This document shows, in pieces, positions 1-64,000 of a DNA stretch of 64,000 nucleotides. How positions within the stretch are numbered: position 1 is the first letter of the stretch; every line of letters starts with the position of its first letter. Source of the DNA: Paragyromitra xinjiangensis (lineage: Eukaryota; Ascomycota; Pezizomycetes; Pezizales; Discinaceae); assembly GCA_038503065.1 (NCBI GenBank), contig JBCAMK010000012.1, forward strand, positions 248,001 to 312,000, written 5' to 3'. The notes under the pieces were generated by a model. That model saw only the letters and a program-made list of their open reading frames with translations, had not been told where the DNA came from and did not search any database. A program made the position numbers and the translations under genes.

Positions 1-933
1 AAAGTTTGGATTTTCCCACCATATATTGAAGAATGATCGGCTGCTGGCATAGCAACGCGTTAACGGCGAGGCTGCAGATTTTCGTGGTTCTTGCTATGAG
101 ACATTGGAGCAACCTAGATCGTGACTCTATTTAGGGGATCAGTGTGTATCTTGGCACGGACGCGTGGGTGGTTGGCAACCTTCTTTATCTTGGCCCCTTC
201 TGCATGGGTCGGGGTCGGGGCATGGCTCAAGCAGTCATGGTTTTGGATCGCGGGGAAAGTTATGGTTCACCTCGGTCGTAGATACTGGACTGGTGATAGT
301 CTAAGCGTATGCGGATATTCACGAATGGCGGTTTCTTTTGGAGAGGCTGTGTTGCTACTCTTCGTTTTTTTCCGCAACAACGGAAGTGGTCAGAATGTAG
401 CATAAACTGGCTCACGGTTTAAAACCTCAGCCGGGCATCAAGTGGTACAAGAGTGAGACACAGTTCTATTCGAAAGCACTCCACAACTGTCAGTAGAACA
501 ACCACATCCACTACGCACAATGTATGAGGAGTAATATGGCACGGCCATCCCACTGCACTGCCGGGGTGGTGATAAGCATGTTATTCCCTTGTGTGCGAAC
601 TAAATGTGTTGTCAGTCAGTCTAGCGCTCGCTCGATTAACACTATTTGGCGGGTTAGCACCTGGATGGGTCGATCACGAGACTGTTAAACTATTGTTTAC
701 ACATTCCTTGATCACACATACTTAAAGGCCGGAAATAGTCGCTACCCCTTCACTGTCCAGTCTTAACAATATACTCAGAGAATTGTGCCTACATAGTCCA
801 GCCCATCCTCTTGGCCTTTTCGCAACCTTGGCTTTCTTCTTGGTATACTAGCTAGTGATCAATTGCACCGATTTGTTCGAACACAACGCCTGAAAGAATT
901 CCGAACATTTGTTCCATTGTCTCGCCAATCAAT
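1..933. other. No recognisable gene
   Basis: No open frame here has a start, splice sites and protein-like composition together. The 94-codon frame at 121-405 begins at GTG and resembles nothing I know. The last part may hold the promoter and 5' leader of the gene starting at 934. Confidence 0.5.
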
Positions 934-1940
934 ATGTCCAAATCAAAATACCGAAGTCTTTTTGCCGATGCCATGCCACGTCGCAGTTCGAGAGCAGCAA
1001 GACATACACAACTGAAAAGATCCTCAGTTCTGGGAACAGCGACATCCGCTGCTTCCTCTTCCTCATCCCTGGACTCTTTGACGGCTCATCCGCCTGTTTA
1101 TGTCCAGCCATTTGGCGAGCGTTCTCAAAAAACGGTGAAGGTTTATCCCAAACCTGAGGCTGACCAAGTGCTTTCCGTGACTATTCGACTTCGGGGTGAT
1201 TGTCACGGGGAGATCTTGACAACCACCGCTACATTCCAGTATATCTCCTACTCTAGTTTGTTGGTTACCTAATACACGGTCTTAGTACTGATTATTCATT
1301 TGCCTAAAGTGCCTACGATGGCCTCCAGAACCAGATTCAAGCTTGTTTGTTCAAAAATTTTGGCAAAGGCGCAATCGGTATTGCTACACCCCGAGGCAAA
1401 GTTATCAAAGAAGATTGGCAAATCTATCAGCTCGCATACCCAGGCTTCTCATCCTCGATTTGCAATGTCGTTTACGCTCGCGAAGATCAGAAGAATCATC
1501 CACCTATTATGGTCCGGGCAGCAAATCTTCTCCTTGAGGTGAATAGGAGAGATTTTGGTCCGTCTCGATCCAACATGTTTCTGTACCTTGATCCCAACAA
1601 GTCCTATTCCACGACCTATATCGATCAGCCAGGGCTTAGTATCGTACCGCTAGAGGGGGCGAGTTTCCAAGAGGATCTTGCTGTCAAGGAAGGGTATTAC
1701 TACAAAGATATGGGAGGCTTGCCGAGCTATGATGATATCAGTCTATTCGCATTTGGGAGTGCATGCCTTTCAGCGGATTGCGGATGTTGTCAGGGTTGGA
1801 TGCGTTCTCAAGGCAACAGTTCAAGCCTGCCGCGCTCGCGGCGGGAGAGCCCGCGGCCACGATGGACAGGTATCAGGTTGCAAGAATATGATGGTTTAAC
1901 ACTAGCGGAGAGACGATACTTGGAAAGAAGCAGGAGGTGA
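934..1940 (+). CDS. Hypothetical fungal protein, possibly frame-broken
   Basis: I do not recognise this protein. A first exon opens at ATG 934 with a basic, serine-rich leader (PRRSSRAARH, then SAASSSSSLDS). It plausibly ends at a GTATAT donor near 1238. The second exon would start at 1310, after an acceptor ending AAAG, giving FHAYDGLQNQ across the junction. It then runs open with protein-like composition (KGAIGIATPRGKVIKEDW, YLDPNKSYSTTYIDQPGL). Near 1755 the coding quality appears to pass to the next frame, where RIADVVRVGCVLKA and ACRARGGRARGHDG read more naturally and end at 1899. The original frame runs on to 1940. A frameshift, a very short intron or a decayed gene would all explain this. 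The boundaries and the 3' end are uncertain. Confidence 0.4.
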
Positions 1941-3636
1941 GGTAATGGTTTTATGTTCAGTCATGACTGACAGGTACGGATTGCGTGCTATCTTAATGGT
2001 TGGCTTTCTGTTGGGTTTTGGAACGGCGTTTTTTGGGGAGTTTTGTTTTTCTTCAATCTTTCAATTCACACTGCACCCTATTCTTCTTTGTTATAGCCTC
2101 AAGCTGCTGTATAATTGTAAATATTTCGATGGTTATTTTATGGTTTATGTAGGTTAGGGATCAGGTATCAGGGCGACGATATCGCTGAGGCAGAATTATT
2201 TCTTCGTTTTTATATTAATCTGTTGTCAAGTCGTATTTGGTTCATCGTTGATCATGCTTTGTTTAATCATGGAATGATATGGCATGTTTGAATATCCTTA
2301 GCCCGGGACTCACGAGGAGTCACAACCTTTTCAACACCTTGTGCACATGTTCCTTCTTTCTTATGGTTTACATCGCCTTTTCTTTCTCTTCACCTTTGTA
2401 TTACGGAACGTTGCAAAATGTGCGGGATATCAAGTATTGAATCGGTGTATCTCTGCAGCTGCTAGGGTGGGCTGAGTCCCGGTTATCGAGGATCAAGCAT
2501 GGTTGTGCAAAAACCTAAGCTTTTTTCGCAAGGGTTGGCACTTCTAGAAACGAGGGCCGGCTTCTATCGTCTCTGCAGCAGAGCACGAAAATGGAGCCTA
2601 TTGATATCACGTAATGCATTGCTTCCGCGTGCGCGAAAAATACTACCCTCTCGAATGAGAAACTTGACCGGAGATTGGGGTATGAGCACATGGTCGGAAA
2701 TCTCAATTAAAATCTTAAGTATAAGTACATGGCTATATAGAGCAATCGGTACCTATGTTGTATGTTCTCGGAAAAAATAATTTAGTTTCCCGATAATACG
2801 AGAGAACCGAATGCGTCTGGGTCTGCTGTTTATGTACTCATAGTTTTTTTTGACCAGGTGATATCTCCTTTCTATTCCCTTGCTTCAACTTAATTGGATG
2901 ATTGTTGATCGTTAATGTTTACATTCGAGTTACCGCGACATTGTGGAAACCGTGCCCTCAGTCTAACCAGATTCGCCAAACCCCATTGCTTGGCGAGTGT
3001 AGCGTTTGTCCATCACCATCTCCTATGCCTACATGTACATGTAATCATTCGTGGGATGGTTGACGTAGACATTTAGTGTGTAAGTTGAGGTGCTTGGGAA
3101 TACAGGATCGTCAGCTTTACGGGAGCTCCCGCGGTGCTTAATACTGTATTCGTCACAGCCCCGCTGGTGTCTATACCCGCTAGCAATGACTGGCCGTGGA
3201 TGTGCTGAGCCCGATTGGAACATAGTAGATCTAAGTGGGAGGATTACTGTCACCAAGAGGGGTATTACATCTTCGGAAGTAAGTCCAAGATAGCCAAAGC
3301 GTACGGTGCAGTCTGAGCCATCGTATGGATCGGTGTCGACGCGTCCGTGACTGGAGATCCATATAGTGGCAAAGTTTTCACCGCCCCTAGATTCCCGAGA
3401 AATTTTGTTTCTGGGCGGGTATTGGCATATTTATAGGGAACTTAGGGCCGAGAGGTGGTGTGCTTGTCGGCTTAGTTCCGCTTTTGGATGCACGGCCGAT
3501 CGTGGATGTGCCCTTGGCCGGGGAAGAGCTTATCGGGACTTGAGGGTAGTAACGATTGGCGAGTGAATGGAGACCTGGGATATCTGAAATATGGTGGCAG
3601 TAACTGAGGGAAGTGGTCTGAGTAATATCGTTGTGG
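1941..3636. other. Gene-poor stretch
   Basis: Only short open frames of 60-93 codons occur, overlapping on both strands, with no recognisable motif or convincing splice pattern. Confidence 0.45.
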
Positions 3637-3638
3637 TA

Positions 3639-4105
3639 TTATTGTCCATGTGCAAAAGTTCGCGTGTTTTTGAGTTAGCAACCGAATGGAACTCCAAATT
3701 GAAAGTCCACCAATTCTGGAGGGAAAAAATCGAAAAAATCAGCAAAAAGATCTCCATGCTTTGTTGATTCTAGTCCCACTCTTGAAACCACTAGAAACCC
3801 TTTTTAGATGGCACAGATGGGAGGAATTTGTGGTTAAAAGTTTAGATTCTTGTGGTGTGCATGGTTGCAGCCAAGCTTTAGCTTTCGCTGTCTGTGCGCA
3901 GGGGTTTCCAAGGCCTTCCCACAGCCTTCCATGACTCTAGGAAAAGTTAATTGCATTTGTGAGATGTGAGTTTAAGTTAATAAGTTTGGAGGTACTTTTT
4001 AGTAATTTTTTCAATTTTTTCCCTCTAAAATTGGTGGACTTTCAATTTGGAGTTCTATTTGGTTGCTAACTCAAAAACACGCGAACTTTTGCTCATGGAC
4101 AATAT
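3639..4105. mobile_element. MITE-like element with about 100-bp inverted repeats
   Basis: The left arm (about 3639-3740) and the right arm (about 4004-4105) are reverse complements over roughly 100 bases with about ten or more mismatches. Both contain the shared stretches TTTTTGAGTTAGCAACC and CAAATTGAAAGTCCACCAA, in opposite orientation. The outer ends read TTATTGTCCATG and, reversed, ATATTGTCCATG. Each is flanked by TA (3637-3638 and 4106-4107), consistent with a TA target duplication as in Tc1/mariner-type elements. The interior of about 263 bases has no transposase frame. This is a non-autonomous element. The family is inferred only from the TA dinucleotides. Confidence 0.8.
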
Positions 4106-4107
4106 TA

Positions 4108-6343
4108 ATTTTCCCCGGAATTAAGATTACTTGGATATCGATATATGTGCTTATATTATGTAATAGGGTCCATCTTGATAGCGAAAGTTTGAGAAAGTAT
4201 GACACTTGTGAGAATTTCTAGGATGAAGTGTCATGCTTTTGAGAAAGGCCAAGTAAATTCACGTGGTGAAATGTTGGGGGTTCTTGACCAATCATCAATA
4301 ATCACTCACCTCTATTCCACAGTCGACCGCCGAGCTTGCGCCATCGTGTGAAAGCTGAAACAAAAAGAGGCTTAGCAAGCTTCCCACTATCGTATCGATT
4401 TTTCTGGTTTCTATCCTACCATTGTTGTTTGTAGCGCCATAGCCGGACTAGTTTTAATCCGATCAACTACAACTCCACAAACACCATGGTTTGAAGCAAG
4501 CTCTGAAGGCGTGGGAAGGCCTATCCAGTTTCTTCTCATCGCCTCTCGCGTTGTGCACGAACTCCTTGGCCGCCAAGATCATTTTATACGTGGTAGGCTA
4601 TGCTCTTTCAACAATGGAGTTCACATCTCACCAACCATGCTAACCAAGCCACGCCATAATGTAAATGGATTGGATAGGAGAACTCGGGATGATCGGCTCC
4701 CAGAGTTGCTTTGCGGAGTTTTTGGTGAATGGCCTAGCTTAAGAATGCTTTCCCAAATCATATTTGAGCACGATTCGATCAGATAACTTCTTCGAAAAAC
4801 AAAACATCATCACACAGCCAGCATCCCTCCTAAGCGCAATTCACTATATGAATTCCATCTATCTTGGCATTTTAAGTGAATATGCAGCTCTTACATATAG
4901 TCACCTCATCGCGCATTTGTAGGATAATTGTAATCATCTAGGTGGTGTCGACTATGCTTATGATATCAGGGAGGTTTGTTTTTTGAAACTAGCGTTCGTA
5001 TCCTGTTACCCATTCCACCTTGTGTTTGGTCCTAATAATCTTTGGTGGTTTTCAAGTAGTCCCTCATTCTAGCATAAGATCATAGAATTTCCGCTGCTAG
5101 AATGCCGAAGAGAGTTAGTATTTTTTCGTGGAAGCTCTCATCGCCGGGAGGGCTACGCAGCAGCGTAATATGTGTTATACTCACCCATATGTGCATATCT
5201 GGCGCACGTGGTGAAGGTGTTAATTCGATTACTAACTGGACTGTAGGGATTAACTTTGGAGGGAATGAAGCGGTGATGCACCATTTCAACGGATACATGA
5301 ACGGATACATGACAATTGGCATGATCATATGGACCAAGCTAAGATGTACCTATCTTATATACCCATAGCATAACGAGAGTAGCTATAGCGGGCAGGGTAG
5401 AATAAAAGATAGAAACTTGGGCTGTAAAAGACCTGCATGCGCCAAGGTGCTTCAGGCGGTGTCTGCAGATTGTACCTTTATTTCAATAGGGCCTAGATCT
5501 ATACCGCAGTAATAAAGGTTCTACGGCGTTGTAAGGGCAGAATTAATTCCGTAATAGTGACAATAATGGTAATGATAGTAATAACGGCAGATGCTGTAAT
5601 ACATATAAGGAACCAGTTCGTGGTTGTATGGTTTAGTTCTGACGCGGGGGCCGAATGTTGCAGAAGCACATAGGATGTATCCGAGGGGTGTAGATAGCTT
5701 TTTCTTCATTAAGAAGAAAATATTTATGTGGTTTCAAAATTAAATTTAGAGCCCAAGGGCTTTACTCACAAACTATAAGATTTTCCTAGGGTTGGAAGTT
5801 AAGTAGATATCACTGATAATGAATCTTGTATGTAAGGAAGGTTCATTTGGTCAAGTGGTCTTGCGGTTGCCGTTCGATGAATTGCTGCCTAATTAAGCCC
5901 GAAGTTACTGTTCCTATATTCCTACTGTAAACAAACCTCAAGCATATGGCATGTTCCGCTGCCCGCATCAGATATTAGGGGTAATTTCTATCTTAGCATT
6001 TCTATCTTATATTTCCTTGGAATACCAGACGATCATGGCTTGGATTGGGTTTTGATCTTGAGTTCATCTTAGCATATTCAGTTTTGGGTTGCAGACTTCT
6101 GCTAGAAAGCTTGTCGATGATCCATTTATGTTGTCTAGCGTACTAGGTACTAAGGTATTATATAAAAAACGGGGATGATAAAGCAAAGAGGGAATGTGCA
6201 AATTAATTCTATAGTAGGTACACGCTGAGTACTAGACACTAGAAATCTGACAAGGCAACACGTCACGTCAGATACACTGTTAGTGGAACACTCCCGTGAA
6301 ATACATGGCGTTGGTGCAGCACACTTGTGTTTTCAATTGCTAT
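4108..6343. other. Gene-poor stretch
   Basis: There is no supported gene. A short tandem duplication of the unit GGATACATGAAC occurs near 5290-5312. The last few hundred bases should include the 3' end of the ATP-grasp gene transcript. Confidence 0.45.
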
Positions 6344-7798
6344 CTATTTGTACTCAAAAATCCGTGCAGTGCTTACATTTATCCTACTCCACTTTCTTCC
6401 TGTTAAAAGACTTCGTGCAAACAAGCCTGGCCAATAAACATGGTAAAGGAACCAAAATGGAAGTGGGTCCCACGCTTCGAAGGTCGCATCCTTCCAAAAC
6501 AGCAAATGGAGCGTAATCTCCTTTAACCCAACAAGAAAGCTCCAGAAGTCGGAGATGTGGAGAAGTGGTAGAAGAAAGAGGGTGACAATGTCGTGTCCAA
6601 TCCAGTAGAAGCAGTTGGTAGTATTGACATCTGGCATGCAGACACCCTCTGCGGGGGCTCGAGAAGGATCCAGTAAACTGAGGTAGCAATCGGCTAATTT
6701 CCTATTATTTCCGAACAGTACTACGGCGGTATGCGTTCGAGGATTACATTCGATAGGGTATAACTGCAGTTCTCCGTGTTGGCCTTCGCCCTCCTTAGCT
6801 ATTAAGTCGAGGGACAATTGTCCTGTAACTTGCCCACCCTCGAGGGCTTTTGAATATACTTCTGTGAACTCAAGCAGCTTTTTCGAGTATTCCGATTCCG
6901 CCGGTAATGCCTTGTAGTGCATTAATAATTCAGAAGAAGGGCAGCCGACAAACGCTGTGACACAGCCCTTCACTACAACTGCATGGGTGCAAAATTCCTT
7001 TCCTTCCACAAACTCTTGGAAAACCCAAGGTTTTTCAGCGCTTATTTCAAGTTTCGAAATAGCGGCGGTCGTTTCCTCCAAAGTTGGTCGTGGGTATAGG
7101 GTCATATCTGCCCGAGAAACGTCATCAAGCCATAGTGACTTCAGGATATATCGCCCCGATATCTTTCCAGCTAGAAATTCTAACCCTTCCTCGCAATTCT
7201 CTATCCTCTTTGTCTCTGGGACTCTAAGCCCAATCCCCGCAGTTTTCTCGATAAAGTGGTCCTTGTTGTGAAGGGTTTCGCATGTCTCAGGCTTAAGCTG
7301 AAACACTTTACAAGTGGTTTCTCTTTCGATTTCGAGCTTCGCAAATGCATCTTCCGTTGTTGTTGCCACCCCAGAAACACAAACCCAAAGATCCACCCTT
7401 TCCTCTTTTATTATCTTCACTAGATGCTGCACATACTTTTCTTTCTCGGCTGCATTAGTTGGTTCACGAAGCTCGTAGTGCTTTGAGAGTGATTTTGAGT
7501 ACTTTCCACTTGAGGGAATACCCGCTCGTGTGAAATCAAGACCAATAACCCTATGTCCAGCAAGGAAGAAAGTACGCGCAAGGAATAGACCCTTTGCCAT
7601 TGCAAGAGAGCTAACGAGGACGACTTTTGGGGGTGTTGCGGTCGATACCGCTGAAGAGGGGAATATATATCCATAGAGCAAGCATGACGCAACGAGAGTC
7701 GTAGTAGCTGGGAGAAGTAGAATGCTAAGACATATGAGAGAAATGTTCTTGAGGATATGTGCCATGAAGGGCTGCTGCGGCAGCTCTTGGTTTTTCAT
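6344..7798 (-). CDS. Mycosporine ATP-grasp ligase (MysC-like), membrane-anchored
   Basis: This single-exon gene encodes 484 residues. It is an ATP-grasp protein of the kind found in mycosporine clusters, where the enzyme joins an amino acid to 4-deoxygadusol using ATP. Visible features are a hydrophobic N-terminal segment (about residues 16-46), a nucleotide-binding-like start of the soluble part (KVVLVSSLAMAKGLFLAR), the ATP-grasp stretches GRYILKSLWLDD and WVFQEFVEGKEF, and the metal-binding strand LYPIECNPRTH. The C-terminal 100 residues hold two or three further hydrophobic segments, including VTLFLLPLLHISDFWSFLVG. Bacterial MysC-type ligases are soluble, so membrane attachment is notable. 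The neighbouring cyclase gene on the same strand and the methyltransferase support the pathway assignment. The amino acid used cannot be read from sequence. Start codon choice between Met1 and Met12 is open. Confidence 0.85.
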   Translation of the reverse strand: MKNQELPQQPFMAHILKNISLICLSILLLPATTTLVASCLLYGYIFPSSAVSTATPPKVVLVSSLAMAKGLFLARTFFLAGHRVIGLDFTRAGIPSSGKYSKSLSKHYELREPTNAAEKEKYVQHLVKIIKEERVDLWVCVSGVATTTEDAFAKLEIERETTCKVFQLKPETCETLHNKDHFIEKTAGIGLRVPETKRIENCEEGLEFLAGKISGRYILKSLWLDDVSRADMTLYPRPTLEETTAAISKLEISAEKPWVFQEFVEGKEFCTHAVVVKGCVTAFVGCPSSELLMHYKALPAESEYSKKLLEFTEVYSKALEGGQVTGQLSLDLIAKEGEGQHGELQLYPIECNPRTHTAVVLFGNNRKLADCYLSLLDPSRAPAEGVCMPDVNTTNCFYWIGHDIVTLFLLPLLHISDFWSFLVGLKEITLHLLFWKDATFEAWDPLPFWFLYHVYWPGLFARSLLTGRKWSRINVSTARIFEYK

Positions 7799-8579
7799 TT
7801 GCGGCAGGAATGCTGGGCATGCACATAGTCGGTGTAAGAAAGTTGGAGTTATGGATTTAAATATAAAGCTGCTTATGTATCTAGGGTCTAGTATCTCTAG
7901 GTAGTAATTGCCGACTAAGAGTACCTTGGCGGATTAGACTCCTTTTCTTCCTTGGAGTGTCTTAAGCTCGGAGACGTTACTTTCGAAGTTAGGGGGCTTG
8001 TTTTGGGAGTATAGGTCTTTGGCATCTATTTGTGGTGTTGTTGGGGGCCATTTTAAGGTCTCATGGGTTGCCAGTGCACATAGCTAACATGAGCTTTTGG
8101 CAAGAACTAATGGCCGACGAGATTTTTGCGTTAGGCATGTAAAAATATTTCTTTCCCGAGAAACTCTGCCCTAGATATTCGTGGGACTATGATGGAAGAC
8201 TAATAAACTCATAACTATACTTTGAAGTGCCCCACCGCTTCGAAGATCGGATTTCGGGTACTTATACCCTCTACTTTTGGTATCGTAAGGCCGAGACAGG
8301 GTTTGTACTAGCAATTCGTCATGGTAGACTCATAGAACTCTCACCGGCTACGATAGCCCATGCCAAAGTAAACTCGCAGCATGGTACACCAAATAAGTTT
8401 CTGAAACTTTTACATGATCTCTGTGACCGATTTAGCCCTCAAGCTGTCACTTTTCCCGACCTGCTGCTAAACAGTAGCTCCAACCAAGTGATAAGAAAAA
8501 TCAAACGCAACAAAATGAATAAGAAAAAAATGTCAAAGAAACGGCATTCAAGTTGTATGCAATGCCTGTGAGTTCCGGT
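7799..8579. other. Promoter interval of the ATP-grasp gene
   Basis: This 781-base gap separates the 3' end of the cyclase gene from the start of the ATP-grasp gene, both on the minus strand. A 114-codon frame at 8227-8571 on the plus strand starts at GTG and ends in a lysine-rich tail. I do not regard it as a gene. No clear regulatory motif was recognised. Confidence 0.45.
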
Positions 8580-9925
8580 TCAGGTGGGAATTCCATGAGG
8601 CCCGGTCACTCTAGTGATGTCGAAACGGCTCGTCTTCGTCTCAGATATACCAGTGTCGCTGGCGTCGACAAATGCATCGATACCTGCCCCCTCTCGTGGA
8701 AATGCTTTAACAGTTTCCTTGTGCAAATTCAATGCTTGATTCATATCCTCAATCGTGATATCATTTAAGAATATACATTGTCCTAACGGTGCTGGAATGG
8801 CTGCGCGGAGCTTCCCATCGCGGGTTTTTAGGATAGCATCTGTGGCTTTGGCGAGAAGAACCTCATCAAAAAGTGGGTGGTCGATCGTTAACCCAGCTCT
8901 CGAGAAAAGGCGAAGGATTCTGTCGTGGTCAGCAGGCGTTATTAGACCTTGCATTCGTGCCAATGTTGCTGAGAATGCCATGTCTACAGAAATAGCATGG
9001 CCATGTCGTAGAGGGGTTTCGGGTGCAAGCTCAAGTGTTGGTGACCATGTGTGGCCATATGCAATAACACGATCTAGGCCAATTTCGTGGAGATTTGGAG
9101 TCTCGAGCTTCAACATAACATGGATACCTCTGCGATTGATTATATCCGCAGCCTTTTTGAGTTCTGGGCTGCTCCCATCTGCTCGGCCAAATCTGTCGGA
9201 TATCAATTGCTCGCAATACTTGTCAAGCAGTTCGAAGGTTGTCAAATCAGCACAGGTTGAAATCTTGACAAGCTCGGCGAAACCGTTCCTGACTTGGGGC
9301 ACTGGCAACGTTCGAAGGAAAGTAAAGTCGAGGAAGGTATGAATTGGAGCGTGATAGGCACCAAGTCGGTTCTTGTGTTTGCCATGGTTGACGGCAACCT
9401 TGATAGAGACAGACGCGTCAATGAGACCAATCACCGTGGTTGGGACACGAATGAAATTTGTTGTTCTACGGTAAGTTGCACACGCAAATCTAACGGTCGT
9501 CGTTAGCAGTTACAAGAGCAGCAGGGACCTGCATAACTATTGACTTACCCAGCAACATCGGTGATAAGCCCTCCCCCAACCACAAGCACAGGTTCCTTTC
9601 GAATGATACCAAAATCGGTTATAGCATCGCAGATCGATAATAGTGTTTCCATAGTCTTGGCTTGTTCTCCAATCTTTGTCTTATGGATGACTAGTCGAAT
9701 GCCATGAGCCTGGAAATACTGTTCCATCTGCGCACCATAAAGTGCACAAACATTAATGTCCGTGACAGCCAAGCATCGGCCCCATTTCTTGTACATATCT
9801 GCAAGTTGGGCATTCTCGATGTTGAAAACGCCATCAAGAAACGTGAAATCGTACGTGATCTTTTCGTATCCCTCGACGTGGAACCCGTTGCTTGTCTCAG
9901 ACACGGTCGCCTTAAGATCTGACAT
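8580..9925 (-). CDS. Desmethyl-4-deoxygadusol synthase-like sugar phosphate cyclase
   Basis: There are two exons, 9925-9549 and 9489-8580, joined over a 59-base intron with a GTAAGT donor and a TTAG acceptor. They encode 428 residues. The protein belongs to the dehydroquinate-synthase-like sugar phosphate cyclases. It shows the NAD-binding run [19 protein letters not shown], then [17 protein letters not shown], and metal-site histidines in [10 protein letters not shown] and [12 protein letters not shown]. The match to my memory of the 2-epi-5-epi-valiolone/DDGS branch is better than to the shikimate enzyme: it reads [16 protein letters not shown] followed by [14 protein letters not shown]. 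In fungi the shikimate activity sits in the pentafunctional AROM protein, so a free-standing cyclase points to secondary metabolism. It would convert sedoheptulose 7-phosphate to desmethyl-4-deoxygadusol, which the adjacent O-methyltransferase would methylate. It is cytosolic, with no signal peptide. Confidence 0.88.
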
Positions 9926-11616
9926 ATTTGGGGAGGAAAGAATGAGAAATAGTGCTGCTTGGGCTGTTGAATCCGAGAAGAGACTTAGAGATGGTGTTGA
10001 AAGGTGGTTCCTTGTAGGCGTTGGATTGGTGGGGTTCGAGTGAAGGGAAACGGGGTATTTAGGAACCTTATAGTGTTTTCCCTTTTTGGGATAGCTCTAT
10101 TGCCGGCAGAAATTCCAAGATCACATGTTGCTCTATGGCGCTATTGTAGGCTTGATTACAATTCCTGAAAACGGAAAATCCAGCCTGGCGTGTTGGTTTT
10201 ACGTCGTAAACCGACCTGCAGAAAGGTAAATATACCTGGTTTAGCAAATCTACCCTCTCGGCAATAGTGTGTATTTGCCCACTCCCTACACCCCGGAGAT
10301 CACAACCTAAATCTTTTGGGTTTGCATGATGGATGAACGACTAAACCTCTCTAGGTCCGCCCAGTAACAGGTCATCATTCTACTTTCACGTACCAGGTAT
10401 TCCTTGGTGGAATGTTGGAGAGGCCTCGAAGGGCAGTGGAGGACTGGAAAGTTGGGTTGCGAGGAAAGATTTGGCCGGTGAGGGGATTTGGGTAATGAAA
10501 CCGATCGCTTTTACTGGGTAGTGGGAGGGGAGTTACTTTTCTGATAACTGCTTGCCTTCTTTCTATGTACTATTTTACTTTTGTGCTTTGGGCGACATCC
10601 CGGGTACGTGAATGATGAAGTAGGGAAGGGGGGAAGGGAGGTTTAAAGGGGCGAGTTGAAGCTAGTACACATAGTCTGTTGTTGAGTGGTTGAGTTTGGG
10701 ATCCTAAATGTACATGTGGTCACTTTGTTTGAAGCAATTAGAGACGAGCTCAGGCGTCCCGTAAAACAAAACAAAACAGACTTCATCTAGTGATTTACGC
10801 ATGTACCCGGTCCATGAGAAAACTAACGGGTCTGTTGATCCGTAGGTTTCTTATATAACAGGGCATACGAGATGATGCCACTGCTCCGGATGGACCGAGC
10901 AGATGGTAAAGGATGAATGACGGAATACCCGACATCTAGCGCTAAAATAAGTAGTGAAAACAGCCCTTAGGTGTAGCTCGTTTTCCCATGCGAGACCAAA
11001 CCTTAGGGCCCTTAACTCCCTCCGGAGAAATCATGGAGGAATTCTTCTCGGCTTACGAATTTCGGAACGTATCAATGATCGGAATTCTTAGTGCATTCTG
11101 TTAACCCCTTGCTTGCGTTGGAAAATAGTACAACGTTAGCCCACTTCTAATGAGCACATGTAGCAGTCCAACTAAGAGGAGTTTCATTTTACAACATGGC
11201 CATGGGTAGATATGGGCGAAAAAAATACTTACTCTATGATCTAATCATTTAACCAAAGCTAAAAGGGGTTCGAACTGAAACGAAACAAGTCTAGGCGCAT
11301 ATGCGCATGCCGGAATAGTTTCCATGAAAAAAATCCTCTAAAGTTAGGTTCATCCTTATCGATATCCTCTACAATGCACTACTACATGGAGGTCTATTCA
11401 CGACAACCCTTGATTAGCTTCCGTGAAAATCAACTGATTCATCGTGGCTATAATCGATTTTATTGTGAGTAATGTCTCCGCCCAGTAACTGGCCGCATGA
11501 CTTCCACTCCTTGTAGACGAATTAAACTATCCAATCACTTAATCTTCTCGTTTGTCGACAGGAGGTAGAAATAAAACCCTCCATAAGATCACGATCACCG
11601 ATAGCCACAAAAAGAA
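9926..11616. promoter_or_regulatory. Divergent intergenic region between cyclase and O-methyltransferase
   Basis: This 1.7-kb region lies between the starts of two divergently transcribed pathway genes, with no credible frame inside. It probably contains the promoters of both and could co-ordinate them. No specific motif was identified with confidence. Confidence 0.5.
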
Positions 11617-12743
11617 ATGAGCAAATTTACAAGCAAAATCACTTACGCAAAGCAACATGCTGTCTATGTAAGTGTTCTCCCTCCACAAACTGGGGGGTAG
11701 GGTGCTAGAGGTGGAAGCAATGCTGTAATTACTCGTTTAACGCAGAAAACACCACAGTTTGACGATGGCCGCGAAATTGAGCTCCTCCAACACATCTTCT
11801 CTCTTCCTCCCCCAAAACTCAATAATCTTCGCAACAATCCCACCGGGATTTTGGCGACAATCGATGATTTCGCCACTAGGAAATATCTTATGAACATCGG
11901 TGAGCTGAAAGGTTAGTCAGCTACCTGTCTATTGGGAAAGACGGTTATCTTGGGGCAAGCCAGGTACCCAAATATGAAATACTGCTTCTCTCGGTATTTC
12001 GTTTACTCAATGAGATTCTAACAATGATGGATAGGGAATCTGATAACCGACCTCATTTCTCAGACCAAGCCAACAACGATGGTCGAGCTCGGTGGCTACA
12101 TTGGATACAGCACGCTTCTCTTTGCTTCTCATCTCCGTGACGTTTACTCCAACGACGAAACGCGTACGGAAAAGCCCCGTTACTTCTGCCTGGAAATGAA
12201 TCCACTTTTCGCAGCGATAATCATGGCCTTCGTCGACCTTGCCGGTCTTTCCGAGATCGTCACGGTTGTAATTGGACCCTCCTCGGCTTCCTTAAAACGC
12301 TTGCATATGGAAGGTATTCTGAGGAGGATTGATTTGTTGTTTCTAGATCACTTTAAACCCGCTTATGTTGGCGATTTGAAGCTGTGCGAGAGTTTGGGGA
12401 TGATTGTTTCTGGAAGTGTCTTAGCTGCAGATAACATGATCAAACCGGGTAATCCGCCATACTTAAAATATGTAAGAATGAGTGTCGAGGAGAAGAAACG
12501 CGCCGAGAAAAAGGCCTTGGAGGAAATGATGAAGGAAGGAATTAAATTGTTTGATGGGGTAGTTGAATCGATGGGAGATTCATGTTTGAAGTACGAGAGT
12601 AAAATGGTGGAAAGTTTTGAACCAACAAGTATCAAGGTATGGGTTTCCTTCTTCCCCCTTGGCTAATTAGGTGCTCCCACGAATTACATAAATTGACTTT
12701 GAAACAGGATGCGATTGAGATTTCGGTTTGCAAAGGGTACTAA
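11617..12743 (+). CDS. Catechol-type O-methyltransferase of the mycosporine cluster (MysB role)
   Basis: Four exons are readable: 11617-11667, 11746-11911, 12035-12636 and 12708-12743, with GTAAGT, GTTAGT and GTATGG donors. They encode a protein of about 284 residues. It opens MSKFTSKITYAKQHAVY and continues KTPQFDDGREIELLQHIFS, the N-terminal pattern of fungal catechol O-methyltransferase-like proteins. The SAM-binding motif I is TTMVELGGYIGYSTLLFA, and CLEMNPLFAA follows the second strand. The metal/catalytic region is IDLLFLDHFKPAYVGDLK, and the protein ends DAIEISVCKGY. Family knowledge: this class methylates vicinal hydroxyls using a divalent metal. In the cluster it should methylate desmethyl-4-deoxygadusol to 4-deoxygadusol. 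Its start faces the cyclase across 1.7 kb, and its end lies 201 bases from the convergent end of the NRPS-like gene. The first exon would be missed by single-frame prediction. Confidence 0.85.
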
Positions 12744-12944
12744 ACACGATGTTTCAACCAATGGATATAGACTTCAATAGCAGCCGGGGCTTAACCCACA
12801 AGTGGTTCAGTAGAAATTCTCGAAACTAAATTGGTTCTGACTTTATTTATGTTCACGAATCACGAGTAAAAGAGAAAACTGCAATGATACTAACTAACTG
12901 ACCACACGAATGAAGTCTCGAGATTCATCGCAATAACCCTAAGC

Positions 12945-15900
12945 TTACACCTCAACGAACCCGCTCCGCACCCAATTCTCCCAAATTCTTTGTACATACT
13001 CTTTGCCTATCTTCCATCCCTCCCCATTTGAAAAAATTGACGTATTCCTAACCTCGAAACTGAAACCTCCTTCATTGTCTGGTTTACGAACAGATCCTTC
13101 CCCATACTACCATACCAGTGTCCTGTTAGTATATTCCCGCGTTAGGAGAACAGGGAGTAAGGACAAGGTGAACGTCAGGAATGTAATCAAGAAAGCCGAG
13201 GAGAACTCACGCTTGCTTCCCACAAACCTAAAAGTTTTAGACTCGGATTCGCCGGAGAAAGATATTCTATATCTGCCAACTTTTTGACCCATTGGCTAGG
13301 CGTAACCCTATCAAAGCTGATGTCTCTAAGTTGCTGGATCCAATCTAATATTTCGCTCCAGGTGGTCGAAGTGTTTGTATTCACAATATGGAATACAAGG
13401 TTTTCGGAAGAATTGTGAAGGTGATCACCCAGGGCAATATCCAACACTGTTTTAGCTGCAATATCTACTGGAAGCCATGAGATTTTCTGTACACGTTTTA
13501 ATCAGTGATAACACCGAGGGCAATTGTGAGTTTGAAGGGAGGTTTAACCACCTCACTGAGCTCTGGGAGGCACCCTACAACATTGACGCTAGCAAACATC
13601 AGCGGCCACGCTTCGGTCTCATTCCAAACCCCGCCTATCGTATCCGCACACAGTTGCCCGAGCCTCAAAACCCTAGCCCTTCCCCTCAACTTTTGGCAGA
13701 TCTTCTCCGCGACCCACTTTGAGCGGCCATAGCCAAGTGGTGCAGCAGTACGTGGATCAGCAGTGAGTTTCTCTTTGATAGTCTCACGAGACTCAATATC
13801 CCCGAGGACTGCCGCGGTTGAAGAGCAGAAATATAAACGCGACTGATGAGGTGTTCTCAAAGCGAGGTTGAGGAGATTCTGGGTCCCTGTCTCTTTTAGT
13901 CACAAGGTTAGTTGTCGAGCTTTGCACGCGTACCTGCAATATGATCTCTTTCGAAGCTTTCAAGGGAGGCGACAAAATTGACTGCCCATGCAGCCTGAAA
14001 AAATCACTTGTTAGATATTGTCAGAAAATTTTTGACAAAACATGCCACTTACATGAATAATCTCGGTAACTTCACCTTCCAGGTGCTGATAAATTGCATT
14101 CCCCAAGCCTAGATCAGGCTTCCCTAACTCAGCTGCATAAGCCACGACACTAACCTTACTCTCTCTGGAGAACAGGAGCTTTCGAGTGCGTAGGCTTTTC
14201 CCAACACGAGCCAGAGCATGGTCATGGCTATTGGCGCGGCAGAGACAGATGACCTTTTTGATATCCTTTCTTATATTGCACAGCTGGTGGAGGATATGAG
14301 CTCCAAGCGCTCCAGTTGCGCCAGTCAAGATATGGAAAGCGATAAATAATTAGTATCACAATACCAAAATAAAGAAAATTACCTACTACGACGTGTCCAC
14401 CGCTATAGCTACTACTATGAGTACCTGTCCCGATTCTGCCTTTCAAGTCCCCAAAGTCTCCATATTTTTCGACCAGGCGAAGCATTAAATCCATTTGCCG
14501 AGCCTCTAGATCTTCCATTGTCTCCCCCCCAGCAGCAACAAACCGCACAAGCCTGTCGGAGTTATTAGCAATACTCCCGAGAGAAGCCCATTCGTACTCA
14601 AACCACTTTTCTTACCCTCCGATAGTCCTCTGTTCGAATATCACATTCAGTGGCAGTGCCTTCCCTATCTCCAAACCCTGTATGTGAATCAGCATACATA
14701 TCCCAAGCCTCCCCATTTCATATTCAATCGATCCTGCACATGCCCACCTTAACCAGCCGATTCCGAATCTGTGCAGCCATGACCGAGTCTACTCCAGCTG
14801 TGAATAGATCTGTATCTTCCTCCATATCCTCTTTACCGGTAACATCCATAATAAGACTATAAACAAACTTTCTCACGCCTTCCACGTCTGAAGTCTCGAT
14901 CCTCCCTCCCGCTCCATGGTATTCAAAATTCTTATATGCCCCGTCTATTAACTCTTGGAACATCTCATCCACACTGCTACGCATGACAGTGCCTTTACTA
15001 GTTTTCGGCGGTTCCACGCGAGTGCAAATGACAACCATCTCTTCCATGATCTTCCAATGTACCCCCTCATTCACCCTTCCTACCAACTCTTTCACCATTG
15101 CACGAGACTGGCCATGAACTTTCGGGGTTGGGAAAAGTAGGACTCCTGGGAATGCTCTGTTGTTGCCAAACACAATCGCCTCACGAACAAGGTCAGATTC
15201 CCTAAATGCCTCTTCGATAGTGGTGGGATCAAGTTTCTTCCCGTTTGAGAGTACGATCGTGGAGTCATTACGGCCTTGGTATTTGTATGCGCCTTTGATA
15301 ACGGGATGCGGCGTGAAAAGATCTCCAGTTGCGTAAGATCCGTCCGGACGGTTTGGTTTTACCTGACGAGCGATTAGTTGTGATTAGAGTCTTTAGGTTA
15401 GATAATACAATTTGCGGCCACCCTGGCAGGACGATCAGTTCAGATTTCTCCGAACTATTGCTTTGCCGCTCGAAGTAGAGTTCAGTGCATTCGTGTGAGA
15501 TACGGAGGTACTCCCAGTTTTGATCCGTAATGAAATCACGGTAGGAGGACATTAGAACTAACTTGTTTATCAGCCCATTCTCCCAATGAAATATCTCGCT
15601 AATAGGAGGCTCATACATCCACATTCACTGCTCCCAAATCTCGAAACCAACTTAACACCTCTTCCTACTAATTTCACTCCTACATCCACTCCCAACGGCG
15701 CTCCACCAACACCTACCATATCCATCTCTACCATTCTCTGTAAAACTTCCTCATCGCCCATACATACCTCCAATACATACGGTACCGCCGTAAACAGCCT
15801 TACTGGTAACTTTGCTCTGTCTGCTACCCGGAGCGCTTGCAAGATGTTACCGCTTGTCACTGGAACAGATGGTGGATAAAGCCATAACATCGAAGAAGAC

Positions 15901-16852
15901 ATTAACGACCGCATCATATCCGCAGTGCCACCATGATACAATGGAGTTGTGCTAAACGCTGCAACCGGCGAAGAAGATGGGAGATGCGGTAAATTAGAGG
16001 TTGCAGCTGCGTGCGAGTGCGGGATGGGTTCCGGAAGCCCAGTGGATGTGCCAGACGTATGGTGTATGTAAGCTATCGTTTCACCAGTGACACTGCTAGG
16101 AGTTGGATATGGCTCCACTGCAGTTGACTGAGGAATTTCGGGGAGAACATGACACTCGCAAGAAGTAGGCTTAGATGACGTTGCGAGGTCGGTGAGAGAC
16201 CGAGAGTGGAATATGTGCGTTGATTCGGTAGCTTTGAGAAGATGTGATATGGTATGCTGAGTACATTGAGGCCTAAATGTGTCTCAGCACCTTCATACAA
16301 CCCGGAAGCACGAGGAAAGTAACTTACGCAATTAATAGTACAGAATACCCGATTCTCATAAGTGCCAAAAAGGTCATGAGCAGCTGAGCCGAGCTCTGAG
16401 CCAATATTGCCGCTGTGGGCAGGGACCCCTCTTTAGAAGGAACGGGAACAATCCCGTCCCTAACCAATTGGTGTGCCAGTGTATTTGAGATATTGAATAG
16501 ATCCCGAAATCCTTCAACAAGTCGTTAATGTCATTTAAATTCCATTCACATCAATAAACTTACTGTAGATTAGAGAACCCCACTTTTCACTCCCATCGCC
16601 TGGAACTGGCATTCCTATAACCGGCGAATGAGGATCAGATGCTGCACGTTCATCGAGCAACTGGTTGATTGTTGTGATCCCGTGGGGGCTTATAGCATTA
16701 ATGCATCGTGCATAATCCAGTGTCGCTACGAAATAAGACAATTTGTCTGCGATATCCTCCGACGCAAGGGTCTCGGAGGGGATTGAGGAATGTCTCGAAA
16801 TGGAACCCATTATTGATAGAATACAGGCAAAAAAACAACCCAGTGAAGCCAC
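12945..16852 (-). CDS. NRPS-like A-T-R enzyme (carboxylic acid reductase type)
   Basis: This is a multi-exon gene of about ten exons encoding very roughly 1,000-1,100 residues. The adenylation domain shows A3 HTSGTSTGLPEPIPHSH, A5 SRFGSSECG, A7 GSYATGDLF, A8 YKYQGRNDSTIVL and the A10 lysine in KTSKGTVMR. The carrier domain shows DLFTAGVDSVMAAQIRNRL, whose serine should carry phosphopantetheine. The reductase domain shows the NAD(P) loop TGATGALGAHILHQL and the catalytic YxxxK in LGYGRSKWVAEKI. It ends IWENWVRSGFVEV with the stop at 12945-12947. There is no condensation domain, so it should activate one carboxylate and release it as an aldehyde or alcohol. Between mycosporine genes the likely substrate is a mycosporine-amino acid, giving the amino alcohol seen in fungal mycosporines; this is inference. 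The start may be Met1 at 16852 or the in-frame Met at 16810. Splice sites around 14,700 (carrier to reductase) are ambiguous. Confidence 0.83.
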
Positions 16853-17589
16853 GGTTTGATAAACGTTGTTTGAGGTTATGAAGAAACGGCTTCGGGTGAA
16901 TACCTAAGAATTGTCGTCATCCTTAGGATATGTGAACAGCACAATTGAAACTATGATCTATGATACCCAGTAGAGTACATGTAGCCTTCGCCATAGACTC
17001 CCCTAGCTCGTAGCTCCTCACACACCGAAATTCAATACCTTAGGCTTTAGTCGCTTGATTTTTTCGGGGGGCCTGTAGCCTAAACTTGCCAACTATAGCA
17101 GAGATAATAGGCCTTGCTAAGTCTCTGCTTACGGATTCCCAGCTATAAAACACAAGAATTTGCGGGGAGATGTGCTGAATATGCCAAGCCGAGCTGTTCG
17201 CTGACTGAAGTCCGTGAAAACACTCAACTACGATCCAGGGATAGCTAGGCTGCGGATATTTAACCTAGTGGCCTTTGATGTACCGATAAGATGCAGCCAG
17301 CACTCTATTTGATTACTTATCATAACCAAGTAATAAATTTGCTGCGAAATAAACGCCAAGCCTCTGTCATAAAGGCAGGAGTAACAGTAATAGCGACGAG
17401 AACAGCCTAGATCTTGTGTGGAAATCGGGCGTGTAACGGTAATCCAGCCGCTCTTCTAGCCGAGGGCCTAACCCCGCCAACCCCACCTCAACAATGCCGC
17501 TATTCTATAAACTCCAAGCTCAACCTGAATTTCACCAATTCCTATCTATCCATCCAAACAATCATCTCATCAATTAACCATCCTCCAAA
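16853..17589. promoter_or_regulatory. Divergent promoter between NRPS-like gene and aldo-keto reductase
   Basis: This 737-base gap lies between the two divergent gene starts. The side next to the reductase start is pyrimidine- and A-rich (near 17520-17589), as in many fungal core promoters. No gene was seen. Confidence 0.5.
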
Positions 17590-18659
17590 ATGACCTCAAT
17601 CACCTCACTAACCGACCCCATCCCTCTCCCTGCCTCCAATCTCACAATTCCTCGCATAGGCTTTGGCGTCTACCTCTCTAGTCGCGATGTTTGTGTTAAG
17701 TCATGCCTTACTGCCCTCGAACTTGGCTACCGCCACATCGACACAGCTCAGATGTATCATAACGAAGCGGAAGTAGGCGAGGCCGTTCGTAACAGTGGGC
17801 TGCCGAGGGAAGATGTATTTGTGACTACTAAGATTGTGAATCCTGAAGGGAGTGTGGAGAAGACATTGGAAGCATTGAGGGAAAGTGTGAAGAAGGTTGG
17901 ATTAGGATATGTGGATTTATATTTGATCCACGCACCGAGCAGTGGGAAAGAAGGGCGGAAGGAGCTATGGCAGGCTTTAGAGAAGTTGAAGGAAGAAGGG
18001 GGAGCGAAGAGCATTGGCGTTAGTAACTTGTGAGCTCGTTCTTCATTTCTCCTAGCTTTGATGGGTGATAAAAAAGCTATATTGGAGCTGATGAGTTGAC
18101 GAGCGGCACAGTGGAGTGAAGCACCTCGAGCAGTTGACGGAATTTTCACAAACCGTCCCAGCAGTGAATCAAATCGAGGTAACAACCATCCCTCAATTGA
18201 GCGAGCTTAAAACTTATCTAAATGGCCTCATAGCTTCACCCCTGGTGTCAACAAACTGAGGTTGTCGAATACTGCAAAAAGAAAGGGATCGTCGTTGAAG
18301 TGAGTTCCGAGAAGCCCCCAACTTCGCCCCGCTCTCCACCTGACTTACCGCACCCCATATCTCACTTCTCTAACATACCCCAGGCGTACGCTCCCTTAGT
18401 CCGTGCGAAAAAGAATGATGACCCAACTCTCGTCGAGATTGCCAAAGCACACGACGTCTCAACCACACAAGTCCTCATCCGCTGGTCTGTGCAACACGGA
18501 TTCGTGCCTCTACCGAAGAGCGACAATCCGACTAGGATTAAGAATAATGCCGATGTTTTTGGGTTTGAGTTGACGGACGATGAGGTGAAGAAAATTGATG
18601 CAAAAGCTTTGCCTGGCGGGGAGGGCGCGATTTGCCCTTATCTCGCGGATGTCGAGTAA
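17590..18659 (+). CDS. Aldo-keto reductase, cluster-linked
   Basis: Four exons, 17590-18029, 18112-18178, 18234-18299 and 18384-18659, encode 282 residues with clean phases and GT-AG introns. The catalytic tetrad of the family is visible: Asp and Tyr in GYRHIDTAQMY, Lys in VFVTTKIVN and His in LYLIHAPSS. The cofactor-binding end includes LPKSDNPTRIKNNADVF, the usual NADP(H) loop, and the protein ends PYLADVE. Family knowledge: these cytosolic enzymes reduce aldehydes and ketones with NADPH. Position is the main clue to its job. It is divergent from the A-T-R gene, so it could finish the reduction of a released aldehyde to the alcohol. It could equally be a housekeeping reductase that merely borders the cluster. 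The protein is intact and of slightly short but normal length for the family. Confidence 0.87.
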
Positions 18660-20035
18660 GCGAGTGATGGAAAACATGTTCTACGTTTTGATTATCGGAA
18701 ATAGAGAAATAAAGAATAGCGATACGATTGAACCTTAAGACTAATGAGATCTTGCGAGAACAGTCTGCAGTCTGCAGCCAAATTACGAATCACAACCTAT
18801 CACTCGAGCTCGCCACCCCCATCGTTTAGACAAGAACAGGGCAGCCAGATAGGCATTTCTACCCACCTCCATCGCGTGATGTTGTTACACATGAATTTGA
18901 TTTTCCGGATCATCGGCAGGCCGCATAATTGGTTGGCTGCGATGTTGTCTTTGATTCGCCAACCTCAACCTCGTTAGCGGGAAGCTACATCTCTTACAGG
19001 ACATTTTTTGATAAACGTGTTCTCATACTCTTGTTATCAAACCTTCGGAACAAGCGATACATTCTCAGGTAAAGTCGGGAAAGATATCCCCTCCCTTTGG
19101 ATGCTAGTTGGAAATTTGTCGATCACTACATGAGCTACAGACATATCGTAGAAAGCGAGATATGCCACGAAGATTATCCGACTTGACGTGAGCTAAGGAT
19201 TGCCGTTGTCGCAAATTTAGCTAGATCACGCTTGGCAGCTATGGAAACTAAGAGGTAAGTCCCTCATGAGCCTGACATATTCTTGCTGCACCGACTTCAA
19301 GCCTTGTATTGCATACCTTCTCGAGTTTCACCATGCCATAGCTCAAAAGTACCGCCTCGCATGACATTATACTCTACATGTAATCATTAGGCTCCGTCTC
19401 TTCCCCAAAACAGGTAAATAGAAGTTACGTCACAAACTAGCTTGTTCCATTGGTAAAAAGAGCTGCTTACCCCATATAGATAATATGATAAAGTATAAAA
19501 CACAGACTTATTTCCATCTCTGCACAGATAGCTATGGCTAGACACGAGACTATCTCATATCCCAGTAAAGTTTTCAAAGAAAGCAGAGCTAGCCAACTTA
19601 GGTAGGGTCTATCGGTTATTTACCAGCGAGCACAGACCACTTTTGTTTAGCTGTCGCCAAACATCGATATCGAATTGAGAATAACCTCTCATACACGCAG
19701 ACTAGCGATCGTCTAATTAAGCGTACTCGCCAAACAGGGCACACACACACAGCGTCATAATATGTACCAGTAGGTATCTGCACCCTCTTGCGAGAACTAG
19801 ATACGGCTGTAATCACCCATCTTTTCAGTAATCTACTACGCCTCGGAGTGTCTATTTCTACAAAAGCTTAGTTTTGCGACCGGAGAATCCAGAGTTTCGG
19901 CCGAAGATACGAATCGTCATTAACAAGCTACGACCTCTCTGGTGCCAAGTCAGTCAATACCTTACGGTCCTGGAGCCCTTTAGCGACCACTTGGGCTCAC
20001 GAGTAGTTAAAGAAGTAGAGGGATAATACTGCTCC
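18660..20035. other. Intergenic, no gene recognised
   Basis: The region between the aldo-keto reductase and the battenin gene contains only short unconvincing frames. No glycosyltransferase, transporter or regulator that would extend the mycosporine cluster is visible here. Confidence 0.5.
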
Positions 20036-20083
20036 ATGAGGAGATGGAAAACGAGGAGAGAAGAACCACTAATCATATGTTAA
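20036..20083 (+). promoter_or_regulatory. Short upstream ORF abutting the battenin start
   Basis: A 15-codon frame beginning at ATG 20036 ends with TAA at 20081-20083. That stop shares its last base with the proposed battenin ATG (TAATG). Another ATG at 20077 is in frame with the battenin gene and lies inside the upstream frame. Whether the leader is transcribed from upstream of 20036 is unknown. Confidence 0.3.
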
Positions 20084-22064
20084 TGTCAAGACGACCACAG
20101 CGGGACGATGAAGCCGAGGTGGTGGTGGCCAACAGCTGGTGTGGGCCTGGGATGCGGCTGTTTGTATCTTTCTGGCTGTTTGGGACTTTGATTGCGATGC
20201 AGTTTAGGTAAGTCATCTTTTGAGGAAGAGGAAGAGGAAGAGGAGGCTCCGAGGGGGAAAATCGAAGTGAAGTTATGATGGTTAACTGTCCTTGGAAATA
20301 TAGCGTCGTTATCACTGCCGCAAATGAGTAAGCCTTCGCAGTCACTCCTCACTTTGCTCCTCTAGCTGATTCCCAAACTCTCAGTCTGGTAGCAGACCGT
20401 GCACCAACAGGCTTGGTCCTCTTCGCATACACACTTCCTTCCGTCTTAGTTCGAACTTTCGTTCCATTCATTCGCTTCCCTGATCTTAGCACCTACCTTT
20501 CATCCTTCCAACGAGGCAGCGAAACTACCTCTGGTCGTCTTCTCACCAGGTTATATAATGCACGGAGTAGTGGTGAGGAGGCAGATAAATTCTACTCGAC
20601 GACACCGGACTCCTCAAGTTCTAATACAGCATCGCCTGAGGAGACCATTAAGCCAAAGAGGAGCAACACGTTAACAAAACAGGTAAACTACCCGCTGAGA
20701 TTAGGTATATGCATATTTTCAAGTTTCTGTGGGCTACAGTTATTGGCATGGGCAGATGTAGTTGGTGTGAGGCTGGTAGGAATTGCGATGGCAAGTTTGA
20801 GTAGTAATTTGGGGGACATGTTCGTTTCTCTTTCCTACCTGTACCCCTCATATTCTTGACCACCAGAAATTTCTAACATGATATCAAGGTCGTTCTTACA
20901 ACTTTGCTCCCATTACCCTGCATTTATTGGCTCCGCATCTGCATTCGGTGGGTACACGACTGGTGGCGGATCCGCGGGATTACTTGGGGCTTTTCTGTAT
21001 ACTTTTTGCACGTCAACGCTACAAATAAGCCCCAGCGCAACGATATCTGTGATTGGAATCTTTCCAGTCACATTATTCTTCATATATGCCTTTCTCCTCC
21101 CATGGCCAGCAGACGCGGGGCAGGTAGAAGTGATAGAAGCAGACCCAGAAGCAAGAGCAACAGAAATGCAGAATGCCAGTGAAGGAATCTCAACCCTACC
21201 ATTAGCAGCAAAGTTAAGGATTGTTCGACCAATGTTTTGGCGTTTCATGGCGCCATTAGCAGCACTCATGCTGATCGAGAACACCACCATTCAAGTCTGC
21301 AACCTCTTCATGTCTAGAAAACACGCACTAATATCATTACTTAGGGTATACTCCCCACCCTTGTCTTCTATCTTCCATTCACCCGTGCCACCACCCCTCT
21401 TCCGGAGCTTTTCAATTCGGTGTTCCGCATAACACGCGATTTCTACCCGGCTTATATCACGGCATACCAGTTCTCTGTCTTTGTGGGCCGCTCATCAATC
21501 TCATTCTTTCGGCTGCCAGCTTCCTCTGTCTCACGCTGGATCTTAGTCGTGGTGGAGGTGGTACTATTGAGCTTGCAGATGGGTGAGAGTTTATCAATGG
21601 GGGAGGAGAACGATGCCACGGGAGTACTGTATGGACCGCTGGGAGTGTTGTCTTTAACTGTGTGTATGGGAATGTGCGCGGGGTTGAGTTTCAGCAACAC
21701 GTACTGGAAAGTTAACAACGGTATGCTGCCGAGAGGTGTGTGGGAGGCGGTGGAGAAGGCGCGTGGGGAGGAAGGTGGGGGTGGGTATGTTAGGGTGATG
21801 ACAACGGAGATTGAACGAACCAGTCTAGACAATTCGCAGCAGATAGTCATGGAAGCTGGTAGGGTTGTTGAAGAGAACGGAAGGGAAGATGCAAGAGAGG
21901 CAGAAAGGGAGATGGCATTGAGGGAGTTTTTGCTCAGCACGATTGCACCGCCGGATACGTTTGCTATCTTGTTAGCGAGTCTAGTCGGGATGAAGGTGCA
22001 GCCGGCACTGTGTGCAGCACAGGTAGCAAATGGAAGAGAACTGTGTCAGAAGACGAGAGGGTAG
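20083..22064 (+). CDS. BTN1: Battenin / CLN3 family membrane protein (Btn1-like)
   Basis: Five exons, 20083-20207, 20304-20327, 20385-20819, 20889-21294 and 21345-22064, give about 569 residues with consistent phases. Family landmarks are MRLFVSFWLFG, then VVITAANDLVADRAPTG across the tiny second exon, VLFAYTLPSVLVRT, LRLGICIFSSFCGLQLLAW, ASLSSNLGDMSFLQL, GYTTGGGSAGLLGAFLYTF, TTIQGILPTLVFYLPFTR and FYPAYITAYQFSVFVGRSS. CLN3/Btn1 proteins are multi-spanning membrane proteins of the lysosome or vacuole, tied in yeast to pH and basic amino acid homeostasis. The usual LINNVLY run after FWLFG reads TLIAMQFS here, so either this segment has diverged or intron 1 is read slightly wrong. A long loop near residues 80-115 and an extended C-terminal half make it longer than the usual 430-470 residues. 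Confidence 0.87.
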
Positions 22065-25000
22065 AATGAAATTTGTAGGTTTTTATGCTTTGTATTTTTG
22101 CGGTGTGCCTTGGCAAAACATGTGTGGTATGGCAGCCTATTATTGAGACCTGGTTTTTATCGCTCAAAATAAAACTAAGACTGAAATATACATGTAGTTA
22201 TACACGATGATACATGCTTCCTCATGGTGGCGGCAACATGACGAGTGACTAAGCGTGACTCATGTACGTAAGGGAGCGATGACGACGATAAAGTTAAGTG
22301 GTTTTCGGGGATTTTGTGTCCCTCCTCTGTAAACAGCTGCGACATAGTTTTGTTTTGTTATTCGCGTCTACTGAAACCTAATTCATAATAGTAGAATAAG
22401 TCAGCACACTCGGGAGAGGATAATGTCCAAAGTCGGTGTTGGGGCCTGCTGACGAGGCTTGGATAACAATTGCTTTTCACTGTTCAGGTAGACTAGCAAA
22501 TGACCGGAGTTATTATGGTAACATCAACGATGGGGCAGAGCATAACTGCCCCGCCAGTGGCTAAATAATAATAATGCCTAAATTTTCCGCTTGAACAAGT
22601 TATCTATCGCGAGGCGTAGCGTAGTCTTGATCCTTGATTTGATAGCGTCAGCCTCTTCCGATGACTCATTACCCTTTCCTACGCCCTGCCAACAGAGTCT
22701 GTTGATGTACTAGTGATGGAGGCGAAAAGAAAAAAGTAGTTGGTCTTACTAGTAATTTTCTGAACTCTATAACATATCCCCAACGGATAGCGTCAATTAC
22801 CGTGCTACCAGTTCCTCATGAGTAACAAAACTTCATTGCTGCTAGAAATATATTTGCAGTAGTGCTACCTTGACCTTTGCAATGTCCAGAGTATTTGGGT
22901 CTTCTGAAAGTGTTGGGGGTACCCTAAAACTTCATGAATCCAACTGTAATACTTTCGTAATGGAAAACGAAAACAAATTTGAATGCTGTCTTCCTTAAAA
23001 GCCTGAGATATTGAATAGATAAACGTAGTTGTCCCGAGTTTGATCTGCAGTGTTCTAGCCTTGCCTGTTGATCCGCCTCCGGCCACGAAGGAATTGGATT
23101 TGGTACATAGCGCTAGAGAACAGATAGGGTAGAATGACATGCACTCTGGTATATGCTTGCTAGAACCCTCCTCCTCTTTCCAAGCCCTGAGTATCGTACT
23201 CATGTCTAGTATATGGTAAACCATGCCCATGTAGTAGAAAATGTACTCTCAGCCAGATACCATTGGTGAGAAGGATTCCCATTGTCTTGCCTTGAAAAAG
23301 AACCATTTCTCTAATTTATAGTTAGCGAGAATTTAGGTAAAGGGGTCGTGAAGATATCATACTATCATAGGCATATTCCTCCAAGAGTTCTCCATTTCAT
23401 ATGGTTGGAATTTTGCTAGTATTGACCCTGAACCATTGTTCATAGACCTCTAGTGTGTAGGTACCTAGAAGAACTTGTGCAGCTATCATGCGCTGCACAT
23501 CACAATGTGATTGGTTTTGGCATCTATTGTGGTTGGCAGGGTTGGTGGTCGCGTGGATGGTTGCGCGAGTAGGTGTGGGATGGTGTGGGGTTCTGGCAGT
23601 CCCTCCACCTCACTACTAGAGAGGCCTTCAATATGACCAGTAAAATGTTTGAACCCCATAACATGTAATATTTATCTTTAGGATAAATTTAATCAAGTCC
23701 ATATAATATTTAGTAAAGCGAAAATATATTCTTGCATCCTCGGTTGCAGTAGAACTTTCTGGCAGTACATGTACATGTATTCCTAGGCTATATCGTTCAC
23801 CCTAAGGTTGGGAGCACATCGATGAACATTTTTCCAGCAGCGCAAGCTCCGAGTAGTCCGACAATCTGTTCCAATAGACCTAGAACATAATTTCCCACCA
23901 GGAGCGAAATACTCTAGATCTACTCGTTATCTTCGGACTTACAAACTACAAGGGACTCAGTCGTAGATAGCATCATCCACGGTTAGAACTCCTCATAGGC
24001 CCTGTCACTACCCTATATCTATTGACCATAGTTAGGAACCCTTTAGGCAACCAGCTAAGCACTCACTGATAATATCAGGAATGTAGCTATTCAGAGAGGC
24101 GATGACTCGCTCGATACCTTTGTTGACTTGATTGAGGTTTAGCGGCTATCCGAAACTTCTTGATAATTACTAGAGCAACTTCAGTTAATCCAGTGTGTTT
24201 TATTAGGATTAATTTACGAGGTCCTTCATTAAGAAGTTTTTTATTCTCTCACGAGACATTCTTGCAAAGATTTCTCCACAGAAATAGACTCAAGTAGTTG
24301 CGGTATCATACATACCCCGTTCTCTTTTCTCAAATTCATTCTCCCACCCCTCCGCGAACACAATAACACATATCCTAAACAAACTGGGGCAGCTAGAGCA
24401 GAAACCGAATGGCCCGGAGAATGGGAAGAAAGCCCAAGAAAGCCCCGACGGTGATACCTTCTAATATAAGGGTTATTGCCAATCATATCCTCTATCGCTA
24501 CCCCGAATCAATGCTATATTGATCACGCATAACCAGAAACTCGAGTATTTTATACTATCCCGAACAGCAGGAATAGTCTGTTTGTAGGCAGAACCTTGAA
24601 TCGTTTAGTGATCCGGATGTGGCTTCGGGAATCGGAAAATGTGGGGGGTTAATTAACCATCGCCGTTCGGGATTACAAACAAAGACTAGGAAATCAAAAT
24701 GTAGATGACCATTACCTCCCGGCGCCCAAGAACCCCTACTCCTGTTGTTAGTGGTTGTGAGCCTCAAGTCACCAGCCCGCTCTTGCTTGACGACCTTAAT
24801 TCAAGTACTCTACGACTCAGTACCATGAACCACACTGATGGCCACTCGGCTATCTCTCACAGACCTCCCCCTACCAGAGATCATCCGATCGGAGTTGGCT
24901 TTTGTGGGTTAGCTCGTGAAAAAAGCAAAAAATACAAACTCTTCCCACCCTGCATAGCAAATCCACCCTCCCACTACTTCCCCTCCCGACGCCCATGTGG

Positions 25001-25124
25001 TAACACATGGGCAGCCCCCAGTCCAAAGTAGAACCGGTGGCCGAGACCCACGGAGCGCCACTATTCCACGGTACAAACATCAGCTAAAATCTCAGAGAGA
25101 ATTCAAACGTTCAGGGAGATTCTA
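22065..25124. other. 3-kb interval without a recognised gene
   Basis: A 121-codon frame on the minus strand (22865-23230) and several shorter ones exist, but none shows a known motif. Stop codons are frequent in all frames. The right end leads into the secreted peptide gene. Confidence 0.45.
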
Positions 25125-25134
25125 CATATAAAGG
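25125..25134 (+). promoter_or_regulatory. TATA-like box upstream of secreted peptide gene
   Basis: The sequence CATATAAAGG lies about 110 bases before the ATG at 25243 and is followed by an A- and C-rich leader typical of highly expressed fungal genes. Confidence 0.4.
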
Positions 25135-25242
25135 CTGTCATTTTCCGCACATTCAGACCATCATCTACTTCATTCAAAATTCCGACAGATACCCACCGAA
25201 AAACACCCCACCCAAATTAACCTCCACCAAACGAATTCGAAA

Positions 25243-25690
25243 ATGCAGCTCAAGACCATTTTTACTTTCCTCATCGCTACTATTACGCTTGTTCAAGCTC
25301 AACCAATTGTATATCCCCGACACCCCTAACACGCCCCGCCCGCACCATCAACTTTTGACTAACTCTTCATTTTATGGTCGTAGGAGTACGATAGAACGAC
25401 GCAAGGACTTGATTCTGGTGCAACTAGTGGACTTGAAAAACGTGATACTCGTCGCAAACAGTGCTTGTAAGTGATCAACATTTTTCCATGCAATATACCG
25501 ATGGAACAAAGCTGATATAGATATCTCCCTTCTCAGCGCAATAGTAAAAGAACATTGTGGCCCCATTACCGTCCCCAAGAATAGAAACTATTGCTTTACG
25601 AACGGCATGAACGTTTGCTACGGTATGTCGCCCGATGCAGACATCGAAATAAAAGCAGGCCCAGTGGATGTGAAGGTAGGCGGCTCGTAA
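25243..25690 (+). CDS. Small secreted cysteine-containing peptide with Kex2 site
   Basis: Three exons, 25243-25308, 25384-25466 and 25537-25690, encode 100 residues. It starts with a clear signal peptide (MQLKTIFTFLIATITLVQA) followed by a short acidic propeptide. The propeptide ends SGLEKR, a dibasic Kex2 site, and a second basic run, DTRRKQC, follows. The mature part carries four cysteines, in KQCF, EHCGP, NYCFTN and NVCYG, and ends VDVKVGGS. The layout of signal, propeptide, KR and cysteine pairs is that of fungal small secreted proteins, which include antimicrobial peptides, pheromone-like peptides and effectors. I recognise no specific family. The third-exon acceptor (TCTCAG) was chosen because the earlier AG at 25520 leads to an early stop. 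The gene stands alone and leaves no single long frame. Confidence 0.72.
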
Positions 25691-26112
25691 GAGAAGGCGG
25701 CCACAACTCGGTAGGAGTAGAGGCCTCGAAAACCGCCGTTCTATTGGTACAGAAAAAGGGTTTCAATAATATCCTTTCCCGATTTGTTATAATACTTCTC
25801 CTGTTTAACAACGCACCGTTACATCACCCCAACTATTCCCCTCAAGTTATTTGTATATCTAAGATTAAGCCACCATCAGGAGATAATATTATTCTTTCCG
25901 TTGTATAATGAAGCTTTTTACACATCTGGAATATGCTTCAGCCCTTTGATTCAGAGGTCATACATAACCGCTTGGGCTAGGTACTTCGATGAAATTTCCA
26001 GCTTCTAACGGTAAACGGAGCACGGAACATAGTTGGAGACTCATGAAAGCAACTCAGATACCAGTGATTAGCTCATGGTACCAGAATGCACTCTTCATAC
26101 TTTGAATCACTT
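25691..26112. other. Intergenic, no gene recognised
   Basis: This is sequence downstream of the peptide gene. A 105-codon frame (25591-25908) overlaps the last exon in another frame and is not supported. Confidence 0.45.
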
Positions 26113-26275
26113 ACAATCACTCGATGTGATGTTCCAAAGCGTGTCTCAGATTGCTGTGATGGCGATCTATCTAGCCCAGATGACCCCGATTCGCTCCCCA
26201 GCAAATAGATCGGCTCAAAGGCCCCGCAAGACAGGAGAGTTCTTTTTTTACGGCCGGCTCGGCAATTACGGATCT
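26113..26275 (+). repeat. Diverged direct repeat, copy A
   Basis: This copy shares with 27121-27356, in the same order, an ACAATCACTCGAT block followed by TGATGTTCCAAAG, a CCCCGCAAGACA block, and a CTCGGCAATTA block. The second copy is longer between blocks. The pair looks like an old duplication or two copies of a dispersed repeat. Confidence 0.6.
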
Positions 26276-26392
26276 AAATATCCGGAAAACCCCCATTATA
26301 ATGCTAACCTCCGATATGCAGCAGGATACCCACCCCAACACAACACCAGAACGTTCAACTGAGACCTCGCTAAGCAACAGCGCAGTACAATA

Positions 26393-26618
26393 CCGTATTA
26401 TCTAGTGAAATTCAGTCTGGCGCTAGTGGGTGGAACATACATTCAAGTACATAAAAAGAAAGGAACATAGCCGGTCTAAGCTCTATCAGTGCTTCTCTAC
26501 ATCATTTTTGTGTTAGTACTTTTGATTTCCGTGGGTTCAACCTGATTTCTTTCTTTTTATGCACATCAATTTATGTCCTACCCACTAGCGCCAAACCGAA
26601 TTTCACCAGATAATACGG
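26393..26618. mobile_element. Short MITE with about 70-bp inverted repeats
   Basis: The arms 26393-26462 and about 26549-26618 are reverse complements over some 70 bases with roughly ten mismatches. Both read CCGTATTATCTRGTGAAATTC inward and share GGCGCTAGTGGGT. TA flanks both ends (26391-26392 and 26619-26620), consistent with a TA target duplication. The loop of about 86 bases has no coding capacity. The near-perfect arms suggest a fairly recent insertion. It sits between the two copies of the local direct repeat. Confidence 0.82.
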
Positions 26619-27120
26619 TACAAGGCAGCCCACCAGCTGAAGTGAACACCATGCTAAGAATCACAACGTAAAGGCCCCAGTGTAAAACACCATCCCATCT
26701 GAACCATTACCATAAGTTGGAAAAAAAGTAAAAACATAAAAATTATATACTCAGTAAATAATTTAAAGGCTGAAAACAGTACAAGAGTCCCGTATTATAC
26801 AACTACCTCCTAGCCCCAAAAAATTCTAGGATAACAGGATCACCTAATCTAAGTGCCAACGGATAATCTTGTGTCAGTTGTTGATCCAGCCCTAAAACCG
26901 CAGGATGATACCTTTCTGTAACACAGTAAGTTTCTTTTGTTTTTCCATTTTTTCCCTCCCTCCCTTCCACTTTATCCCATAGAAACACGAGGATATACTA
27001 GATAGCATAGCAAACCTTCCTTTTTATTTCTTCAACATCCGCAACGCCATTATAACGTCAACATACTCGTGCCACACTATCTAATAGATACCCTCCAGAG
27101 TTAGGAATGTCTTAGGTCAT

Positions 27121-27356
27121 TCACAATCACTCGATCTGATGATGTTCCAAAGAATGGGTGATCCTTGGCTCAAATGGCGCTGATCCGGCACGCGCCCAAG
27201 TCCATGCGTCCTACCACAACAAATCACAACTCCCTCTCTAGCGAACTGAGCAGCTCGAACACCCCGCAAGACAAGATAGCTCCTCCATTATCCTTTTTAG
27301 CACTATAGGAGACTCGAAAGGAACCAGTCCCCACGGCTGACTCGGCAATTAAAGAT
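27121..27356 (+). repeat. Diverged direct repeat, copy B
   Basis: This is the partner of the repeat at 26113-26275, with an extra segment between the first and second conserved blocks and a three-base insertion (GATGATG versus GATG) in the first. No open frame is shared by the copies. Confidence 0.6.
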
Positions 27357-28238
27357 CCCAACGGTAAAGCCTCTGATTACGCCGTATACAACAGAATATC
27401 CATACATGATGGTAGGGTCCCGCTAGCCGAAACAAAGACTACGTTAAGACATTAAATTAAGTTTAATCCCAGGGCGGCTAAGAACTCCGGCCAAAGAATA
27501 AGTAGGACTTAACACAGCGGAGCTCGTAGATAATCGTATCAAGCTCGAGCCTAACCAATTTTTTGTTTCAATGACTACAATTGGAGGAGAGAGAACGGAA
27601 TAGAGAGTTGTTGGTGTTGAGATAAGGTTGTGATTAGCAGGTGCAGCAAGTCCCTGTTCCCAGCAGTTTAGTCAAATAATCACTCGACAATGTGACCCAG
27701 GAACACAAACATAACCAGACACCGGGCCTAGTTCAGCCACCTAATCTATCCTCCGACGAATTCTTAATGCTTATTAGATATATGTTTATAAGTTCAACGC
27801 AGAAGGAAAGCTGCCTTTTGGCGCAACCCTAACCCTTACATGACGACAACGCATGAGACAACATGAAAAGTATAGACAACGTATGTGCCTCGAATCATTG
27901 CCAAAATTGGTCCACATAATCCTTCATGCGCACCATGTGGGCACGAAGCAACAAAGGATCTAGGATCTGTCCCTGTCCTGATTATCATGGCATCACGACC
28001 CTAGATTTACTAGGTTTCACCCGTGGCGTGCCGTCGATGATGTCATAGCGGAGATCTACTCAGCGCACTTATTCTCAGCGCTCACAAAACACCAAAGCCC
28101 ATCAGTAAAATTACCACACCCGTAGGCCATCGTAACAGAGAGTGCCTTTCGTCTCGGATTAACCTTTGTTGCGCCTAGGATAGACCAGAGTAGTGTTTCC
28201 ACATCTGTGCCTCAATTTGAGCCGCGCTTATCAACGTC
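27357..28238. other. Intergenic, no gene recognised
   Basis: No gene was seen. The right end contains the promoter and leader of the acyltransferase gene at 28239. Confidence 0.45.
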
Positions 28239-29828
28239 ATGGCGATAGACCACTCTCAGCCACCGTCCTCCAAGCCTCCCCTCCTTATCCACGAGTTTAT
28301 CCTCACCTACGCTCTCCTTATAGCCGCGCTCTCGATACCTACACACAGACGTCTCGTCTCTGCGATTTTTCTCCCACTTTTATGGTCATCCTACTACCGT
28401 CTCGTACAAACAACTTCCCAGAGCCCTCCAGTAGCATTCGTTGTCGGTGCTTTTGTCGTTTTCCATGCGTATCACTCTTTCAACCTACTAGTATTTCGAG
28501 ATCCGAGGACGGAGTTTAGTAGAACAGATAACTACGTTATCGCCACCAACAACAAAAGCAATGGATCCACCACAGGGCCAGAAAGCCCAAAGTCACAAAA
28601 AGGAGAACCGTACCCACTAGGCTCCCTAACCCAAAGGATCATCTGGGTCTTTGACCTAGTCTGCAACATGCGTGGGATAGGGTGGAACTGGGCGATAAGA
28701 CCCATCCCACCAATTTCAGTTGAGGAGGCAACATCCCTAAGAGTGTTTCTACGCCGAAGAGTCATTAGGTTACTTCTCATCTGGGCATGGCTTGATGCTA
28801 CCATGTTTTGGGTCCACTATTTAGATGCTGCATATTTTCTCCCCGAGGGAAATGCTTACTCGTCTCCTGACGTGCTACGAGAGCCGGTGTATGCAGACCT
28901 TTTTTCTTCCTCTTCGAAGCCACAAGAGTACCCTCCGCCACGGGGCTTCCCTGCAATACCGAGTAACGGGGTGCAGAAGGTGGTATATCAACTATTCCTC
29001 CATTCGACTCGGGCAATCTTACAAGGGGCATTGATCTACACTAGCATGAATGGAGCCTACACCGAGTTTGCATTAGTCTTTGCTGCCATAGGTGGTCTTG
29101 TCGGGCTAGGAAAGCCCGGTGGGTGGAGGAGACGCTGGCTGGACTGGAGGAGCTGGCCAGATATGTTTGGAGGGTGGGGACAAGGTGATTGGGGACATGG
29201 GTTAATAGGGTGGTGGGGGAAGGCATGGCATGGGTTGTTTAAACACGTATGTTCTCTAACTTTTTCCACCCCCTCAAACTCCATTATTGATTTACCCGTG
29301 TAATAGGTATTCACCTCCCCCTCACGATATATCAAACACACTTTCAACATCCCCTCCAGCTCCCCTATCGCTACCGCACTTAATCTCTTCACTCCGTTCA
29401 TCATGTCTGCTGCCCTTCATTTCACAGGCTCTTACACAAAATCCTCCGACGGCTGGGGCGGCGCTCGCTTTTTTCTCGTGCAGCCGTTCGGGATCATAAT
29501 CGAGCAAGGATCTCTTTATCTCTACCGAAAAGCCATGCCCTCTCCTAGAGAAAAAGGGAGAGATTTAAGATCTGCTACACGGAAATCACTGGAGCGGTGG
29601 GTTCCGTATGTGTGGGCGCTAGGCTGGTGCATTCTTACAAGTAAACCATTTTTCGAAGATTTAAGGCACGGCGGTATATGGGCGATGCAACCAGTGCCGA
29701 TCAGCGTTTGTAAGGGGTTATGGGGTGTCAGGGAGGGATGGTGGCCCTGGGTGAAAGAGACGGATATGGGTTGGAGGAATTGGTGGGAGTGGGATAGTAG
29801 TATGGGAGGGTGGGGGATTCGGCTTTAG
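28239..29828 (+). CDS. Wax-synthase-like membrane-bound O-acyltransferase
   Basis: Two exons, 28239-29246 and 29307-29828, encode 509 residues, joined in frame at FKH|VFTSPSRYIKHTF. It is a multi-spanning membrane protein with hydrophobic segments from about residue 17 onward. The family core is visible: DMFGGWGQGDWG, WWGKAWHGLFKHVFTSPSRY, and the membrane histidine in FIMSAALHFTGSY (His about 373), the conserved catalytic position of MBOAT enzymes. Fungal members (wax synthase domain, TRI7-like) transfer acyl groups to alcohols of lipids or secondary metabolites in the endoplasmic reticulum. No biosynthetic partner is next to it, so the substrate is unknown. An RGIGWNW motif near residue 145 is also typical of the family. 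The C-terminus is tryptophan-rich. Confidence 0.85.
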
Positions 29829-30022
29829 GAAAATGTGGGGTTATAGATGGTGTTTATGAACGTTAAATTTACACGGATCGGAAGATTTAAAAGGCTGGAA
29901 TAAAGTATGCGACATAGTTTTTTTGGCGTTCGTGTTTGTGCGATATTTAGTTTGGTTTGGTTTGGCTTCACCGGGTGTCTTGGGGTCGGATCTACCCAGG
30001 CTCTTTTGAGACTTGGTTTAAG

Positions 30023-30096
30023 ATAGAAACTCTATTTATACTTCTAATGTAGATCATTGGGTTCGTGTAGATATGGCATACTTATAGAGTTTCTAT
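30023..30096. repeat. Perfect 13-bp inverted repeat
   Basis: ATAGAAACTCTAT at 30023-30035 is repeated inverted as ATAGAGTTTCTAT at 30084-30096, with a 48-base spacer. It lies about 200 bases beyond the acyltransferase stop codon. It may be a chance hairpin, a transcript-end structure or a remnant of a small element. Confidence 0.4.
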
Positions 30097-30675
30097 AAAT
30101 TAGAATCGCCGGAAACGTGGATAACATCAAGACGACGCTTCGGTGTGGAATCTCAGCCCAAGCAAGAAACGAAAGAGGCCAAAAACCTACTGTTTCAATG
30201 CCCAGAAGCACCAAATTGAGCTCGTAAAACAAGCCCGATGGATACGCTTAAATTTGTCCGAGAAAAAGCGATAATCACCGATTCTCACTCGTCTGCGCAG
30301 GCCTTATTACGCCTCATCCCCAATCTATTTCGTGAAATACGCCACGGGAACAGCACCTACCCACACCCATCCTTAACCCCTGGCGATCTTCTAATCCTCA
30401 GTACAGGGTTCTGATACCGAGATTTCCCACGCTACGGGCCGAACCTAAACCTTACTCCCCCTTTCGGTCAAATACCCTTAACATCGTCAGTGACTCCCAG
30501 AACCCAAACCCTCGAAGTCACGAGCTAGCGAAATGACCTTTAACATCCTTCACCCTCCTACCCCTCTTTCCCTTCTCCATCTTCAGCATTGTTCGTAGCC
30601 ATAGCCCAAAAGCTTTTTTCTGCAACGAACAAAACTTTATTCCCACAAAACCAATTCTTTATTTAAGCGACCAAA
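30097..30675. other. Intergenic and promoter of the small acidic protein gene
   Basis: No gene was seen. The interval before 30676 contains pyrimidine tracts and a TTTATTTAAG stretch that could be core promoter. Confidence 0.45.
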
Positions 30676-31080
30676 ATGTCGCTTCCCTCGAACTTTCTTC
30701 AAGTCGCTTCTAAAGCGCGATTCAACATTCTGCTTAGAATGTACCGGCGGCAGCACTCCGCCGGTAAGGAATTGTCACGATTCCGCACTTCCCTCTTGGC
30801 TCAGCTCTTCTGGGCTGATGACGCCTCTCTTCTTTCTTCCTCCTCCCCTTCTTCTTCTACTTCTTCCTCCGACTCCGACTCCGACTCCGACTCCTCCTCG
30901 ATCTGCTCCGACGATGGTGACGAGGAATACCTCCCTCACCTCGGTTGGTTCAAGATCTACCGCTCTGGCTGGTGGGAGAAATCCCAAGGCGCTCAGAGAT
31001 TCGATCCCGAATACGTGGATTACCGATACAGTAAGCTGATGCCGTCTATTGACGAGGAGCCAGCTTCGGATGAAATTTAA
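30676..31080 (+). CDS. Small serine/aspartate-rich hypothetical protein
   Basis: This single-exon frame encodes 134 residues with a good start context (AAAATGTC). I do not recognise it. The N-terminus is basic (KARFNILLRMYRRQHSAGK). The middle is a low-complexity acidic serine tract with a repeated SDSDSDSD unit encoded by TCCGAC repeats. The end is more ordered and aromatic (YLPHLGWFKIYRSGWWEK, then DPEYVDYRYSK). The conserved-looking aromatic tail suggests a real protein rather than a chance frame. No signal peptide or membrane segment is present. Its function is unknown. Confidence 0.6.
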   Translation: MSLPSNFLQVASKARFNILLRMYRRQHSAGKELSRFRTSLLAQLFWADDASLLSSSSPSSSTSSSDSDSDSDSSSICSDDGDEEYLPHLGWFKIYRSGWWEKSQGAQRFDPEYVDYRYSKLMPSIDEEPASDEI

Positions 31081-31808
31081 TCAAACATTTATTATGGTGT
31101 ATTTGGAGGATATATATATATTTTGCTATTTATCGCGCGCATATATTCACATATACCACCCCCCTGCCCCCACTTGGTGTGCAGGCTTTATGCGTGCCGC
31201 TGAGTGGGAAATGGTGGGGTGCTTCTTTTGGGTTTATTTTTTGTTTGGTAGGTTGTGGCCAGGCAAGAAGGAATCCTTTTAGTCTAGAGCTCAAATCCGC
31301 CCCCATACTCGTCTTCATTATTATCGGCGCCGGCAAAGAGGTCCCTGCAAATAAGGAAATAAGATATCAATAACACGAAAGCTTACAAAATACAAGGTAC
31401 TACGACTTTCCTAGACGCTATCTTCTCCATACAAACGCTGAGACTGCATGCTGTAGCACACAGGTGGTTGTTTCGGCCCTTCCGGCGTCAATAGCATTTG
31501 TAGCTTACACCGATTTTGCATTTCCAATAGGTAGAAGGGTAATAGGGAATGGAAACAAGCCTAGGCAAATTGAACCCCACCCATGATCGGTGGAGAATAC
31601 TAATTACTATACTGTCAGAGACATCCATTCATTTTTAGCGTGTATGACATCACAAAGCCTTTGACTAAGTTTTGCTGATGCAGCCTCTCCCCAGACCGAA
31701 CTACATCCCCACAGGACAGTAGCCCGCAGAGCCGCACCTTAATTCGACTTCTCCCCCTTCCTCCTTCACACTACCTATCCAGTCAACTCCAACATCACCC
31801 AACCCGTT
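31081..31808. other. Intergenic, no gene recognised
   Basis: Only short frames are present. The last 80 bases are C- and T-rich and resemble a fungal promoter leading to ATG 31809. Confidence 0.4.
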
Positions 31809-32039
31809 ATGGCCCTAGCAGAGACTTCATCTCCGAGAAAGAGTGAGTCTTTCTATCCCCGGGCAATTTTTTATCATTTTCAACTCACAAAGACGATCGG
31901 TACGCCGATTACTACTCCTACCTCACCTATTGGCGAATATCTTCAGCCTGTAGCGGAATTAATAAAACAGTGGCTGCAGAAACAAGCGCTCTCGGAGACT
32001 GATTCAATAACGCCAACAAGAAGGATATCTCACGGATGA
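31809..32039 (+). CDS. Possible very small protein gene
   Basis: ATG 31809 follows a pyrimidine-rich, promoter-like stretch. Read without splicing it gives 76 residues. A GTGAGT donor at 31843 and a CACAAAG acceptor about 50 bases later would instead give a 47-residue product beginning MALAETSSPRKNDRYADYY. Neither product is recognised. This may be only the first exons of a longer gene. Confidence 0.28.
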   Translation: MALAETSSPRKSESFYPRAIFYHFQLTKTIGTPITTPTSPIGEYLQPVAELIKQWLQKQALSETDSITPTRRISHG

Positions 32040-33453
32040 GGTATAAAACCCCCCTTCCAATATATTATACTGCCTCGTCCTGGCTTTCTTGTATGCAGTG
32101 GTGGCAGGATTAACCAACGGGCTTTAAAGCCCCTTCAGCGTCCAAGAGTGAGGCCTAGAGAGACAGGAATGCGATAAAAATCAGTAGTTTCCTTTTAGCT
32201 TACCTTCCCTCAAATTCTCCGGTAGTTGTCAGATAGGCGTCAGCATACTCAAATAGGGTAGGTGGTCCATTTATAGCATGTAGTTCCGGCTTCTCGCGAA
32301 TGAACACAATCCCGCAGCAGCGAGTGAGATTAGGTGACATAACGATGCAATTACCAAATGCATCTAAGCATTGCGGCCCAGCAAAATCGGCACAGAGATG
32401 CGACGAAGCAGTGCATGACCTTGCTGGAATAAAACGAGAAGCACACGCACGCCCAATGCACCCTGACAGCCACCACCCGCAAACAAGAACCCCCTCCAGA
32501 CTACCACTCCCCAACGCATTCAACCCTGCAACTATACAGAATTATTTCTGTAGCTGCCTTCAAATGATTTATGAATCTTTCAATCCAGCTATCATAATCC
32601 AAATAATTCGGCGAATGCAATAAATACAATGAATAACGTATTTATTGCCAAGTTAGAACCGATACAAGAAAAAGCAGAAACCCTCCGAATACCACTATCT
32701 TCCGAAGCTACCACGGCCAAATGCACAGCTCTACCTTAATTTCAGAAACGAAACAAACCTACATTTCCCATCAGTTCCCCTCAAGCAACATAGGCTATCA
32801 TGCAAAGGCAAGCATAATGAGGGGGAACTCGCACCCCCACGAAATGCAATATTTGAGGCTATAATCAGCAATTTTACCGTAGAACAGGAAGAAAGAGAGT
32901 CAATCTCTTAATAGTTGCATTCTTTGAAATAGTTTGTTAATCCTTATATTTGAAGGGAGCCAGCTATTACTAGAATAGGCTGATGGCACTTCAGAGATGG
33001 GAAATAGGAAACCAAAGCCTCACTCATAAGATAGATTACTTTACTGCCACCAGAGATGTCAAAGAATGTATCCGCTGAGATGGATGGCGATGGTTTGACA
33101 GAAGATGTCCAACCAGAAAGTTAAGGAAAGATACATGTGGTCACGTGTCAGGGGGTTAGGGTTTCCATCACGGTCGCGTTGCTGAGTAAGCCAAAACATC
33201 TTCAGTCCCCGAAATCCACCTTCAACCTTCGCCAGCTCTGACGGAGCTCCATTCTCTCCAAGAGACATCCTCCACCCTCCCAAACATCAAGGAAGGACAG
33301 ATTATCATCTAAATTCTCTCTCAATTTCACCGGAGCTATCACACCCCTCTCAAGAACTACCTATCTCGAGTCAAGCCCTCTCGCGCGTCTCGGGCTTCAT
33401 CACTGATTAACAGCGACACCCCCAACCGCTCACGCCCAGCACCGCAATCCGCT
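32040..33453. other. Intergenic and CTR9 promoter
   Basis: A 107-codon minus-strand frame (32200-32523) is cysteine-rich but starts and ends without support. The last 150 bases before 33454 are C- and T-rich, consistent with the CTR9 leader. Confidence 0.45.
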
Positions 33454-36400
33454 ATGGCTACCGCCGCAGCTTTCGCAAATGGTTATTCCAATGGCGCATT
33501 CCCCCTCCGCCGAAACCGATTCTCCGACATCCCCCCCAGCATTGACATCCCCGTGTCCGCTGGCGACGAGGACGACGACGATGAAACCGCCGTGGTCGAA
33601 GTCGATCCGGACTCACTTCCTGATGATCCTACAGAGCTATGCACGCTTCTTGAGAACGAGCGGTCGCCAAGACAATTTTGGATGTATATTGCATTGGCCT
33701 ATGCGAAACACGAGAAGGTCGATATTGCGATTGAAATCATGACGAAAGGACTACATGCGAGGGCAAGCGACACAGCGGAGAAGCTGCCGATGCTGAATCT
33801 GTTGACATGGCTATATTTACAGAGGAGCCGAGAGGCAGCGAGGAACGTTGCTGGTATGTACTAATGATTCCCCTTTATCTGGCGTTTCGGCCATGTATTG
33901 ATGTTCAACCACTAACAATATACGGTATATACAGAAGGAATAGCCATCATATCAGAGGCAAAGACCAAAGACCATTACCTCCAACTCGCTACCCAGACTC
34001 TAAACGAGTCATCCCGTCTCGATCCCTCTTCTGTCATCTCCACACTCGCCCGTGGCGTTTACTCCGTCTTCAAGGCCTCAGTTTCGAGCTCCACGGAAAA
34101 GGGCCACCATCTGGATAATGCGACCAAAATCTTCGATGACGCCATTCGAACCTCACGAGCTGGCAATATGCTAGCTACCATGGGCAAGGCCCGAGTCCTA
34201 TATGCCCGAAAACGCTACGACAAAGCACTCGAATGCTATCAGGAGGTATTACTCAAGAGACCCGACATGGATCCAGACCCAAGACTAGGAATTGGCTTGT
34301 GTTTCTGGAATCTAGGTCACAAAGATGACGCTGCTATCGCATGGGGGCGCTCATTGGAGTTAGATCCAGATTCAAAGGTTGCACATATCCTTTTAGCACT
34401 ATATCATCTAAATGTCACCGCAACGCTGTCAGAGTATGATCCAGCATTCATGGAAAACTACCGTCAGGTTATCGACCATACACAGAAAGCGTATAAGCTT
34501 GATAAGAACTTCCCAGCGGCTTGTACAACTTTCTCAAGTCACTTTTTCTCCAAGAAGGGGTACGCACAGTGTGAGGTTCTTGCCAAGAAAGCGATTGAGT
34601 ACAGTGACGTAGCAGCGGTCACTGCAGATGGATGGTACATGCTTGGGAGGAAATGGCACGCAGAAGGTGAATGGGAGAGAGCATTAGGATATTATCGACG
34701 AAGCGACAGTCTGCGAGAAGGCTGGCTCCCAGCAAAGCTTGGAGTTGGGCAAGTTCAAGTTCTGATGAAAGGTTTGTTATGTCACACTTTATATCATGTT
34801 TCACGGCTCCTGACAACACTTCAGATATCTCTTCCGCCAAATACACCTTTGAGGCCATAGTCCAAGCATATCCAAAATGCATCGAGGCCAAAACTATTCT
34901 CGGTACCCTCTACGCGCATGAGGTCCTCTCCGCCATTCCACGCACGGGTTTTGCTGCCTCCAAAGAAGATGTTACCACACTCCACAAGCGTGCCATCACA
35001 CTCCTCGAGTCCGTCCGTGCTACCTGGAAAGCGGACTCCAAAAAGACAGATCCAACACGTGAAGCTCTCCTGCTCACTCTTGCCCGCCTATACGAGAACG
35101 ATCAACCCGAGAAAGCCCTCTTGTGTCTACAGCAAGTCGAGGCGATCTACGCTGATCTCAAGGAAACGGATGAGGAGACAATGGTTCCCCTACAGCTCCT
35201 CAACAATATGGCAACATTCTACTGGCATCAGGAAAAATACGACCTCGCCCGTGAACTGTACCAGAACGCGTTGAACTCAATCCCAGAGCTGAAGGAGAAG
35301 GATGAGACCGCAGACACGGATGCTTTAGCTACAACACTCACCTATAACCTCGCTCGGACAGAGGAAGCAGCCGGAAACCTCGAAGAGGCAACTAAACATT
35401 ACGAGCAGCTCCTCGCCCGTCACGATGACTATGTCGATGCTAACATGCGTCTCGCATACATGGCACTCCGACGCGGCGGCGATGAAGGCCCCAAGCGCAT
35501 TCAGAAGCTGATGTCAACCGATGGCAACAACCTCGAAGTCCGTGCTCTCTACGGCTGGTACCTTGGCAAGCAGAAACGCAAAACGGCTATCAACATTGCT
35601 GAAGACCCCGAGCAGCGACATTACAAGCACTCGTTGCAACAACATGACAAGCACGACCGATACTCACTCACGGGAATGGGGAATCTATACTTGCTCACTG
35701 CCCGCGAGATGCGGCGAGATACGGAAACAGATAAGGAGAAACGACGAAAGACTTACGAGAAAGCGGTTGAGTTCTTTGATAAGGCGCTGCAATTGGACCC
35801 CAAGAATGCGTATGCGGCACAAGGGGTCGCAATCGCGATGGTCGAGGATCGGAAAGATTTGAAGACCGCGGTGCAGGTCTTTACAAAGGTAAAGGAGACA
35901 CTGGCAAAAGATGCGCACGCATTTGTGAATCTTGGGCACTGTTTGGCCGGGTTAGAACAGTGGGCGAGGGCAATTGAGAATGTAAGTTTGATTGAGCTCT
36001 TTTTTCTTTTTCTTTTTTTTGCGGCCCCCAGTTTTTCTGTTCTGGTGTTTCGTTTCTTGCATTGGGTTCATTTGGTGGCGTTATTTGAGGATGCTGGAGA
36101 GCGTTTCGTTTATACCCAGTTTGCGAGCTTCTTGGGGCATCTTGGTCTTTTCTGGAAGTTCGAATATTGCCTCGGTTCATAGGCGATGGTTCGATTTAAA
36201 CGCTGCAGTGTATCCTTGTTTGCGCACCTTAACGCCTGGGTTTAGCTTACTGTGATTGGGAATCGGAGCTAAAAATCGCCGGTCCCAATCATTCGATTCA
36301 CAATTAATGCTGCCCCTACAGCCTATTAACCTCTTGCATATACCCTGACCCTGCCACCTCTGTCACGCTCACATTATCACGGGCATGATACTGAACGTTA

Positions 36401-37965
36401 CTTCCAAACCCCTTGTCACTCATGCAACAGATATACCCCTGTCTCTTTTCTATAATTCCTTTGATTTGCAGAATGCAATCTTGTCTAATTGCAAGGAACT
36501 TCTTTCCTGATACTGACGGTATTTGAAATAGTACGAAACCGCGCTGAACAAGTACCAACATGGCAAGGACCCCACGACACTGACCTGTCTAGGCCGTGTC
36601 TGGTTTGCAAAGGGCAAAAAAGAGAGGGAAGGCGAACCAGAGAAGTCGCTTGAGAGTTTTAAGAATGCATTAGATTACGCGAAACGGGTAAGCTACATGC
36701 ACTGATCTACTAGGACATGGAGATATGTGCTAATATTAGCGGGATTTTCCCCCCTTCAAGGCTTTGGAAATCGCCCCAGATAATGTCATGTTTATGTTCA
36801 ATGTTGCATTCGTGCAGTTCCAGATTGTGCAATTCTCCATGCAATTGCCGGAAACGCAGCGTACACTCGAGGACCTGGAAACAGCTGCAAAAGGGTTAGA
36901 TGAGGCGATTCAGTAAGTTGGATACTTTTTTTTGCTCATTTTGATATGCCGGAACGCCATATTACATATTGATATACCTCCTCTACCTCGGGAGTTCCCA
37001 TCGTGTTACCTCGGACCTATGGCTGACGCTAAATTTATCACTGCAGAATGTTTTCAGATGTTGCACGCTCCAAGAACCCCCCGTACCCCTCACAAGAGAT
37101 TGAGGCACGTTCTACTATGGGTCGTAACACATTGAGGAAGCAGATGGAGCGTGCAATCCAGAAGCAGCGCGAATACGAGGAAAAGAACGCCACAAAACTC
37201 GCGGAAGCGAAGAAAAAGCGAGAGGAGGAGATCCGTCGCAAAGAGGAGGCCGCAGAAAAACTTAGACGAGAGGAAGAAGAAAAGAGAAAGGCAATTGCAG
37301 AACAAAGGAAAAAAATGCAAGAGGAAGCCAGGGAATATGCGGAACGCAAGAACGCCGAGGAGATGGCCAGAGATGACGCAGATTTCGACGAGAACGGCGA
37401 GAAAAAGAAGAAGCGGGGTGGGGGTGGGGGTGGCGGCGGCAAGTCCAGTCGGGGTGGAAGATCAAAACGCAAACAGAAAGATGAGGTCGTTGGTTCTGAC
37501 AGTGACTCGGACGGCGGCGCCCCCCCAGTTAGGGCTCGCCGGAACAGAAGCAAGAGTGCTATCACTGATGACGATGGGGAGAAGCCGCCTGCCAAGAAAC
37601 GCAAGAAGCTTACTCGACGACGTGGTGCCAGCCCTACAGCAGGCGGCAAGTTCAAGTCCAGCGAAATGGTCAATAGTAGCGACGACGAGGACGAAGACGC
37701 TACTGCTGCAGGCAATGGCAACGGCGGCACTGCGGGCAACAACGGTGCCGAGGATGATGGGAAAAAGAAATCTCAGAGGAAAAGAAAACCCAGAGCAGCA
37801 GTCAGTGACGATGAAGACGATGCAGACAATATGGACGATGAATTGTTTGGGGATGATGATGACAAACCAAGTGCATCGATGGCACTTGATCCTGAACTAA
37901 GGGATATGGACGTGGATATGCCCGACAGAGCCCCCACACCAGGTGGGGGAGACGATGAGGATTAG
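33454..37965 (+). CDS. CTR9: CTR9, TPR subunit of the Paf1 complex
   Basis: Six exons, 33454-33853, 33935-34771, 34825-35981, 36532-36687, 36761-36912 and 37047-37965, keep phase throughout and encode 1,206 residues. CTR9 is the scaffold of the nuclear Paf1 complex, which travels with RNA polymerase II and supports histone modification and elongation. The first 900 residues are built of tetratricopeptide-type helical repeats, for example KARVLYARKRYDKALECYQE, DPRLGIGLCFWNLGHKDDA and AVEFFDKALQLDPKNAYAAQ. The remainder is a charged coiled coil (KQMERAIQKQREYEEKNATK), a glycine run, and an acidic, serine-rich tail ending TPGGGDDED, as in fungal and animal CTR9. Intron 4 is about 550 bases, far longer than the others. 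Length fits the family. Confidence 0.93.
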
Positions 37966-40900
37966 ATTAGATTACCATCATTTCCAATGTATACGGGTAG
38001 GAGGGGTCTCCCGAAATCGCGGTGGATCAATTGTAGCGTATATGATGGAGGGGAAGAGGGGAGTGGAAAAAAAAAGCTGGGGATGCTGTAGATTAATTTG
38101 GTTGGCTGCCTCTTTGGTACCTAGCGGTTATACTATCTCCTATTTTGATTGTCTATTTTCTTTTTACGCCTACACCAGCTTGGCAGGGGTAGCTGTCAAT
38201 TGTAGTTTTATTTTTTACGGGATGCCTTTTTTTTCTGTTTGTTTTGCCTTCGTTCTTCCCCTCTTCCATCCTCCACATACCGTAACTTTATCCTGCTGCT
38301 ATCAATGCTGCCCACGTGAGGAACTACGTGCTTCACGCGCAAGCGCACGTGTGCAGCTTCTCTACTTCTCCTCCGGCCCTCCGTGGAGCTCCTCCTATTA
38401 GCAATATTCACTGTAATTTAGATATTCTCGATTCTTATGACTTGTTCAACGATTAATCCGGAATTGAATTACGGCATTTTCGCGCGGTTAGCTGCTCTGG
38501 ACCGTAGGCTGTGATGTCTTTGAATCGAAACTCCACCCCTTCATTCCCCTCTCGTCATAACACTCACCGTAATTTCAACATATCTCGATCGTTGGTTGAT
38601 CAACGAATAACAACTATTCGGGTGGCTACTCCATCTGGTTGGGGGGGTCTAGATGGCCATAGCAACCGCAGTTCCCCGATGGAAATTTCAGAGAGCATTG
38701 TCTCAGAACGAACAAACACAAACAAAAAACGATGTATCTTCGGGGAATTCCACAGCCTCAAGATTTTGATAGGGCCTGGATTTGATCGCAGTTCTCCGTA
38801 TTCGCCGAAGGCCGTCAAGATTGTAACCTTTTTTATGCATATCTATTAACGTGCGACGTATCTTGAGTGTGATGTGATTTTTACCCCTGAACCTAGCCTA
38901 CTATTCACTTCTCCGGAAACTCGAATCTTCGGCGACATCATAGATCGAAGTCACAATTCGGGTGTGGCTTTTTCCTTTGGGTTATCCACGGGACTACGGA
39001 ATTCTTTCTTAGGTCATAGCAAAATATGCTCTGCGTACCGCGCTTCTTTGGACCCTTAAAAAAAAAAAAAACCGATCGTACCCGTTGCATTTTATCGTGT
39101 CATGGAAGCAATTTTCCGTCGATCGCTTGATTTAGGGCGGGGGCGCTGGATGGCTCGCGCTTGTGACTATGACCTGGGCGTGGGGCACGCGTGGCGGGCA
39201 TGGCATGGGGGGGGAATCGAAAAGTGAAAAGAAAAAAAACCACCTTTGATCTCCCAAGAGTAATTTGCTTTTCCGGGGGAAGTTGAAGCAAGACCATGGT
39301 TTGGCGGCGGGACAAGACGGTCGTTGATGTGTCTAGTTGAGTTTACGATTGGTGTAGTTACACTTGATTGTGGGGTTGAGAGGGAGGTTAATTAAACTGA
39401 GGGGGGGCTTTTTCTTCGTCGCGTAGTTTTCACGAGGTTTCGAAGCGGCAAAGCTTCTAGCTTTGGGGGGTAAAATGGGGAGTTGGGACTTCGGTAGAGT
39501 GATATTGGAACCGTGAACATGGATGATGGGTCCGGGGTACAGTATCCGATAGTCTGTTGAATTGATATTATAGGTATCATTGACGGCGCGGTGAACCACG
39601 AAGAGAGATTGAACGGGAACACGGGCAGAGTAATCCGTAAGGTAACAGCCGAGAAGCATAAGTCGAGTGATACCGTGTGAGTGCGTAAAATTCTCATCCC
39701 AGGCACATAACCGGAGTACCGATGGATACCCCAAGTCATCTATGGGAAATGCACTCCATTCATCCCTAGTGGTTTCCGGCACTTTGGTGACGAGAGCCCG
39801 CAGAGAGCTTGAGTGTCGTGCAAATACCTACTCATATCCATGCAACGCACAGCACTATCGACGTGCAAAGACCATCATCATCACTCCTCCCAATACTAGT
39901 CATGATCTTCCCCTATAGCAAACACGAAACAGGAGTAATCGAGAGAGCTGTTGAAAGTGTATTCGGCGACCACTCGGAACACGAATCTGGAGATTCACAT
40001 CCGTTGTGGATACTGATGATGTCCGCTGCGGGTGCCGAGTATTTGCATGGGTACGACCGGCTTATTCCCTTCATAAGCACGGGTAACTATAGCCTCCGCG
40101 TTTTATCTTTATGAAAGATGCTTTTCAATAGAAACCTATCGCCTTAAGAACGTATACTATTATTCTACAACCCGAAGACTTGGTAGACCCGGAGGTGACA
40201 GAACTCACGTAGTACCGGCACCTCCGGCCCGAGAACTAGAACTTACTTCAATATTCTGCAATAACAAACATGTTGATATCGATATACCCTAGCCACGAGA
40301 AAGTTTCCCACACTCTATCATTGGAGGTAAGGCAACTACGCATACGCAAGGGCTTAATAAATCCTTAAAACTCGATTTGTATCAAGATTATAGATCCATA
40401 TCAACTCTCCAGTACTCGCCAAGTCACTACGTATGCATCATACCGCATGCTCTAAGTCCGGTTTTTCCAGCTCTTCGCATCATCCAATCCCTCGCTTTTC
40501 CAATTCGTCTTCAGACCGCGCAAAGGTCCGTGTAGAATTCGTCATAATTCCAGCAACTTAATTTTGATCCTCAAATTGCACTCGGTACATAAGAGAGATT
40601 GCTTTTAAGCCACCCGAAGCTAAATTTGCGCGTCAGATACACCAGAGAGGTCCAGCGTCATGGTACGCGGTAAGAGTTTTGGGTTCTAAAAATACGGTGC
40701 GAGATGAGGTGCTTTAAGGGACCCTTACGCTGGTTCCATCGCCGCATTAGGAAAAACCCGTCGACTGGCTAGTCAGCACCGGATATTGCTTTGGGCCTTA
40801 CGTGGTACTGTAGCGGTAATAATTTAAAATGCTTATACCTGTTTATGTAGCTAGAGATAGGAATCTGGGCATCTATCAGATCCACAACTCCGCAATGTTT

Positions 40901-43900
40901 GTAAGATCAACTACTAGACCCGACTACTACGGCGCCAAACAAGGGGTAATATTCGCTGATGTGGGTAATGTTTGCTCTTTGGATGCGGTCGAGAATCAAT
41001 ATCCTGATCGGAGTATTGCTAGGAAAGGGGATATAACGTCACAGCCACAATGCCAAACCATGGAAACAGGCCGTGATCGTAGAGTTGACGGCATATTCCT
41101 CACTATTACTCTATAGTTCAATACCCAACATATTAAGACCGCGAACTATTTCGAAGATCTCCCTTCTGATCGCAACCTCCCGTCGTAAGTGCCGATGCGT
41201 GGTTATAGATACCTTTCTACACGTGAAACACGTACGGGCACTAATTGAAATGTGCCTAGTTTGTAGACGGAGAGTAGGTATTTGAGCAAGGAGACAGTTC
41301 ACCGCTGTCGGAGCGTACATGCTGGCAGATTTGTTCCAGATCTTCACCTGACCAAGCTGACCCCCATTTCTCGTTGACGATGTCTAAGAAGTCCCAAAGC
41401 GGGGCACGCCCGAATCTAGCACTAATTCAATTGCAGCAGATCATACTCGGATTGGGAGTGACGTCAAACGTTTGAACCGCTGGATTGCTGAACCAGAGCT
41501 TAGACATCTCCGTACTCTAGATCGCGAGCGCAAGCGAAGAGATAAAACATTCATAAAGATCTCACTCTGAATATCTATGCCGCAGTGTTGGGTTGGTGTT
41601 GAGCTCAGGAAATTAGAGGAGTTGGAGATGGTCAGTGGCTCTTTCCTGACATTTAGTGGTTCGGGTTGCACATGACCAGGAAGCATCTGGACTGATGTGA
41701 TGATCATTCCCCTTTGCTATACCAAATCTGTAAGGCGCTTTGGCGGACAGGGTCTAGTCCAGCTGGGCTTGACCACCTTCTCACCTCCGTAAAAAGATCC
41801 TTTCGAGAAAATCAAAATGGGGTCGTATCAACGACCCGGCACATATGCACGCAGAAATGGGGTACATACATGCAACGGTACTTATTTGTGAGGTATCAAA
41901 CGGTATGGCTGGAGTTGCATATGCGTGTACTCTAGAAGAAGTAAAGTCACGTTGAGGCATGGGGTTTTCTCACGTGCATTCGCGTGTAGTGGTTCCTGAT
42001 GCTGTGGTGCAGCGGCTTCTCGTAGCGAGTTGGAGGGGCGTACGGCGTACGTAACGTATGAATTCGCTTGCTGTGAGTGACAACCCTCGGTTATGTACAG
42101 TTACGTCGTTTCGACGTTGACGGCCGCCGGTGGCAGTGTGACAGACAGCGACAAACAGTCTCATGGGAGGGCAGAAGTTTACAAGAAAAAAAAAAGACAC
42201 GGATTTGTTTCCCTTTCTTTGGTGGTGTATTTTTTTTTGACGGCGACACAACTGCAAGCGGAGCGGAAGGGCCCCTTGGGTTGTCTTGAAGAGTCCCGGC
42301 AATCCTCCGATCATCGATGGGTGAGAGGGGTGTCCTCATAGCATTTTTCTTTTTCTGGACAAGTCCACTAGCAGTGTCCAGGTATCTGGGTTTGCACTTT
42401 TCGGTTGGGTTTTGTTTGCTTTTGAGGGCCCCGAAACACGCTTGTGATCGTTAGCTGCGTCTTTTTGTTACAGAATCCTTCTTTTTCTCTTCCTAAAAAC
42501 TACTGTGTTCCGCCTAAAACGGTTATACAATTTGTAGCTTTTTCACGCCAATTTTTTCCATCTCAAGAGTTACTCGCCAGTCAGTAACGAGCGCGCACGG
42601 AATCTATGCATTGCCCTCATCTTACTGAGCACTTGAGAAAAAACTGAAATGGGGGCACCAACGGGCCGGATAGAGCTCTCGGAAACCCCTGTTCCTTGCG
42701 AAAAGCCATTCTCCCATGTCTCGAGTCTTTTCCTACCAGGCAGAAAGAGGAAAAGAAGAAAAAAGAGAACCACGGACACACCAGCATCGCTGTTGGATCC
42801 GGTGTCTAGGTTATCCCTGTGATTCACCCTACGAGCGCTTTGCCCGTTCGTGAGACGGAGATGAAATGGGACAAGCCGGAATTCGGTGAAAGTACCGGCT
42901 ACGAGAACATTCTCATTCTCGGCATCTGGTTACCGTACTCGGAATCGATGTGATGTCCGGTGCTATGCCTGTACTAGCGATGGTAGTTTTTATGAAAGTA
43001 TGCGCGTCTCGATAGCAGTGTTAGTGTTTCCGGGGTGAGGCTCGGGAGACCAACAAAAATTGTTTGGCCAGCGGCCCCGCATCGTCAATAGTGAAGGGAA
43101 TCATTGGACGGTGTAAGCGGATGGATGCATGTTCAGACACTGTCTTTTGTGAGGACTCGTTAGTCGTTACGTATGTACCCTTTCGGACGGTCTAGTGAAA
43201 CCAGAGTCGTATTATTCCTTGGGAGACTAGCAAGTGTCTAGGTTGAAAACGACGACGCCTCACAGCAGCGTTACTCGGGGGTGGCTTTCTCCTCTCGCCC
43301 TTCGCTTGCTACTGGCGCGACGAGACCGACCTCCCCATTCTTATCGATCGTGGAGCAGGTATTAATTGCACAGACACCTTAGTTGTGGTGCAAGCGAACG
43401 AACAGACGCGCCGACTCCCCGAAATCTGGCTCCCATCGATGGTTATTGTCAAACTCTGGGGTGGTTCTGGCATATCCCTTGACGTGGGGAAAGGAGGGAG
43501 GTTAGGGGTAGTTGATAGCTCAACCCAATAACCCGAGCGTCGTCATTTTGCTAAATATCCCCGTAGAACTTCACACTGGGAGATCAGCAATCTAAGTAAG
43601 GGAACTAGGGAAGTGCTCCAGGTAAGTGGTGTCGACTTTCGTTTTTTTTGTTGATAGTTTGATATCGTGTGTTTTTGTACCGTTTGTTCCAAGAGTTCAT
43701 GCGACCACCCACGTTTATCGGACCATAGGTGATTTAGTCCGAATCGTGTTGTTTGGACCCTTTACCAAAGTGGACGCTGTGGCTGAATCGTGAATCTTCC
43801 AGGGAGCTTCTTTGGCAGGAAACAACAGTGCGTAGGCCGAGCACCTGCATATCCCGGCTGGGTGTTGAAGCAGTACCCACGCGGTCTTACCTCTCTCCCA

Positions 43901-44723
43901 CCGGACATTTCTGGGCTGGTACTATGGCTGGGCTCCTGATCTCTCTCGCCCTTTGTAGATATTGTTTACTGCGCTTTTCGCCCTTCATCATCACGCATGC
44001 AGGTTAAGTCACGGTAGAAGAGAAAAGGAAAACGAGTATCTGACGTTTGCCTCCTGTATTCCTCATCCCTTCCTTTCTAGACAATCTATCCCATCCACCC
44101 AGTACATTACTGCGGTACCTTACATACGCACCGTACATACATACACCTCCCTGCCTCTTTACCAATTCAATCGACCCCCAATCTACGCCGCATAGACGTA
44201 TCCACTTTTAGTGGGTGCAGCATCTCCAGATTTGATAAGTGAAAGTTGCAACGGTCTCTCCTCGGGCTTTGATCGGCCTGCTTTTTCCAACTCCCGAACC
44301 TTGTGCTACATAACCGGCCTGCCCACCCCCCCCCAGAAAAATTATTACCGTCCCTCGTCTGCCGTGCACTGCACAGATTGGATTTATACCTCCCCCAAGG
44401 GATATAATCCGCCTCCTTCCCTATTCTGAGAAAGTAAGAAGCATCCCCAATTATCCTAATTAACCTTTGGGACACACACCCACACACACCCACCCAACGT
44501 TCGAACTGGTAATTAATCAAAAGCCAGCAGTACCACATACAGCTTGACCAGGGATTCAAGCCTATCACATTCTTTTTTACTCGCGCGTCTCGGTTGTGTA
44601 TGGTGGGGCCGTCGAAAACAACAAATGCACCATCTCATAAATAAGCCTTCGCCCCGAACAAGCTCTCGCAAAGGGACGCCTGTATATCATTCGGAAAAAA
44701 CCACAACTATATTCAACAACAAC
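37966..44723. other. 6.7-kb interval without a recognised gene
   Basis: No frame longer than about 150 codons occurs, and none is protein-like. Features include an A-run near 39059-39071 and a G-run before 39213. Near 43621 there is a GTAAGT followed by an AG at 44003, which could be a 5' untranslated intron of the CRIB gene. The stretch may also hold regulatory DNA. Confidence 0.45.
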
Positions 44724-46773
44724 ATGGACGCAGTATACATCTACGCAGCAGCAGGGCCTCCTGAAAGGCCAAAGATGATCAAGAGGAGGGAATCTCGTAT
44801 CAGATCATCCTTCTTCGGTGGTCAAGTGAAGCGTGAGAGCTATGAGTTATCATCTGAGGAGGTTGGAGGGATGAGAAGTCCTTCAAGGTCGATGACCAGT
44901 AGCTCAGATGATAAAGAGAACAATGTGTCATTCCTGAGCCGAAGGAAGCTGCGGAAATCTTCATCACACGCCAGTCTTTCATCGGTGTCATTCGTATATG
45001 AGGCCAGCCGACAAGAAAAGGCTGGACGTAAAGGATTTGCAGATTTACTGAGAGGAGGAAAGACATCGCCAGTGCGACAGGCCGCAGGTACAGAGGCTTC
45101 ACTTTTCTGAATGAGTCATTGCTAAGATGATATGTATAGGTCAACGCAAGCATTCTCATCAGATTAGCAAGCCATTCGACTTCTTCCACATTACCCATGG
45201 CAACTCTCAGCATTTCTCTCGTATGCAGCAAACAGACGATTGTTCGTTGGTTCGAGACTGGCATAATGTTGTACGGGATTCCACAATGCCTTCGCGACAA
45301 AACACCATCAAAGGTGACTCGACCGTCGTAGGAAAACCTTCTGCGAACCCTCTTTCACGTACGACGTCAATCCGCTCCCGGAAACGTGCAAATTCGGAGA
45401 AGTCGATATCTCCTCAGGAGTCTATGTGCGATCTTTCACCGGGTTCGCCAACTCGCTCACAAGAAGGTCTACGCTATACATTCCCTCCAACACCACCTCC
45501 GCGAACTTCATCCAGACATGCCCTTCGTAGTCTTGCAGAAAGCCCAACAGAAGAAGATGATGAATGTATCTTCAGACCAGGACGTCAATCACGAATGCTA
45601 CATGCAGTTACTACTGAAGGCGAAAGCAGTTACGGCAGGAAATCACCAGGTATCGAGAGGTTAATGACTCAATTGGTGGACGATTCAGATTCTTCTGACT
45701 CAACCCCAGACGAGTTTGAAGAATCTACATTGTCCGAGCTTCGTTCGTCTAAATCAACACCAGATTTACTTTCTCTACGACATAGACGCTACCTCTCTGT
45801 TGGGAGGAGGCCTATGAGCCAAATCAGCGCAGTCTCTGACACTCTCAATGGCACCTTCATGCCCCCAAGCCCTCGCCTCATGCCGATGTCTGCACGTCGC
45901 ATGTCTCGACGAGTTTCAACCCATATGCGTCCTGAGGGGCTTGCCACTGACTCTGGTGCCTTCCTCGACTCTTGGGAAGAGGATATTGACTGGTGCTACG
46001 AGCATGAAGTGGATGCGGACTGCGAATTTGATTGGGATAGAGGCTCAGAGCATGAGGCTACATATGCGGAGGAGAGCACAGATCAACCTACGCCTTTGTC
46101 CGAATCACTGACACTCAACAATGATATGTTGAAATTTGGAGGAAGAGAAAGCTTTGTCCTTGTGGAGAAAAGGATCACTGGTGTGTTCGAAGACAAACTT
46201 CTTCTTCCGCCTTCTCCTCAACTAACTGGATTCCCGGATTCGACCATTGGAGTCGCTGATGGCGGCTTTGACTCATATGAGTCGGAAAGTGAAGACATCA
46301 TTTTCCGTGCGGGAACCACTGCCCGAAGACACCGATCGGTCAGCTCTGCAACTTCTCTTCCGGAACTTGTTCCCGGCCGTTCTTACCGTGAGGAGCTCAA
46401 TCGTGTGGCTAGGCAACTTGACGACCACATTGCTGCCCTTAACCAGGAAGCTTATTTCTTACAGCCCTTGACTACCAATCTTCCTGGCCCTCACTCGTTT
46501 TTCTTGGGAAACCGTGCTAGAGCCGATTCGGAAGCCACGTGTGCTACTCTCTGCTCCGACACTGATACCATCACCCCGGTTGAGGCAAGCGAGATCATTA
46601 CTCCTTCCAGCTCAGCTCACAATTCTCTTCACTTTACAAGGCACATTGATGATGGTCGCGCGGAGAAGGGTCTGTCGTTTCCCGCTGCCGCACTTCCTGG
46701 TGTCATCGAGTTTGCCCCTGATGGCCTGCATCACATTGCAGCAGAGGAGCAAGAGTTCCTGCATTTCATTTGA
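44724..46773 (+). CDS. CRIB-domain protein, putative Cdc42/Rac effector
   Basis: Two exons, 44724-45087 and 45140-46773, encode 665 residues. The start at 44724 has the context CAACATGG; an in-frame ATG about 100 bases upstream is possible. Residues about 130-145 read ISKPFDFFHITHGNSQHF, matching the CRIB consensus I-S-x-P-x-x-F-x-H-x-x-H, which binds GTP-loaded Cdc42 or Rac. The motif is formed just after the splice junction. The rest is mostly disordered: serine-rich stretches, KRRESRIRSS near the start, TPPPRTSSRH, many SP/TP sites and acidic patches such as EEDIDWCYEHEVDADCEFDW. No kinase or other catalytic domain is present, so a scaffold-type effector in polarity or septation, like yeast Gic proteins, is a reasonable inference. 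A short predicted helix (YREELNRVARQLDDHIAALN) near the end could dimerise. Confidence 0.75.
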
Positions 46774-49700
46774 TTGGATAGTGTTCATCTTGTATATTTC
46801 ATATCTCTAGGCGGCGTTTTTGTTTCTTGTATCATTATTACAGGGCAGGGAAATCATCTCCCTTCCGCTCAGCCATCCTTCGATCTGAAAGGCAAATGGC
46901 TCTCTTTTCTTATATTTCCTATTTGTGATTATATTCTTTCTGTTACCTCTGGGGCGCAGCTATTTGTTTCATTAATTTTCTAGTGTCTATAAAAGGGGAC
47001 TTGGGGTGTTAATTCCGGCTTGTAAAAATCTGTTTCATTTTGGTTGTATTTCGATTTCCTACGGGGTCTGCATTTTACATATTTCTTTTGTTACGGTGTG
47101 TTTAAAAAGGTGGTGCCTTGGGCTGGGCTGGGTGAGGTGGTCTATATTGTGCTTTAGGAAAGCGAAAGGAAAAAAAAAAACCAACGAAAAAAGAGAGCAG
47201 TGTCCGCTCGACCGAGCGTTACGACTTGCTTTTGACACATTCTGCATTGTATTGCATCATCATTTTCCTTTGTCGATGTTCCCTGGGCTAGGATGGGTTT
47301 TCCTTTGTGAGGGTTGGGTCTAATCGGTTTTTGCGGTCGTTTCGAATTTTCATTTGTTATCAGGGGTCTCTTTGGCTTTGGCATATGCGGGGCGGTGGGA
47401 ACTAGGAGCGGGGGTTTTTAGAGGGTGATGATATTTCATCTTAAGTGTGAACCTGTTTAAAAAAAGTTTCCTCATGCCATTGAGAGTGCATTTGTTTTTA
47501 CTGTCACTTTTGTCATCTTAATTTCCTTTGTCATCTTCTAGAGAGAGAGAGATCTCAATTGTATTTAATTCGCTACATTAAACTGTAGTTTACATAGGTA
47601 CCTAAGTCACAGAATCTATTATTTATGTGAGCGATTTGGCACATGAAGTTCTCGGGGCTCTCCGTTCCTCTTCTCGGGGTCCTTTTTTGCGATTCCCCCG
47701 ATGCGTCGCAATCACGATACCGCGGGAATTTTGAAAAGAACTTGGAATTGTTGAGCGCGTTTGGTGAACGTGATTTTCCCAGGGCTAGACGTCAGCCCCC
47801 AGTTTGGCCTGCGGCATTATGCAGAACTACAGGCTAACTACAGTTTCTGGAAGTGGTTTGTTCTTTTAGGATTTGAGGAGGGAGGGAGGGGCAATAATAG
47901 AAAAACGCAACGCATGGATCTTGCAGCCGCCTCGGTGCCGCGGCGTAGAGTACATTAGGGTCCTGTCGATGTTCGAGTTGGGCCAGATAAAACAATCATA
48001 AGCATGTAAGTAGATACGACCCCCCCTATCAGCTGCAAGCGTACTGCCTGCAGTATCGAGTTCTGCAATGGAGTACGGAGACATAGGCGAGTGGGCATCT
48101 GATCATCTCCATGCGCTTCGGTTTCGCCTATATGTGCAGTACTATACCACTGCGTATGTACTGTACAGATAGCACTGTACTTCTCCTCATCCCCCCCCTA
48201 TCAACTGCAGTTCCGAGTTACAGAAGCGAGTGATCTGTGCCTGTGCCTGAACTGTGCCTTTTCCAGCCGGTACCAGTGTTCCAACCCCCCCGGCATGGCG
48301 TCGCTCACTAAAGTAGGTACTTGGTGTAATAAAGCCCCTCATACGAAATAATGCATAGAAGCCGAAAAAAACCGTTACTAGCATCTTTTCCTAGCTAGTT
48401 GAGACGGATGGCGCTTTTTGAGGGGGCCCTCTCATATTACAGCTGATAGGTTCTAGAGGCCGATAGAAAAAACCGTTACATGTTAGGGTAAACGGCCCCT
48501 CAACCGGGCCGTAAAGCAGGAATTGGCAACACCAACACAATAGGAGAACAATTATGCAGTTGACGCTGCAATTCGATATGACGATGTCACGCTCGTTAAG
48601 TAAGATGGGTATGAGACTACGTAACGACGTAGTAAAAAAGGTTGCCAGATTCTTCGCTGAGGTCTCGACTCTCCGCCGCGGGCTGACTGGACGCTCTCGA
48701 TACGGGTAGGCACGTGTATGCACACGAATACTCTACATATGTGCTGCTGTAACCCGCGTGAGGGGGTGTTTTTGGTAGGGTCGTACTTTTCGCCTATATA
48801 CTTTTCCCCCCCTGTCGTGCCCGCCCGGAGTCCAGGTTATGGCCACATTGACGAGTTTTATTATCGTCTGTAAGCTGTAGCTGCGGGGGCTTAATCGCTT
48901 CAACAGTTTCCCGGTTGCTGCAATTGTAAGAATAGTAGTACATGCAAGCCGGTCATTTGCCCGAGGAGTATTTGCTTTGTTGTTGTGAAAAAAAAGAATC
49001 GGAAAAGAAAACAACAGAAACTCAGCGACTGGGTCCTTTTCCTCTTCTCTCCCACCGTCATCAAGAAAATAATTCCCGCATCATGGTTTAGCTTGTAAAC
49101 TACTCCTTTCTGTGCCTACGGCACATAGTGTAGCTGGGTAATTTAGCGTAAAGACGCTCTTCCTTGTTGTCTACGAAGAGGTCTAGCTACTAATATCAGA
49201 ATAACCGGCAGTCTGGCTATGCCGCATGCAGAAAGCGATGTTTGTGGTAAGGTAAACCAATACGGGTTAGACTGGTACGAAGCAGGTCTGCCGATCCGGC
49301 TTCTCAACGATCTGCAGGGGCTCAAAAACAGTCTCTAAGCCTGTTTAGGGATGTGTAACAAATTATTCGGAATCCTCGTCAGTACGAGCTCGTCACCGCT
49401 GGTATTTAATCTAAACATATACTAAACCCATGTCCCGTTATACTTTATCAACACACCCGGAGTTTCGGAGAACATGTGGGAAATCTGTCAGTCCGACTCA
49501 GCTCGACAACGCAACGCGAAATCTGACGAAACAACACGGTTGGAACCGATGGATGAGATGGCTTTTCTCAATCCCGCGGATAGATGGAAGCAGATTGCGA
49601 ATGTGGGTGTCTAAAGTTCGCTTGAATGTACTACTGCACGGCTTGCATAGCAGCTTCTGATCTCTTAAGTCGTGCTGCAGCCAACTTGGGTGATGTTGAC

Positions 49701-50130
49701 TGGTCGATTATGGATAGAGATAGCTGGACGGGAAGTACTACGATAATTGAGGGTCCTTCTTTCCACGGACCGGCCGGAAACTCGCGATTACATTACTTTG
49801 AGGACGGAATACTCCAGTCGGAATGTATGTACTAACCATTCTGAGACCTTTATGGCTCCGAGACAATTTGTCCCAGGGAATGTTGATGATCTTGATTTTC
49901 TCAGAGCAGATCAAAAAGGATAAATGCTGGGATATAGATACGTGATTTACAGTGTATGTTTATCATTCTAATCTCGGTCCTTAATTCAGGTATAACCCAA
50001 CCGACCCGGACGGATGACAAACTTAACTCGGACTCTCAGCGCTTGCCGTGCCGTACCCGAGGTTGGAAACTACCATGCTGCTTGGGCCCGACTTCGGTCT
50101 GTCCGCTTACTGTTGTATATTCGTAGATCT
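46774..50130. other. Gene-poor interval
   Basis: The first 600 bases are T-rich and look like the CRIB gene 3' untranslated region and beyond. No supported gene follows. Open frames are short and overlap on both strands. Confidence 0.45.
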
Positions 50131-50160
50131 GGGGGGGGGGGGGCGGGGGATATCGGGGGA
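50131..50160 (+). repeat. Long G-run, possible G-quadruplex
   Basis: Thirteen consecutive G residues are followed, after single or few-base breaks, by two further runs of five G. This density could form an intramolecular quadruplex on the plus strand. Confidence 0.6.
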
Positions 50161-52440
50161 TCCGAATGCGTGAGATTGATTAATGTTGGGGTACCTCCTT
50201 GCCAAAGTTATACTCTTTTTCAAAAGAGGGAAGTATGGCAAAACTATTTTTATTGTGACAGTTTGGAGGTGGGAAATTCTACCGATGGTCCAATGGGAAT
50301 TGCAGAGAAACTTGGGGTATATCTACCAGATGCTTTGGGGTATCTACCTATTCCCAGACGTTGTTATCAAGAGGCTTTGGGTGTGACCACGTCAGCTATC
50401 ACCGATGGTTATCTTTCAAATAATGGATAGGTTGGGTCTGGTAGTTAAAAATCTACCAGTCGTTGCCGTCACGCTTCCGTTTCTGGACAATCTACTATTG
50501 TTGCCAAGAGACGATAACCCTAACCCTTTATCGCACAGCCAGAGACGGGTTACCTCCCGATTGATACGTTGCATTATTCCATCACATATGATCGGGAAAA
50601 AAGGATCCAGATCTGCGGATATTTTTCCAGAATTATTGTATACAAGGATAAGATGTGACCCGAATTCCAGGAACTGCTATCGAGTAATAAGATGCTCTAG
50701 AACTCCTATATATGCAATTAATATAATCGGATGCAGATTTACCGTGAGATTATGTTTTGTCTCGTGCTCTTGTCTGAGCTACATGCACCTATTTAGGGTC
50801 CCACTCTTGGCAAATATTACGTTTTGCTTAGATGTCGAAGGATTTTCGATTACACCGTTCCTGCAGCAGATGCTGTTTTTTTTGCGTGCATTTATTGTTT
50901 CGTTGCACAAAGGTGGATGGGTCGCCAATTCAGTCAAAATGCAAACGAATTGCCTATTCTCATGAAACCGTAGGTACTCCTACCCGCGGCCACGTACGTG
51001 AGTAGCCGCCTCGGAGAAAGTATGGAGCATAAGCACTGCCCTGGTTTTTTGTTTGAGGGGGGAGCTTAAACTGACACTTCGGTAGCACAGATCGGTGCAG
51101 CCCCACTCCGATGCCTCCGAGTGTGGAGATACGAGTGTAAATAATCCGGAGCCCCCGGTACTTATTGGTACGGTACATGTGGCGACAAAAGGGTTTTTTG
51201 TGTTGATGTATTTACATGCATCAGCCTTATGCATAAGCATTTTTCTCGGCAGTTATTCTCCGCATTTGTACTCTCGTTTTTTTCTGAGACACGGGTACTT
51301 GCAGCTTACATCTGCAGTCTTAATCAGTAAAGTCGACTTTTGCCATTATCGATTAGGGAAGAGGGGTACAAAAAATTCTAAGATCGTTTGTTTTTGTAAC
51401 CATGTTTGTTTTTCTGCGCAGAAAAAGCTGGTTATACGTAATGAGCTAAATTTGTCGCAGCTGGAAGCCACAGTTTGGGGGTGAGACTACACACAATGCC
51501 CGCTGACGTGGCAGTATACCGGAACATAGAGTTATACAAATACAAGCTCTACCTCTTCTCTTTTTGTACTTAGTTGTTACGTTTCACTTCGTTGCATGTG
51601 TATCATTGCTTTTCTCTAATTCCGAACATAATTTCCTCTAGTCAGACATCAATCGCTGGCCACGGTTTTAATGCTTCCTACTTTGTATCCCATTTGAGAC
51701 GAGATACAAATGCAAGTCTGGCGAGTGGCAATGGCGTTTTAGAAGTCATACTACCCGTCGGCGGGAAACAGACTGTTGATAAAACGACTGTCTGACCGCA
51801 GTATTAATGAATGTTTGTTTAACAATTAAGACAAGCTGAAAATACCGGGCGGGAGAGTCTATAAGACACAGGAAAGTAGAAACATGAGCTGAAGTCTTTG
51901 AATTTTCATTGTCTTTTAGATAGGAGAAGGACTCCCGCTTTGTGCACAAAGCGACCAAATAGACGAGGCGAGGAGTGCCCGGATAGAGGGGCAAGGTTAT
52001 TACTGTCTCAGTTGCTTACCTTGGTACTTGCCATTTCGTTACCCGCCGTGTGCAACTTGTTATCACGTATTGTCATTCGGGGTTTGTTGTGGGTCTAATT
52101 ATGCTTGCTGGGCGTCTAAGACTTTCGTTTTCTGATATGTACGGTCTCTGCACTTGTTAGTATATTGTTACTTGTAGTGATTTTATTTGGGTTATTACTA
52201 TTTGGAAGTAATCACTCGATTGGGTTTTACGTGATATAAGATAGGTACTGCAGTGTCAGTACGGTATAGAAAGCCTTCTTTGAATTCTGAGTTACATATA
52301 AAACATGTGACATTTTTTGAGGGGAGACTGTGACAGACAAAAAGTGAGAGCTGGAATAAAATACAAAAATCTGCTTACATTAGGTTGGTAGGCTTTTCAC
52401 CAACCTGATCAAACGATAAGCTCAAAAGGAAATTCATCCA
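50161..52440. other. Gene-poor interval
   Basis: Two adjacent frames (50014-50430 and 50405-50965, plus strand) have somewhat protein-like stretches but no motif. I treat them as unproven. Nothing else was recognised. Confidence 0.4.
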
Positions 52441-53484
52441 TCATTTATAACATTCGGGCAACTGCGGCGTGCCATACTTCTCGCTGTGCACTAACTCTTT
52501 CATCCCAACATTCTTCGACCTCATCGCAAGCTCATATGCTGTAAACCCGGCGTTGTTCTCAACATCCAAAGATGCCCCTTCGTTTAACAGAATCTCAACT
52601 ACATGAGGATGCCCAGTGATTGCATGATGCATCACGGTATCACCTTCGTTATCCACAATATCCATACTGCCTTTGTATTCCAACAGGTATCTCAAAGAGA
52701 TAATACTGTCGTTAACAAGTCCTGAATCAACGATATTAACGTTAAACCTCACCACCTGGTGAATTGGCGTGGTCCCATCAGTGGCCTGAATATCAATAAC
52801 GGCTCCATTTAAAAGCAGTATGGCAATTGCATCTGGTCGCTTCGTCCTCGCAGCGAGATGAAGTGGCATATCTCCAGTATCGAAAGTGCGTGCGTGGATT
52901 TTAGCTCCATGACTCATGAGCATCTTGACGGCTGTTGCATATCCTCCATGAGCGGCATAGTGGAGTGGAGTTCGACCGAAGTAGTTTGTCCGGGCGTTAA
53001 CATCGGCTCCTCCTTTCTTTATGAGCAACTCCATGATCCCAATGTGGCCGATTTTTGCTGCGAGGTGGAGTGGTGAATAACTGGTGAATCCTTTGACATA
53101 GTTGACTTTGATACCGAGGTTTTTACCCTTTTCAAGCAACACTTTGACTACATTATGGCGACCTTTCCATGCAGCAAAATGGATCGCTGCATGTCCTTGA
53201 CGGTTACACTCGTTGATATCGGTCCCATTGTCGACGAGGATTGCTACCAGATCTGCATATCCGCTCTTTGCAGCCCAAAGGATGATGATCTTGGAGTATC
53301 TGTTGCGCTTGACGACGGCTTCCAGGACTGGGAGGAGGGGAAGGGCGAGATCGTGAGGATACGCTTCAATGAGGTTCTTGAGCGAGATACCATCAAGATC
53401 TCCAACCACTTGGAGGAGAAGCTCTCTTGGGATATTAAGGAGGGGAGGGGCTGGGAACTTGATCTCGTTCCTTGAAGGAGGCAT
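52441..53484 (-). CDS. F-box-like ankyrin repeat protein
   Basis: This single-exon gene encodes 347 residues. The N-terminus (PPLLNIPRELLLQVVGDLDG) resembles an F-box helix, which would link to SCF ubiquitin ligases; it is short, so this is tentative. From about residue 70 there are seven or so ankyrin repeats with the usual signatures: GHAAIHFAAWKGRHNVVKVL, SPLHLAAKIGHIGIMELLI, TPLHYAAHGGYATAVKMLM, MPLHLAARTKRPDAIAILLL and TVMHHAITGHPHVVEILL. Ankyrin arrays bind proteins; the partner cannot be read. Fungi encode many such genes, often fast-evolving. No signal peptide or membrane segment is present, and no functional link to its neighbours is apparent. Confidence 0.82.
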   Translation of the reverse strand: MPPSRNEIKFPAPPLLNIPRELLLQVVGDLDGISLKNLIEAYPHDLALPLLPVLEAVVKRNRYSKIIILWAAKSGYADLVAILVDNGTDINECNRQGHAAIHFAAWKGRHNVVKVLLEKGKNLGIKVNYVKGFTSYSPLHLAAKIGHIGIMELLIKKGGADVNARTNYFGRTPLHYAAHGGYATAVKMLMSHGAKIHARTFDTGDMPLHLAARTKRPDAIAILLLNGAVIDIQATDGTTPIHQVVRFNVNIVDSGLVNDSIISLRYLLEYKGSMDIVDNEGDTVMHHAITGHPHVVEILLNEGASLDVENNAGFTAYELAMRSKNVGMKELVHSEKYGTPQLPECYK

Positions 53485-54527
53485 TTTATTAAGGGGATGG
53501 TTTGAGGATTTAGTTATCGTGGACTCTACGAGATGAAGTAGAGGACGAAGATGAGATGAATATCAGAATGGGAGAAGGGCTTTGGTCCAATGTCACTGAA
53601 TATATATCCCACCATGGGCAGAGGAGGCTCCGATATTTTTTTATTTTTCCCCTTTCGCCGAGTGACTACTAATGATCTGCGAATAGTTACTTAGTTGGGT
53701 ATATTCGCTTTGCTAGAATATGGCTCGGCGAGCAGGGGCGGAATTTGAATGGAAGCGTTGGAATTCTTCGAACGGGGTTGTACCTGGGCTGTAAGTGAAG
53801 TACGGGCCTTGGTAGTAGAATTTTTGGAAAGTTCTTTATTGTTGTAAATTGGAATTACCTAGATTTACCGTAGTATTTATGCGCGTAGATGCACTTAGCT
53901 TTCTTCGGACATGGTTGATAGATAAGTTTCTTTGCTGTAAGCGGACGGGTACGAAATACCAAAGGGATGACTAGCGCAAGGTTATTTGGTATTGGGAGAT
54001 GGTGGGATAAACCTACATTATGGCTCTTGGAGTCTTCGTGGTGAGCACAGGGTGAAGTGGTAAATTTTACACTCTCGCAGGACTCATTGTCTTTCACGTC
54101 TCGTTTTTCTCGTCACGACCCGTCACTCACGTGTGGAGATATTGCTTCCTAAGTCCGTATGCTTCCCTATTGCCTATAGGCTTTTCTTTGTTCGTTCCTC
54201 TCGTTTTTCCCGTTGTTTAGGCCGCTAAGGTTACTAGGATATTTGGTATACGCCCAGTTACGGTGTATTGGTGTTAGTGTTATTCCGATTGGCTAGGATA
54301 CTGTATATAGAGGGACACTTTGCCCTTCTCTTTGCTCTCCGTCTTTTATAATTCACTTCACTATGCAGCTCGGTATCCAGTGCCAATACCACTATTTATT
54401 CTCAATACGCAATTTTCATCCTCGGATAGGCTGTAATCTTAGAGGATAGTCCTCTTTATAAAGATTGGGTGCTGTAATGATGTATACAAACTGCAGTGCA
54501 TACAAATTCCAGCCAAACGACATGCCT
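53485..54527. other. Promoter of ankyrin gene and intergenic DNA
   Basis: The interval separates the start of the ankyrin gene from the 3' end of the GH43 gene. An 80-codon minus-strand frame at 53855-54097 is not supported. A TATATATC stretch near 53600 may be a core promoter element of the ankyrin gene. Confidence 0.45.
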
Positions 54528-56365
54528 CTACGAAACCGGCACCAAGATTCGATCGACATCCGGAGCTATAGATTCCATTAGTACAAGGGATTTGGACTTG
54601 AAGGGCCTCCGGACATGGAAAAGCAAGAACGTACCATAAGCCCCATTAACACCGGCGACTAACAACGTGTTTGACGACCCACTGTTTAAGTTCGCCGTGA
54701 TACTTGCCACCCCAGTAGTTTGTCCACCCCCGGAGGGAACGAAGGCGACTCTCTGCTTCACACCATTTACTGTGACATCTGCAATTCTTTGAGTTGTGTC
54801 TCCGTTAGTAAACCGCATGCGGATAGTCGTGCGGGTTGTCGCAGAAGAGGAGACGCCATTGAACTGGAGAGTTGCGCCAGCGCTGCCGCCAATGTAGCCA
54901 ACTGCTGTGGTACCAGAACAATCGGTGCAGGAGACGAGTTGCGTACTGCTGCTACGGGTGTTGGTGGTGGATTCGCCTTCGTAGGAGTTATCTGAAGGCG
55001 GGGTGGACCAGGTACCCGCTGCGGCATTGATAACCCAGTTATAGTACCAGGTCTAGGTTGGATGGTTAGCTGATGTTTTAACAGTCACTCTGCGAGGCTG
55101 GTATGCTTACTATTGAGGCAGTTGTTCCGGATATCGTGAGTGGCAACCAAACGTAGCTATTGGCGTGAATATCAGCAAGAGGTATAAACCCCATCCCTTC
55201 ATAGGGTGACATACGTGGAAGACATCAGGTTGCCTGAAACCCATCGATCACCCATATAACTAGATTCATGCTTAGTATAAAGTCTTGGAACTTGGTCTCT
55301 TTTAGCGTTTAGCTCTTACATAAACGAATCGCCAAGTGGAAGAATATAGGTTGTCTGGGATGTATAAGTCTTAGCTCCTGAGGGTGCAACTGAATTAAAT
55401 GAAGTTAGTAGAGTCTCAAATTGGCTTTTAGGGCAATGATTTTCTTACAGTTTGCCCATGCTGACCATGGCCCAGCTAAGCTTGTTGCGGTGGAGTATTT
55501 ATTGTCGTTCGCGTCTGCATATTGGTAAGTATAATATATAGGAAAGAGGAAATCAATTCGCAATGTACCCCATCCTGTAAGTTGGCTGGCAAACATAAAG
55601 TATACCCCATTCTTTTTGATGACCGCAGGAGCTTCATATTTCTCTGCCCATGTATATACGTTCGATACGACACTCAAGTAATCGGCAGAAAGCTTATCAA
55701 TGCGAAGCCCATTGACTCTCTGCAGGAAGACGTAATTTGGATCAGTCATGTCAATGATTATATTATGTTTTGAAGGATTAAGAGCACTTACGTCTTCGGT
55801 TAGGAGATATGCAGATCCATCATCATCCTTATAAAGGCCCATATCCCTGGACTGGAATCCTAGCGGCTGGAAGCTTTCCCTGTAGGTGTAGCTTCCACAA
55901 ACGCTGCTACTCGTCGCAACACCGACCTTTGCCTCCCCGTAACTGCTGGAATCGATATGCATGTACATAACATATTGCTGGGTATTGGAATTATAGATGA
56001 CCTTTGGTCTCTCGACGACCCTGCTTGGGCCAAGATCGCCAGAAGCCTGTAAAGTGAGGAGAGCACCTACATACGTCCATTCAACAAGATTGGTTGAGGA
56101 GTAGCAATTGACTGACTGGAAAGCAGAGCCGTCAAGCTTATTTTCACCGATCATGTACCATGTCGACCCGACTTTGATGATACCGGCTCCGTGGGCTTGG
56201 ATATGTAAACCAGTTCCCGCAGCTGTCCAAGAACCACCAGAAACCTTTTGCTTAAGTTAAATGGCGTTCATCCGGATTGGGATGGGGGAAACGTACGATT
56301 TGTAGAGAGGCGCCGACAGCGCTGGAGAATAGCACAGCCCCTAGGGCAAACACATTCATCAACAT
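54528..56365 (-). CDS. Secreted GH43 galactanase with CBM35-like module
   Basis: This multi-exon gene (about nine exons) starts at ATG 56363-56365 with the signal peptide MLMNVFALGAVLFSSAVGA. The catalytic domain reads HIQAHGAGIIKVGSTWYMIG, NCYSSTNLVEWTYVG, VVERPKVIYNSNTQQYVMYM, SRDMGLYKDDDGSAYLL and AEKYEAPAVIKKNGVYFMFA. This is the pattern of GH43 subfamily 24 enzymes, exo-beta-1,3-galactanases that trim arabinogalactan side chains outside the cell. The C-terminal part (SYEGESTTNT, AVGYIGGSAGATLQF, GAYAPDVDRILVPVS) is a CBM35/CBM6-type sugar-binding module. Introns between catalytic blocks are short, with GTAAGA, GTATGT and GTACGT donors; the last one splits GAY from APD. Reading frames join without stops at every junction I could test. 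It is likely a plant cell-wall or gum-degrading enzyme, which suggests a plant-associated or saprotrophic habit. Confidence 0.83.
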
Positions 56366-57140
56366 AGCTATATCGTGTGTTCTTGTTTTGGAGGTAGCCA
56401 ATCCGTCACAATGATATCCAGAGATAAAAAGCAAGATTTGGCATGTTTCTTCGATTCTTATATACAAAAAAACCGGTACTGGTTTTCCTCGAAACAATCA
56501 GGCTAAAGCGTTTGTTGGAGAAACAGGTATCATCAGCCAATTTCATAAACTCATGGTCGCACATTGATTCTCTCGTACCTTCTTTCCCGGCATATATTTG
56601 GGTGTTAAGTTTCACGTCAATGCTTATTTAGGGAATTTGCGGGGTAGGGTATTATTCGAGGTACCAGCTTCCGTTACTCCGCCAAGGCCAATCATACTTG
56701 CATTCGGGACCTTCGCCGGGGGGCCGAGCATCGGAACCCTAGCACAACCAGGATATAGTAGGGAATAATACAGTAGAGTTGACAAAAGTAGAGGAGACCA
56801 ATCATCGGTATTTTTCCGGCGAGGGGTAGGTAGTTTTTGTAGAAAATCTTGAATGAGTTCATTCTCACGTGGGAACGGGCATAAATGCGAACGGTTGTGA
56901 TCTCGGGCGAAGTAAAGGCCGACGTCAAGCATCAGCCTTAGCCAGGCCCCGTTTGCTACCGGAATAAACCGAACGTGGGGAATTCCCCGCATTATTAGGG
57001 TGGGATAAAATCAGTAATCGGTATCATTTCTAACCTTACACCTCAACCATCTAGAGAGCTTTAACATGAAAATACCTGAGCCAAGACGTAAAACCAACCC
57101 TAGGGTATGAAGCGATTCATAGCGGAGCCTTTCCCGAGAC
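56366..57140. other. Intergenic and GH43 promoter
   Basis: No supported gene. The region lies between the start of the GH43 gene and the 3' end of the DUF89 gene, both on the minus strand. Confidence 0.45.
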
Positions 57141-58850
57141 TTACTTCTTCCCATCCCAAAATTGTACAACAGCCCATTTCCCGCTCCATGCCCATTTCCT
57201 TCCTTCACCCTCTTCGTCATCACTCCTCAGCTCTTCATCCTTGCCTTCCGGAAGCCCCACAACAACATCGGCCTTGCATGTTCTCAGCGCAAGTACTCTT
57301 ATGTCGCTCCCTTGTTCTCCCAATGGACCAATAGCTTCTTCAAATTTAGTTGTGGTATTCCAGTCCGCATCACCAGTTAATTTTCGATAGTTTAGATCTC
57401 CTTTGAAGATACAGAGTTCTGATTTTTTCAGATCTTCAAAGAGAGCTGGAGCAACCTTTGGTAGGCGCCAGTAAGACCCTGCAGTTGTCCAGAATGCATT
57501 TGAGCGGAGGACGAATTGTCCCTCGGCATGGAACTGAGCCCAGCGTGAAAAGAGGAATTCCAAGTCCGCCTTCTGCGCATCGGTCAAAGTTCCTGTTTTC
57601 TCCCCCTCTTTCTTGGGTTCCTCGGATGAGGTGAAGTAAGCTACAGGATCGTGTAGTGCATTTAAGAGGTCAGCGAAGTCTTGGGGAAGAACGTCGCTGA
57701 CGAACCAAGGGAGATTCTTGGGGTGGAATACAACTTCCGTCGCTAGTCCAGCGGCAAGAAGATATCCACTCAAAATCAAGTCTACGAAAAGTTCGAATCC
57801 GGAATTGTCTAGGATGATATCGACTCGTCTTTCTTTCTTGCCCTCGCTTTGTAGCTTGCTGAGAACGTCATAGACCTTTGGGAGATCATTAACAAGGATG
57901 TTCTTTTCGCTGTTCTTTCTTGCTTCACTGCCCTGAAGCTTCTGTATGTCCTCATAAGAAAGGGTTGTCAACAAGCTGAGGTCTGTAGCGTTTCCCCACA
58001 AGCAGATTTCGCACATTTCGATAAAAAGTAGCTTCTTTTTTTCGTCGATTTGCTCAGGAGTGAGTTCCTCATCATTTGTAGGCTCTTCGATGGCTGTAAT
58101 GATTTGGCGATATTTTGAAGCTAGCTCGAGTACTGCGACGAGGGAAGACTTAAAGGTGGTGTGTTTCTGAAGACGGAAAACATCGTGGTGCTGCCATTCC
58201 TTGCTGGTGCTCTTGGCCATGTAGGTTTGTATCCGTCTGAAACCAACAATTGGCAAAAGTTAGATTCGGCATCTGAAGTGGAGTTAGCCGAACAGTCGCA
58301 GGCACTTACCGGTACATGTAACATTCAACAAATAGCCAAGGAACCTCAAACCACTTAGGATACCCGAGAGATTCCAATTCCTCGTTGTATCCTTTTATAT
58401 CTTCTCCACCATCATCTTCCAGTGGTCTATTCCACCAGGAATAAGTATCATTCTCTTAGCTAGGACCTCAATGGCCTCATGTTGACTCCCACTCACGTAA
58501 TCACACGGTCATGCTGCATCTCATACTTCAGCTTCGCGAGCTGCTCTACAATTTTCTTTCCCTCCTTCGTGTACACAGGGTCCTCCGAAGCCGTAGTATG
58601 TCGGAATACATCATCAATAGCTTGGGTCTAACGATTTGCGCTCCCAGTCTCTTGTTAGCTACGCGTCCTTGAGAAGGTGGGAACGGTTGTAGGGTACCAA
58701 TATAACCGGCCACCGATCCCGCACGGAAACATATGCGAATGAAGACTTATCGGAAGTCTCGTAGGCTTCTGTGCCGCTGTTAGTCTACCTTATCTTTCCA
58801 ACAAAGATTTCGGACAATGGTTACAAACTTGTCTTGGTGTCGAATTCCAT
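57141..58850 (-). CDS. DUF89 damage-control phosphatase (ARMT1-like)
   Basis: The main exon, 58236-57141, encodes about 365 residues. At least three short upstream exons add the N-terminus, starting MEFDTKT at 58848-58850 and including SSFAYVSVRDRWPVIL and WFEVPWLFVECYMYR, which joins RIQTYMAKST. The family is DUF89, subfamily III, as in yeast YMR027W and human ARMT1. These are metal-dependent phosphatases acting on damaged sugar phosphates. Motifs visible are the metal/substrate run DIILDNSGFELFVDLILSG, the strand EVVFHPKNLPWFVSDV and the loop IFKGDLNYRKLTGDADW. Length fits the family at about 450-480 residues. The protein should be cytosolic. No disrupted motif was noticed. Exact ends of the small 5' exons near 58690 and 58770 are uncertain. 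Confidence 0.88.
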
Positions 58851-60726
58851 CTTTTCGTCTTTTAGGGCTTTCTCTCACTTGCTGTAATTAACGAAACTGG
58901 AATTGAGGTAGGAGGGGCTGTTGAGTCGACTTGCTAGGCGGCGTTGGTGGGGTCGAAGGAGGTAAGTGAGGGGCGTAATCACGGGACTTGAAGCTTGGCG
59001 AACTTGGGTAGCTTCTTTTGGAGAGCTAACGCGGTATCAATATCAACAGGGCGATAATATATCAGCCTCGTTTATTAAACCACATCGTGGGTAAAGACTT
59101 AAGATCAAATATGATTGGGCTTTTAGGCTTTCATACTCTACAAGCACACATTTCTCGGCTTGAGTCGGAAAAGTCAACTTGGAGACACTGGCAGCCAGGC
59201 ACACACCATACATCTGCTTTTAGAATAAGAAATATTATAGTAGTATTTCTTTTTGATAACTCGTGTCAAGACCTCGGTCAGGATAAGATAGGATAACGAT
59301 TGTGCCTCATGCCTTGTCCAGGATTGGGTACCTGCATGCGATGCGTGCCTTACTTCTGCAGGTACGAGTGGTAAGATCACAAATAAAAATTGCGCTTGAT
59401 TTCGAGATAATATATTGACGCTTATTTTGCACAGGTACTTACACAATAGGGGAAAGTGCGAAAAAGGATGGGCTGTAGTGCTTTTGAGGCTATTTGGCTA
59501 TGAGCGCCGTAGAGTTTGGGTAATGGCCTGGGTTTGCTATACACTGAGCTATAATTGAGTAGCAAAGCTAGGTATATGACTTTGTAGATAGAAAATCGCT
59601 TATAGGGTCTAGGGTTGGGCAGATGGAAAAGCCCAGCCTAAACCCCCAAAATCATAGGGGTTATATTCATAGTAGGCCACTCGCATGACCTTTTGCTGCG
59701 CGACCAGTTAGAGACCTGAACCGACTACGCGGATGCTAGTTGGGAGTCGGTGTTGTTTTTTGCTATGTGGCCAACGTGGGGTGAGGGTATCGTAGAGTTT
59801 CTGTTTGAGTGTTGAGGCGAGTGTTGAGGCGACCCCAAACAGAGCCAAGGAGGTTTGGGTTCTGCAGAGGATGATTCGTGGGTGATACAGAAGAGACTTA
59901 GTAGAAGGAGGCTAGATCTGGTGCGAAGACAGGTAGGCAGGGTTCATGTGATGGGTTTATTCAATCTAGTCTGTTATATGTTCGCTACGTGTGTTTGAGG
60001 CCCAGCTAAAACCCGAGATATATCCCGACTCCAGTCTCCCGACCAATTACCAAAGGTGTCCCCTTTTGCTACAAGATACTTATACCTACATGTAGTCATT
60101 AGATAGTTCCAAATCCACCAAACTAAACCTCCTCTCCAAACCAACTCTAATCCGAGCCTCAGCACTAGCACACCCTAAACCAAAAAGAGCGAATTCATAC
60201 TAGCCGAGTGATACCCCGTGACGCGATCTACGAAGGGAAATAGAAGCGCGATACGATCCAAAGGCAATGAACAACGAAAAAAAACCACCATCGCTAGGTC
60301 CGCCACTACGCCCAAACGAAATAGAACATACACGTCTTCATTTTTCAACACGCAAAGGAAACTATACAATATACATCATCCTCCCTACCACGCTCTCCAC
60401 TCCTCCACTCACCAGATAATACTACACCCTGCACACAAAAGAAACAAAAAAAAGCCTTGTATGACCCACGCCAGCCCGTACACCACGACCGGGAGAAGAG
60501 CAAAAAAATGAAAAAAACAAGACCTACAAAAGAAATAGAGAAACCCAAACGAAACCGCAACAGCTCAGAAATCAAGCAACACGCAGCATACCCATAAGAA
60601 AAAGGAAGAAACCCCGCAAAAGCAGCAGAACCAAACCCATCAAAAACCCATTTCAGAAAAAAAAAGGAATTCTTGTTGTAATTGAACTCGCCACCCACCA
60701 CCCTTCCCTATGAAACACTCCACAAA
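58851..60726. other. Intergenic, no gene recognised
   Basis: The stretch upstream of the DUF89 gene contains only short frames. A small tandem duplication of GTGTTGAGGCGA occurs near 59810-59832. The right part is A-rich on the plus strand and should include the CAF1 3' untranslated region. Confidence 0.45.
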
Positions 60727-62550
60727 CTACATACCCCCCATCTTCCCATAGAAGCTCGGTGTGCCTGGTGTCATCCCCCGTCCTGTAGCCGGCGTCTCCT
60801 GTCCCGGTGTTGTATTTCCCGTCGGAGTTCCTGTACTCTCCCTCCCGTTCGTCCCCGCGTTTGTCGGTGTCGACGGGACCGGAACGCCGTCTTTATACAC
60901 GACTGTCCCCGCACCATTGATATTAGGCGGTGAGATACCAGCACCATTAAGACCCCACACCTGGCCACTATAATCCGATCAGTATCTTACTGTGTAAGAT
61001 GAGCAAAGAAGACCTACAGAAACTTTGAATCGTCGATCCGGCCTTCAAAAAACCTCTCCCTCATCTCAAAAAATATATTCCCAGTTAAAAGACTATCGCT
61101 CCCAGCCTGATGTTGTGGACCAACTCTCGCCACTCCCATATCCTCTGCAATATCCTGTAGCCCCCCCTTCAAGCTACGACAGCTCTTCATAAGGAACTTG
61201 ATGTCGTACAGCGCAGGAAAATACTTGCCCAGCAGTGTCCTAAACTCACTCTCCTCCGTTGGGAGGGGCTTGCAGCTCATAATCTTAACTAGATATCCGA
61301 AATCGTACCCAGAGTGGAACGAGATCCACTTGACCTCATCAAGCATGACGAGGCCGGAGGAGATTAGAAGGTCACCAAAGGCATACACATCGATTCCTTG
61401 ATTTGCGTGTTTGACAAAGTCGATGCCGGATTTGGTTAGGAGATCGATGGATTCCTGTGCGTACATATCGTCGTTTAGAGAAAATTTAAAATTGAACTGC
61501 CAGGTACAGACAGCGCCATCGACTTTTGCAAGCGCACCGGATTCATCGGCGAGGGTGATGCCAAGTTGGATTATTTTAAGCATGTCGACGTTGCAGCGGA
61601 GGGTTTGGTAGTGGTAGTCTGCTTTCGACTTAAACTGGCCGATGGGACGGGCAACGATTCCGGGAAATTCGGTATCCTAGTGGAAAGATATATTTAGTTT
61701 GAAGCTACGGGGGGGGGGGATAGGGTGGAGATCGAGAGATAGGAGTGTGAGGTCGAAGGCACCTTGTGGACGTGCAATAATAACTGACCATAGCAATATA
61801 CGGGTATTTATCCACCAAACTCCTCAATACGCCCATCTCACGGTTAAGGTCCTCCGCCCATACATCACGAATTTGCGTCTCAGCAACAGACTGCGGACCA
61901 GGTCTTCCATCTAGACCGACACCCTGGGCTATCCCGGGACCAACATTGACATTGATACCGCCACCGGGACGACCAACGAGTCCAGCTGGGACGTTCCCAC
62001 CGGCGATGGAGGCGTTGCGGCTGATGAGACCGAGGAGGTTTTGTTGTTGCTGGAGATGGTTCTGTTGGGCTTGAGCTTGCTGCTGGACCTGTTGTTGGAG
62101 CTGTTGATTACCGCGCTGGACGGCAGCAGCAGCAGCAGCTTGGGCTTGAGCGTTATAGATTTGCTGTTGCTGGTATCTGTGGGGGGTTAGCTATGGGATG
62201 AAGGCAGTACCGAGGGATGGGGAGAGGAGGGGGAAAGGGGGAGGTTTGGGTAGAGACTCGGGACACGGGAAGCAGCAGTATACGCCGTTTGAAGGATCGA
62301 TCCGTGCCTTTTCTCCATTCTTTATTTCACCCTCCCTTTATGTACTTCTTCTCCTTCTCCTCTCCTCCCTCCCCTATAGACAAAAGATAGATGCCACTCA
62401 CCTATTGCCGTCCATCAGCTGGGAATGCATGCCCCCCCCACCACCCCCGCCTCCGCCCGCACCCATCGGATGTCCGCCCTGCTGTTGCTGTTGCTGAAAC
62501 GACGAGGGGACATGCATGGTCGGGCCAAAAGTGGCTCGTGCCGGTGGCAT
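60727..62550 (-). CDS. POP2: CAF1/POP2 deadenylase, CCR4-NOT complex
   Basis: This multi-exon gene starts at ATG 62548-62550 and stops at 60727-60729. It encodes the CAF1-type ribonuclease that shortens poly(A) tails within the CCR4-NOT complex. The N-terminus is low complexity: MPPARATFGP, a glutamine run, a glycine run, then more glutamine- and alanine-rich sequence. The nuclease domain keeps all four acidic residues of the DEDD family: Asp and Glu in AMDTEFPGIVARPIG, Asp in FHSGYDFGYL and Asp in HQAGSDSLLTGNIFFEM. Other landmarks are WAEDLNREMGVLRSLVDKYP, YHYQTLRCNVDMLKIIQLGI and WQFNFKFSLNDDMY. After DDSKFLGQVWGLNG a Pro/Thr/Gly-rich tail ends SFYGKMGGM. The start faces DCP1 across 408 bases. 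Q- and P/T-rich extensions are usual for fungal POP2. Confidence 0.92.
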
Positions 62551-62958
62551 TACTTGATTGAACGGGGTAGAATTGGACTGATGATTAGAATTTAATTAAG
62601 ACTGAGTGGATGTAGGGAAAGAGAGAAGGATTTGCATTCTCTATTGGAGAGTGGGGGGTGAGAACGAGCGATTGAAACTGATTGATGTTGTCTTGAAGTG
62701 GAAATCCGCGAAGTTGCTCTGCTGTTAAAGCGGCAGCGCAGAGCCGCCCGTGACTAAGCGGTTGCCCTGCTAAAGTGAGTCGCTGCTCTAAGGATCTGCA
62801 TCTGTACAGCGCATCACCGTCATCAGGCATCCTCTCAGCTATTCTCCCCAACAATCCACCGACAATCCACCGACAATCTCCCCCTCCACCTCTCGTTTAC
62901 TCCTTTTTGGTCCTCTAACCTCTTTACCCCCCTCTACTCACCAACCCTCTCTCTCACC
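62551..62958. promoter_or_regulatory. Shared promoter region of POP2 and DCP1
   Basis: The 408 bases separate two divergent start codons. The DCP1-proximal half is strongly C- and T-rich on the plus strand (for example CCCCTCCACCTCTCG), typical of fungal initiator regions. A small tandem CCACCGACAATC unit is seen near 62855-62878. No gene fits here. Confidence 0.6.
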
Positions 62959-63699
62959 ATGCCCCCCCAAAATAGAACCCCTACGGACCTCAACTACGCC
63001 GTCCTCTCCCGCTACCTCCCCCGCCTCAACCAAATCCTCACCACTGCCTCCTACGCACACATCTACCTCTGGTCCTCTACCTCACAATCTTGGTCAAAAG
63101 CCAACTTCGAAGGTTCAATCTTCATCGTCTCCCTCACCCCACCTACCCCCTCCCAACCCGAAGACTACCTTCTCTTCCTCCTGAACCGCAGCGGCCTCGA
63201 CAACTTCTCCTATGCGCTACGCGAACCCGCCTACATCGACCCAGACTGCGGCGATATCATCATGCTCCGCGCAAACGACAGCGACACAACCGACTCCGAG
63301 CTCGTCTACGGCCTCTTTGTATCCTGCGAAGAAAACACCAGTACCGCCGGCGACCGCGAGAAGCTACTTCGCGCAATGAAGGACTGTGCAACTGCGTATC
63401 AAACTGCGAGTGCAGAGGCAGCAGCTGCGCCAGCTGGAAGACAGATCTCGCTGACGGAGTTGTTCCAAGGTGAGGGGAGACGGGAGGCGCAGTATGTGCC
63501 ACAGGTGCAGCAGGGTTATTATATGCCTGGTTGGGAGGGGATGGGTGGTCAGCCGTTATCAGCGCCCTTGCAGCAGCAGATGTATTATGGGCAGCCCCAG
63601 GTGGGGAGTTCTAGTGGGGATATGTTGATGAATTTATTCCACCGGGCGAGTGAAGCGAGGTTGAGAGGTGGTACACCGACACAGGGTCAAGGATATTGA
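62959..63699 (+). CDS. DCP1: DCP1, mRNA decapping activator
   Basis: This single-exon gene encodes 246 residues. DCP1 is the EVH1-fold partner and activator of the DCP2 decapping nuclease in cytoplasmic P-bodies. The N-terminal half follows the family pattern: LNYAVLSRYLPRLNQIL, then YAHIYLWSSTSQSWSKANFE, GSIFIVS, YLLFLLNRSGLDNFSYAL and a strand ELVYGLFVSCEE. The helix after this (REKLLRAMKDC) is also expected. The C-terminal hundred residues are glutamine-, glycine- and tyrosine-rich and contain ISLTELFQ and GDMLMNLFHRASEARLRGG, short linear motifs that may bind decay partners. The ATG context is CACCATGC. The gene is divergent from POP2, which acts one step earlier in the same decay pathway. 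Confidence 0.88.
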   Translation: MPPQNRTPTDLNYAVLSRYLPRLNQILTTASYAHIYLWSSTSQSWSKANFEGSIFIVSLTPPTPSQPEDYLLFLLNRSGLDNFSYALREPAYIDPDCGDIIMLRANDSDTTDSELVYGLFVSCEENTSTAGDREKLLRAMKDCATAYQTASAEAAAAPAGRQISLTELFQGEGRREAQYVPQVQQGYYMPGWEGMGGQPLSAPLQQQMYYGQPQVGSSSGDMLMNLFHRASEARLRGGTPTQGQGY

Positions 63700-64000
63700 A
63701 ACTTCGACATTGGAGGAAGTAGTCGTTGTATGATGTGAACACGGTCGTAGGGATGTATGATACCACATGAAACATGTTGTAGTCGTTACTATGGGAGCAA
63801 CTGACGGTAGGGGTACTCACTTTTTTGGAGAAAGGTTTGATGGGCTGGGAGGAAGAAAATTACGATTTTTGCGGTTTGGGATATTGTGGAATTTATCTAT
63901 TATGGTGCACTGGCGCTGGGGGTTTTTATATTGGGTTTGGATGGTAATACCATATGTATAATAAAATTTCGTTTTTGGGTTTATCCTCACTAATTGGCTG
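63700..64000. other. DCP1 3' flank
   Basis: This is the sequence after the DCP1 stop codon. An AATAAAA-like stretch near 63959 could direct polyadenylation. No further gene is visible before the window ends. Confidence 0.4.

Follow-up and report, generated by a model that had tools for sequence, protein, structure and literature searches.

A predicted mycosporine gene cluster of Paragyromitra xinjiangensis with a carboxylic acid reductase-like gene, a candidate for the amino alcohol step

Several fungal mycosporines carry amino alcohols. Fungi are also the first source from which mycosporines were isolated (PMC10384724). A closely related gene set, the MYC cluster (DDGS-OMT-ATPG), is described in the basidiomycete Phaffia rhodozyma. 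The three Phaffia genes in S. cerevisiae yield a peak that co-migrates with mycosporine-glutaminol, and the authors propose that the ligase adds glutaminol; its methods base the identity of the mycosporines on retention time and absorption spectra, and LC-MS is mentioned in the reference list only (PMC10057719). If this assignment holds, no reductase dedicated to the step would be required there, although yeast itself possesses reductases such as Lys2.

The cyanobacterial mys cluster has a logic in common with the locus described below, i.e. a cyclase, a methyltransferase and an ATP-grasp enzyme, then a further enzyme. In the account of PMC10057719 this further enzyme is an NRPS or MysD that adds a second amino acid, whereas the enzyme of the present locus ends in a reductase and has an aldo-keto reductase (AKR) beside it. 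NRPS-like mycosporine-type “myc” clusters were noted in the Hypoxylaceae in 2021, with a product that the authors did not identify (PMC8403587). These clusters are also ascomycete and NRPS-like, and their authors tie them to mycosporine-like compounds; the relevant passages of that paper give neither a domain order for the NRPS-like gene nor its step, and propose no reduction of a mycosporine. In the preliminary description of the present locus, the alcohol step is one for which no described enzyme was known. This agrees with the full-text literature searched (subscription papers lie mostly outside it), where none was found. The sole proposal for the origin of the alcohols in the literature found is addition of ready-made glutaminol by the ligase, with no other present there.

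The window, i.e. the whole stretch of 64,000 nucleotides analysed here, comprises positions 248001–312000 of contig C12 of the 48.2 Mb genome. Five genes span positions 6344–18659 and encode an ATP-grasp ligase, a DDGS, an O-methyltransferase (OMT), an NRPS-like enzyme with A, carrier and reductase (R) domains (A-T-R), and an AKR (Table 1). They had been described as lying side by side, and this holds: all five are real genes and no other gene is seen between them. Pfam backs four of the assignments (DDGS, OMT, A-T-R and AKR).

Table 1. Position of the cluster genes and associated features in the window
Feature	Position	Strand	Description
ATP-grasp ligase (fungal ATPG, MysC-like role)	6344..7798	-	one exon, 484 aa; named homologues and predicted fold
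DDGS (2-desmethyl-4-deoxygadusol synthase), exon 2	8580..9489	-	Pfam, homologues, gene model
DDGS, exon 1	9549..9925	-	Pfam, gene model; whole DDGS 428 aa
O-methyltransferase	11617..12743	+	4 exons (11617-11667, 11746-11911, 12035-12636, 12708-12743), 284 aa; Pfam
A-T-R carboxylic-acid-reductase-like gene	12945..16810	-	12 exons, 1,061 aa as modelled; Pfam
A-T-R intron 7 as modelled (GT...TTG)	14326..14386	-	non-AG acceptor, directly ahead of the TGATGALG motif for NADPH binding
Head-to-head spacer, A-T-R start codon to AKR start codon	16811..17589		779 bp; coordinates
Aldo-keto reductase (AKR)	17590..18659	+	4 exons (17590-18029, 18112-18178, 18234-18299, 18384-18659), 282 aa; Pfam

Outside the cluster, the left flank displays four open reading frames, all without a Pfam match, and the right flank has CLN3 and a weak Pfam match to MBOAT that is below the curated cut-off.

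A fungal mycosporine core set, i.e. a DDGS-type cyclase, an OMT and an ATP-grasp ligase, is present, as judged from sequence and modelled structure. The DDGS has the Pfam domains DHQ_synthase and DHQS_C. Among the best 120 of 3401 matches, its best named match is from Morchella importuna (85%), and two further matches bear the name demethyl-4-deoxygadusol synthase. A stretch of 27 residues also closely resembles the DDGS signature given in PMC10057719. The OMT, encoded beside the DDGS, shows Methyltransf_3 and Methyltransf_24 domains. The ATP-grasp protein gives no match in Pfam and no sequence match in the PDB. Homologues among the best 120 of 913 matches carry the name ATP-grasp, and the AlphaFold model (pLDDT 88) has GAR synthetase, PurK and amino-acid ligases as fold matches in the PDB. 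Two helices are predicted at its N-terminus (residues 11–27 and 29–45), and in the model these look like a membrane anchor.

The Phaffia cluster has the same three core genes and a close DDGS signature, but it is described without an A-T-R and without an AKR, in contrast to the window cluster, which has both (PMC10057719). According to the preliminary description, absence of the A-T-R gene from the cluster of an alcohol producer would speak against its proposal; such an absence is found in this basidiomycete, for which the paper describes three genes only.

The A-T-R protein displays the Pfam domains AMP-binding, AMP-binding_C_3, PP-binding and NAD_binding_4. As modelled it keeps the carrier motif GVDS and the R-domain motifs TGATGALG and YxxxK, with the start of the R domain hanging on a non-canonical join. 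These are the domains and catalytic motifs of a carboxylic acid reductase, which is its predicted activity. The best named match among the best 120 of 1193 is a 796-residue protein of Morchella sextelata, P0001 (61% identity along 75% of the query). Together with the M. importuna match of the DDGS, this places the genome in the Pezizomycetes, probably outside Morchella itself. Of the 120 A-T-R matches, 115 are closer to the window locus than to three other A-T-R-like loci compared in the genome.

Several other assignments were considered. MysE has the domain order A-T-TE; the window protein is not a synthetase of this type, as it has a C-terminal NAD_binding_4 reductase in place of the thioesterase. 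It is also not the conserved NPS10 (ChNPS10 family), where a short-chain dehydrogenase domain follows R; both the modelled A-T-R and its Morchella relative stop at a single R domain. A Lys2-type alpha-aminoadipate reductase seems unlikely from the A-domain motif. In Neurospora crassa, a fungal carboxylate reductase (PDB 8AEP, R domain) shows ~29% identity to the window A-T-R over the R domain, and we know of no mycosporine link for it. For the Arthrobotrys NRPS-like gene, the relevant passages of PMC10373296 gave no tie to the A-T-R family. A Ppt1 mutant was considered as direct proof of a carrier-dependent mycosporine step, but the relevant part of PMC3360786 only speculates on this.

On balance, the locus is best read as a mycosporine cluster with an attached carboxylate-to-alcohol module, where A-T-R and AKR would reduce a mycosporine-amino acid. 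DDGS and OMT would form 4-deoxygadusol, to which the ATP-grasp ligase would join an amino acid. After ligation, any carboxylate in the pathway belongs to the amino acid that was attached. A-T-R would adenylate such a carboxylate, load it on the carrier domain and release it reductively as an aldehyde, and the adjoining AKR would turn the aldehyde into the amino alcohol (e.g. glutamine to glutaminol). The module is supported by gene content, domains, contig linkage, an A-domain motif that is not of the amino-acid type, and a recurring AKR/A-T-R pair; its substrate, the order of its steps and its product we infer.

This reduction had already been proposed in the preliminary description, and the proposal stands in part. 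The core set with its A-T-R/AKR pair, the contig linkage and a His in the A domain speak for it; against it are the peak obtained with three Phaffia genes, the looseness of the linkage and the faulty splice site. The interpretation is plausible, and it is better backed by comparative linkage than from sequence alone. If true, it could explain a chemical difference between fungal sunscreens and most cyanobacterial ones.

The four intron-bearing genes of the cluster have 18 modelled introns, 17 of which are GT-AG; the exception is A-T-R intron 7. Joins from GT or GC to AG, 35–200 bases in length, were enumerated around this intron. Forty-eight are in frame, and none of these keeps TGATGALG without a stop codon. 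Thus the sequenced strain may lack the reductase, barring a base error or a rare splice. There is a considerable possibility, although below an even chance, that the A-T-R gene of this strain has recently become a pseudogene and that the locus yields a mycosporine-amino acid only. Such a reading is compatible with reduction by A-T-R in general, and the TTG end argues for it, as does the lack of a usable alternative among the 48 joins. On the other hand, all 12 modelled A-T-R exons are open, the remaining introns are canonical and the modelled protein has the catalytic motifs sought; the intron would look no different if its TTG came from one assembly error or from a rare GT-TG splice. The TTG may accordingly represent a recent loss, an assembly or base error, or a rare splice. 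If the fault breaks the module, the pathway of the sequenced strain would end with the mycosporine-amino acid.

Linkage in other fungi was counted for A-T-R, DDGS and ATP-grasp, using the best 120 of 1193, 3401 and 913 matches, respectively. As these lists hold the best 120 matches, it is of no significance that a class is missing there. A shared contig was read indirectly, from protein matches whose longest contigs are identical in size, together with locus-tag numbers. Species common to two lists were picked by eye, and expected values assume genomes of 25–50 Mb.

The A-T-R and DDGS lists have 27 species in common. Three were dropped before the count, i.e. Boeremia exigua and Paraphaeosphaeria minitans (different assemblies) and Bipolaris sorokiniana (rows over many contigs). 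In 16 of the remaining 24 species an A-T-R relative and DDGS are on one contig within these best-120 lists, where 0.5–1.0 is expected. They are on separate contigs in the other eight, including two with ambiguous rows that were entered as misses (Bipolaris oryzae and Stemphylium). With contigs below 700 kb, the two are found together in 9 of 16 (expected 0.1–0.2; same lists). A-T-R and ATP-grasp share a contig in four of seven species of the best-120 lists (Sphaerosporella, Caeruleum, Candelina mexicana and Tuber aestivum); they are apart in Lambiella and Sclerophora, and Elasticomyces, which is ambiguous (several contigs), was entered as a miss. The control pair, DDGS and ATP-grasp, has five species common to the lists; Coniosporium apollinis was dropped (different assemblies), and the pair is linked in all four others (Sphaerosporella, Trichophaea, Candelina submexicana and Sclerophora).

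Distances vary. In Lachnellula A-T-R and DDGS are less than 17.2 kb apart. The locus-tag gap between them is 23 in Xylographa bjoerkii and 54 in Lecanora helva; the gap in Neocucurbitaria is 250, corresponding to 25 genes provided that the tags rise in tens. Between A-T-R and ATP-grasp the gap is 33 in Candelina mexicana. With gaps of 23–54 genes in the four species that have usable tags, tight clustering is not general. As for whether the five-gene order recurs, what is found is an A-T-R relative on the contig of DDGS or ATP-grasp far more often than chance predicts, but not a generally tight order. From these comparisons the association of A-T-R with mycosporine genes is old and non-random, and present in several ascomycete classes. 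Most of the linked species are Dothideomycetes, Clathrospora among them, and in that class above all, genes with no relation to each other could stay linked through chromosome-level synteny.

A reductase linked in several ascomycete classes is a concrete gene candidate for the alcohol step. It is tentatively suggested, with slightly less than even confidence, that the A-T-R/AKR module has been tied to the core genes since early filamentous ascomycetes and is the missing alcohol step, and that lineages which lost it, possibly including the sequenced strain, make mycosporine-amino acids.

By its sequence, the AKR of the window belongs with ordinary aldo-keto reductases. A second A-T-R gene, on contig C15, is head-to-head with a second AKR and adjoins a DHDPS-like gene. 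The two AKRs share 39–40% identity over gapped stretches and 51% over shorter pieces. That the genome has this divergent arrangement of AKR and A-T-R twice suggests a functional pair, i.e. a putative acid-to-alcohol module that proceeds by way of the aldehyde.

This second pair bears on a further alternative, namely that AKR and A-T-R are a generic or different acid-reducing module of another pathway, and that the alcohols arise through ligase choice or host enzymes. No mycosporine gene was recognised in the 9.9 kb read around the C15 pair; the three core genes are reportedly enough in yeast (PMC10057719); and the gaps of 23–54 genes given above point the same way. Against this, the one-contig linkage in the 16 species extends over several classes, and by Pfam no gene of another acid-making pathway is recognised between the five window genes or just beside them. 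The alternative is considered unlikely.

The A-domain motif P-[LMI]-[YFW]-H-G-G is present in 118 of the 120 A-T-R matches (best 120 of 1193), and the window copy is PLYHGG. One of the two matches that lack it is the Morchella model, which is incomplete. An Asp at the A4 position of the A domain is the mark of amino-acid-activating A domains; here the position, mapped by motif only, has His. By sequence, a free amino acid is thus an unlikely A-T-R substrate, and an acid of the N-blocked or aryl type, such as a mycosporine-amino acid, is favoured. A study of the Pezizomycete Pyronema omphalodes is said to report mycosporine-glutamine together with mycosporine-glutamicol. That A-T-R reduces free glutamine or serine first, with the ATP-grasp ligase then coupling the amino alcohol to 4-deoxygadusol, has in its favour that the Phaffia authors have ATPG incorporate glutaminol (PMC10057719), but it is quite improbable in view of the His in nearly all matches (placed by motif) and of a Pezizomycete mycosporine-glutamine, which fits ligation before reduction.

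The structural neighbours of the A domain are a mixture of aryl-CoA ligases and NRPS A domains with small differences in Z, and thus the substrate is not settled by fold comparison. The window A-T-R departs from the consensus of its relatives in the GLPKPI motif, with Glu in place of Lys; two Pezizomycete relatives display Thr and Ser at the same position.

Judged from the gene model, the GT...TTG intron of the A-T-R (carboxylic-acid-reductase-like) gene may mean that the reductase step was lost recently. P0054, a relative of this gene product in the truffle Tuber aestivum, looks decayed on the basis of its sequence. The SGT motif of its A domain is altered, and the contig that carries it also holds an ATP-grasp relative. 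Truffles fruit underground.

Among the matches listed for the ATP-grasp query is P0335, a protein of 743 residues that also displays methyltransferase domains; thus some fungi may carry the methyltransferase and ATP-grasp core genes as a single fused gene.

Features in and near the cluster and on a second contig (C15) of the same genome
Feature	Location	Remarks
A-T-R intron 7 (GT donor, TTG acceptor)	window 14326-14386	gene otherwise intact
CLN3 (battenin) homologue	window 20332-22064	right of cluster
Second AKR (aldo-keto reductase)/A-T-R pair, head-to-head	L023 (stretch of C15) 4148-8965	adjoins dihydrodipicolinate-synthase-like gene
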